A stretch of 38,283 nt of DNA from a virus. The position numbers were made by a program, and so were the translations under genes. The notes under the pieces are model-generated. The model was given only the letters and a program-made list of their open reading frames with translations, had not been told where the DNA came from and did not search any database. Below, one piece after another: positions 1-38,283 of the stretch (positions are counted from its first letter, which is position 1; each line of letters begins with the position of its first letter). Where the stretch lies: IMG/VR virus record IMGVR_UViG_3300032736_000345, positions 1 to 38,283 of that record. One strand, 5' to 3'.

Positions 1-141
1 CTCTTGGTGCTAGTTCGCCAGTTGCGGCTGCGACTGGGATAACTGGAGATCCGATTTCTATAGCCTCATCTGCAATAGCATTAATTACTAATGCTGCTGA
101 ATCTGCTGCTCCATCGTATAGACCTGAATATTTATCTGTCA
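1..141. repeat. Terminal overlap copy 1 (identical to 38143-38283)
   Basis: The first 141 bases are identical to the last 141. The overlap falls inside the decoration-protein gene and has no border features. An exact 141-base overlap equals a k-mer size used by common metagenome assemblers, so it most likely marks a closed circular contig and not a biological direct terminal repeat. Confidence 0.95.
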
Positions 142-142
142 T
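1..142 (-). CDS. Head decoration protein, N-terminal part (continues at 37799-38142)
   Basis: This is the beginning of the DUF2190-like capsid decoration gene whose body lies at the other end of the window. The ATG is at 142 and the first 47 codons run off position 1 into the sequence at 38142. Joined across the ends, the gene codes for 161 residues beginning MTDKYSGLYDGAADSAALV. See the entry at 37799-38283 for function. Confidence 0.85.
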   Translation of the reverse strand, partial: MTDKYSGLYDGAADSAALVINAIADEAIEIGSPVIPVAAATGELAPR

Positions 143-167
143 GTGGTTACTGACGATTATCGTTAAA

Positions 168-175
168 GTTTAAAA
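168..175 (-). promoter_or_regulatory. TATA-box promoter for decoration/capsid operon
   Basis: On the minus strand TTTTAAAC lies about 30 nt before the ATG at 142, preceded by GTAAC. It resembles the late-promoter motif seen before other structural genes (TTAACTCTTTTA). It would drive the decoration and major capsid genes as a two-gene unit that ends at the strong terminator near 36590. Confidence 0.55.
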
Positions 176-195
176 GTTACTTGACGAAATAAGAG

Positions 196-202
196 AAAAA
201 AA
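196..202 (-). terminator. T7 tract after scaffold candidate
   Basis: Seven T residues on the minus strand occur about 9 nt after the stop codon at 211-213 and just before the decoration promoter. T-tracts act as archaeal intrinsic terminators, and the position between two units fits. Confidence 0.45.
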
Positions 203-210
203 GTGGTAGA

Positions 211-867
211 TTACGCTCTACCGTCGTTGATTGCGTCGTTAAGTCTCTTGATGTTTGATCTTGCACCGTCGAGGTCTCCGCTAACAGTTTCTCTAATAAA
301 AGAGCCTGTAGATGGGGTACCTTTTGCACCAATGCCAACGTCCATAGATTTGATGTTCTGCATTGAGGTTTCTCTGATCTGTTTGGATAGATCTTTGATA
401 GCCTCTTGGATCATCTTGAATTGCTTTCTAATGGCTGTTGCTTCTTGGATTGTGTACTGCATTTGTTGTTGAGGTACTTGAGGTTGTTGTGGAGGAAATT
501 GATGAGGTTGTTGTGGAGGCATTCCCATTGGAGGTGCCATTTCACCGATTGCGACTCCCATTTGGTCTTTAGTATCTACTGAACTTTCCATATCTGTGAC
601 CTGTTCATTGGAACCAATTTTTTCTAAGCCTGTGGTAGAACTTGATTGTTCATCATGACCGCCATCGACTTCTTTGATTTCCTCATCTTCACATTCTTGG
701 ATTACAGTTTTCAAGAAATTACGAGCAATATTTGGCTGTGTCTCTTGGATTTGATATGCTGTCTGTGCTAGGACGTATGTAGACTGTGGTAACTTTTTGA
801 GGGTTTCCATAATCTTTTTTGCGTCTGCAAAGTCTTTCAAAGTCAAGAGTGCTGTAAATTTACTCAT
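211..867 (-). CDS. Putative capsid scaffold / head-assembly protein
   Basis: 218 residues, no family recognised. Residues 1-70 look helical; the middle (about 115-140) is a low-complexity Pro/Gln/Met segment; the C-terminal third is helical and charged. An acidic linker at about 60-100 joins these parts. It sits directly upstream of the decoration and major capsid genes and downstream of the portal and protease genes, the usual slot for a scaffold. That position plus the helical, disordered, Gln-rich composition supports a scaffold role by inference only. The ATG at 867 has a TATA box 25 nt upstream, consistent with a leaderless start. Confidence 0.45.
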   Translation of the reverse strand: MSKFTALLTLKDFADAKKIMETLKKLPQSTYVLAQTAYQIQETQPNIARNFLKTVIQECEDEEIKEVDGGHDEQSSSTTGLEKIGSNEQVTDMESSVDTKDQMGVAIGEMAPPMGMPPQQPHQFPPQQPQVPQQQMQYTIQEATAIRKQFKMIQEAIKDLSKQIRETSMQNIKSMDVGIGAKGTPSTGSFIRETVSGDLDGARSNIKRLNDAINDGRA

Positions 868-888
868 GAATGGATATTGGTAATTTAG

Positions 889-895
889 TATATAA
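889..895 (-). promoter_or_regulatory. TATA box for scaffold candidate
   Basis: TTATATA on the minus strand is centred 25 nt before the ATG at 867, the spacing expected for an archaeal leaderless transcript. Confidence 0.5.
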
Positions 896-920
896 TGGTC
901 ATGAATGCGGAGTTAGTTAA

Positions 921-1742
921 TTATTTACTATTTTCATCCTCATCGACGATTCCTTGTACGATTTCATCACCTTTCGTCATTGACCATACTCTACGCTTGC
1001 CCTTAGCCTCGTGTGATTCTAACTCGTATGTGTCCTTGTTTGCGTGGTAGAGTCTCAGTTCTCCGTCCCCTAGGGTAATGTCAAAGAACCTCTCCTTGCC
1101 CTTGAGGTGCTCCATTCTGACGTCAGTATCTACCATTTGGGGGATTTTCTCTATTGCACAGACATTGGCAAACATCACGTCTATAGCCCCCGTGATCATG
1201 GTAGGTGTGCCGTTTTGTTTGGCGTCGTCAGCAAACTTGTATCTCTTTACTACGTCCCTACGCAAAAACATACACGCAAAGCCTGAGAACAGAAATGGCA
1301 GTATTTTGGCTGGAAATTCAGTGTCCTTGTGTACCCAGTGATAGTGTCTCCAGCCTATGATTCCTCTCTCTGGCACGGTTCTTGTGGGGTGAGGTAAATT
1401 GTAAGTGACGTTTAGTGCGTCCTTGTTTGCTGCTGCGTCTACGTTGCATACCCCTGACAGTACGGGATAGTCGTTTAATTCAAGATCAAATATCAGTCTG
1501 TCAATATGCTCCTTTTTGATGATTAGATCGTCTGGGCAGATTACTAGATGGGTATACTCCTCATGGTCTATGAAATAGTCCCTCATCAGATTGTAGGCTG
1601 TTTTTTCTGGATAATACTTGGCATAGAGCCTGTCATAGCCAGTGTCTCTCAGTTCCTCGTAGACTGCACGAATATCTCTGGGCGACGGAGCACAGAGTAG
1701 GGGATTAATTTTCAAAGCATTTCCTACAGTATGGAGATCCAT
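921..1742 (-). CDS. GT-A-type glycosyltransferase-like protein
   Basis: 273 residues. The layout resembles small GT-A nucleotide-sugar transferases: an N-terminal segment KINPLLCAPSPRDI, an acidic ICPDDLII motif (DxD-like, about residue 68) that would bind the metal and sugar nucleotide, and an aromatic-rich middle with RHYHW. It could glycosylate virion proteins or host surface layers. The ATG at 1742 overlaps the upstream zinc-ribbon gene by 38 nt; a TTG at 1715 would begin MKINPLLCAPSP and reduce the overlap, and is equally plausible. The family call rests on motif layout only. Confidence 0.55.
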   Translation of the reverse strand: MDLHTVGNALKINPLLCAPSPRDIRAVYEELRDTGYDRLYAKYYPEKTAYNLMRDYFIDHEEYTHLVICPDDLIIKKEHIDRLIFDLELNDYPVLSGVCNVDAAANKDALNVTYNLPHPTRTVPERGIIGWRHYHWVHKDTEFPAKILPFLFSGFACMFLRRDVVKRYKFADDAKQNGTPTMITGAIDVMFANVCAIEKIPQMVDTDVRMEHLKGKERFFDITLGDGELRLYHANKDTYELESHEAKGKRRVWSMTKGDEIVQGIVDEDENSK

Positions 1743-1797
1743 TTCTCAGCATTATTTCCTCGTTGGAGGAGTGGCATTTTTGGCAAAGCCCTTTCAT
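1705..1797 (-). CDS. 30-aa zinc-ribbon microprotein
   Basis: Begins MKGLCQKCHSSNEE and carries CQKC and CRKC about 16 residues apart, a complete four-cysteine zinc ribbon. The ATG overlaps the stop of the upstream HNH gene as ATGA, the coupling used throughout this genome, which argues that it is translated. The partner is unknown; such ribbons bind nucleic acid or protein. Confidence 0.65.
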   Translation of the reverse strand: MKGLCQKCHSSNEEIMLRNGSPYCRKCFEN

Positions 1798-2228
1798 TTT
1801 TTCCATACCCTCATTTTTGCTCTATATCGTCTACTACTATCGGCTTTACAAGGGAGACAAATTCTACCGCATACTCTACCTGACCGTTTTTCTCTGATAT
1901 GATCATAGTATAGGTGTCCTTGTGGGCAGTGTGTTTTATCTGCCTCATGTTTTCCAGTATTTCCCCGTATGCAGTTTATTTTTTGTGTAACAACATCTAA
2001 GTGCTCAGGATTAACGCAGGCTCTATTTCTGCATAGATGATCCAAAACTTTACCATGTGGTACATACCCTACAAATATTTCATAGGAAATTCTATGAGCC
2101 ACATTCATTTTATTATTAAGCCAAAATGTACCATATCCTTTGCCTGTGGTACTCTGTGCTTGCCATTCCCAACAGTTATCAGTTTTTTCTACTTTGCTCA
2201 TGAATCGTGCTATGTCTTTAGGCTCCAT
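1794..2228 (-). CDS. HNH endonuclease (zinc-binding, phage type)
   Basis: About 144 residues from the ATG at 2228, which overlaps the upstream stop as TAATG; a longer TTG start at 2240 is less likely. An N-terminal CWEW segment is followed by AHRISYE and then the metal-finger core LDHLCRNRACVNPEHL, with the DH and distal H/N expected of HNH nucleases. A further cysteine/histidine cluster near the C-terminus (THCPQGHLYY, CGRICLPC) would bind zinc. It is the third member of this family here, with 34661-35167 and 35644-36087. Homing or packaging roles are both possible. Confidence 0.85.
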   Translation of the reverse strand: MEPKDIARFMSKVEKTDNCWEWQAQSTTGKGYGTFWLNNKMNVAHRISYEIFVGYVPHGKVLDHLCRNRACVNPEHLDVVTQKINCIRGNTGKHEADKTHCPQGHLYYDHIREKRSGRVCGRICLPCKADSSRRYRAKMRVWKK

Positions 2229-2788
2229 TACTTGCTCCAAATACGCATTTTCTGTACATAATTGACCTGATATGATTTAGCGTTTGGAAATAGTCTGTCA
2301 TAGTCGTGTAGAAAGTTATGGTCTGCCAGTTCAATATCTCTAGGCTGTTCTGGATCATAGTCAAGTATAATGATGGTATCATTTGCATAAATTTTCATTT
2401 TTGCTACAAAGTCCTCTATAATATCTGGAGGTATGTGCATTAGTAACTCTACTGCTAAAACTAAATCAGCCTTTACTCCCTCAAAATCCATAAAGTCACC
2501 TACTTTCTTATCTATGGATTTGTCTTTGATTTGCTTTAGTCTGTCATAGGAAAGATCTAATGCCAAGTATTTTGCCTCTACTCCAGCGTCCCTGATGAGT
2601 TTGGCTATTCTTCCCCAGCCTGCCCCTATCTCCAGAATGCTTTTTGGGTCATGGTCTAAAACTGCGGATCTTATCGAGTCCTCCTGAGCCTCGTGCTCCT
2701 TGGTCAGTCTGAATGATAGAGAGTCAATGTGTGATAGTTTGCCCTCATGACGCCAATAGTCAGCATAGTCGTAGTAGATCTCGCTCAT
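2228..2788 (-). CDS. SAM-dependent methyltransferase
   Basis: 186 residues. Class I motif I is clear (ILEIGAGWGRI, about residues 51-61), followed by the acidic end of strand 2 (YLALDLS) and a motif IV region (DLVLAVELLMHIPP). This is the methyltransf_11/12-like fold used for small molecules, sugars or proteins; it lacks the NPPY or PCQ motifs of DNA methylases. It lies between an HNH gene and a zinc protein and near a glycosyltransferase, so surface-glycan methylation is a reasonable guess. The start overlaps the previous stop (TAATGA). Confidence 0.8.
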   Translation of the reverse strand: MSEIYYDYADYWRHEGKLSHIDSLSFRLTKEHEAQEDSIRSAVLDHDPKSILEIGAGWGRIAKLIRDAGVEAKYLALDLSYDRLKQIKDKSIDKKVGDFMDFEGVKADLVLAVELLMHIPPDIIEDFVAKMKIYANDTIIILDYDPEQPRDIELADHNFLHDYDRLFPNAKSYQVNYVQKMRIWSK

Positions 2789-2997
2789 TAGATAAAACCT
2801 GTTGTAGTGACATTAGATAGCGGTATAGTTTCTGATGTAAACGCAGTGCTAAATGAAAAATCAGCATTAGTACCATTCATGTTATAGTTTGGGACAGGTC
2901 TCTTGGTTATCTTGCTTTTGTGTTTGGGGCAGATATGCTGGTCACATTTACAATAATCAAAATTTTCTTTACACATACAGTAAGGCATAGCAATCAT
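2788..2997 (-). CDS. Cysteine-rich small protein
   Basis: 69 residues. The first half has a dense metal-binding pattern: CMCKENFDYCKCDQHICPKH, six cysteines and two histidines within about 22 residues. The second half is Ser/Thr/Asn-rich with no motif. The true start may be the second Met (MPYCMC). A TATA box about 24 nt upstream supports a leaderless start at or near 2997. No family recognised. Confidence 0.6.
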   Translation of the reverse strand: MIAMPYCMCKENFDYCKCDQHICPKHKSKITKRPVPNYNMNGTNADFSFSTAFTSETIPLSNVTTTGFI

Positions 2998-3016
2998 TCA
3001 GTAATTCCTTATTTAT

Positions 3017-3026
3017 CTATTTAATT
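3017..3026 (-). promoter_or_regulatory. TATA box before 2997
   Basis: AATTAAATAG on the minus strand lies about 24 nt before the ATG at 2997. It overlaps the end of the preceding zinc-ribbon gene. A second box-like GATAAATAAG follows it. Confidence 0.45.
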
Positions 3027-3151
3027 GTGGTATTGTTCTTCACTACGCAGTCCTCGCATAGGGCATATTCTTTATTAGATTTCTCTCCTCTCCAGTAGAA
3101 TATATCATCAGTGTGCTTTTTGCAGTCCTCGCAGAATCCTTGCTCGCTCAT
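3017..3151 (-). CDS. 44-aa zinc-ribbon microprotein
   Basis: Begins MSEQGFCEDCKKH and contains two CEDC knuckles 22 residues apart (FCEDCKKH and LCEDCVV), a textbook treble-clef or zinc-ribbon spacing. Start and upstream stop overlap as ATGA. Short and acidic; function unknown. Confidence 0.65.
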   Translation of the reverse strand: MSEQGFCEDCKKHTDDIFYWRGEKSNKEYALCEDCVVKNNTTIK

Positions 3152-3219
3152 TGTAGCAGCCTCTCTATTTCTGCCAACTGGGCTATGATGATGGAGTCTA
3201 GCATAGAGATGAGGGTCAT
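3148..3219 (-). CDS. 23-aa helical micro-ORF
   Basis: Begins MTLISMLDSIIIAQLAEIER. It overlaps both neighbours by coupled stop/start sites (TAATGA upstream, ATGA downstream), so it may serve mainly to carry ribosomes to the zinc-ribbon gene. One amphipathic helix is predicted; nothing else can be said. Confidence 0.35.
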   Translation of the reverse strand: MTLISMLDSIIIAQLAEIERLLQ

Positions 3220-3476
3220 TAGTCCTCTGCCTCCAAAACTTTAACTGGGATCATTCCAGTTCTCGCTCCATATACGCCATCATTCTTTCGGAGATCATCT
3301 TCATGTACTGTTAATCTGACTCCTACGTTTTGAGGTGATTCTACGATGTAATGATTTCCCCAAATACTCTGTTTCTCCTTGATTTCTACTACTTTGTAAT
3401 ATTTTACCATGTGGTCGATGTTTTCAAAAATATCGCCCATTTTTATTTGATCAATTATTGATTGTTGCATTTCCAT
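3219..3476 (-). CDS. Small conserved-looking hypothetical protein
   Basis: 85 residues, no family recognised. Alternating hydrophobic residues (DMVKYYKVVEIKE, NHYIVESPQN, VGVRLTVHEDDLRK) predict a small beta-barrel or SH3-like fold. It heads a four-gene overlapping operon from its own strong TATA promoter. Accessory or early role unknown. Confidence 0.55.
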   Translation of the reverse strand: MEMQQSIIDQIKMGDIFENIDHMVKYYKVVEIKEKQSIWGNHYIVESPQNVGVRLTVHEDDLRKNDGVYGARTGMIPVKVLEAED

Positions 3477-3497
3477 ACATACCCCTCAAACGTACTG

Positions 3498-3505
3498 TAT
3501 TTAAA
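3498..3505 (-). promoter_or_regulatory. Strong TATA promoter with downstream TACAGTACG element
   Basis: TTTAAATA on the minus strand is centred 25 nt before the ATG at 3476. It is followed by CAGTACGTTTGAGGGG, closely matched by the promoter before 17574 (CAGTATGTTTGTAGGG). The match extends well beyond the TATA box and suggests shared control. Confidence 0.7.
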
Positions 3506-3512
3506 CATTTAA

Positions 3513-5147
3513 TTATATAATTTCTATTTTAGTGGTCTTGACGCCTGCCGTAGCCCTTGGTACATACTTGCCTCTCCAGACTATCCCTGCAGGATCATCT
3601 ACTACCCACGTAAACGCTATATTGTCAAGTTCTCCAAGGATTAGCCCAGTAGGTACCACAAAGCACTCTCCAGTGTCGCATTCGGTGTCCATTCTTCTAG
3701 GTGCCCCTGCGTTGATAGATACGGAGGCTATCTGTCCAGTGTCAATAAAATGGATAATTTCAGGGTCTTTCAGGTGAACTAACATCTGCGATTCTTTCCT
3801 TATTGGGTCATATTCAGCGTCTAATACTTGGCTGTCTACCTCAAATTCCTTGCCCAAGTGGTTAATGTCTGTAGACTTGCCAATACCAGTTCTAGTGAGT
3901 TGCATTAGTTCCTCTCCCTTGAGCAGCCTCCTGTATGGCTCTCCCTCACTTCTATGGTCTGTAATTGTCTCGGCAGACGCCCTGACCAGCACGAACTTTC
4001 CCCCTACTGATTTGTCTAACTGGCTCACTTTCTCCAGATAGTCAGGGGTAAACCAATTAAACTGATTATGTAATTCCTGCAGTGTCTCTCGGATTTCTTT
4101 CATAGGGTTTGTGCCCCTAGTTCTTTTGGACAGGTGACCGTCCTCAAAGACAGTGTGCAGAGTGTGATTTTTGGCTCGCTGACCAATCTTTCTATGTACC
4201 GAATGGACGTGCTTTTTCTCAATGTTTGTAAGCAGATCCAGTTTGGTTGGTATAGCCATTTTTCTAGTTTCCTCCTCTGGATTGTCTACTGGCTCAAAAT
4301 AGCATTTGCAGTTTGGGTGTGTGTTGGTGTAGCCCTTGCCCTCGCTAGGTGGGACAGGTCTCTGCTTTTTGGATAAATCATAAATCTTGCCCTCAAACGA
4401 TGTGCATATATCGTCGTCGTCGTGGGCTGTCCTAGTGTACTTTCCCCATCTGGAGACCGTACTGGGAGGTATCATTATTCCCTCGTGATATGGCTCTGGC
4501 TTTACTCTGTACTTGCCGTCCTCTCCCCTGCTCTGCTCCTCTTTCTCTACCTGTGGGGAAATGTCTCCCTCCAGTCTCCAGTAGCATTTACAGTTTACTA
4601 CGGTGTTGGTAAGTTCAGGATCCTCGCTGGGTGGGATTGGTCTGAAAGAATCGGCTAACAGGTTTACTCTCTTGCCGTCAAAAGCCTGACAGAGGAGATC
4701 ACCAAAGACAGGGACTCTCACATAGACTGCCATCATTTTTTCCTCCTCAGTCTCTAGGACGTAGTGAGGTGGTAAATCAAATATCTTATCTTGCTTGCCC
4801 TCATTCTCATATCCCCTGACATGACCGACGGTGCCAGCCCAGCCCTCCTCTCCGTGCATAGATGGCTGAGAGTCTATCTTGCTACCTGTGGCAGTCCAGT
4901 TCTCATCATGGACAGTCTGTGTAGATAGGCTGTTTGGAATGGATATGCTCTCCCCTATTGCTAAAGTATCATCATTCTCCTCAAATAAGTCTGACATTTC
5001 TGGGGATAGTTCTGTGGCTTGATAGACTAGGCTACCATTTAGTAAATATGAAATAACTACATAATCCCAGTCTTTCTCATCTGAGGGTACCTGTCCTTTC
5101 TTAAAGAATTTCTCTATCACTCTGTCGTGCTCTACTCTTTCACTCAT
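3513..5147 (-). CDS. MuF-like / prohead protease fusion protein
   Basis: 544 residues. The N-terminal half holds two copies of a MuF-type head-morphogenesis signature: Cys then DGK/EGK then RP-PPSE then NCKCY (residues about 153-189 and 248-283; the second has HPNCKCYF, the classical MuF ending). The C-terminal third looks like a prohead serine protease (S78/XkdF type): His in NHLGKEFEV (about 430) and Ser in IASVSINAG (about 477) match the catalytic His/Ser spacing. Such proteases cleave scaffold and capsid during maturation. The gene lies two after the portal and overlaps the upstream gene as ATGA. Protease assignment is by motif, so moderate; the duplicated MuF motif is seen directly. Confidence 0.7.
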   Translation of the reverse strand: MSERVEHDRVIEKFFKKGQVPSDEKDWDYVVISYLLNGSLVYQATELSPEMSDLFEENDDTLAIGESISIPNSLSTQTVHDENWTATGSKIDSQPSMHGEEGWAGTVGHVRGYENEGKQDKIFDLPPHYVLETEEEKMMAVYVRVPVFGDLLCQAFDGKRVNLLADSFRPIPPSEDPELTNTVVNCKCYWRLEGDISPQVEKEEQSRGEDGKYRVKPEPYHEGIMIPPSTVSRWGKYTRTAHDDDDICTSFEGKIYDLSKKQRPVPPSEGKGYTNTHPNCKCYFEPVDNPEEETRKMAIPTKLDLLTNIEKKHVHSVHRKIGQRAKNHTLHTVFEDGHLSKRTRGTNPMKEIRETLQELHNQFNWFTPDYLEKVSQLDKSVGGKFVLVRASAETITDHRSEGEPYRRLLKGEELMQLTRTGIGKSTDINHLGKEFEVDSQVLDAEYDPIRKESQMLVHLKDPEIIHFIDTGQIASVSINAGAPRRMDTECDTGECFVVPTGLILGELDNIAFTWVVDDPAGIVWRGKYVPRATAGVKTTKIEII

Positions 5148-7471
5148 ATCGCATTCATCTCCATTCTGAGTGCCTTGTAGGCTATAACTATATTATCCAT
5201 TTTTCTACCATGTTCTTTAACTTTCTCAAGGTCTGGGGAGATTGTTATACTGCCAAAAGTTTTCTGAGAGAATCCGTCTAATGTACCTAATTGCTCATAC
5301 TCCCTCAGCCTTGAATGCACCTCATTCTCCAAAATATCCTCTCCATGTCCTCTCCTATTTGTACCTCCATTTCTCCTGTATGTGTCAGTGTAAGAGTCAA
5401 ACTTGAACTCTTTATCCTCATAGGCGTTGTCTACTGCTGTTTTGAAATTACCCATAGCAGTATCTAATTCACTGTTAGGAGTTAATTTGATATTATCCGT
5501 AACTCCTGTCCATGTAGCGTGTGCTATTTCGTGATCTCCCGTAGTGTTAAAGTCGTCCTTAGTAATGCCCATTCTCTCTAATTTTTTACGGGCAGAGGCG
5601 GAGGCATGAAACATACTAATTTTGCCTTTATTATTCCATGTACCCATAGTGATACCTCCTCTCCTGCTGCCTCCAGTCCCTCTGGGTGCTCCGTTTGAAT
5701 GGATTGATATTTCTGTGATTTTCTGCTGTCCTACCTTTGGGGCATTGTTAAACTGTTTTTCATAAATAGCAGACTGTTTTTTGTCTCCCCCATTATACAT
5801 GACTACGCCTTTCATGGAGTGCCCCTCTACAAAGTTATTATTCTTGAAATTAGCCTCAGTCGCCATGTTTTTTATGCTAGTTGGCACATATCCACGTTTA
5901 GCCATTATTTCATTTGTTCTTATTGTGAATGCGTCTGCTCTATCTTGTAAAAATGATTTGGTATCTTTTAGGAAATTCTTTTGGTCAGTGGCATTTCCCG
6001 TCATGGCTTTCTCATTTGATGGGAGTAGACTGCTATCTGCAAGTATGAGGTCGTTTATTGAGTCTCCACTGTCATATCCCCTTGCTTTTAGTCTCTTAGT
6101 AGCGTCCTCGCTTGCTTGAGAGTCTTTATCCCGTTTTGTTTTGTCTGCCTCTACTTTTGCTTTGTTTTTCTCCTCCCATTCGGCTTTACGGGCTGCAGAC
6201 TCTTTCTCATGCTCTTTTTGAACCTGTGCTCTATGGGCGTCCATGTCTGCTCCTGTGAAATGCCCCTGCGTTGATCCATTACGATAAGTGTCTATAACTC
6301 GGTCATAGGCTACGATATGTGATTGATTATCATACCATGCCTTTGAGCCCTCCTTTCTCCTTGCCAGATCATCTACATACTGCTGACGTCTGCTGAGATA
6401 TGATTGAATCTCCTCGTATTCGTATTTCCCTGCGTTGATTAATTTAGCCTCTAATTGTTCAATCTGAGGTTTTAGTGTGGCTACAGATTCCTCAAGTGCT
6501 GCGACATTATCACGCCTGCCCTGTGTGACGTTCTCGTCCTCTATACCCTCTCTGTCTTTAATTTGTGCTTGCTGCCTCTCTATGGCTCTCTCCTGAATAT
6601 CCACTGTATTTCTCATATCATAGACTTTGCCGTTATCCTCCTCTGTGGCAGCAAATAGAGCCTTTCTGTCTTTCATAGCCTGAACTCTGCCAGCAGCGTC
6701 AGTCATGCCTGCTGCGTCTTTTGGTGCTTGAGGTAAATTATCATAAATCTCAGAACTTGGTGCGTTTCGTGCTACCTCTGGCTCTTGGATAGGTTCCTGT
6801 ACTGGCTCTGGGACAGGCTCAGGAGTTGGCTCTGCTGTTGGTTCAGGTGCAGGCTGTTGTACTGGAGGCTGTTGTACTGGGTTATTTTTGTTAATCAGAC
6901 CTGTACCATAGTCAGTAGTAAAGTTAGGATCGGCTCTCTGGGCAGGGCTGGTATGTTTTTCCCAGTTCTTCTTATCTCTGGCATTGACGCTGACCTCTTG
7001 CCCTTGGATCATCGTAGTCAGTCCCGTTGGCTTAACGGGGTCATTATCACGGTCAGATTCGCTATCGGAGCCCGAATCTCCCTTTTTGACAAACTGCCCT
7101 CCCTTGGTAGTTCCTTTAGATCCTCTGGGGTGCTTGCTATCATCATACGCCTCTTGAATCCACATCTCCTGCACTGGGAGATATGTGTCACATGGCACAT
7201 ACTCTGAGAGATATGGCTCGTGAGATGGCTCCTCCCCGTATGGCTCTATTGGAATATGCTGATTTGTAGGGTATGGCTCTCCGTCTACTCTCTCCAGTTC
7301 GTCGTTTGGCATTCTAGTGGAATCTGTATCTAAATAATTAACATCTATTTTCTCAGTCATGTCCAGTCCCGTAATTGGGAGAAAGTCTGACTCTACTCTG
7401 TTGCTGGTTCCTATCTCCTTGAATCCGTGTTTTTTAAACAGTCTCTCATTCTCATCGCAGGGACAGGTCAA
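5144..7471 (-). CDS. Large head-associated protein with zincin (HExxH) domain
   Basis: 775 residues, TTG start just after the portal stop. Residues 114-130 carry HPRGSKGTTKGGQF, the HPR..GKF-like motif common in phage head-morphogenesis proteins. A Pro/Glu/Gln-rich linker (about 203-240) and long charged coiled-coil segments (about 250-480) follow. Near the C-terminus DHEIAHATW (about 646-654) is a HExxH zinc-protease motif, and ENEVHSRLREYE about 70 residues later could supply the third ligand, as in gluzincins. It is probably packaged or attached at the portal vertex and could be ejected with DNA. A protease role is inferred from the motif. Confidence 0.65.
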   Translation of the reverse strand: MTCPCDENERLFKKHGFKEIGTSNRVESDFLPITGLDMTEKIDVNYLDTDSTRMPNDELERVDGEPYPTNQHIPIEPYGEEPSHEPYLSEYVPCDTYLPVQEMWIQEAYDDSKHPRGSKGTTKGGQFVKKGDSGSDSESDRDNDPVKPTGLTTMIQGQEVSVNARDKKNWEKHTSPAQRADPNFTTDYGTGLINKNNPVQQPPVQQPAPEPTAEPTPEPVPEPVQEPIQEPEVARNAPSSEIYDNLPQAPKDAAGMTDAAGRVQAMKDRKALFAATEEDNGKVYDMRNTVDIQERAIERQQAQIKDREGIEDENVTQGRRDNVAALEESVATLKPQIEQLEAKLINAGKYEYEEIQSYLSRRQQYVDDLARRKEGSKAWYDNQSHIVAYDRVIDTYRNGSTQGHFTGADMDAHRAQVQKEHEKESAARKAEWEEKNKAKVEADKTKRDKDSQASEDATKRLKARGYDSGDSINDLILADSSLLPSNEKAMTGNATDQKNFLKDTKSFLQDRADAFTIRTNEIMAKRGYVPTSIKNMATEANFKNNNFVEGHSMKGVVMYNGGDKKQSAIYEKQFNNAPKVGQQKITEISIHSNGAPRGTGGSRRGGITMGTWNNKGKISMFHASASARKKLERMGITKDDFNTTGDHEIAHATWTGVTDNIKLTPNSELDTAMGNFKTAVDNAYEDKEFKFDSYTDTYRRNGGTNRRGHGEDILENEVHSRLREYEQLGTLDGFSQKTFGSITISPDLEKVKEHGRKMDNIVIAYKALRMEMNAI

Positions 7472-7472
7472 T

Positions 7473-9299
7473 CTACTGCTCAGTCTGGCTCAAAAGTGCG
7501 TTAATGTCGCTGATATGTAAATTCTTGAATGCTGGGACTTTTGGGTCTTTGAGTTTAGAGTCTGTTATGGGATTTGACTTTGAAAGTTTTGCTGGGAGGG
7601 ACGTGTCTGTCTTTTGTCTCTTTTTAATTCCCTCCTCAGTCCAGTTAAGTCTAGGGTCTGATGGCTGAGAGTCTGCAGAGTTTGTCACTGATGGGCTGGC
7701 GTCCATGGAGTTCTGAGGCTCTGATTGGGATTGGTCTCTATATGATGAGTCATCGTTAGGATCACTGTTTGGTCTGCCTCCGTGGTCTGCAGCGTATGTG
7801 CTAAAGTCTGGCATTGGAGGCGGAGCCTGTCCTGCCATTGGTACCATTGACTGAGGCTGCATTGGGTTATACTGCTGCTCCATCTGTTCAGTCATTTCCT
7901 TTCTTAGGTTGAGTCCTGCGTCCTCTAGGAGTTGTCTCATCTCTACTGGATCCTGTACTGCTCCCGTGGAGATGGCAAGTTCAATAAGTTTGGTCTGCTG
8001 TTCTGTGTCAAGTTCTACCTTTACATCGCTGCCGAAACTGATTTCAGGGTTTGCCTCGTTCCATGCGATAGGTGTCATGCCACCGTTAATCCCTATAGGC
8101 ATTCCATACATATCTACGGTATTGTCGTATGCCCCTCCTGTCTGATCATACCATGGCTGGAATAGTTTGTTTTGCAGTTGGCGTGTAATTGCCAGTGGGA
8201 ATGAGGCTAGACCTATTTCTGTCTGAGCACTTGATTCCTCAGCGTTGGCATATTGGTGAGATTCCTCTCCTCCCTGCTTTCCTGTAAAAGTCTGCAGACC
8301 CTTGAGTATTTCACCCTGAACCATGTTTGTAAACATTGTAGGATCGAATGCTCTGGCAGCAGTTCCTAACTCCTGTACCTCTACCTTGTTACCAACTACA
8401 ATATCCTCTCCCGTGTCCAGATTGCCAAGGTCTGCCGTAAGTTGAGCCCTTTCTGTCTGGGAGGAGTTCATGGCTACATAGACATTGTGAGGGGTGTATC
8501 TTCTTTCTGTCAGGTGCATGGTCATGGCAGTAGAGTATTTTCTGTCCATAAGGGAGGGCAGTTTCTTTGATACCTGTCCTGATGGGGTAATTTCCTCAAA
8601 GTCCCTAGTAGAGCACAGCGAGGTCATGACACCTGTGCCAAACAGTGAGGCATTGATTGGGTTCCACAAAAAGTGCATGATGTTTGCAGCGTTAAAGTAG
8701 CCCTGATATTCTGAACCTCTAAACTCGTACTTGTATGGCATTCGTTGTCTGTCCCACCAAATACGAGCACATGATGATATTGGTATACACATTAAGTCGT
8801 CTTTATTTCTAATCTGATTGATCCCCAGTCTTGGTTTCCAAAAGGAATTACCATAGGTGATCACCTCTTTTACTAGGATAGTGTCTATCCAGTCAAAATC
8901 TATATCCTTTGAGAACTGGCTCATTTTGTCAGTGACAGCCTCTACCTCTGATTTCCAGTAGTGTGCTCCCCCTGTAATTTTAGAGGACAGGTCATTTACT
9001 GCAAGTGAAACGTCCTCGTCCCTCTCTGCATAGTACACCTGAGTCTTGAATGGTATGGTAGGAGTATCAAAAGTTCTGCTGGTATATCCCTCCCTCTCGT
9101 ATGATCCTACGGTGGAAAGTTCTGCTCCGAATACTGGCTGAGAGAATCCTCCTGCCTCTGCTATTTGGGAAAGTTCGGCTGCGTACTTTACTGAATTGAC
9201 ATTCAATGAATTATGAGGCTGTAAGCGTCCTGATGAAACCTGATTGCCACCTGAGATAAAATCTCCCAGTCCAGTACGCAGTCTATGAGCAAATCCCAT
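7473..9299 (-). CDS. Portal protein
   Basis: 608 residues, the usual size for a portal with an extended tail. Residues 130-230 have the portal core pattern (YGNSFWKPRLG, IPISSCARIWW, an aromatic-rich EYQGYFNAANIMHF segment, then LFGTGVMTSL). Long helices follow. The C-terminal 130 residues are a disordered Met/Pro/Gln/Ser-rich tail. The portal forms the dodecameric ring at the vertex through which DNA passes and to which TerL docks. It heads the head operon (portal, zincin, MuF-protease), with a promoter 24 nt upstream of the ATG. Confidence 0.85.
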   Translation of the reverse strand: MGFAHRLRTGLGDFISGGNQVSSGRLQPHNSLNVNSVKYAAELSQIAEAGGFSQPVFGAELSTVGSYEREGYTSRTFDTPTIPFKTQVYYAERDEDVSLAVNDLSSKITGGAHYWKSEVEAVTDKMSQFSKDIDFDWIDTILVKEVITYGNSFWKPRLGINQIRNKDDLMCIPISSCARIWWDRQRMPYKYEFRGSEYQGYFNAANIMHFLWNPINASLFGTGVMTSLCSTRDFEEITPSGQVSKKLPSLMDRKYSTAMTMHLTERRYTPHNVYVAMNSSQTERAQLTADLGNLDTGEDIVVGNKVEVQELGTAARAFDPTMFTNMVQGEILKGLQTFTGKQGGEESHQYANAEESSAQTEIGLASFPLAITRQLQNKLFQPWYDQTGGAYDNTVDMYGMPIGINGGMTPIAWNEANPEISFGSDVKVELDTEQQTKLIELAISTGAVQDPVEMRQLLEDAGLNLRKEMTEQMEQQYNPMQPQSMVPMAGQAPPPMPDFSTYAADHGGRPNSDPNDDSSYRDQSQSEPQNSMDASPSVTNSADSQPSDPRLNWTEEGIKKRQKTDTSLPAKLSKSNPITDSKLKDPKVPAFKNLHISDINALLSQTEQ

Positions 9300-9319
9300 G
9301 AATTAGATTAGTATGATTC

Positions 9320-9336
9320 GATAAAAGTGTCTAGTT
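9320..9336 (-). promoter_or_regulatory. Late promoter of portal operon (17-mer repeated at 35619)
   Basis: The minus-strand 17-mer AACTAGACACTTTTATC occurs exactly twice, here and at 35619-35635. The TATA-like CTTTTATC is about 24 nt before the portal ATG. An exact 17-base match in front of two separate transcription units marks it as a recognised promoter element. Confidence 0.6.
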
Positions 9337-9423
9337 ATTAAACAGAGAATCCCCATAGGCTCTGTTCATGGCTGGAAATTCAGGTGAATCTATCATGAGT
9401 AGTAGATATTCAGGGATTGTCAT
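9331..9423 (-). CDS. 30-aa micro-ORF
   Basis: Begins MTIPEYLLLMIDSPEF. Follows the preceding stop by one base and ends inside the portal promoter. No motif. Supported only by tight packing with its neighbours. Confidence 0.35.
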   Translation of the reverse strand: MTIPEYLLLMIDSPEFPAMNRAYGDSLFNN

Positions 9424-9424
9424 G

Positions 9425-9559
9425 TCACTTACCTCGAAGTGTAATCAGGCTACTAATTATGTGATATAATTCATGCAATTCTTTTAGTTCTTTATTTGTA
9501 ATATCATTCGTATAATTTAAGCCGACTAATAGAGCATATCTATCAAGTATTTTACTCAT
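9425..9559 (-). CDS. 44-aa hypothetical protein
   Basis: Begins MSKILDRYALLVGLNY; mostly helical, no motif. Its start overlaps the upstream stop (ATGAGTAA). An AGGAG sits 8 nt before the ATG, one of the few possible Shine-Dalgarno sites in the window. Confidence 0.5.
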   Translation of the reverse strand: MSKILDRYALLVGLNYTNDITNKELKELHELYHIISSLITLRGK

Positions 9560-9695
9560 TCCCGATTCTCCTAGTATTGTTTGTTCTATCCCCTATACAC
9601 CAAGGACATGTTTTATCTCCACATCCTCTCCATCTTCCTTTACCATCTTTCTCTGTTTTCTTATAGTCAGATCCAGTTCTTAAAGTTCTACTCAT
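9552..9695 (-). CDS. 47-aa cysteine-rich basic microprotein
   Basis: Very basic protein with CGDKTCPWC, three cysteines of a small zinc site, flanked by Arg/Lys-rich arms, a likely nucleic-acid binder. Overlaps both neighbours through ATGAGTAG and ATGAGTAA junctions. Confidence 0.5.
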   Translation of the reverse strand: MSRTLRTGSDYKKTEKDGKGRWRGCGDKTCPWCIGDRTNNTRRIGNE

Positions 9696-9840
9696 CAGGT
9701 ATTTCCTCTTCGCTAGACCCATTCTCTTCCTCCAATAGTTCCCTCTGTATTTTCTTTGAATCCCTTATCTCTGATATTCTCATGGTATGTCCTGGTTTGT
9801 GCCTACTCATCCCCGATTCTCCTGTTTGTAATTTAGCCAT
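9688..9840 (-). CDS. 50-aa acidic hypothetical protein
   Basis: Begins MAKLQTGESGMSRHKPG; the C-terminal half is acidic (ELLEEENGSSEEE). The ATG at 9840 overlaps the previous gene's stop; a second Met at 9810 follows an AGGAG. No family recognised. Confidence 0.5.
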   Translation of the reverse strand: MAKLQTGESGMSRHKPGHTMRISEIRDSKKIQRELLEEENGSSEEEIPDE

Positions 9841-9913
9841 TTTTTAGCTCTCCGTTTGGTAATTGAACTATATGAGCCTTATTCCTCGTCTTATTTTTTA
9901 TCTGTTCTGGCAT
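9833..9913 (-). CDS. 26-aa basic micro-ORF, first gene of operon
   Basis: Begins MPEQIKNKTRNKAHIVQL. A TATA box is centred 26 nt upstream, so a leaderless transcript would start at its ATG, and its stop overlaps the next start. That makes translation likely despite the length. Confidence 0.45.
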   Translation of the reverse strand: MPEQIKNKTRNKAHIVQLPNGELKNG

Positions 9914-9934
9914 ACTGTGTATTGGATCATTCCT

Positions 9935-9943
9935 TATTTAACT
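9935..9943 (-). promoter_or_regulatory. TATA promoter of the 9913-9331 small-gene operon
   Basis: AGTTAAATA on the minus strand is centred 26 nt upstream of the ATG at 9913. It begins right after the T-run that should end the structured RNA at about 9952. Confidence 0.6.
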
Positions 9944-9951
9944 AGTTAAGT

Positions 9952-10248
9952 AAAAGGTGTCGGCACTATCGTAGCCTGACAGCACGGTTTTTTTCCCTAT
10001 CGCTATAGGGTCAGGTTGTCTCCCTCTGGAGTTTTTTGAATGGGGACTCTCCTCCCATGTTGCGACACCGAAGTTAGCCAAGGGTTCGACGCCTTGGGTT
10101 ATCCTGTCACTGCTGGCTTTCCCCGTGCTCTGGATTTTCAGCACAGTTGTCTCCGCCCTGTGGGGTTTGCAGCGATACAAGTTCGCCCTCTGTTTTTAAA
10201 GTGGTAATCTGTAGCCACTCTCTCGTCAGAATTGCAATTCCAACGACG
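9952..10248 (-). ncRNA. Predicted structured noncoding RNA, about 295 nt (no family recognised)
   Basis: A GC-richer block between AT-rich flanks, with its own TATA box about 25 nt before the predicted start and a TTTT at the end. Helices visible on the minus strand: GGTGTCG/CGACACC closing the 3' domain (10063-10069 with 9956-9962); CCAAGG/CCTTGG hairpin (10092-10097 with 10078-10083); CCCTAT-AGCG-ATAGGG hairpin (10005-10010 with 9995-10000); CCTGA/TCAGG around it; long-range AGCACGG/CCGTGCT (10123-10129 with 9981-9987), which crosses the CCTGA helix and so implies a pseudoknot; ATGGG/CCCAT with loop AGGAGAGTC. GGAGACAAC occurs twice. An 80-aa reading frame through it looks unlike a protein. 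It does not match RNase P, SRP, tRNA or intron cores I can recall. Confidence 0.6.
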
Positions 10249-10268
10249 TCTTTTATTCAATAGTGAAT

Positions 10269-10277
10269 TATTTAAAT
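10269..10277 (-). promoter_or_regulatory. TATA promoter of the structured RNA
   Basis: ATTTAAATA on the minus strand, immediately after the stop of the 10280-10486 gene. With an archaeal 25-nt offset it predicts an RNA start near 10248, not a protein start: no good ATG follows at that distance. Confidence 0.6.
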
Positions 10278-10279
10278 GT

Positions 10280-10486
10280 TTAATTAAACTGCGTTATCAT
10301 ATCCTGACATACTCCCTCTTTGAGATACTTGCCTCCAGTGCCTCGCTTTGGTCTGTCCTTGTAAAATTCTGGGTGCACGATATTGGCACAGTCAAAGCAT
10401 AACTGCCATTCGCTCCAGTTATGGGCATACGGGTTCTTGGAAATCTTCTTGCAGCCAGTGTGTGATCTATATCCAGTACATCTCAA
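10280..10486 (-). CDS. 68-aa zinc-binding protein (TTG start)
   Basis: Begins (TTG) RCTGYRSHTGC and contains CFDC at about residue 30, so two Cys pairs plus His can form a zinc site similar to HNH-associated ribbons. The C-terminal half is Lys/Gly-rich. Upstream, AATAAAGTACAGTACGG resembles the downstream element of the promoter at 3498. No family recognised. Confidence 0.55.
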   Translation of the reverse strand: MRCTGYRSHTGCKKISKNPYAHNWSEWQLCFDCANIVHPEFYKDRPKRGTGGKYLKEGVCQDMITQFN

Positions 10487-10564
10487 CGCTTACAATACCG
10501 TACTGTACTTTATTGTACCTAATTGTTGCTATTGATAATATTTGACGAATAGCGTCCTTTACGT

Positions 10565-10669
10565 TTAAGATCTACGCCTCCAGTTCATGTCCATATAATG
10601 ACACTCTGGGCATTGTTGGTGGAGCCAGCAGTGTGCCTTTTTGGTTGTACTATGCTTTGTGGTATTCAT
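10565..10669 (-). CDS. Zinc-ribbon microprotein, uncertain start
   Basis: From the ATG the product is 34 residues and includes CPEC. The frame is open 27 nt further upstream and there codes for RCKTCM, which would complete a CKTC...CPEC ribbon, but no ATG, GTG or TTG begins that part. Either a non-standard start (ATA or ATT) or a frameshift from a 10-codon ORF beginning MRCKVK is used, or one sequencing error is present. Confidence 0.45.
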   Translation of the reverse strand: MNTTKHSTTKKAHCWLHQQCPECHYMDMNWRRRS

Positions 10670-10698
10670 ACAGGTTTTACAACGAATTATTTTTCACC

Positions 10699-10845
10699 TT
10701 ACATCTCATTAGAGTATCTCCCCTTGCCTACTTGCCTATATCCGTATTTTTGCTGATTGACACAGGCTGGACACATACCGCTATCCTCTATACATTTTTT
10801 GGCAGACATTGTGTGTCTTGACTCATTACAGACATTACACTTCAT
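10699..10845 (-). CDS. 48-aa zinc-ribbon microprotein
   Basis: Begins MKCNVCNESRHTMSAKKC and has CNVC and CPAC knuckles about 20 residues apart. Overlaps the upstream gene by 11 nt. The same plan recurs at 15097-15222. Confidence 0.6.
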   Translation of the reverse strand: MKCNVCNESRHTMSAKKCIEDSGMCPACVNQQKYGYRQVGKGRYSNEM

Positions 10846-10972
10846 ACTCACAGTCTCCAGTATGTCCCTTGGATTTGATACATTGGAGGGTAAATCTGCA
10901 CAGGGCGTATCTGGCTATCATGTTTGCAGAGCACCTGTCAGGGTAGGTTACTATGTGGTTTTCGTGATTCAT
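10835..10972 (-). CDS. 45-aa Cys/His microprotein
   Basis: Contains CIKSKGHTGDC, a C-x5-H-x3-C zinc-knuckle-like element, plus two further cysteines (DRCSANMIARYALC). Its start overlaps the previous stop as TAATGA. No family recognised. Confidence 0.55.
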   Translation of the reverse strand: MNHENHIVTYPDRCSANMIARYALCRFTLQCIKSKGHTGDCEYEV

Positions 10973-11148
10973 TACGCCTCTATGTCTAAAATTCCTAAAG
11001 AGTCGCAGACATGAGTTAATTCGACTGGAGGGTAAAAAATAACAGGTCTGTCAGTTATGATGAATTGGTTATCAGTAGGCATAGAATATAATTTGTTCTG
11101 TATTGCTTTTATTCGTCTATCACGCAGCCATTTATCGATGAAATTCAT
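10972..11148 (-). CDS. 58-aa hypothetical protein
   Basis: Begins MNFIDKWLRDRRIKAIQNKL, an amphipathic basic helix, followed by a short beta segment (QFIITDRPVIFYPPVEL). Start overlaps the sulfotransferase stop as ATGA. No family recognised. Confidence 0.5.
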   Translation of the reverse strand: MNFIDKWLRDRRIKAIQNKLYSMPTDNQFIITDRPVIFYPPVELTHVCDSLGILDIEA

Positions 11149-11675
11149 ACTAATCTGACCTTGTGCTTGAGTTTCTCCCTATTATAGGATTTACAATATT
11201 TCAGGATCAGCAGGCTCTCCTCCTCTGTGTATTCCCTATAGCCAAAGTGATCAGACTTGTTGCTGTCAAATAGAGCCTGAGTGGTATTGGTCACTGGAAA
11301 GTCTGCTCCCATCTTATCCACATCAAACACGGTAACGTCTGCTATGCCGTCAAACTTGGAGATGTGATAGTCAAAGTCTACCCGATTGATTGGATTTGTA
11401 TTCCCGTACTGTATGTTTGGCTCATCTAGCACCAAGAACTGTTCAAGGGTGTGAGATTTCCAGTAGCCAAAGAACCAATAGATCGACCATATTGCGTCTA
11501 CCTTATTCCTGATGATAACGACAGGATAGTGAGTCTCAATGAATGGCATGAAAGTGGGGACGCAGTGTATAGAGGTAATGTCCTCAGTAGTGTGGAGGTT
11601 AGGTGTGTCCTTGTAATGCCTGATTATGGAATTAATGCCACATTTCTGAAAGCCCATGATGTAGGGAGATTTCAT
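11145..11675 (-). CDS. Sulfotransferase-like protein
   Basis: 176 residues. An N-terminal PYIMGFQKCGINSIIRHY (residues 4-21) is the PAPS 5'-phosphosulfate loop of the sulfotransferase superfamily; VVIIRNKVDAIWSIYW fits the 3'-phosphate-binding segment. It is shorter than cellular enzymes (about 250-300 aa), so the C-terminal cap is reduced. It would move sulfate from PAPS to a glycan or protein, perhaps on the virion or host surface. It overlaps both neighbours (ATGA) and lies after TerL. A second family member is at 30117-30938. Confidence 0.75.
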   Translation of the reverse strand: MKSPYIMGFQKCGINSIIRHYKDTPNLHTTEDITSIHCVPTFMPFIETHYPVVIIRNKVDAIWSIYWFFGYWKSHTLEQFLVLDEPNIQYGNTNPINRVDFDYHISKFDGIADVTVFDVDKMGADFPVTNTTQALFDSNKSDHFGYREYTEEESLLILKYCKSYNREKLKHKVRLV

Positions 11676-11893
11676 TGCTTCCCCTCATGTTTTGACAATA
11701 ATTCTACCAACTTTTCATTCATACCCTCTACTGAATGAGTGCTGGATAACTGTTTAATTTCATCAAGTGTGGATAGATTATCCTGTATCTCTGCATATAG
11801 AGTATCATATTTTATCTGAACCTGTTTTCTTATGGGTTCATGTGGACTGTCCAATTCCTCGTACAAGTCAATTAATTGGTCTAGTATGTTCAT
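11672..11893 (-). CDS. 73-aa coiled-coil hypothetical protein
   Basis: Almost entirely charged helix (LIDLYEELDSPHEPI then QVQIKYDTLYAEIQDNL), probably a small coiled-coil protein. TATA box 27 nt before the ATG marks the start of a new unit running through the sulfotransferase and the zinc microproteins. No family recognised. Confidence 0.5.
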   Translation of the reverse strand: MNILDQLIDLYEELDSPHEPIRKQVQIKYDTLYAEIQDNLSTLDEIKQLSSTHSVEGMNEKLVELLSKHEGKQ

Positions 11894-11916
11894 GCTCTAA
11901 TCTGTGCCAGTTCCTC

Positions 11917-11923
11917 ATTTAAG
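11917..11923 (-). promoter_or_regulatory. TATA box before 11893
   Basis: CTTAAAT on the minus strand, centred 27 nt before the ATG, directly after the TerL stop codon. Confidence 0.5.
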
Positions 11924-11926
11924 AAT

Positions 11927-13798
11927 TTAATTACGTTTCCTCTTTACCCTGTTGATAGAGAAAGAGCCCTCGTCATAATTGTTATCTCCTACCATGCAGT
12001 AGATTAATGCCATCATGGAATCTGGAGGGTGATTGAACTCCTTTCTATTCCTCTGTCTGCCGTCCTCTACGTCTCCCTCTTGGATTTTCTCTAGATCCTT
12101 TCTTGTTAGTTTGACCCATTCTTTAACTAGGAAATCTACCTCCCAGTTCTTAGCGAATGGTATCATTAGTTTGGGGACTTTAATTGGTGTGTCCTCTCTA
12201 GTCAGTTCTCTCCATGGTTCTCGTATATGAGCACAGTCAAGATTCCAGCCAATAAAGTCGATGAACTGCTGTATAATGGTAGTCTTATCTATTTGGAATC
12301 GTCCAAGTTCTGTGCCCTCCTCGTCTGACTCTTGGGATTTGGTCATTTGGGGTTTGGTCTCATCGCTGATAGTTCTACAAGAATAGAATACATTTTTTCC
12401 AAGTCCGTTAAATGGCTGATCATTTGAATCTCTGCCGCCATCTTGTATGACAGGTACCATGTCCTGTCCGTGTCCAATGTCGCCAACTGCTATATCGACT
12501 CCGTAGGCTTGAAAGGTCTCTGCTATGTGTCTGGCTTTGTCGTAAGGGTGGTCAGTCTGTGCAATCTTTTCGATAAATGCAAGTTGATACCGTTTTGATT
12601 TTCTCCAGTGCAGGAGGATTGCCAAGACAGTAGTAGGAGTTGTCGTTGAGGATCCAAAATCAATGCCACCGAGGACTCGTAGTTCGTTGCCATATTCTAA
12701 CTTCAATGCCTTTACGTCGTCTCCTGATAAAAGGTTTAGATATTCATACGGTCTCATGCAGGCTCGTACCATTTCAGTAGTGATAGGTCTCCTCTCCGCC
12801 TTGTATGACTCTCCTCTACAGTGGGACAGATAGATTGATCTTGGCTGCTCTTGCTCTTGCCACTCTACTGATATTGACGCTGGTATTTGATACTCGTTGA
12901 TTGCACTCCATCTAGTTAGGGGGATAGTAGCGAAGATCTCCTGTGGCAGCCAATATCCTCTAATCTCTGTAGCGTCTGGGTTCTGTGCTACCCATTTGCC
13001 TGACAGTATGACCTTGAGTTCCTCTGGGGTATTGATTATAATTCCATCGTTGCTAAATCTGAGTTTGTGTCTCCAGCCCTGACCTTTCCAGACTCTCCCC
13101 GTGCTAGGATCTTTGTAATCGGTATCATCATCATAGATCCAGTGTCGTTGATCTGATGAAAGCCAACGGTTATCCCATTCGGATCCAGCCTCTCCTCCAA
13201 TGCCCAGCGTCTCAAACTGTCCGTGGGTTTGTGTGAGTGAATAAGTAGCGTGAGATAGGAACTGTAAGTCATGGTATTGTGATTCATCAAATACTAGATA
13301 GGCGTTACTCTTGCCCTCTACGTTCTTGTATTCTCCCTCGTCTGTGACCATGTAGACAACAGAGTCGTTTAGTAATTCTATGGTATCTACTGCAGCACGT
13401 CCTCCATGTGGTAGGAATTGTTTTAGGTTATCATTAGCCAGCATACACTCTCTACGATACCTCTGCCTAGAGAATGCTGACTTGTGCGGTTCATTGTCTG
13501 CCACATAGGTGACCTCAACTCCTGCCTGTCTAGTAGATCTACTGCCTACCTTATCTGCAGCATAGGTAGTCTTGTGGGTCTGTCTGCCTGCTCGTACTGT
13601 CTTGTTAGGGTGATTATCCAAGTATATCTCTGGATAAAATGGAATTAGTGCCCATGATCTAGTAGTGCGTCCCATGAACTTTCTGTCATGGAGAGCCCAT
13701 TCCCAGTCATTCTTATGTAATTTTGGCAGTTGAACTATTGACTGCACTGCAAGACGTTTGGCGATTTTGTTTAGTTCTGTAGAGATAGTGCCTGTCAT
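11927..13798 (-). CDS. terL: Terminase large subunit
   Basis: About 623 residues from the ATG at 13798, which overlaps the upstream stop as TAATGA; a GTG at 13807 is the alternative. The ATPase domain has a deviant Walker A GRQTHKTT (71-78) and a Walker B AYLVFDESQ with Asp171/Glu172. The RNase H-like nuclease has LGGIDFGSS (Asp380), VDIAVGDIGHG (Asp440) and HPPDSMMAL (Asp593) as the metal-binding acidic set. It cuts concatemers and pumps DNA through the portal. It sits after a methylase-like gene; the small subunit is not clear, with 14480-14806 the best local candidate. Confidence 0.92.
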   Translation of the reverse strand: MTGTISTELNKIAKRLAVQSIVQLPKLHKNDWEWALHDRKFMGRTTRSWALIPFYPEIYLDNHPNKTVRAGRQTHKTTYAADKVGSRSTRQAGVEVTYVADNEPHKSAFSRQRYRRECMLANDNLKQFLPHGGRAAVDTIELLNDSVVYMVTDEGEYKNVEGKSNAYLVFDESQYHDLQFLSHATYSLTQTHGQFETLGIGGEAGSEWDNRWLSSDQRHWIYDDDTDYKDPSTGRVWKGQGWRHKLRFSNDGIIINTPEELKVILSGKWVAQNPDATEIRGYWLPQEIFATIPLTRWSAINEYQIPASISVEWQEQEQPRSIYLSHCRGESYKAERRPITTEMVRACMRPYEYLNLLSGDDVKALKLEYGNELRVLGGIDFGSSTTTPTTVLAILLHWRKSKRYQLAFIEKIAQTDHPYDKARHIAETFQAYGVDIAVGDIGHGQDMVPVIQDGGRDSNDQPFNGLGKNVFYSCRTISDETKPQMTKSQESDEEGTELGRFQIDKTTIIQQFIDFIGWNLDCAHIREPWRELTREDTPIKVPKLMIPFAKNWEVDFLVKEWVKLTRKDLEKIQEGDVEDGRQRNRKEFNHPPDSMMALIYCMVGDNNYDEGSFSINRVKRKRN

Positions 13799-14361
13799 TA
13801 TCCCCACTGATCTGCCATGGCGTCGGCTATTCCTTGAAATGTTCTTGACCTTGCTATACTAGTTCTAGGAGTTTGATACCAGCCTTTAGTATAACGATAG
13901 CCATTCTTAGTAGTGATATGAGTTACGGGTACTATGTTAGTGGGGACTATATTTGGTAAATTCTTTAACCATAGACAGGTTTTCTTTGAGTGGTCATGTC
14001 CATGGTGGTACGGTTGTATTATCTGTGTGTATTTAGGGAGATTAGCCAATTTACTAGGGACAGGGTTCTCTATACAGATTTTAGGAATATCTGCGTTTAG
14101 TAGACTCATGAATAGACTTGTGTCTATCTCTTTATTTTCTTCTTTATTTAACCTCGCCCTATTTCTACAGATGAAAGTACAGATAGGGTGTCCTATCATA
14201 GCGTCCCAGCCCTCATCTAAATGATCTAATACGTCTCCCTGAATATGATACTCACTAGGTATCTCCGATGGGAGTAAATCACAAGAATAGGCGTCATGTC
14301 CTTTCTTTCTAAAGGCTTCTCTAATTCTTCCCGACATTTCACAGGCAATTAATACTTTCAT
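13798..14361 (-). CDS. Cytosine DNA methyltransferase-like protein (divergent)
   Basis: 187 residues. MKVLIACEMSGRIREAF and DAYSCDLLPSE are the SAM-binding motif I and following acidic motif of a short DNA-cytosine methylase-like family common in phages. The catalytic region reads DAMIGHPICTFICRNRARL where relatives usually have HPPCTYL followed by Ser/Asn-rich residues; the cysteine is kept but the flanking residues differ. Likely substrate is viral DNA, for protection from restriction, but activity is uncertain. Overlaps TerL by a TAATGA junction and the gene upstream by ATGA. Confidence 0.7.
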   Translation of the reverse strand: MKVLIACEMSGRIREAFRKKGHDAYSCDLLPSEIPSEYHIQGDVLDHLDEGWDAMIGHPICTFICRNRARLNKEENKEIDTSLFMSLLNADIPKICIENPVPSKLANLPKYTQIIQPYHHGHDHSKKTCLWLKNLPNIVPTNIVPVTHITTKNGYRYTKGWYQTPRTSIARSRTFQGIADAMADQWG

Positions 14362-14480
14362 TTAATTATCCTATACCCAGAACATATTTTTTTATTACAG
14401 CCATGACACCAAATAACACTATTCCATTTTAACCATAGTTTTAATCTATAAGCAAGTGTTTGGGTATGTCCTAATTCCAT
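14358..14480 (-). CDS. 40-aa Cys/His microprotein
   Basis: Begins MELGHTQTLAYRLKLW and contains WCHGCNKKIC, three cysteines and a histidine in ten residues. Coupled at both ends (TAATGG upstream, ATGA downstream). Probably zinc-binding. Confidence 0.5.
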   Translation of the reverse strand: MELGHTQTLAYRLKLWLKWNSVIWCHGCNKKICSGYRIIK

Positions 14481-14806
14481 TATGTCTCTAGTTCAGGCTC
14501 CAGCAGGGCAGGATTCATGTAACTTTGTAACATCTCTGGAGGTATTCTATCCAGTCTAGTATTGATGGCTTTAATGTCCCTCTCCGTGTAAATGTTCTTT
14601 TGCAGGGCTGCCTGAGTCTGCTGCATATAGCCAATAGATGAGGCAAGTTTGCATAATGTGTCTACTGTAATGTCTGTGCTATTTCCCTCCCGTGAGGTGA
14701 TGTATACTCTCTTTTTAGTAGTAATCATAAATTCCTTGGTGAGTTCGTCGTGTAGTACCATGTTGGTACGGGACAGGTGCTCGATCTCAGACTCGGTTCT
14801 TCTCAT
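14480..14806 (-). CDS. Helical protein upstream of terminase, possible small terminase subunit
   Basis: About 108 residues from the ATG at 14806 (ATGA overlap with the previous stop; GTG 14812 is possible). N-terminal helix (RTESEIEHLSRTN), a short basic beta segment (TTKKRVYITSRE), then helices ending in an acidic tail. Size, helical make-up and position two genes before TerL would suit a TerS, but I see no clear helix-turn-helix, so this is only a candidate. Confidence 0.4.
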   Translation of the reverse strand: MRRTESEIEHLSRTNMVLHDELTKEFMITTKKRVYITSREGNSTDITVDTLCKLASSIGYMQQTQAALQKNIYTERDIKAINTRLDRIPPEMLQSYMNPALLEPELET

Positions 14807-14937
14807 TCCCACTTATCCTCCGCTAGGGCATTGAATAGATCTGGGCATTCATTCTCTATCTTTAGTAGTTCCTCCCAGAAATTTATAGGCTCTGCATTTA
14901 ATACAGATCCCTCTACGATTATCTCATCGTTTCTCAT
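14803..14937 (-). CDS. 44-aa acidic hypothetical protein
   Basis: Begins MRNDEIIVEGSVLNAEP and is strongly acidic. First gene after a good TATA box and coupled to the next gene. A small hairpin (CCCC-TATTCT-GGGG) lies directly before its ATG. No family recognised. Confidence 0.5.
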   Translation of the reverse strand: MRNDEIIVEGSVLNAEPINFWEELLKIENECPDLFNALAEDKWE

Positions 14938-14959
14938 ACCCCAGAATAGGGGGTGGTTA

Positions 14960-14967
14960 GTTAAATG
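14960..14967 (-). promoter_or_regulatory. TATA promoter of the terminase operon
   Basis: CATTTAAC on the minus strand, centred 26 nt before the ATG at 14937. It would drive 14937 down to TerL (ending 11927). Confidence 0.55.
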
Positions 14968-15030
14968 TGTTAATGTTTAACTACGCCTGCGATTATTCCC
15001 ATACATTCTGACCATAGATAATGCCCCTAT

Positions 15031-15051
15031 GGATAATTAGAGGGATAATTA
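15031..15051. repeat. Direct repeat GGATAATTA x2, possible operator
   Basis: GGATAATTA occurs at 15031-15039 and 15043-15051, 12 bp apart (about one helical turn), in the 159-bp noncoding gap upstream of the terminase-operon promoter. Spacing suits a regulator bound to one DNA face; no more evidence. Confidence 0.3.
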
Positions 15052-15096
15052 CGGTTAGATTGCTAAACGGAGTTCATTATGGGGAGATAGGGTTTA

Positions 15097-15222
15097 TCAT
15101 AGTCTGCTCCTGTTTTTGTTGAGATTGATGTTGTTGCTGCAGGAGTAGCATAGGTGATATTTCTCTATGTGTAGTTTGCCATTCATGGTATTTCTTGTCT
15201 CTTTACAGTTTGGGCATTTCAT
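15097..15222 (-). CDS. 41-aa zinc-ribbon microprotein
   Basis: Begins MKCPNCKETRNTMNGKLH and has CPNC and CYSC about 20 residues apart, very like 10699-10845 in plan. Start coupled to the previous stop (ATGA). Last gene of its operon. Confidence 0.65.
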   Translation of the reverse strand: MKCPNCKETRNTMNGKLHIEKYHLCYSCSNNINLNKNRSRL

Positions 15223-15335
15223 TTCTTTCTTAACTTGTTCCTCATAGTGTTAAAGTCAGGCACTCTTATGGTTCTACAGGTCTTGGTGCAAAAGTGGACT
15301 AGTTTCCATACTGTGTCTATGGGGATTCTAATCAT
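15219..15335 (-). CDS. 38-aa basic microprotein
   Basis: Begins MIRIPIDTVWKLVHFC; basic, with two cysteines. Coupled to neighbours at both ends. No family recognised. Confidence 0.45.
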   Translation of the reverse strand: MIRIPIDTVWKLVHFCTKTCRTIRVPDFNTMRNKLRKK

Positions 15336-15444
15336 TCTTGCAGCCCTCCATGTGATCTCCGAACCATTCACCGCATTCGGTACATTTTTCGTCAGACTTT
15401 ATCTCATCTGGCATATCATAGCAGTCAAAGATTTCCTCAGTCAT
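15328..15444 (-). CDS. 38-46 aa zinc-finger microprotein
   Basis: Contains CTECGEWFGDHMEGC, a C-x2-C...H-x3-C zinc finger, in an acidic protein beginning MTEEIFDCYD. A longer in-frame start at 15468 (MYGVSVTAM) is preceded by AAGGAG at a Shine-Dalgarno-like distance and may be the real one. Confidence 0.6.
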   Translation of the reverse strand: MTEEIFDCYDMPDEIKSDEKCTECGEWFGDHMEGCKND

Positions 15445-15568
15445 GGCAGTTACACTCACACCGTACATACTCCTTTATTTCCTTTACCTTTCGCACTCCC
15501 TTGCAGTAGTGATGTTTGTAGAGATAGCAGTTATGGGAGATTGTTCTCTCCTGTGTTATTATGCTCAA
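15437..15568 (-). CDS. 43-aa Cys/His microprotein (TTG start)
   Basis: The frame ends with YVRCECNCHD and contains NCYLYKHHYCKG, giving five cysteines and several histidines for a zinc site. TTG is the only reasonable start. It overlaps the next gene in another frame. Confidence 0.5.
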   Translation of the reverse strand: MSIITQERTISHNCYLYKHHYCKGVRKVKEIKEYVRCECNCHD

Positions 15569-15653
15569 GGTGATACCTCTACTGCTAAAACATGGACTGT
15601 CCAGCCTGCCAAGAACATTATTAGTCCTGTGAGCAAGAGTTGTTTTTCACAGT

Positions 15654-16091
15654 TCAAGGTGCTATCCTCACTAGGAAATGAGGCTGGGTTGCTGACCACT
15701 TGTTGTTTTTGAATTTCAGTCTGTGATCAAAGAAATGTGTATTTTCTGCAGTAAGATGATTTCTCCTTAACAACCAGTGGAACCATTTTTGATCAGTCTT
15801 GCTAGGCATGAGCATAATAGTGGTATGCCCATTTTTAGCCTCATCTAATGCTTTCCTTACGAATCGTGTTAGTAGTGTGTCACCGTCCAAGTTCTTTCTG
15901 CCGTCTCCATAGGGAGGATTGACATAGTTTAGTTCTTTCCAGTCTATCTCTAAGCCGTCTGTGGCTCCTACTGGGCAAGGGTCAAAAAAGTCCTCCTCTG
16001 CTATGCCCCAGTTATTCCATATCTCTATGAATACCTCGTCAGGCGTAATGTGAGTGTCTGACTTGCTTGCAGGCATATAGGGTCTATCCAA
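15654..16091 (-). CDS. DNA N6-adenine methyltransferase (phage Dam type)
   Basis: About 140-145 residues. Motifs of the phage Dam family (PF05869 type): FFDPCPVG (about 36-42), NYVNPPYG (about 56-62, the catalytic NPPY), and TTIMLMPSKTDQKWFH. It methylates adenine in viral DNA, most likely against host restriction. TTG at 16091 overlaps the previous stop; ATG at 16076 (MPASKSDTH) is the alternative start. It is followed by an 85-bp gap and then the zinc microprotein group. Confidence 0.8.
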   Translation of the reverse strand: MDRPYMPASKSDTHITPDEVFIEIWNNWGIAEEDFFDPCPVGATDGLEIDWKELNYVNPPYGDGRKNLDGDTLLTRFVRKALDEAKNGHTTIMLMPSKTDQKWFHWLLRRNHLTAENTHFFDHRLKFKNNKWSATQPHFLVRIAP

Positions 16092-16287
16092 GGTTCATCT
16101 GCCTCAGTTTCATGTCCCTGATAATTATGTGCAGTTCTGCTATGTCATTTTTCATCTTTAATTGATATTTGATGTTGTCATTGGCGTCTACTACTAGTTC
16201 GTTGATTTTCCTATACATCTTGGACAGGGTAGCGTCTGCAGCGATGGCTATGTCTCCCTCCAGTGGTTTTAATGACAATATGGACAC
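16084..16287 (-). CDS. 67-aa helical hypothetical protein (GTG start)
   Basis: Helical and charged (KMYRKINELVVDAND, KMKNDIAELHIIIRDMK), probably a coiled coil. The GTG start overlaps the preceding microgene by 19 nt. No family recognised. Confidence 0.5.
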   Translation of the reverse strand: MSILSLKPLEGDIAIAADATLSKMYRKINELVVDANDNIKYQLKMKNDIAELHIIIRDMKLRQMNLG

Positions 16288-16373
16288 CTCTCTACCACTA
16301 GATTGATTTCTCCTCCATGAAAATTATCATGTAAATCCTTTAGGAGTAATTCATACTGAGTTAGTTCAGCCAT
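16269..16373 (-). CDS. 34-aa microprotein ending CPYCH
   Basis: Begins MAELTQYELLLKDLHD and ends RCPYCH. This short ATG form is preferred over a longer frame from 16487, because the upstream part of that frame is covered by a better-supported zinc-ribbon gene in another frame. Confidence 0.5.
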   Translation of the reverse strand: MAELTQYELLLKDLHDNFHGGEINLVVERCPYCH

Positions 16374-16374
16374 A

Positions 16375-16530
16375 TCAGTTACAGTCCGTGCAATAGCCGT
16401 CGTCGTTTGAGCAGTTGCCTCTCTTTTTGCAGGCTCTACAGGTGCCGTATGAATATCCTTGAGATTGGTCATACTCCTCTGCCTCATCGTCTATATCGAC
16501 TGATGAGTCGTGCTCATGGTCTAGGTTCAA
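16375..16530 (-). CDS. 51-aa zinc-ribbon microprotein (TTG start)
   Basis: Acidic N-terminus (SSVDIDDEAEEYD) and a four-knuckle C-terminus: CRAC, GNC, YCTDC. The TTG overlaps the previous stop as TTGA. The clean zinc pattern in this frame, and its junctions with both neighbours, make it the real gene here. Confidence 0.65.
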   Translation of the reverse strand: MNLDHEHDSSVDIDDEAEEYDQSQGYSYGTCRACKKRGNCSNDDGYCTDCN

Positions 16531-16634
16531 TCCTCGTCCTCCTCAAAAGCCTCTCTCAGATTACATCTACAGTGAGGGCAGTATTGCTGATTGACTAGCA
16601 CGAATGATTTGGCACATTCTGGACACTTCATCAT
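16527..16634 (-). CDS. 35-aa zinc-ribbon microprotein
   Basis: Begins MMKCPECAKSFVLVNQQ with CPEC, CPHC and another Cys, then an acidic tail (EAFEEDED). Resembles the zinc ribbons of the rubredoxin-like/double-zinc class in miniature. Coupled to both neighbours. Confidence 0.65.
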   Translation of the reverse strand: MMKCPECAKSFVLVNQQYCPHCRCNLREAFEEDED

Positions 16635-16858
16635 CTGCACTCCGTAAAGAGGCACTTGATAATGTCTGTATATGCCTTGTTTTGGGTAGTCTTGTAGTCA
16701 GCATTATGTTTGTCTCTGAGGTGGGCTTTGGGGTTGTTCACGCTGTATGATCTGCAAAGTCTACAGAAATATGTTGTCTTGTGCTTGCCTCTAGTCTGGC
16801 AGCCTATCAGTGCCTCTGGCTCTTTTACCATAGTGCTCATGTCGTATATTTGGCTCAT
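16631..16858 (-). CDS. 75-aa C2H2 zinc-finger protein
   Basis: Contains FCRLCRSYSVNNPKAHLRDKH, a C-x2-C-x12-H-x4-H finger of the classical C2H2 type, typical of archaeal viral DNA-binding regulators. A further C...H...C set lies in the N-terminal part. A hairpin/T5 element stands just before its ATG and may control it. Confidence 0.7.
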   Translation of the reverse strand: MSQIYDMSTMVKEPEALIGCQTRGKHKTTYFCRLCRSYSVNNPKAHLRDKHNADYKTTQNKAYTDIIKCLFTECR

Positions 16859-16869
16859 TGTAATACCTC

Positions 16870-16920
16870 AAAAAGAGGAGAGGTTTTTGGAAATGAACGG
16901 TTAGGTAAATTTTCCTCTCC
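16870..16920 (-). terminator. Hairpin plus T5: terminator or attenuator
   Basis: Minus strand: GGAGAGG (16914-16920) pairs with CCTCTCC (16877-16883), followed by TCTTTTT. The right arm can also form CCTC-TTTTT-GAGG (16866-16878) with the sequence next to the ATG at 16858. Two exclusive hairpins between two genes look like an attenuator; a plain terminator is the simpler reading. Confidence 0.45.
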
Positions 16921-16952
16921 CCTCCTCAGCACTTGTGTTAGGTTACTGAGTG

Positions 16953-17246
16953 TCATAGTTTGGCTCCTCCGCTTTTATCGCCTTTTGGCAGTTGGTCTAC
17001 GAATACAAAGCCTCTCTTTAGTGCCCATGCGTCCCTCTGGACATATAGATCCTCAATCAGGTCAAAGATTGTTTTATACTCTGAGATCTTTGCTACGTCT
17101 GATCTGTCTCTGATGATTAGGGCGTCAGTGTTGCCCATGGTAATCTCCACGGTAAAGTCCTTGGTGCCTACTAGGTCTTTTGGACTTGTTACGTCTCCCA
17201 CTCTAGTTCTGACTGAATAGTAAGGAGTGTGCTGTTCGTCGCTCAT
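16953..17246 (-). CDS. 97-aa hypothetical protein
   Basis: Predicted alpha/beta (YYSVRTRVGDV, FTVEITMGNTDALIIRD, then a long helix). No family recognised. ATGA coupling to the upstream zinc protein; followed by the hairpin/T5 element. Confidence 0.5.
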   Translation of the reverse strand: MSDEQHTPYYSVRTRVGDVTSPKDLVGTKDFTVEITMGNTDALIIRDRSDVAKISEYKTIFDLIEDLYVQRDAWALKRGFVFVDQLPKGDKSGGAKL

Positions 17247-17431
17247 GCTCCTATCACTCCTACAGTTTTGATAGTTTGGCAGTCTGGGTTTCTACAGACT
17301 ACCTTGACTGACTTGATGTTAAAAAATACCTCGCTGTCCCTGTGGTCTCTGCCTACCTGTTTGCGTAGTAGGTTTGTGGCTATCTTGGGATTATACATTC
17401 CGCACTTGCATTCCCATGCAGAGATAATCAA
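17243..17431 (-). CDS. 62-aa zinc protein (TTG start)
   Basis: Begins (TTG) IISAWECKCGMYNPK and ends VVCRNPDCQTIKTVG: two Cys pairs (CKC, CRNPDC) about 38 residues apart flanking a basic helix. Reminiscent of viral zinc-ribbon transcription factors, but no family is recognised. TTGA coupling to the gene upstream. Confidence 0.6.
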   Translation of the reverse strand: MIISAWECKCGMYNPKIATNLLRKQVGRDHRDSEVFFNIKSVKVVCRNPDCQTIKTVGVIGA

Positions 17432-17574
17432 TTTGATACCTCTGGGGCTAAGACATATTCTGCAATATGTCCGAATTTTTGGGTGTGCATTAGTAACTCT
17501 GACTTGTTTTGTGTTTTAAAACCACATTTGGCAGACTTGCATTCTCCGTGTCTTAAATTATTGATTTGTGTCAT
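17428..17574 (-). CDS. 48-aa C2H2-like zinc-finger microprotein
   Basis: CKSAKCGFKTQNKSELLMH with a further H seven residues on gives C-x4-C-x12-H-x6-H, a single C2H2-like finger. First gene after a strong TATA promoter, ATG about 29 nt from the box. Likely early DNA-binding regulator by inference. Confidence 0.65.
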   Translation of the reverse strand: MTQINNLRHGECKSAKCGFKTQNKSELLMHTQKFGHIAEYVLAPEVSN

Positions 17575-17599
17575 TTCCAACTACCCTACAAACATACTG

Positions 17600-17607
17600 T
17601 ATTTAAC
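17600..17607 (-). promoter_or_regulatory. TATA promoter with TACAGTATG element
   Basis: GTTAAATA on the minus strand followed by CAGTATGTTTGTAGGG, nearly the same downstream sequence as the promoter at 3498. Drives the zinc-protein operon 17574 onward. Confidence 0.65.
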
Positions 17608-17643
17608 TCTTTAAACAATAAAATAAATAAAAAAGGGGGAGAT

Positions 17644-18000
17644 TTAATCCTTGATTATAATTCGGTCTTTACGTCTACTGTTGAAAGAGTCGTTGATCTC
17701 ATCAATAAAGTCGTCAGTAGAGTCCCTTGGTCTGTTTTGTGCAAAGTCCTCCAGCACGTCAGTATCATCTACTGTGCCATATTTTCTGAGTTTGCCATTC
17801 TGGGCGAGATAACTATGTCTGCATTTGCACTCACAGTCCTTACCGCAGCGATCTTTTAGCATTTCTACTGGGTCTCCCTCGTTCTTGAATCCTGCTATAC
17901 AGTGGATATTCTTCCTGCAATTAGGGCATTGATACTTGTTTGGAGATCCACCGATTAGATTGTACTCGTTTCCTAAGGTGCCTATTACTTCCTCGCTCAT
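17644..18000 (-). CDS. 118-aa cysteine-rich zinc protein
   Basis: CPNCRKNIHC at about residue 26 and CGKDCECKC at about 53 give at least eight metal ligands, followed by an acidic C-terminal region (DDTDVLEDF, DDFIDEIND) and a basic tail. No family recognised. Coupled to the upstream gene by ATGA. Confidence 0.6.
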   Translation of the reverse strand: MSEEVIGTLGNEYNLIGGSPNKYQCPNCRKNIHCIAGFKNEGDPVEMLKDRCGKDCECKCRHSYLAQNGKLRKYGTVDDTDVLEDFAQNRPRDSTDDFIDEINDSFNSRRKDRIIIKD

Positions 18001-18209
18001 TTCGAGAAACTAAACTCCCTTTCTTTTTTGCTGTATGTGATATTTGGGAAAGCCTCTAGATAGTCCATATACTCCCTAGCGAAAGCGTCATGAGAGCAAT
18101 TCATCATAGCGACTAATTTACCTCTCTTGATTATTCCCTCACGGGTTACTATGGCTAAAAAAGATCTCTCTCTAGCCTTTCCTGCTAAAAATCCCTCAGT
18201 TGTTACCAT
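17997..18209 (-). CDS. 70-aa hypothetical protein
   Basis: Two basic, beta-rich segments (ERSFLAIVTREGIIKRGKL) and a helix (DAFAREYMDYLEAF). No family recognised. Leaderless start 27 nt from a TATA box at the edge of the AT-rich gap. Confidence 0.5.
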   Translation of the reverse strand: MVTTEGFLAGKARERSFLAIVTREGIIKRGKLVAMMNCSHDAFAREYMDYLEAFPNITYSKKEREFSFSK

Positions 18210-18353
18210 GTGTGTGAGAGAGTGTATTACTTATTTTAATCTTTAAAAAAATAAAATATAATCAATATAATAATAAAACAAATTAATTATTTTTTTTTAT
18301 TTATTACTTTTTTATTTAGTTCTACTCTCCCACACGTCTAGGGGTAAAAAAAT
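18210..18353. other. Very AT-rich intergenic region (promoter, terminator, possible origin)
   Basis: About 145 bp, the most AT-rich stretch of the window, made of long A and T runs with few GC bases except near 18325-18345. It holds the T7 terminator of the 19930-18354 operon (18346-18352) and the TATA box ATTAAAATAA (18231-18240) of the 18209 gene. The composition would suit a replication origin, but no iterons are visible. Confidence 0.5.
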
Positions 18354-18794
18354 TTAAAGTCTGTCTACTAACTGGAGATATAATTCAGCGTCAGACCAGC
18401 CTTTTATCTGTGCTGCAGTGAACCAAACTAGTCTAATCTGAGCATACTCGTAATACTCATTCCTCTTGTTGGTCTGCTTGACTCCCTTGCTAGTGTTAAA
18501 GTGCCAGTCACCGTCTATCTCGATGATCATGTTTTTCTTTGGGAATAACAGGTCAGGTATGAAAGTCTCCCAATCTCTCCACAGATCCTCTTTAGATGTA
18601 TAGCCACTTGGCTGCTCCATCTGCCAGTTATGGGTCTGTTTGTTGATGAAGATAGTTTGATCAAAGAGAGGGAAATGCCGAATATTATTATTTCGTAGTA
18701 ATACGGCTATTCTGTTCTTCTCTGTCATATCATGTCCGTCAGTAGAGTCCCACTCTTTCTGTGCTCTGTGAATAAATGACTTTTTACCGCTCAT
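18354..18794 (-). CDS. PD-(D/E)XK-type nuclease (Vsr/DUF559-like)
   Basis: About 146 residues from the ATG overlapping the previous stop (ATGA). KKNMIIEIDGDWHFN is the catalytic strand with the E-x-D-G-x-x-H pattern of the Vsr/DUF559 endonuclease group, preceded by LLFP and followed by YYEYAQIRLVWFTAAQI, where the partner basic residues usually sit. The N-terminal region (NRIAVLLRNNNIRHFP, QTIFINKQ) fits the same fold. Probable roles: recombination, host DNA attack or homing. Last gene before a T7 terminator. Confidence 0.7.
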   Translation of the reverse strand: MSGKKSFIHRAQKEWDSTDGHDMTEKNRIAVLLRNNNIRHFPLFDQTIFINKQTHNWQMEQPSGYTSKEDLWRDWETFIPDLLFPKKNMIIEIDGDWHFNTSKGVKQTNKRNEYYEYAQIRLVWFTAAQIKGWSDAELYLQLVDRL

Positions 18795-19048
18795 CTTATC
18801 CTCCACGACCAAACTGTACGTCCAGATATAGAGCAGATACGTTTCTCACACTCTGTAATTCTGCCCTGATCTAACAGTTCCTTTCTCCTTGGTCGGACTT
18901 TGTTAGGATCAGAGAACCCCAGAAATCTAGTAACCTCCAAGTCAGTAGGGCAGCCAAGTTTTAGTATGGCGTCATAGACTATCTTTTGAGAGTCGCCCAG
19001 TTCTGGCTTTATGTCATTGTAGGCGTCTAGACTTGTGGATCTCATCAT
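18791..19048 (-). CDS. Winged-helix DNA-binding protein
   Basis: About 85 residues from the ATG at 19048. LGDSQKIVYDAILKL, CPTDLEVTRFLGFSDP and NKVRPRRKELLDQGRI form a standard winged helix-turn-helix, with the wing around RICSISGRTVWSW. Likely regulates viral or host promoters. Sits between another wHTH gene and the nuclease, all coupled by ATGA. Confidence 0.65.
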   Translation of the reverse strand: MMRSTSLDAYNDIKPELGDSQKIVYDAILKLGCPTDLEVTRFLGFSDPNKVRPRRKELLDQGRITECEKRICSISGRTVWSWRIR

Positions 19049-19293
19049 TCTACCTTTACCTGTCTCCATCTGCCTGATTTTGTTTTCTCTGCCAGACCTT
19101 TTGACAGTAGTGACGCCATAATTCTTCTCACTGAGGACTCTGGCATTAGTTCTTTGAATGCCTCGTATAGCACTGGATATTTGCTAGGTTTTTCAATAAA
19201 CTCAAAGACTGCCTTTTGGTTTGGTGACAGTGTTTTTGGGTTGTGCTGTTTTGTATCGCTTTCAAATCCCCTCATGTTTATTTTTTGGATCAT
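19045..19293 (-). CDS. Winged-helix-like DNA-binding protein
   Basis: 82 residues. LSPNQKAVFEFIEKP, YEAFKELMPESSVRRIMASLLSKGLAEK and a basic wing (GRWRQVKVE) fit a MarR/penicillinase-repressor-like wHTH. Coupled to both neighbours; probable regulator. Confidence 0.6.
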   Translation of the reverse strand: MIQKINMRGFESDTKQHNPKTLSPNQKAVFEFIEKPSKYPVLYEAFKELMPESSVRRIMASLLSKGLAEKTKSGRWRQVKVE

Positions 19294-19559
19294 CGTGCCA
19301 TATTCCTCGATATGTAGATTTTAGCCATACTTTCAAACTTTGCAGGATCTACGTCCTTGTATAGTTCATAGAATACTGCAATTTCTCCCAGTATTTCCAT
19401 AGGTGTGACTTTTGGCTTGCCTGTTGGCTCTGATGGGTGTGCCGTACCTTGAGCACATCTGTGAGGAGTGCCGTCTGTGTTTACTGGAGGCTCTCCCTTG
19501 ACGTATGGTTTTTTCCATGCCAATAGAGTGCCACAAGTTTTACAACTAGGATCAGTCAC
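19290..19559 (-). CDS. 89-aa zinc-binding protein (GTG start)
   Basis: N-terminal PSCKTCGTLLAWKK and a downstream HRC supply a Cys/His metal site in the first half; the second half is helical. The start overlaps the RHH candidate by 8 nt. No family recognised. Confidence 0.5.
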   Translation of the reverse strand: MTDPSCKTCGTLLAWKKPYVKGEPPVNTDGTPHRCAQGTAHPSEPTGKPKVTPMEILGEIAVFYELYKDVDPAKFESMAKIYISRNMAR

Positions 19560-19758
19560 TTCTAGGTCTCCCCTCCCAGATTGCTTTCTCTATTGCTCTA
19601 GTGTGTTTCCAGTTGGTAATTCCTATTACTGCTAATTCGCCTAAGATCTGATTAAAACTCCAGTCGTAGCCGTCTTTGTTGCATTGAGCCTTTATTTGGT
19701 GTAAAATATCGACTTCTTGATCGTCTAGTTTGAGGGTAATATCAAAGGATTCGCTCAT
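19552..19758 (-). CDS. Ribbon-helix-helix regulator candidate
   Basis: 68 residues. FDITLKLDDQEVDILHQIKAQ begins with a short beta strand followed by a helix, then a second helix around FNQILGELAVIGI, the order of an RHH dimeric repressor. Second gene of the regulatory operon. Function inferred from fold only. Confidence 0.5.
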   Translation of the reverse strand: MSESFDITLKLDDQEVDILHQIKAQCNKDGYDWSFNQILGELAVIGITNWKHTRAIEKAIWEGRPRSD

Positions 19759-19762
19759 GAGA

Positions 19763-19930
19763 TTATTTCCCCCCTACTATTCTATCGTATGCTGCTTTGA
19801 TTCTTGGGTCAGTTAAGAGAACTGCCTCTACTAGTTCGTTAATCTCTGTCTTACATTCAGAGGAAACGGATTTAGTAGCACGGTGTATGTTCTCGGTTAC
19901 TGCAAAGTGATCAGTTAGTTCTTTTGCCAT
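19763..19930 (-). CDS. 55-aa helical hypothetical protein
   Basis: Begins MAKELTDHFAVTENIH; two helices, no motif. First gene of the regulatory operon, with TATTTAAAT 30 nt upstream. Confidence 0.5.
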   Translation of the reverse strand: MAKELTDHFAVTENIHRATKSVSSECKTEINELVEAVLLTDPRIKAAYDRIVGGK

Positions 19931-19955
19931 TATAGCATTTAATTATTTAATTCCT

Positions 19956-19964
19956 TATTTAAAT
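19956..19964 (-). promoter_or_regulatory. TATA promoter of the regulatory operon
   Basis: ATTTAAATA on the minus strand, centred 30 nt before the ATG at 19930; a second box-like TTAAATAA lies nearer (19943-19950). Confidence 0.55.
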
Positions 19965-19966
19965 GA

Positions 19967-20194
19967 TTATGTAATAATTTCGTCAGGATTGGTGGCTATA
20001 GGCTTTTGTGAATTTGCTTTCTCCATCTCTAGTTTGTCAATAATGTCACGTTGAACCAAAATAGTCTGAGCCATAGAGTTGAAAATAATTGTAAATGTAG
20101 AGATGATATTTGCATTAGCCTTGCCTACAGTGGTCTGAAATAAGTCCATCTGTTTTTCAATCTGTGCAATTAATTCATCTTTAGGATTTGTCAT
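19967..20194 (-). CDS. 75-aa helical hypothetical protein
   Basis: Almost wholly helical (IAQIEKQMDLFQTT, NIISTFTIIFNSMAQTIL), with a moderately hydrophobic central helix; coiled coil or membrane-associated. Single gene with a TATA box 26 nt upstream. No family recognised. Confidence 0.45.
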   Translation of the reverse strand: MTNPKDELIAQIEKQMDLFQTTVGKANANIISTFTIIFNSMAQTILVQRDIIDKLEMEKANSQKPIATNPDEIIT

Positions 20195-20215
20195 GAGTTC
20201 TTTCAGTCACTTTCC

Positions 20216-20223
20216 TTATTTAT
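20216..20223 (-). promoter_or_regulatory. TATA box before 20194
   Basis: ATAAATAA on the minus strand, centred 26 nt before the ATG, just past the end of the tail module; a TATAAATA lies 9 nt further upstream. Confidence 0.5.
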
Positions 20224-20227
20224 CTAT

Positions 20228-21772
20228 TTATACTTCCGTGGCTAGTGTTATGGCGGAGCCTGATCCAAACTGTACTTTCAAAATAGTCTTTCCACCTCCA
20301 GAGTCTACAGCGAATAGTTTTGCTCCATTGGCAGATCCACTTGGAGGGGTAGTAGACTCTCTAAATTCTAAATCTACACCGTCCTCAAGTTGTAACTCTA
20401 ATGCACTGAGTTCAGCCACTATAGCACCGTTTACTTTGAAATAATGTTTATCGTTTGAATCTCTAGCATGGTACCCCATATTCCCTGCACTACTCGTAAT
20501 TCCCAAGTTTCCTGACGGGGATAAACTTGTACTGATAAAAGTAAGTAATCCGACATTAAGAAGATCCTCACTGTCCATATCTAATCCGCCTGCAGTAAAT
20601 TCATAACCTGTTGATCCTGCAAAAATAGTAAAACTAACGGTATTCAGGGATAATCCTCCTATCCCACCTGTAAAAGAAATACCGTCTTGTAATGTAGTGA
20701 CAGACGCTCCTATACTTGGTGTTTGCATGGGTACAAAACTAATGACGCCTACGTTTGCTCCGTCTACTCTGAAATATTCAGAGCCACAATAAAATTTATG
20801 TTGGTCTGTAGCGACTTTGGTCTGAAAGTAAAAGTCTCCTGAAATTTGCTTGATGGTATTTCCCAATCCTGCCCCAAAGTCAATCCCTAGAGACGACGCT
20901 CCTGCTGCGGTGAGTGATATTCCCCCTGCGTTGTTTAATGTGTTGCTATGCCAATCAGCAGAGATAGCAGTAAATTCATATTCAGTGGCACCAGCAAAAA
21001 AAAGAGAAAATTGTGTACCACTAAGGAGACCCCTCCTCAAACCGCCTTGCCACCACTCAAACCACTTACTGCTAGAGTCTAATCTAAATTCAAATCCATC
21101 TGCTGCAGTGTTTATGTGGGCGTCGTTGGCGGTTGTAATTGTAAAGTCTAAATCATCAATATCAGTAAGTGAATTGTTTGCTGCAGAGTGGTTATTAGTC
21201 CATGTGAATACCTCTCCAGAACTGCCTCCTCCGATGTTGTTCTTTCCTGCAGTGACCTGATGAAATTTTAGATCCGTGTTGTCATAGTGAAAGCATATCC
21301 AGTCGTCACTCGTCATGGTATAGTCTGTCCCTGCCATGCACTCAATGTTTCCAGTAGTCTCGTTGCCTGTCCCTGCGGTGTTCTGTATGGTAAATGCGAC
21401 TCCTGCATTTGCCCTAACCCATATTTCCTGACCGTCTGTAATTGTAGGGACTAGCACCTTGAGGGTGTTGAGAGCCGTGTTTGTGATGTATATTCTGGGT
21501 GAGTTGTAATCACTAGTATCAATAATTCCACTGACTGCCAGTTCTTCCGTAGCGACTCCAGCGTATGCCAAGGATCCCAGCATTACTCCTCCTCTAATGT
21601 CCAGTTTTTGCACATATTCTGGATCATTGTCTGCAGTGCCTATGGAGTAACTTCTCTGCTTTGGTGCTCCTACGTCCTGAGCCCTAGACAGTCCGTAGTT
21701 CTGCTGGTTTTGGTGCTGCATGGCTTTGAGAGAGTCTACTATGTCTCCCCGTTTTTCTGCCTTGCCTACCAT
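20228..21772 (-). CDS. Tail fibre / tail-associated protein
   Basis: 514 residues, rich in Gly, Ser, Thr and Asn with repeated short beta segments (AAGASSLGIDFGAG, GGIGGLSLNTVSF, GYEFTAGG). Spacing of repeats such as TEYEFTAIS and TGYEFTAGG suggests a triple beta-helix or similar fibre. The N-terminus (KAEKRGDIVDSLKAMQ) is helical and may attach to the tail. The ending is a typical fibre C-terminus with the sequence FGSGSAITLATEV. Last gene of the tail operon; receptor binding is inferred. Confidence 0.6.
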   Translation of the reverse strand: MVGKAEKRGDIVDSLKAMQHQNQQNYGLSRAQDVGAPKQRSYSIGTADNDPEYVQKLDIRGGVMLGSLAYAGVATEELAVSGIIDTSDYNSPRIYITNTALNTLKVLVPTITDGQEIWVRANAGVAFTIQNTAGTGNETTGNIECMAGTDYTMTSDDWICFHYDNTDLKFHQVTAGKNNIGGGSSGEVFTWTNNHSAANNSLTDIDDLDFTITTANDAHINTAADGFEFRLDSSSKWFEWWQGGLRRGLLSGTQFSLFFAGATEYEFTAISADWHSNTLNNAGGISLTAAGASSLGIDFGAGLGNTIKQISGDFYFQTKVATDQHKFYCGSEYFRVDGANVGVISFVPMQTPSIGASVTTLQDGISFTGGIGGLSLNTVSFTIFAGSTGYEFTAGGLDMDSEDLLNVGLLTFISTSLSPSGNLGITSSAGNMGYHARDSNDKHYFKVNGAIVAELSALELQLEDGVDLEFRESTTPPSGSANGAKLFAVDSGGGKTILKVQFGSGSAITLATEV

Positions 21773-24582
21773 TATTCAAATCTCCTCGAACCGTAGATCT
21801 TTCTCAGAAATCCTCCCCTACCGTTTTTAACCTTGGTCATAGAGTATTCAATTTTCTTGGCTACTAGTTTGATAGTGTTCACAGCCTCTCCCGTTTTTAG
21901 TGAATATTGGGAGGAGTCAAGATACACTATTCTTGGATTGGTATAGAGGAAAGAATCTGAAAATCTAATGTCGAATTTTCCCTGAGTGCCCACTACAAAG
22001 TCCTTGTGTCTGAATGCAAGCCTTTGAGCCTCTCCCAGTGCGTCTTTCTCCAGTTGTCTCTTTGAGAATATTTGGTTTCTCTGCATGAAAGGAGCCTCGA
22101 TGTTTCGTGTGGTCTCTACTCCGTTTGGTGTGCTGGCAGTTGCCATAGCCATATTTCTTTTTGTGAACCTGAATGCGTCTGCCTCAAAATAAACGGTACT
22201 GGCAAATAATGGAACCTGTGTCGTAGGGTCTAAAATTCCGTCCAGTCCTACAAAGCCTTTCAGTGGGGAGTATCTCCCAAAGTCGTCGTAGAAAGATTGC
22301 AGTTGTATTGAAATCAGTTTGAGGTTCCTCCATTCAAAGATGTTGGCGAGTTCCTGCTCCTTTGGTCTGATAACCGTGCCCCCAGCAAGTGACTCTATGA
22401 GTGATACTGGCTTTGAGCCCCTGTAAACTTTGAAACTGTCAAGTTGAAAGTGCATATCAGTCCAGTTGTCTCTAAATGGCACGTTTACGTCCAATACTAC
22501 TACGTTGTCTTTGGAGTCATAACAGGTGACCCTGCATGGGAAATTTGCCTGCAGCCGTTGTCTGGATTGTCTGTCATTTGTCACTCCAAGGGTCTCGGTA
22601 ATTTTTACCATAAATGACAGATCTAGCACCTGTCCATAATCAGTAGAGTCTACATTGTTGAATCCCCTGCCACCGTTTGAGGTATAGTTCATGTTTTGTG
22701 GGTCGAAAAATGACGGATAGAGAGTGTCACTATTTCCATAAAGGGCTCCGATAGCCTCCCCATAATCTCCGTCGCTTTTTACTGGATATGGAAATTGAAA
22801 GCAGAGTCCAGCAAATCCTTTGAAATATCCTGCGTCATTGGTAAGATCAACTATCTTATTCCATGAGGTTTTCATCTGGATTGCAGAGCGATAGTTGGCG
22901 TTTGTAGGAGATGAATAGTCTTTAGTGGTTCCCCCGTTGGCAAATATTGGAGTGCCTGTCTGGAATCCGTCTACGTTGGTCAGCGTATCATAGGTGTGAA
23001 AGCAGTCTGTTTTTTGCACAGTGTTTGTATACCCAGTCCAGAGTCCAGTAGCGGAGGCAAATTCAAACGTCTTTCCTGCTGCCAGTACGGCACACTGTAC
23101 CTTATTTCCCATGTCAGCAGTATTCCATTTGTCTAGCACTATCCAGCCTCCGTCGTTTGGTTTCCATTCCAGTATCGCATTGTCAAAGGGCTTGCCAGTA
23201 ACGGAATCCGTCCCAGTAGCCTGATTTCCTCCAAGGTTTAAGACCCTGTGACCCTCTGAGCGTATGGCTGTGCCAGTGCCCTGAAAGTCAGTGCTTACCG
23301 AAAACAGTGCCCCCAGTGCGTCTGTGCCCCCTACCTCATGAGCCCAAGTTCTGTAAAAGTCATGATTTCCTGTTAGATCTGAACCGTCCTGATAATTGAT
23401 AACTAGGTTGCCGTCCCACATCATTTTAGAGCCTGCTGCTGCGTCTATGTTTGCCCCTGCCTGTGCCCATAACGCTGCCTTTCCTACAGTCCACGGAGAA
23501 TATTGTTTTGTGCCTAACCAATTTGCCCATGTCTCTACAGACCAATTTGAATTAGATACTGGAGGAGAGCCTGCTGCTGAGACGGTGGCTGAGGCTCCTG
23601 AGTAAATATAATGATAGCCCTTGTAAACAACTAATGAGTCAGGATAATAGGTAATGCTATTCTCATTCCATTCAGGTACAAAAATCCAGTCCAATTCCAG
23701 AGCCAGATAGTCTGCTGGATCGTTTGGTATGGCACCAAGTTCTCCCCAAGATAAGACCCTAGTAGCCCTCTGAGCCTGAATGCCTCCCTCCTGCTCGTCT
23801 GTGTTTGTATTGACTGACGTGCCTCCGTTTGTTGCGTCTATCTCAACTAGTGCTCCGCCTCCTGCCTCTGGGTCTGAGCCACTGGAGGGACACCTCATGT
23901 AGATTGTATGTAAATTTGTAGGATCAGTGTCAAATCCCAAATCAAAGTAATCCAAGACTCCTCCTAGGTCTACCGTTCCTGCCTGCCTGTCTACTAGATC
24001 CATCATTACATCGTACATCATGGCTGGAGCGGTACCATAGTCGTAAACGTTTAGGGTGTGTTTTGGCAGTGCGTTTCCTAACTGTGTGCTGGTATTGTAA
24101 ACAGTATCATGATATGAAAGGTCTGGCAGTTTGCCTCCGTTGGCGGTAGTAGAGGGATCCAGATTGTAAGTGTCTCCAATGTCTTTCATTACATCGAATG
24201 CAGTTTGGAACCACTGTGGACGGGCATAGTGCAAGTGCTGTAAATACCACTCGTTGCCTAGGCATTCTATCTGGGCGGTGGTACCCTGACCGTTATCCTC
24301 TGACGGAGTGATTGTTTTTACCTCAAATACCCTGTCGTATGTGCCTCCCTGACCGTCTGTGGCAGCAATTCTAATTTTGTCAAATTGGTCTAATATGGGT
24401 GCCTGAGTGAGGAATTTTCCAGTCTGTCCACAGTTTAGAATTAAGATGGCAGAGTTTACCTCTCCTGCCCCGTTGTCAGTAAACATAGGAATAGAGTCCA
24501 CATCATTAGACGTAAGAACAGTTGGAGTATAGGAGGCAGATTCGTCATAATGTGTGACGGTAAAAGTCCATTCAGAGGTCAT
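21772..24582 (-). CDS. Large tail protein (hub/tip or minor tail protein)
   Basis: 936 residues, the largest product. The first 140 residues resemble the N-terminal part of tail hub/minor tail proteins: VNSAILILNCG, FDKIRIAATDGQ, RVFEVKTITPSED, IECLGNEWYLQHL. The middle is Gly/Asn/Thr/Trp-rich beta with a carbohydrate-binding look (KMMWDGNLVI, FYRTWAHEVGG). The C-terminus returns to a basic beta domain (KRNMAMATAST, KLVAKKIEYSMTKV). Adjacent to the fibre and small tail genes, it probably forms the tail tip or baseplate. Precise homologue not recognised. Confidence 0.6.
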   Translation of the reverse strand: MTSEWTFTVTHYDESASYTPTVLTSNDVDSIPMFTDNGAGEVNSAILILNCGQTGKFLTQAPILDQFDKIRIAATDGQGGTYDRVFEVKTITPSEDNGQGTTAQIECLGNEWYLQHLHYARPQWFQTAFDVMKDIGDTYNLDPSTTANGGKLPDLSYHDTVYNTSTQLGNALPKHTLNVYDYGTAPAMMYDVMMDLVDRQAGTVDLGGVLDYFDLGFDTDPTNLHTIYMRCPSSGSDPEAGGGALVEIDATNGGTSVNTNTDEQEGGIQAQRATRVLSWGELGAIPNDPADYLALELDWIFVPEWNENSITYYPDSLVVYKGYHYIYSGASATVSAAGSPPVSNSNWSVETWANWLGTKQYSPWTVGKAALWAQAGANIDAAAGSKMMWDGNLVINYQDGSDLTGNHDFYRTWAHEVGGTDALGALFSVSTDFQGTGTAIRSEGHRVLNLGGNQATGTDSVTGKPFDNAILEWKPNDGGWIVLDKWNTADMGNKVQCAVLAAGKTFEFASATGLWTGYTNTVQKTDCFHTYDTLTNVDGFQTGTPIFANGGTTKDYSSPTNANYRSAIQMKTSWNKIVDLTNDAGYFKGFAGLCFQFPYPVKSDGDYGEAIGALYGNSDTLYPSFFDPQNMNYTSNGGRGFNNVDSTDYGQVLDLSFMVKITETLGVTNDRQSRQRLQANFPCRVTCYDSKDNVVVLDVNVPFRDNWTDMHFQLDSFKVYRGSKPVSLIESLAGGTVIRPKEQELANIFEWRNLKLISIQLQSFYDDFGRYSPLKGFVGLDGILDPTTQVPLFASTVYFEADAFRFTKRNMAMATASTPNGVETTRNIEAPFMQRNQIFSKRQLEKDALGEAQRLAFRHKDFVVGTQGKFDIRFSDSFLYTNPRIVYLDSSQYSLKTGEAVNTIKLVAKKIEYSMTKVKNGRGGFLRKIYGSRRFE

Positions 24583-25103
24583 GGTAGATTCGCCAAAATT
24601 CCTGCTATTGATCCGTTATACTTCAAAGTCAGACTGAACATGGTTTTATTCTGATATTCCCCGTCATGGTCAATTTCCATATCCTCTATGAGCCAGCCAT
24701 ACCCTGTAGTAGCCGTGCCGTCTGGAGTGATATTGTATTCTGGGAGGGTTCCAAATACGGTTCCAAATCTGCCGTGTGGGAAATTTGCAGTAGTCTTATC
24801 CTCCAGCAGCCATCTAGTTAGCCTCTTTCTGCCTGTCAGAGCACCCTTTCCCTTGATAACCCCGTTAATGTAAATTCTAAGTGATCCCACCCCACCGTCC
24901 TGACTTGGGTTAATGTCTCCCTTTAGTGCGTTTGTCTGGGAAATGTCTACGGATATTTCAGACCTTATGGCTTTGGCAAATTGCTGGTCATTAGCCACGG
25001 TAGCCTCGTCAAATTCCACTGTAGTATTAGTCCCTACCCCTATGCCTCCCTGTGCACTGCTTGAGGCTGAGGCAATTCTCCACAGTCGGTTTATTCCAGC
25101 CAT
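24579..25103 (-). CDS. Tail protein, possible tail-tube subunit
   Basis: 174 residues, all beta (VEFDEATV, SEISVDISQTNALK, SLRIYINGVIKGK, NKTMFSLTLKYNGS), with a size and strand pattern common to tail-tube or tail-assembly subunits. Lies just before the large tail protein and after the tail-completion genes. Assignment by size and place only. Confidence 0.45.
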   Translation of the reverse strand: MAGINRLWRIASASSSAQGGIGVGTNTTVEFDEATVANDQQFAKAIRSEISVDISQTNALKGDINPSQDGGVGSLRIYINGVIKGKGALTGRKRLTRWLLEDKTTANFPHGRFGTVFGTLPEYNITPDGTATTGYGWLIEDMEIDHDGEYQNKTMFSLTLKYNGSIAGILANLP

Positions 25104-25756
25104 TATCTAAAGTTCCTGCTCCCGTGACTTGGCATGGCTACTGGGTTAAATCCCCTTGCCTCATAGGCTGATATTTCCCTGCCGTAAAAGTTGGCTGGAA
25201 TCTTGGAGGACATTGATCGGTTTACTATGCTGTAGATGTTACCTCCTACGTTGCCCTGACCGCCTCTGAGTCCTCCTATGCTGGTTGCGATAACTGACCT
25301 GAACCCCTGTCTAATTTCTGCCTTGAACATTCTAGTAAGAAATCCTACTACCTCTGCCCCGATAATTCTCTTGAATCTCCTGTCAAGTGGCATACCGTCC
25401 TTGGTGAGATATTCGATTCCAAACTTGATAGCCTCCATTATTATTGCAGCCAGCAGGATTGCCCCTGCTCCCTTGGCAAACTTTCTGAGGAAAATTCTGA
25501 TGATCATGCCGTCTGGGTTCTTGGCAAATCCTACCACGTTGCCTATCTGCTCCTTGGACATGGACATTACCTCTCCCAGTTTGGTATTTGATAATTTTTT
25601 GTTAAGTTGAGATTCTGACTCTATGCTGTCAGGCTGTGTAAAGTTCTTCTCTGTCTTGGAGAGATCCCCTATCATGTTCTTGATTTTGGTATCGTCCTCT
25701 AGGACTATCTCAATAGGTACTCTGAGAACTTTGCCGATTCTTGGATTTGAACTCAT
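25103..25756 (-). CDS. Tail-region protein with one membrane-like segment
   Basis: About 217 residues from the ATG at 25756, which overlaps the previous stop (ATGA); ATG 25780 is possible but overlaps more. Contains one strongly hydrophobic helix (GAGAILLAAIIMEAIKFGI, about residues 105-123), then basic segments. In tail modules a hydrophobic helix of this kind is typical of short tape-measure or DNA-ejection proteins. At about 217 aa it is too short for a usual tape measure. Confidence 0.45.
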   Translation of the reverse strand: MSSNPRIGKVLRVPIEIVLEDDTKIKNMIGDLSKTEKNFTQPDSIESESQLNKKLSNTKLGEVMSMSKEQIGNVVGFAKNPDGMIIRIFLRKFAKGAGAILLAAIIMEAIKFGIEYLTKDGMPLDRRFKRIIGAEVVGFLTRMFKAEIRQGFRSVIATSIGGLRGGQGNVGGNIYSIVNRSMSSKIPANFYGREISAYEARGFNPVAMPSHGSRNFR

Positions 25757-26214
25757 ACCATTCTCGACTCCAGCAGCCATTTGTTTGCTCCGTCTATTAT
25801 TTTTTCTAGGAACCTGTCATAGAATCCCCAGTTTTCAAGAGACTCTAAAATGTTGTAGCCCTTGAATCCTCTGGGGTGGGTGTGTTTGGAGAAATGAATC
25901 CCTCCCTGCCAGTTAAATTTCAGAGTGTCTGCCCCTCCGTTCTCCTTGCCCAGTGGATAGACGTCATAGTCTCCCCAGCCAAACTCTGTAAGGTCAGCAA
26001 AAGGGTGGTCATTGACTAGTTCAACTTTCATAAATCCAGCGTCCTCTACCCTCCATGCGTCAATTACGGACTGGGCGTTTCCCCTGCTGGTCATTAGAGA
26101 TTTCATTGGGTCTAAGAGTTCCCGTATGGCATAGTCAATTTTATTCTGATTAATCCAGTCAGCAGCCCTAGTAGGTGCAGATTCCATGCGTAACATGGCA
26201 GTATGAAAATCCAT
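25753..26214 (-). CDS. HK97 gp10-like tail-completion protein
   Basis: 153 residues. LTEFGWGDYDVYPLG, LKFNWQGGIHF and KHTHPRGFKGYNILES match the pattern of HK97 gp10-type neck proteins (a TEFG segment, a central LxF strand, then HPG-like and a final FL). These join the head connector to the tail. Neighbours are the connector and tail genes, which fits. Confidence 0.65.
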   Translation of the reverse strand: MDFHTAMLRMESAPTRAADWINQNKIDYAIRELLDPMKSLMTSRGNAQSVIDAWRVEDAGFMKVELVNDHPFADLTEFGWGDYDVYPLGKENGGADTLKFNWQGGIHFSKHTHPRGFKGYNILESLENWGFYDRFLEKIIDGANKWLLESRMV

Positions 26215-26639
26215 TATGTAATGTCTGCGGTAGTTACTTCCTCGGTGATTCTGAATTTCAAACGAGTTTTAACACCGCCCTCCACAGGTTTTTCAAATAC
26301 GAGATCATGGACAGAACAGTCTACGGTAATGGTTTTGCTTGCACCGCTTTTGTCTGTGTAGATAATTGGAAATGCGTTTGATGGCAGTGCCCCGTTGGAG
26401 TCCAGCACGGTATATCCAACAAACGTGTTTATCTCTGGAGAGGACAGCAAGAGAGTAGCCTCAAAGTAATTGTCATTCTGACCGTAAAAATAGATAGTTC
26501 CTGCGTCTACTGCGTCCCTTTCCTCTGGGCGTGAAATATGAAATGATAACTCCTGCAGCAAAATAAATCTGTTTGATCCTAAATCTAAATGCACTTTGGC
26601 TGCATTGATTACCTCAGTAATTTCACCAATATTCGCCAT
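26214..26639 (-). CDS. Tail-region beta-rich protein
   Basis: 141 residues, beta-rich, with a repeat-like ending (TRLKFRITEEVTTADIT). Lies between a larger tail protein and the gp10-like protein; possibly a tail terminator or completion protein. Not recognised. Strong late promoter 26 nt upstream. Confidence 0.45.
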   Translation of the reverse strand: MANIGEITEVINAAKVHLDLGSNRFILLQELSFHISRPEERDAVDAGTIYFYGQNDNYFEATLLLSSPEINTFVGYTVLDSNGALPSNAFPIIYTDKSGASKTITVDCSVHDLVFEKPVEGGVKTRLKFRITEEVTTADIT

Positions 26640-26662
26640 AGTACAGTATACTGGATAGAGGA

Positions 26663-26674
26663 TAAAAGAGTTAA
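26663..26674 (-). promoter_or_regulatory. Late promoter TTAACTCTTTTA
   Basis: Minus-strand TTAACTCTTTTA with the T-rich box centred about 26 nt before the ATG at 26639. The same 12-mer occurs at 33532-33543 and 36397-36408. Confidence 0.7.
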
Positions 26675-27621
26675 GTCAGTGCGTATGTTGGCGGTCTAGT
26701 AATCTCTGCCACCAGCCTGAACTTTGAGAGATCGTCCAGATCATGCTTTGGCTCAAACGAGATAACTCTGAGGTAAAGGGTAGAGGTCAGTGTGGCTGCT
26801 GTGCTCTCAGTGTCGGTAACTGCCCATAGGAATACTGCGTCAGATACCTCTCCAGTGGTCAGCAAATTCCCTATACTTGGAAACTGCTCGGTGCCAGCGT
26901 CAGTAAAATCGGCTTTTTTCATGTTCATGGTACAGTTGAACCGTCCCCCGTACCCTCCAGTGAAATAGATTGGAACCCTTGCACCTACCGAGGTAGTGTC
27001 TACCAATTCTGCAATCTGCTTGAATCCTCCCGTCCACTGGACGTCATACGCCTCGGTATAGATGTAGTCTGCAGCAGGGAGTGAGTCACCCGTGCTCGCT
27101 GAGGTGTCAAAGGATAGCACTCCCCCGTACCCTTTGAATACGCTGGTATTTTCTGATTTAATTCTAGTAAGTGTCAGTTTCATGGTTCTGATCAATACTT
27201 GGCTCACTTTGTCAAGTTCGTCGTTATTATCCCAGCCAGTCATAGACTTGTAGTATAACCCAGTCCCAGTGTTAGGATTGTAGACAGTCTTGACTATTCT
27301 CAATACCTCGTCGCACATATCCTCAATTCTGGACTCTGCTATGTCCCATTTGCTGTTTTTAACGTCCTCTACTGTGTATCTGCATTTCACCTCAAATACG
27401 TCATTTACCTCGGTAAATTTCTGATGGATAATGTCTGTAGAGAGTGGGGTGTCCTTTCTTACCTGAATGGCTTTTTTGGTCTCAATCTGCTTTACCTGTG
27501 GGTGGGCAAAAAACTTGACAGGATTTTTCATTATGTTGGAGGCAGTTTTGCTCAGTGCTCCTGAAAGTCCCCAGCCAGACTGTATGCTGTCCCTTAAGGT
27601 GTCAGCCTGAAAGTCTCCCAA
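26671..27621 (-). CDS. Tail protein, possible terminator-tube fusion
   Basis: 316 residues. The N-terminal half (helical then beta: TEVNDVFEVKCRYTVEDV, SRIEDMCDEVLRIVKTV) resembles tail-terminator proteins; the C-terminal half (VPIYFTGGYGGRFNCTM, LTSTLYLRVISFEPK) is all beta and resembles a tube or head-tail joining domain. A fusion is possible. Placed between the connector and the tail genes. Confidence 0.4.
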   Translation of the reverse strand: MGDFQADTLRDSIQSGWGLSGALSKTASNIMKNPVKFFAHPQVKQIETKKAIQVRKDTPLSTDIIHQKFTEVNDVFEVKCRYTVEDVKNSKWDIAESRIEDMCDEVLRIVKTVYNPNTGTGLYYKSMTGWDNNDELDKVSQVLIRTMKLTLTRIKSENTSVFKGYGGVLSFDTSASTGDSLPAADYIYTEAYDVQWTGGFKQIAELVDTTSVGARVPIYFTGGYGGRFNCTMNMKKADFTDAGTEQFPSIGNLLTTGEVSDAVFLWAVTDTESTAATLTSTLYLRVISFEPKHDLDDLSKFRLVAEITRPPTYALT

Positions 27622-27623
27622 TT

Positions 27624-27986
27624 CTACTCAAACCCTGTAGTGTTTGAACTTGTTTTAGAGAAAGTAGATGTGGTAAACCCGTCAGCGTTTTGCTTGCCGT
27701 AGATGGCTTTGATGTAGTCCTGAATATCCTTTCTTGCAGCGTCGTATAGAGCCCGTGGGTGGTCTGGACTGTTCCACATGAGATACTCTGCTGCTGCCAG
27801 TTTGTCAGAAAGTGCCTTTAGTTCTTTTTCAGGAAATGGGATTGGCACTGTAGCGTGTAGCCCTATCTGGGTGTTAATGTAAGAGTCTGCCTGCTCCCCT
27901 AGGTCGTTTACATAGGGATCCTGATCAACGTCGTCTATGTGCAGTTTGTTCTTGATTTTGCCAAGAGAATAATAACTAGTACCCAT
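27624..27986 (-). CDS. Head-tail connector (gp6/DUF-like adaptor)
   Basis: 120 residues, mainly helical: YYSLGKIKNKLHIDDVDQDP, QADSYINTQIGL, then a long helix (ELKALSDKLAAAEYLMW) and a helix-turn (ALYDAARKDIQDYIKAIYG). This matches the helical adaptors (gp6/gp15 type) that bind beneath the portal. The short Ser/Thr tail is disordered. Position before the tail genes supports it. Confidence 0.6.
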   Translation of the reverse strand: MGTSYYSLGKIKNKLHIDDVDQDPYVNDLGEQADSYINTQIGLHATVPIPFPEKELKALSDKLAAAEYLMWNSPDHPRALYDAARKDIQDYIKAIYGKQNADGFTTSTFSKTSSNTTGFE

Positions 27987-28318
27987 TATGCCAGTTTCTC
28001 CAGTATGGTACAGGACATATATTTTGTTTTCTTTCGCTGGCTCACTCCAGTGTCTACCATGTCAATCTGAGCGATAAATGTGCCTGCCGTCACTGAGGCA
28101 GTCTGTCCACTAGTCATAGTCCATCTGCCCACGCCCACCGTGCCTGTTGGCTTTGAGAGGGACACTGACAGTATGGTAGTAACAAGGTCTGAGGTTTTTA
28201 CTGTAAGTGTGAGAGTGTCGTAATTATCCAAATCCATCGGGGATCCTGTAGATTCATCGTATATTGTAATATCGTAAGAGTCTCCATATTCTCCAACTGC
28301 AAACTCAATATCTGCCAT
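27986..28318 (-). CDS. Beta-sandwich tail protein (BppU N-domain-like)
   Basis: 110 residues. YDITIYDESTGSPMDLDNYD, LTLTVKTSDLVTTIL, GRWTMTSGQTASVTAGTF, FIAQIDMVDTG and YMSCTILEKL give the strand pattern of the N-terminal domain of baseplate upper protein BppU. It could be a baseplate or adhesion accessory. Overlaps the connector start by one base; a degenerate late promoter lies 25 nt before its ATG. Confidence 0.55.
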   Translation of the reverse strand: MADIEFAVGEYGDSYDITIYDESTGSPMDLDNYDTLTLTVKTSDLVTTILSVSLSKPTGTVGVGRWTMTSGQTASVTAGTFIAQIDMVDTGVSQRKKTKYMSCTILEKLA

Positions 28319-28340
28319 GAATTATCTCACACTCATAAAG

Positions 28341-28353
28341 TTAAAGGTGTTAA
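28341..28353 (-). promoter_or_regulatory. Late-type promoter TTAACACCTTTAA
   Basis: Minus-strand TTAACACCTTTAA, a near match to TTAACTCTTTTA, centred 25 nt before the ATG at 28318. Confidence 0.55.
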
Positions 28354-28356
28354 TGA

Positions 28357-29058
28357 TCAAAAACTTGAATTTCCTGAGCGTTTGAACACTGACGTAATTC
28401 CTGTCCTCTTGAATATGTATGATGTGGCATATCTGAGCCTGCTGGCTCCTGTCCCTGCAATTCCCTTGAATGATGTAAGCAGTGAGGTAATGGTCAAAGT
28501 AGGTGTAATTGTTCTGAGTGCTGCCAGTACCCTAGAGACAGAGTTGGTATTGGTGACAGTCTGGGTGAGTGTTCTTACTGCCCCGTAAAGTCTGTCCAAG
28601 GTCTCAGTTATCGTAGGTGCCTCGGATATGGTTCTTAGTGCTGCATAAATTCTGCCTACTGTGTTGATATTGGTGATAGCCTCTGTAAGAGTTTTATTTA
28701 CACTTCTAACTTTAGTCAGAACCTCTATAATTTGAGTAATGTTTGCAGTCAAATATCCAGACTCTAGATAGCCTGATGAAGTATACCCTCCTGCTCCCGT
28801 GGTAAGTTGCCTAGTTGCTGCCAGTTTCCTTGAGACGGTACCGATGTTGGTTAGAACCTGAGCGATTCCTCTGCCAATGAACAGATTGGGAATTAGTCCC
28901 GTGATAGTAAGTGCCCCAGAGGCGGTTCTTTGGGCTCCGTATGACTTTGCCAGAGTGTCAGCCATTGTAGTCTGAGCCACGACATATCCACTGGAGACAT
29001 ACCCTCCTGCCACATATCCCCCAGAACCCTCAGTTATGGTTACTGTATATGAGGTCAA
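28357..29058 (-). CDS. Repetitive tail/fibre protein
   Basis: 233 residues with internal repeats: GGYVAGGYVSSGYVVAQ and GGYTSSGYLESGYL modules, and several helical units of the form (T/S)VSRVLAALRTI and TNINTVGRIYAALRTI at about 33-35 residue spacing. The C-terminus is basic (SRLRYATSYIFKRTGI). Structural role likely; the function of the repeats is unknown. Confidence 0.5.
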   Translation of the reverse strand: MTSYTVTITEGSGGYVAGGYVSSGYVVAQTTMADTLAKSYGAQRTASGALTITGLIPNLFIGRGIAQVLTNIGTVSRKLAATRQLTTGAGGYTSSGYLESGYLTANITQIIEVLTKVRSVNKTLTEAITNINTVGRIYAALRTISEAPTITETLDRLYGAVRTLTQTVTNTNSVSRVLAALRTITPTLTITSLLTSFKGIAGTGASRLRYATSYIFKRTGITSVFKRSGNSSF

Positions 29059-29062
29059 TTAG

Positions 29063-29341
29063 TTACTCCAATGATCTAGCCCAAAAATCATCTATTACAT
29101 TTTGAATCGGTGTTATTATCCCTGTGTATGGATCTAAAAAATAAGGTATGAAAGATTTAATGTAATTTTCAAAATCCAATTTGGTTGCATACACTTTCAA
29201 TCCTGCCCAGCCTAATGACAATCCTATCATGTCATAATCCTGTGGAGATTGACCACCGTTAGGCTTGATAAAATATCCACCGTCAATCATAGCACTAGGA
29301 ACCTTGCCATTGCCCAATAGAGTATAGCGTATTATTTTCAT
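29063..29341 (-). CDS. Hypothetical protein of marine-phage type
   Basis: 92 residues (IIRYTLLGNGKVPSAM, DGGYFIKPNGGQSPQDYD). I recall, from memory and unverified, similar small proteins beside the next gene in marine T4-like phages. AT-rich compared with the neighbouring tail genes. Coupled to the next gene (ATGA). Confidence 0.45.
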   Translation of the reverse strand: MKIIRYTLLGNGKVPSAMIDGGYFIKPNGGQSPQDYDMIGLSLGWAGLKVYATKLDFENYIKSFIPYFLDPYTGIITPIQNVIDDFWARSLE

Positions 29342-30129
29342 CGTGGTTTTGTTGCTCCACTTGCCATAAATTCTTCACTTCCAATACAGTCTAATCCTGT
29401 TCTGGATAAAGCCAGTTTATATGATTCGTTAAATTTTAATACCATATTATCTAAAAATTCATACATTGTTTTGATTGTAATCATATCTCCATTATTTATT
29501 AGTAATTGTGTATTAATCATATATTCTCTTGAATAATGTTCTCCAACCTGTGGGTGAATACCTAACTGTTCCCAATATTCTACTGCTGCCTTTGATACCC
29601 TACCTGTTGCTGAAAGGTCCTGAATAGATATTCTGAACGATTTCTTTATCATATTTTCTATCTCCTGTTTCTCATAATCTGCTTCTGACCAATTATCAGG
29701 TATATTGTAATTTTTTTTAATACTATCATACATATCTTGAAACATTCCAATCTGCCTAAGTGCGTTCTCCATAGATACGGATATGGTTGTGATTGATGAT
29801 TGTTCTTCACGGATTTTGAGTATGGATTCTTTGTCGGTGTTTTTAGATAATTTTAAAACGGATAATTTCTTATTTTCAATTTTATAATATGCTTCTTGTA
29901 GTGCATTGTATTTTTTGTTTATTTGTGATATACATTGCTTCATTCTGGATAATGGGGAATCACTAATCATATTCATTGTTTGTAATGAGTAACTACTTTG
30001 ACTAGTAGAGTGTCCAATTATCTCCTTGGCTCTGAAATACTCTGGTAGTCTATCTGCTATCTTTGCGAGTTGTTCTTTTGGAATAGTGATAAGGTCTGTA
30101 ATACCACCGAATAATTCTATATCGGACAT
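29338..30129 (-). CDS. Hypothetical protein of marine-phage type
   Basis: 263 residues, helical and coiled (SPLSRMKQCISQINKKYNAL, LKLSKNTDKESILKIREE, then AAVEYWEQLGIHPQVGEHY). Resembles a family I recall from marine tailed phages (unverified). In this AT-rich cassette it lies between the sulfotransferase and 29063-29341. No biochemical role known. Confidence 0.5.
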   Translation of the reverse strand: MSDIELFGGITDLITIPKEQLAKIADRLPEYFRAKEIIGHSTSQSSYSLQTMNMISDSPLSRMKQCISQINKKYNALQEAYYKIENKKLSVLKLSKNTDKESILKIREEQSSITTISVSMENALRQIGMFQDMYDSIKKNYNIPDNWSEADYEKQEIENMIKKSFRISIQDLSATGRVSKAAVEYWEQLGIHPQVGEHYSREYMINTQLLINNGDMITIKTMYEFLDNMVLKFNESYKLALSRTGLDCIGSEEFMASGATKPR

Positions 30130-30938
30130 TCAATTCTCCAAAACGGATCTGTCTTATATAATGTATCTGTGTTATCTGGGAGATATTGATTAATGTCATA
30201 TTCATTCTTTTCTACTTTGTCAGTTTTAATCGTGTGTAATTCTCCACCTATCGATTTATCATTATATGAAAGTCCATTATTGCTCAACTGTGACAGGTTA
30301 GTAAATTCATGCTTGAATTTTGGTATGTCTAAATAATCATATACCTTATCTATCTCTCCTTCCATATTACTAACCAAGTCATTATACTCTATTAGATGTA
30401 TATATTTTCTATGTTGAGGTCTTGTTATGTTGAAAACTGCTTGTAACCATCTATGAAGTGTACCATCATTAGACATGACAAAAGCACATCTTTCTTCCAA
30501 TGTTTTTCCTTGCTGTGCTATATAATTATTTTTCGTAGAGTATGAGAATTTGATAAATGATGCTAGTATTTCTTTAATGTCTCTTACTAATACTATTATC
30601 TTAATATCATTTGGAGCATATTTCTTTAACACTTCAAAATTATTAGGCAATCCCCACACTCCTCTATCTACTATATATTTTGATTCCCAGTCTGAATAGT
30701 AGTTTTGAATCACATTATTAGTAACATTAAGTAATGACTGTTCATCTGGATAATTACAATACAAGTCTGTATTTTTAATTAATACTGTTCCACAGAATAT
30801 ATCACATACAACACTATTTGCTGTTACTGATATATCTGGGTTTTGATTTATTATACTTGAAAATAATGTATTTCCTGCTCTTGGTAGTCCACATAAATAG
30901 TATATTTTTTTATGGGGAGTAATCAGAAAGCCCCCCAA
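30117..30938 (-). CDS. Sulfotransferase
   Basis: 273 residues, a normal length for the family. YYLCGLPRAGNTLFSSII (residues 13-30) is the PAPS 5'-phosphosulfate-binding loop; VDRGVWGLP and IKIIVLVRDIKEILASFIKF fit the later conserved strands and the 3'-phosphate region. It could sulfate tail or host-surface sugars. The gene is AT-rich and overlaps the propeller fibre by 29 nt, a sign of cassette insertion. Confidence 0.8.
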   Translation of the reverse strand: MGGFLITPHKKIYYLCGLPRAGNTLFSSIINQNPDISVTANSVVCDIFCGTVLIKNTDLYCNYPDEQSLLNVTNNVIQNYYSDWESKYIVDRGVWGLPNNFEVLKKYAPNDIKIIVLVRDIKEILASFIKFSYSTKNNYIAQQGKTLEERCAFVMSNDGTLHRWLQAVFNITRPQHRKYIHLIEYNDLVSNMEGEIDKVYDYLDIPKFKHEFTNLSQLSNNGLSYNDKSIGGELHTIKTDKVEKNEYDINQYLPDNTDTLYKTDPFWRIECPI

Positions 30939-31824
30939 GAGTATTTCTAGCTACTGTCAAGTCACCAAAGTCTGTAGCGTTTCCAACAGAAGCGATTGTG
31001 ACGTAATCCATAACATTACTCGAGCCATGTCCACCACCAAATACACCTCTAGTTGAGTTACCTAATCCACTATTATAATTTCTAATTGTAGTTAAATCTC
31101 CAAAGTCTGTAGCATTTCCTGCACTTGCTATTGTGATATAATCTATAGTATTTTCATAAATACCTGATGTTCCTCCTGCGAATAAACCTCTCGTATCATT
31201 TGATGCTGAGCCTAATGCTCTCCTACCTACTGTCAAATCTCCAAAGTCTGTAGCGTTGCCTGCGGTTGATATTGTAACAAAGTCTATAACTGTATTGAAG
31301 TTAGTTCCTCCTCCAAATGCTGCTCTAGACCCATTATCTACCCCTGCAGGTCCCCATCTAGCTACTGTCAAATCTCCAAAGTCTGTAGCGTTTCCAGTTG
31401 TGGCTATTGTGACGTAATCTATAACATTACTATCTGAACCACCATATCCACCACCAAATACACCTCTAGTAGTACTACTTGCTCCTGCAACATAAGATCT
31501 GCCTACTGTCAAATCTCCAAAGTCTGTAGCGTTTCCAGTTGTGGCTATTGTGACGTAATCTATAACATTACTATCTGAACCACTATTTCCACCCCCCAAT
31601 ACTCCTCGTGTGTCATTACTTATCGCACCTGTCCCTCTCCTACCTACTGTCAAATCTCCAAAGTCTGTAGCGTTGCCTGCGGTTGATATTGTAATATAAT
31701 CAATAACGTTAGATGGTCCAGATCCTCCTGCCCATACTCCTCTAAATTCTGCTGCTGCTGCTGCAAATCCAGAAGCAATAACTCCTAAATGAGGTTGGTT
31801 ATATTCTTTAGGTAATTTAATCAT
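30910..31824 (-). CDS. Six-repeat propeller-like tail fibre protein
   Basis: 304 residues, of which about 280 are six tandem units of 44-48 residues. Each has DY(V/I)TI-GNATDFGDLTV-R followed by a variable loop and RGVFGGG-like Gly-rich end, the look of a kelch-type blade. Six units could close a six-bladed beta-propeller for receptor binding. The variable parts between the constant cores are the expected binding faces. At the DNA level the core is strongly repeated as well. Confidence 0.7.
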   Translation of the reverse strand: MIKLPKEYNQPHLGVIASGFAAAAAEFRGVWAGGSGPSNVIDYITISTAGNATDFGDLTVGRRGTGAISNDTRGVLGGGNSGSDSNVIDYVTIATTGNATDFGDLTVGRSYVAGASSTTRGVFGGGYGGSDSNVIDYVTIATTGNATDFGDLTVARWGPAGVDNGSRAAFGGGTNFNTVIDFVTISTAGNATDFGDLTVGRRALGSASNDTRGLFAGGTSGIYENTIDYITIASAGNATDFGDLTTIRNYNSGLGNSTRGVFGGGHGSSNVMDYVTIASVGNATDFGDLTVARNTLGGLSDYSP

Positions 31825-32930
31825 GCTATATCACCGACAACTCTCCATGTATCGGTTGCTGTTTGAATTGCTGTTGCAGATGAATGTTGTACTCTTAATA
31901 CTGGTGCTGATGCTGTTGCTCCTGTACTTGTTATTGTAACTCCTGCTCCTTGAGCAAAGTTTGTAAGTCCTGCACCGATTGATATAACTGTAAGGCTTGC
32001 ACCTATTGGATATGCTACTGATGAGTTTGGTGGAATTGTCATGGCTACTGTGGCAGCATTACTAGAGGTTACGATTTTACCTGCATCTGCCAGTACGAAA
32101 GTATATGTTGTTCCTGTCTGAGCGTTAATAGCGTATGTTATTCCCTCAAATGGAAGAGTGCAGTTTGTTAAAGTACCACTTGTTGGCGTACCTAATACTG
32201 GGGTAGTCAAAGTAGGTGAGGTTAAGGTCTTGTTTGTCAGTGTGTCAGTAGTTGCCAGTCCTACGAGTGTGTCTGTAGCGTCAGGCAGTGTGAGTGTTCT
32301 GTTGTCTGTGTGAGATGAAACGATAGTCATACCTTTTGCAGTTGTCGCTCCTCCGAGAGATGTTACGAAAGTTTTGGTTACGTCAGCATTGTCTTGAATT
32401 GTAAAGGCGTTATCTAATACTGTAATGGTTGGAGTAGTGATTGTTTTGTTGGTCAGTGTCTGGGTACCTGAGTTTGTTGTAAACTCCTCTACGGTTCCTG
32501 CAGAGTTCTTGGTGGTATACTTGTATGATGTACTGTCAAAGTAATTTCTATGTTCTGAGGCTGCTGGACTTGACGGGGCTGCAGACTCTACATGATCAAG
32601 CCAGTTGCCTATCTTTTTGGAGGATATTGTCTGGATAAATGTCTGGAATACTAGCGTGTCGTTTGCCAGCAATAGAGGCAGCGTAATTGTTCTGTCTGCT
32701 GCCAGTGCTGCAGAGGAGTCAATTAGGAACCCGTAGGTTCCTGCAGTGTTTAGGAAATAACATTTAGAGGTTCTGAAAAACCATGGGGAATTTATATCTA
32801 CATTGTCTACGTTTAGATCCCCGTTGAACAGTTGGTTATTCTTGTTTAGTCCGTCTGGAGCACCAAATTTTGTAGCGTCACCTGATGTTAGGTCTGTCGC
32901 CTCTTTCCACGCTGTACTTGGGCTAGTCAT
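31821..32930 (-). CDS. Tail fibre protein
   Basis: 369 residues. Repeats of TLTNKT-type (TLTNKTLTSPTL, TLTNKTITTPTI) are a common tail-fibre shaft motif. The N-terminus (TAWKEATDLTSGDATKFG) probably attaches to the tail, and the C-terminus (ATDTWRVVGDIA) is the tip. Followed by a second fibre-type gene. Confidence 0.65.
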   Translation of the reverse strand: MTSPSTAWKEATDLTSGDATKFGAPDGLNKNNQLFNGDLNVDNVDINSPWFFRTSKCYFLNTAGTYGFLIDSSAALAADRTITLPLLLANDTLVFQTFIQTISSKKIGNWLDHVESAAPSSPAASEHRNYFDSTSYKYTTKNSAGTVEEFTTNSGTQTLTNKTITTPTITVLDNAFTIQDNADVTKTFVTSLGGATTAKGMTIVSSHTDNRTLTLPDATDTLVGLATTDTLTNKTLTSPTLTTPVLGTPTSGTLTNCTLPFEGITYAINAQTGTTYTFVLADAGKIVTSSNAATVAMTIPPNSSVAYPIGASLTVISIGAGLTNFAQGAGVTITSTGATASAPVLRVQHSSATAIQTATDTWRVVGDIA

Positions 32931-32942
32931 ACTATGTTACAC

Positions 32943-33509
32943 CTAATCGTCTAAGGTCAATGTCCAAGTTACAGTCAGGGTATCTGACGAAATTAAAGTG
33001 GTAGCGGTAAATGTATTCTCGTGGTACATGGTTCCTGCACTGGCAGCGTCAAAGAGTGCTGCTTTCTGGACTGCCGTATGTGTTGCTGAGGCTGTAAATG
33101 TTGATGATATTGTAGTAGAGTTAGTAGATCCAGTGTGGGTCTTGGTTGCTGCGTCTACTCTTGCCAGACCGCCTGTAGTGATTTCTCCAGTGAGTGTGGT
33201 ATCTCCGTCTGCTGGTGCTGCAGTGTTTACGGTTACTGCGATAAATCCTGCCCCTCTTGCTCCTGCTGCAGTGTTAGTGTAAATTTGTGCATGGGCTTTG
33301 TCTCTGCCTGCGTCTGTAAGCAGATTTCTTTTTTTCCATGCCAAAATCTGTTCATCTTTCCTGCCAATGTTTTTGATAACTGTAAGTTCTCCTATAGAGA
33401 TTGAGTGTTCTTTCATGCCCAATGCTATAGGTAATTCGTGATTAATCCACCAAGATAGGTTGCTGACTGCTCGCCCTAAAAACAAATCTATCTCGTGAAG
33501 AAATCCCAT
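32943..33509 (-). CDS. Tail-associated protein
   Basis: 188 residues. Helical N-terminus (LHEIDLFLGRAVSNLSWW), then Ala/Thr-rich beta segments (GAGFIAVTVNTAAPADG, TLTGEITTGGLARVDAA) like the beta-rich phage tail-accessory proteins that often sit beside fibres. Good late promoter 25 nt upstream. Function not recognised. Confidence 0.5.
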   Translation of the reverse strand: MGFLHEIDLFLGRAVSNLSWWINHELPIALGMKEHSISIGELTVIKNIGRKDEQILAWKKRNLLTDAGRDKAHAQIYTNTAAGARGAGFIAVTVNTAAPADGDTTLTGEITTGGLARVDAATKTHTGSTNSTTISSTFTASATHTAVQKAALFDAASAGTMYHENTFTATTLISSDTLTVTWTLTLDD

Positions 33510-33531
33510 GAGTAGTCTAATCGTATTGCTT

Positions 33532-33543
33532 TAAAAGAGTTAA
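33532..33543 (-). promoter_or_regulatory. Late promoter TTAACTCTTTTA
   Basis: Exact copy of the 12-mer found before 26639 and 36374; the box TTTTAAAG is centred 25 nt before the ATG at 33509. Confidence 0.7.
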
Positions 33544-33552
33544 TCCCATATC

Positions 33553-34287
33553 CTATCTGTCGCTGGCTTTTTTGAGCCAGTCCAGCCATCTGCTGAGGAT
33601 TGCAGTAGTGTACCCTCGCTCCCCATACTTTGCCTGCATTCTAAAAATATCCCTTATGCTGGGATATTCTGTCATTAGATCCTCTCTATACGCCATCATA
33701 TTATCTGGCTCTGTGTCGTGGGGCAGTCCCATTCCGTGTCCCAGTTCATGTCCGTACAGTTTGTCAAAATCCATGGTCTGATATTTTTGATCAGGAAATT
33801 GCACTGGAATGCCGTGTTTTTCAAACTCTGATCCAAATACTCCGTCTCCGTGAGATGTGTAATAGAATGACTTGTTTACCACGCACAGACCTCTGAATGG
33901 GCTGTTTGTGTCCTGTATAGGGAAATAATGATACATGATAGTATTTGATTTTAGTTGATTGTCAGGGTCAGTCTCTACCGTTCTAAACTCTATTCTAAAG
34001 TCTATTATCCCCTGATAGTCATGATTTACCAGTCTGAACTGTCGCATTTTGGTATACATAACCCAGCGTCTCTGTGCCATGGCTGCTGACTTTTCTACCT
34101 GTTTTTCTGTAAATTCTCCGTCCTCGTTGAGCACTGCATAGGTGAAATATTTCCCGTTGGCAGGAACCATAGTGCCGTAATTCCTGTCGTTCTCTATGAC
34201 CTGTTTTAGTGTCAGTCCGTTGTTTTCTACAGACTCAAATTTCATGCCGTTTGCAGTTGATGAAATTCTGCAGAATGGGGGGGTCAA
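33553..34287 (-). CDS. Metzincin-type zinc metalloprotease
   Basis: 244 residues from the TTG at 34287. HELGHGMGLPHD (His180, Glu181, His184, His190) is the full metzincin zinc motif and DNMMAY 7-12 residues later is the Met-turn. Without a peptidoglycan wall, an archaeal host presents an S-layer, and a protease could serve as lysin or entry enzyme. It lies next to a holin-like gene. The usual start gives no signal peptide, but the frame is open upstream and codes for a hydrophobic run (ITYILYFLFLLILTPPFC) with no ATG, GTG or TTG before it, so the true start is uncertain and may be non-standard. Confidence 0.8.
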   Translation of the reverse strand: MTPPFCRISSTANGMKFESVENNGLTLKQVIENDRNYGTMVPANGKYFTYAVLNEDGEFTEKQVEKSAAMAQRRWVMYTKMRQFRLVNHDYQGIIDFRIEFRTVETDPDNQLKSNTIMYHYFPIQDTNSPFRGLCVVNKSFYYTSHGDGVFGSEFEKHGIPVQFPDQKYQTMDFDKLYGHELGHGMGLPHDTEPDNMMAYREDLMTEYPSIRDIFRMQAKYGERGYTTAILSRWLDWLKKASDR

Positions 34288-34324
34288 TATTAATAAAAAA
34301 AGAAAGTATAGAATATAGGTTATT

Positions 34325-34597
34325 CTATTTACCTTTTAGTCTGCCAGCAATACTAATGCCTGTGTGGGCGATGAAATTAAGACCTAACACTTCGAGGAAA
34401 ACCTTGATAATGTTTGACTCATCAACTCCGCCCTCAATGGCGTTTACTGCTGCCAGTCCAGTTACAAAAGTAAGTCCAAGAGTATAGGCTAATTTTTTAT
34501 TATCCCATGCTTTTGAACTTGCCAATTTTGCCATTACACAAGTAAAGGTACCCACTGTTAGTGCGATTCCGACCTGTATGGCTATTTGTTCGAACAT
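34325..34597 (-). CDS. Holin-like small membrane protein
   Basis: 90 residues with two to three hydrophobic segments (IAIQVGIALTVGTFTCVMA, LAYTLGLTFVTGLAAVNAI, FLEVLGLNFIAHTGISIAG) and a basic end (GRLKGK), a holin profile. Immediately upstream of the metalloprotease. Its own promoter (TTTTATATTG) lies about 30 nt upstream. Holin function is inferred. Confidence 0.55.
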   Translation of the reverse strand: MFEQIAIQVGIALTVGTFTCVMAKLASSKAWDNKKLAYTLGLTFVTGLAAVNAIEGGVDESNIIKVFLEVLGLNFIAHTGISIAGRLKGK

Positions 34598-34660
34598 GAC
34601 ATTTTATTAAAAATACAATATAAAAATGTCAAAGTAAATTATGTGCCTGATGTCAGAGGG

Positions 34661-35167
34661 TCATGCTAAATTTGCGTAGCGTTGTTTGTCATATTTTCTT
34701 CTACAAATTAAACATATTCTCACAATATTATTTTTTAAATATGTATTCTCAGTAGTAAATTCATGCCCATTATTACAGTGGGTTTTTCTGGCGTTTACTG
34801 CAGATGGGGATTTTCCTGACAAAACATTTTCTTTATGTGTTACCTGTCTTAAATGGACAGGATTACCGCATTTTCTATTCCTGCATTTGTGGTCTAATTC
34901 TAAATCAGGGCAGATTTGACCGTTATAATACTCGTAGATGAAACGGTGAACTAAAACTTTTTTATGATTAGGTGAAAATTGACCATATCCTGAATTGTTT
35001 AATCCTGCAGTCCACTCCCAGCAGCCAGAGTCAGTAACAGTTATCTTTGACAAAAATCTTTCAAGTGCTGAGTTCAACACTCCTAGTCTGACACTGATGT
35101 ATTTCAGTGTTAGGCTAGTTATGTTAGGAGGTTTTCCATTCTTAGAATGATACTGGAATGTAATCAT
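34661..35167 (-). CDS. HNH endonuclease (paralogue of 35644-36087)
   Basis: 168 residues. CWEWTAGLNNSGYG, VHRFIYEYYNG and LDHKCRNRKCGNPVHL give the same phage HNH plan as 1794-2228. Residues about 17-29 are encoded by a 39-base hairpin repeat that also precedes the paralogue. C-terminal zinc-ribbon-like cluster (THCNNGHEF, ICLICRR). Homing-endonuclease behaviour is plausible. Confidence 0.85.
   Translation of the reverse strand: MITFQYHSKNGKPPNITSLTLKYISVRLGVLNSALERFLSKITVTDSGCWEWTAGLNNSGYGQFSPNHKKVLVHRFIYEYYNGQICPDLELDHKCRNRKCGNPVHLRQVTHKENVLSGKSPSAVNARKTHCNNGHEFTTENTYLKNNIVRICLICRRKYDKQRYANLA
35085..35130. repeat. Hairpin repeat, copy 1 (39 bases)
   Basis: A 39-base sequence here and at about 36091-36131 is identical. 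Its centre is a stem ACACTGA/TCAGTGT with a 6-nt loop, bracketed by CTAG on both sides. In this copy it is within the HNH coding sequence. Boundaries are approximate to a few bases. Confidence 0.7.
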
Positions 35168-35238
35168 TGAAGTAGGTTAGTCGTAAAACATTTCCTCTCT
35201 AACGAACACTGATAGTAGGATTTGATAAAACTGTTAGT

Positions 35239-35346
35239 CTAAAGATCAAACAGATTTGCTATTTTGTATAGTACACATTTGGATTTCTCTCCAGTGGAAT
35301 AGTCTGCCTCTGGGAGGTTTTTTTCTAAAAAGTCTTTTATTGACAC
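35239..35346 (-). CDS. 35-aa micro-ORF (GTG start)
   Basis: Begins (GTG) SIKDFLEKNLPEADYSTGE. Starts one base after the upstream membrane-protein stop. No motif; supported by tight packing only. Confidence 0.35.
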   Translation of the reverse strand: MSIKDFLEKNLPEADYSTGEKSKCVLYKIANLFDL

Positions 35347-35347
35347 A

Positions 35348-35560
35348 TCATACCCTCTTGTTTGACGCCTCTAGAAATGTTTTTGATAACTGGGGGAATA
35401 CCATTACCATTCCCGTAAGTGCTGGAAATACTCCAAGATTGTAAACTGTAATCAGTGACGGGTCTATGGCAGAAATTATCCCCATTGTAGTGACAAACCC
35501 TGCCCCATACCCATAGAAAAACTTTGAGAGTATCAAATAACCGTGAGATTTCCAATTCAT
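35348..35560 (-). CDS. 70-aa membrane protein
   Basis: Hydrophobic: GYLILSKFFYGYGAGFVTTM and YNLGVFPALTGMVMVF give two membrane segments; short basic tail (EASNKRV). Candidate second holin or antiholin given its closeness to the holin-like gene. The 161-aa frame on the same strand is rejected because its protein is not plausible. Confidence 0.55.
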   Translation of the reverse strand: MNWKSHGYLILSKFFYGYGAGFVTTMGIISAIDPSLITVYNLGVFPALTGMVMVFPQLSKTFLEASNKRV

Positions 35561-35618
35561 TTTTTAATAACACATAGCCCATAATAATATCATCATAATG
35601 TACCAAGGCTGGGAATAA

Positions 35619-35635
35619 GATAAAAGTGTCTAGTT
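35619..35635 (-). promoter_or_regulatory. Late promoter (17-mer repeated at 9320)
   Basis: Exact second copy of AACTAGACACTTTTATC. Stands after the HNH stop and about 62 nt before the membrane-protein ATG, so this transcript has a leader of roughly 35 nt. Confidence 0.6.
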
Positions 35636-35643
35636 GAAAAAGA

Positions 35644-36087
35644 TTATTTGTTATTATAATATAATATTTTTTGACGTGTTTTATGACATAATTTACATGA
35701 TCTACTATTATCTTTCCTAATTGCAGTATTTTCAGGAGTAAATTCATGACCATTTTTACAGTGAGTTTTTTTGTTTTGATAGTGATTATTACCTTTAGAA
35801 TGTTTGCCGTGTCTCCCTGCATTACCTCTCTGAATGTTTATTCTATTCGTTACCTGTTCTAGATGTATAGGATTACTGCATTTTTTATTTCTACAGAGAT
35901 GATCTATTACCAAGTCAGGACAGATTTGACCGTGATAGTATTCATAGATGAACCTGTGGACTCTAATTTGTTTATAATCAATAATAATTATTCCATATCC
36001 ATAAGTAGATAATGATCCTTGCCATTCCCAGCAGTCAGAGTCAGTAACGCTTATCTTTTGTAAGATTCTTTCAATTACAGGTATCAC
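35644..36087 (-). CDS. HNH endonuclease (GTG start)
   Basis: 147 residues. CWEWQGSLSTYGYG, RVHRFIYEYYHG and IDHLCRNKKCSNPIHL form the HNH core; THCKNGHEF and CKLCHKTR complete a C-terminal zinc site. Paralogue of 34661-35167. The GTG sits right after the 39-base hairpin repeat; the frame is open upstream through the repeat, which encodes the same residues as in the paralogue, but no start codon is found there. Confidence 0.85.
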   Translation of the reverse strand: MIPVIERILQKISVTDSDCWEWQGSLSTYGYGIIIIDYKQIRVHRFIYEYYHGQICPDLVIDHLCRNKKCSNPIHLEQVTNRINIQRGNAGRHGKHSKGNNHYQNKKTHCKNGHEFTPENTAIRKDNSRSCKLCHKTRQKILYYNNK

Positions 36088-36090
36088 AAC

Positions 36091-36131
36091 CTCTAGTCTG
36101 ACACTGATGTATTTCAGTGTTAGGCTAGTTA
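36091..36131. repeat. Hairpin repeat, copy 2 (39 bases)
   Basis: Identical to copy 1 over 39 bases; stem ACACTGA/TCAGTGT. Lies between the small zinc protein and the GTG start of the HNH gene. Confidence 0.7.
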
Positions 36132-36152
36132 AAAATAAAAAAATTAGTCTCT

Positions 36153-36374
36153 CTATTTTTTAGGAGCAGACATTGTCATTCCCTGTATAGGACGTTTAGG
36201 ATCAATATCGCCATCTAACACTATTGCTGGTATGCCATTTTTATAGAATACACAATTTTCATCTTTACCGTCACATTTCTTGGAATTTGCTGCGTGATCT
36301 ATTTTAGATAGACCCTCTACCATGTTATCTGCCTCTGCTGTAATAAAGCATTTTACGCACTGAATAGTTCCCAT
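36153..36374 (-). CDS. 73-aa small zinc-binding protein
   Basis: Begins MGTIQCVKCFITAEADNM, with CVKC, a His and two later Cys residues, then a mostly beta segment. T7 follows the stop. No family recognised. Leaderless start 24 nt from a late promoter. Confidence 0.5.
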   Translation of the reverse strand: MGTIQCVKCFITAEADNMVEGLSKIDHAANSKKCDGKDENCVFYKNGIPAIVLDGDIDPKRPIQGMTMSAPKK

Positions 36375-36396
36375 GAAATACCTTACAGTCTTGATT

Positions 36397-36408
36397 TAAA
36401 AGAGTTAA
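36397..36408 (-). promoter_or_regulatory. Late promoter TTAACTCTTTTA
   Basis: Third copy of the 12-mer; box TTTAAA is centred 24 nt before the ATG at 36374. It ends the structured-RNA region. Confidence 0.7.
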
Positions 36409-36553
36409 TGAGAGAATGCCCTTAATTCAGGATCTTTCCTCTCGAATTGATGGCAGCCCTATCCCCAAGGGCTCGATTCCATCGGTGACTCACAGCACTT
36501 GTTTTTAACGAGGATTAGATCCCTCTCGCTGGTTTTGTAGGAATACTATAGAG
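36402..36553 (-). ncRNA. Predicted structured noncoding RNA downstream of capsid gene
   Basis: About 150 nt between its TATA box and the next promoter, with no credible ORF. Minus-strand hairpins: CGAG...CTCG (36509-36528); GATGG/CCATC with inner AGCCC/GGGCT (36449-36483); AATTC/GAATT with inner AGGA-AAGA-TCCT (36424-36448), directly next to the previous one. TCGAGCCCTTGG matches the 9952-10248 RNA at 11 of 12 bases. Start from TATA plus 25 nt; end inferred. Family not recognised. Confidence 0.5.
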
Positions 36554-36573
36554 TAGAGGTTCCCCCTCTTAAA

Positions 36574-36584
36574 CATTTAAAAAA
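36574..36584 (-). promoter_or_regulatory. TATA promoter of the second structured RNA
   Basis: TTTTTTAAATG on the minus strand right after the capsid terminator. It predicts a start near 36553, where no protein begins, supporting a noncoding transcript. Confidence 0.5.
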
Positions 36585-36586
36585 GT

Positions 36587-36606
36587 AAAAAAAAGGGTTT
36601 GTACCC
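36587..36606 (-). terminator. Terminator after major capsid gene
   Basis: Minus strand: GGG-TACAAA-CCC followed by T8, then ACT7, just past the capsid stop codon. A hairpin with a long T-tract is the clearest terminator of the window. Confidence 0.75.
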
Positions 36607-36618
36607 TAATGAAGTAAC

Positions 36619-37797
36619 CTAAAAGGACGTTATTTTGTAAGCACCGTTCTCGTCGGCTTCTTGGACGTCAAATCTCATTACAAGGTCTGAGTCATAGAGA
36701 CCGCCAACAGTCATATCATAGTTCTCAATGGTCAAGTCCTCTCTCAATCCGACGACCTGTGCTACGTCACGTTTAGTGATCATAACTGTGCCGCTTGCGA
36801 TTTGAGGAGTTTCAAAGACGTTTTTGAGACCCAAGGCTGCTGCGAGTCCAGAGTTGTTTACTACATCACTATTGTTATCATCTCTCAAGACTCTCTTATC
36901 TAAGAATAGATAAGATCCGCTTGCACCTGTAGAGGTTGCTATCGTTTGATAGGCGTCTGCTGGGTTGATGAACATAGTGTCTGCACTATTTCTCTGGGAT
37001 CCACGGAATTTGCTTCTAATGACGTTTGCCAATGCTTCAAATTCTGCGTGGATTGGTGTTGCAAAGTCCAAGTTTGCAAGAGTATCGGTATTAGTTGTAG
37101 TGTCAGCGACCATTTGATCGATGAGTCTCTTTCCTGCTAAGTAGTAGAAAAGATTTCCAGCGTTCTTTAATGGTTGCTCGACTGCTAAGAAGTTGTTATC
37201 CTTAACGTCGTTTCTTTCAACTCTAATGGTACCTCTAAAGGAATTAGTTGTATTGCTACAGTCTAATGCAATAGATTCCATTTTGCCACCGATTTGAGGT
37301 GGTTTACCGCCTGATTCTTTGAATATGTTGATAGTGTCAGTGCTTCCGCCTCCTACTTGGTTTGTGTATCTAGTTTTTGGTACGTTTACTTTAGGTGCGT
37401 CCATTTCAATTAGTCTGGAGTATTGTTTCCAGTCTGAATATGGCTCTGCTCCCTCGATGATCTCATCTGCGATTTTCAAGATTGATAATGTACTAGGTAC
37501 ACTAACAGTTTCTCGGACAGCGTTACCGCCTTTTGCAGCATAATCACCTATGGAAACTCCATAAGCCTCGTGCCAAATTCTAGGCAAGTTAGGATTCAGA
37601 CGCATGGATTCCATGCTGCCTGCTGACTTGTCAAAGAATACTCCTAAAGGTGTCTCTCTAATTGGTTTCCAGAAATCCCAAGTTTTACCCTGAGTTTGGT
37701 AACCGTCGGCTGCGTGATTCAATGCTTCTCTAATGCCCATAAAGTCGTTAGACTCTAAGAGTATACTACGAGAGATTGTTTCTCCACTTTTAGCCAT
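36619..37797 (-). CDS. Major capsid protein (HK97 fold)
   Basis: 392 residues, right for an HK97 coat protein including a processed N-terminus. A helical N-terminal stretch (NDFMGIREALNHAADG) would be the delta domain or extended arm; the middle includes the P-domain-like region; the ending (VFETPQIASGTVMITKRDVAQVVG, written in parts: VFETPQIASG, MITKRDVAQVVG) is typical of HK97 coat proteins. Upstream is the decoration protein; a MuF-protease fusion nearby could process it. High expression is suggested by the own promoter and strong terminator. Confidence 0.85.
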   Translation of the reverse strand: MAKSGETISRSILLESNDFMGIREALNHAADGYQTQGKTWDFWKPIRETPLGVFFDKSAGSMESMRLNPNLPRIWHEAYGVSIGDYAAKGGNAVRETVSVPSTLSILKIADEIIEGAEPYSDWKQYSRLIEMDAPKVNVPKTRYTNQVGGGSTDTINIFKESGGKPPQIGGKMESIALDCSNTTNSFRGTIRVERNDVKDNNFLAVEQPLKNAGNLFYYLAGKRLIDQMVADTTTNTDTLANLDFATPIHAEFEALANVIRSKFRGSQRNSADTMFINPADAYQTIATSTGASGSYLFLDKRVLRDDNNSDVVNNSGLAAALGLKNVFETPQIASGTVMITKRDVAQVVGLREDLTIENYDMTVGGLYDSDLVMRFDVQEADENGAYKITSF

Positions 37798-37798
37798 T

Positions 37799-38283
37799 TT
37801 AGAGTATACCCTCCAAAGTTACTTCACATAAGATAGCGTCTTGTACGGCTGTACTAGTTTGTAATGCTCTTGCGAACACAAAGTCTGAGGCTACTGCTCT
37901 TTGGGCGACTCCATCAATACTAGCACTAAGAGGATCTCCTATTGCTATGTTTGAGTTGGCTCCGCCTGTTGAACCGTCTACTCTGACTTTACATCTGCCA
38001 GTCGTGCAAACTTTTACACTTTCGCCTGCTGCACTTGCAGCAGAACCGTCATTTGCGGTGGTTCCATCGACCCAGATACCGTTAGCGTCTCCGCCAACTA
38101 CGACTCCAGCAATAAAGAGAGTTCCGTCTGTGGTTGGTTCTACTCTTGGTGCTAGTTCGCCAGTTGCGGCTGCGACTGGGATAACTGGAGATCCGATTTC
38201 TATAGCCTCATCTGCAATAGCATTAATTACTAATGCTGCTGAATCTGCTGCTCCATCGTATAGACCTGAATATTTATCTGTCA
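37799..38283 (-). CDS. Head decoration protein (DUF2190-like), spans the ends
   Basis: 161 residues when joined with 1-142 (only the first base of the ATG is missing from this copy). The Gly/Ala/Val-rich beta protein has the pattern of DUF2190-like capsid decoration proteins: IEIGSPVIPVAAATGEL, LFIAGVVVGGDANGIW, VCTTGRCKVRVDGSTG, IAIGDPLSASIDG and FVFARALQT. Trimers at the three-fold axes would clamp the capsid. Directly precedes the major capsid gene, two bases between stop and ATG. Confidence 0.8.
   Translation of the reverse strand, partial: TDKYSGLYDGAADSAALVINAIADEAIEIGSPVIPVAAATGELAPRVEPTTDGTLFIAGVVVGGDANGIWVDGTTANDGSAASAAGESVKVCTTGRCKVRVDGSTGGANSNIAIGDPLSASIDGVAQRAVASDFVFARALQTSTAVQDAILCEVTLEGIL
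38143..38283. repeat. Terminal overlap copy 2
   Basis: Exact copy of 1-141; see that entry. Confidence 0.95.

Follow-up and report, generated by a model that had tools for sequence, protein, structure and literature searches.

Does the GC-rich block located between the terminase gene and the portal-like gene of an IMG/VR virus encode a structured RNA and, if so, from which strand would it be read, where would it begin and end, and what might it do? The block belongs to record IMGVR_UViG_3300032736_000345, positions 1-38,283; this whole stretch of 38,283 nucleotides is the window analyzed here, and the block is numbered along it. An earlier note on the same DNA had proposed, from the letters and their open reading frames, a structured RNA with its own promoter.

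Setting of the block

The GC-richer composition that the earlier note had described is readily recovered: in 150-bp windows, GC is 0.46-0.53 across ~9946-10252, compared with ~0.37-0.40 on both sides. Several complementary helices are also present inside, as it had said. It had further placed the block between a TATA box and a T-run; TATA-like, AT-rich sequence does flank 9946-10252, but a strong T-run terminator is missing from the minus-strand RNA described below. The identified genes around the block (large terminase, head morphogenesis and portal-like) all lie on the minus strand, with a small Zn-ribbon gene immediately upstream (Table 1). The portal-like gene has no PHROG match, and its name is drawn from its position and conservation. 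A tRNA search found none in the window, and there is no second copy of the block within it.

A terminase search returned eight viral loci, among them L007 (IMGVR_UViG_3300010883_019105), where the block is 77% identical over 311 nt and occupies the same place, between the Zn-ribbon and portal-like genes. A further contig, L002, matches the window exactly over the compared region and adds no information. Two distinct sequences are thus available, the window and L007, and the covariation reported here is a single comparison. Differences between the two are spread over all three codon phases, and indels between them break the frame. We accordingly rejected a coding block, and the comparison supports reading it as non-coding, in agreement with the earlier judgment that an 80-aa ORF running through it does not look like protein.

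Table 1. Positions of the RNA block, its helices, candidate promoters and neighboring genes in the window
Feature	Position	Strand	Remarks
Small Zn-ribbon protein gene	10280..10486	-	Upstream of RNA; 68 aa; cysteines conserved in 5 relatives
Candidate outer promoter, AATTAAACATTTAA	10272..10285	-	Weak matrix score, 3.1; overlaps end of Zn-ribbon ORF; predicted start ~10249
Structured RNA block (alignment A4)	9946..10252	-	Homologue L007:3302-3614
Predicted RNA ends	5' ~10249 or ~10173; 3' near 9950	-	
P1 hairpin, TCGTTGGA/TCTGACGA	10223..10246	-	All pairs kept through 1 double and 3 single changes
P2 hairpin, AGAGTGG/CCACTTT	10198..10221	-	Invariant, so gives no covariation evidence; overlaps candidate inner TATA site
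Candidate inner promoter, GATTACCACTTTAA	10196..10209	-	Invariant in L007; predicted start ~10173
Long-range helix P4	10062..10186 (10186-10180 with 10069-10062)	-	2 of 7 pairs show double compensatory changes
Helix 6	10107..10175 (10175-10169 with 10113-10107)	-	1 double and single changes, all paired; encloses helix 9
Helix 9	10146-10140 with 10129-10123	-	1 double and single changes, all paired
3' domain	9959..10058	-	Helices 12-15
Helix 12	10058-10040	-	
Helix 13	10024-10013	-	Double changes
Helix 14	10010-9995	-	Double changes
Helix 15	9980-9959	-	Double changes
Leaderless portal promoter, CTAGACACTTTTAT	9321..9334	-	Between RNA and portal-like gene; motif starts 35 nt before ATG
Portal-like gene	7473..9299	-	Downstream of RNA; 71 viral relatives

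The minus-strand fold

Folded as a single sequence, the block is unremarkable on the plus strand (z -1.0) and weak on the minus strand (z -2.0). The consensus of the two sequences separates the strands: on the minus strand it reaches -70.6 kcal/mol versus -42.5 ± 5.2 kcal/mol for shuffled alignments (z -5.4, 0/200), whereas the plus strand, which the earlier note had implied, gives only z -1.2, near the control level. We therefore rejected a plus-strand RNA. The control consisted of 200 column shuffles that preserve conservation classes, with each alignment refolded. Of the 77 pairs in the minus-strand fold, 22 vary between the two viruses and none is broken; 11 of these 22 vary through changes on both sides, against a mean of 5.5 double changes in shuffles (0/500). 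Sliding the partners by 1-3 columns lowered pairing to 40-48%, a control flattered by the derivation of the fold from the two sequences being tested. The shuffle control is free of that bias because every shuffled alignment was refolded.

Sub-blocks of the fold are significant separately, namely P1 alone (z -5.2), 10178-10070 with helices 6 and 9 (z -4.8), and 10062-9958, the 3' domain (z -3.6), which holds an invariant 25-nt run, AACATGGGAGGAGAGTCCCCATTCA. Between the window and L007, paired positions are 79% identical and unpaired ones 72%, compared with 54-70% at four-fold sites of neighboring genes. Covariation among relatives had been suggested in the earlier note as a check on its reading; with the one relative L007, pairs are kept on the minus strand and the differences follow no codon phase. 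On the strength of this comparison, we consider it very likely that the minus strand of the block encodes a structured RNA whose fold is conserved.

The two particular helices that had been singled out are not retained in L007, and we rejected both. The proposed pseudoknot, AGCACGG/CCGTGCT, reads AGCATAA/CCGTTCC in L007, where 3 of 7 pairs form, and AGCACGG belongs to the conserved, covarying local helix 9. Similarly, the proposed closing helix, GGTGTCG/CGACACC, reads GGTGACG/TGGCTCC in L007 (5/7 pairs), and GGTGTCG belongs to the conserved, covarying long-range helix P4. A tool-free reading can spot a real structured RNA and yet err over both its strand and its helices.

Candidate promoters and extent of the putative transcript

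Upstream of the portal gene, 44 distinct loci share an archaeal TATA motif (matrix consensus AAAAACACCTTTAA) that starts ~36 nt, and lies ~27 nt, before the ATG, a spacing which indicates that portal transcripts in this virus family would be leaderless. These loci provide a usable promoter matrix for the family, and the matrix applied here was learned from the portal promoters of 40 relatives. In both the window and L007, the portal promoter lies downstream of the RNA, so that the portal mRNA need not contain the RNA; with this promoter separating it from the portal gene, the RNA probably forms a transcript of its own. We infer that separate transcription is likely.

Two minus-strand sites could serve as the promoter of the RNA, and neither candidate appears decisive. 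The inner site, GATTACCACTTTAA, has a matrix score of 8.6 and lies within a 26-nt invariant run, but sites scoring near 8.6 arise by chance too. Because such sites occur by chance and P4 begins upstream of ~10173, we keep the 5' end as two alternatives, which would yield an RNA of ~300 nt, or of ~225 nt with the inner promoter as the true start. The plus-strand promoter claimed in the earlier note is not borne out: the site near its TATA box (9925) scores 1.6, compared with 8.6 for the minus-strand site inside the block, and the best plus-strand site within 9300-10600 starts at 10263, downstream of the block.

Two further observations concern the sequence around the portal promoter. Its exact 14-mer, CTAGACACTTTTAT, occurs twice on the minus strand, at 9334-9321 before the portal-like gene and at 35633-35620 upstream of a small hydrophobic ORF. 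Positions 9338-9945 (~600 bp) hold several tiny overlapping minus-strand ORFs, are missing in L007 and are flanked by the 7-bp repeat TAACTAG; this stretch resembles an insert acquired later, separating the RNA from the portal promoter.

Distribution and competing explanations

The loci L003 and L008, whose terminases are 80-81% identical, have no block, and their portal-like gene follows the Zn-ribbon gene after ~30 nt. Because close relatives are without it, the RNA is dispensable. The ~400 nt preceding the block in L007 have no counterpart in the fetched loci. Among 38 virus records searched in full, many of them fragments, a covariance model found the RNA in the window, its twin and L007 only, and not in the 35 others. 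Over 70 sources and 4 host genomes, the model returned known viruses or chance matches only; in 400 Nitrosopumilales genomes, it gave two weak, chance-looking matches, in coding sequence, and searching these 400 at the DNA level yielded short chance-level matches only. Five motif patterns run against IMG/VR recovered the same two viruses and three chance matches only, and the phage and plasmid records searched for the RNA held none.

A portal query against cellular genome contigs produced no confirmed match. A search with a diverse terminase alignment found relatives in four cellular genomes. All four are thaumarchaeal, comprising one single cell of Marine Group I, Nitrosopumilus salaria and two MAGs, and these relatives support Nitrosopumilales, within the thaumarchaea, as the probable host group. 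The central proposal of the earlier note, an orphan structured RNA of a thaumarchaeal virus, is supported by the covariation with L007, the lack of a convincing Rfam match and terminase relatives that are solely thaumarchaeal.

The Rfam comparison, also among the checks suggested earlier, gave no match at gathering score and chance-level matches only at E up to 10, GOLLD, ROOL, OLE, introns and HEARO included. This silence is informative because host RNAs are detected readily: in related host genomes, Rfam finds RNase P RNA at 181-199 bits and SRP RNA at 102-113 bits. These host RNAs, at ~280-310 nt, are of a size like that of the viral RNA, and GGAGGAGAGTCC superficially recalls RNase P. Locally aligned with host RNase P RNA, or with the one SRP RNA compared in sense, the viral RNA scored no higher than shuffled controls, and with Rfam also negative we rejected the RNase P resemblance (GGAGGAGAGTCC, ACAGAGGGCGAAC) as superficial. 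By analogy, the closest kind is that of the large structured phage RNAs typified by GOLLD and ROOL, no member of which matched. Those are phage-encoded non-coding RNAs with extensive conserved structure and a poorly understood function, ~650-800+ nt long, carried by bacterial phages and often found near tRNA islands (PMC12286853). By contrast, the RNA described here would be 225-300 nt long, its virus is archaeal, no tRNA was found in the window and Rfam returned no match. By-eye inspection for C/D and H/ACA boxes found none convincing, and a description of a structured RNA in a thaumarchaeal virus was not found in the literature searched.

It is fairly unlikely that the RNA acts in cis as a 5' leader on the head-operon mRNA, such as an attenuator, a riboswitch-like element or a stability element. 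Structured leaders are common regulators, and in L007 the block lies on the same strand directly upstream of the portal-like gene; however, the leaderless portal promoter, conserved in 44 loci, falls between the RNA and the ATG, and in the window ~600 bp with several tiny ORFs intervene. The conserved sequence might instead be regulatory DNA, with P1, a 24-bp near-palindrome, as an operator and P2 lying over a TATA box, and with a shorter RNA (~10173-9950) or none. The inner site GATTACCACTTTAA, with its score of 8.6, its identity in L007 and its place inside the invariant run, would fit such an arrangement, which we nevertheless consider unlikely: 10173-9958, downstream of that start, is significant as RNA alone (z -3.95), the covarying P4 begins upstream of it, and sites with scores like this one occur by chance.

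Two further explanations draw on the genomic position of the block. The phi29 pRNA is likewise small, structured and virus-encoded, with its gene close to those for packaging or the head, and the block is situated between the genes for the terminase and the portal-like protein. Yet a packaging RNA acting with terminase and portal is very unlikely here, as phi29 pRNA acts with a different ATPase than large terminase, whereas the packaging ATPase found among the ORFs searched is an ordinary large terminase of PHROG 675; further, relatives with 80% identical terminases are without the RNA at this place, and Rfam returned no match. Neither for packaging nor for the ribozyme or host mimic also raised in the earlier note did we find positive evidence, similarity to host RNAs being at the shuffled level. 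A selfish or mobile structured element (a self-splicing intron, an IS-associated guide RNA or a non-autonomous insert) residing in a neutral gap would agree with the presence and absence of the block between close relatives, with a gap just after a stop codon and with the HNH endonuclease genes elsewhere in the virus. It is nonetheless very unlikely, since no intron, HEARO or other Rfam model is convincing at E up to 10, the block interrupts no gene and lies between complete ones, no second copy occurs in the window, and no transposase or IscB/TnpB appears among the proteins tested.

We favor, at roughly even chances, a lineage-specific non-coding RNA gene of a Nitrosopumilales head-tail virus, with its own TATA promoter, ending before the portal promoter and likely acting in trans. 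The RNA would be read in the same direction as the surrounding genes, from an archaeal TATA promoter of its own after the Zn-ribbon gene, and would stop short of the portal-like gene's own leaderless promoter. Its predicted fold begins with 5' hairpins, followed by a central domain that P4 closes and a 3' domain whose loops are invariant. During infection, the invariant segments would most probably act in trans by binding a protein of the virus or the host, or a second RNA. We infer both the ends of this RNA and its action in trans; a role in a trans-acting ribonucleoprotein is our best single guess, held tentatively and at somewhat less than even chances. More speculative, and quite unlikely, is a new class of trans-acting 225-300-nt ribonucleoprotein RNAs that seize a host complex or join capsid assembly, encoded in a Zn-ribbon/portal gap where different small RNAs would sit in other members of the virus family. 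If transcribed, the RNA would represent a family that Rfam lacks, one linked to viruses whose hosts are abundant marine ammonia oxidizers, and the corrected strand, helix list and covariance model make it searchable in metatranscriptomes.

Different short non-coding blocks, preceded by TATA-like sequence, occupy the Zn-ribbon-to-portal gap in L051, L005 and L039, which hints that this gap may be a small-RNA slot. L051:3335-3475 and L005:6005-6130 share CCTTCAGAACTGCCTTA(C/A)AGGCACTCTCTTAGGATTT, and their shared fold is weakly significant (z -2.4, 4/200). In L039:3565-3675, after the Zn-ribbon gene, TATA-like sequence is followed by a stretch closed by GTTATTGGG...CCCAATAAC and a T-run; no relatives of this block were found. 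Elsewhere in the window, another minus-strand block poor in ORFs and rich in hairpins, 176 nt long, occupies 36405-36580 between two genes (single-sequence z -1.2), with no Rfam match and no relative in the 38 records. Two related HNH endonuclease genes (phrog_826), at 34661-35167 and 35644-36087, both carry AACTAGCCTAACACTGAAATA at the 5' end or close to it, which suggests that the pair may have arisen by duplication or homing.
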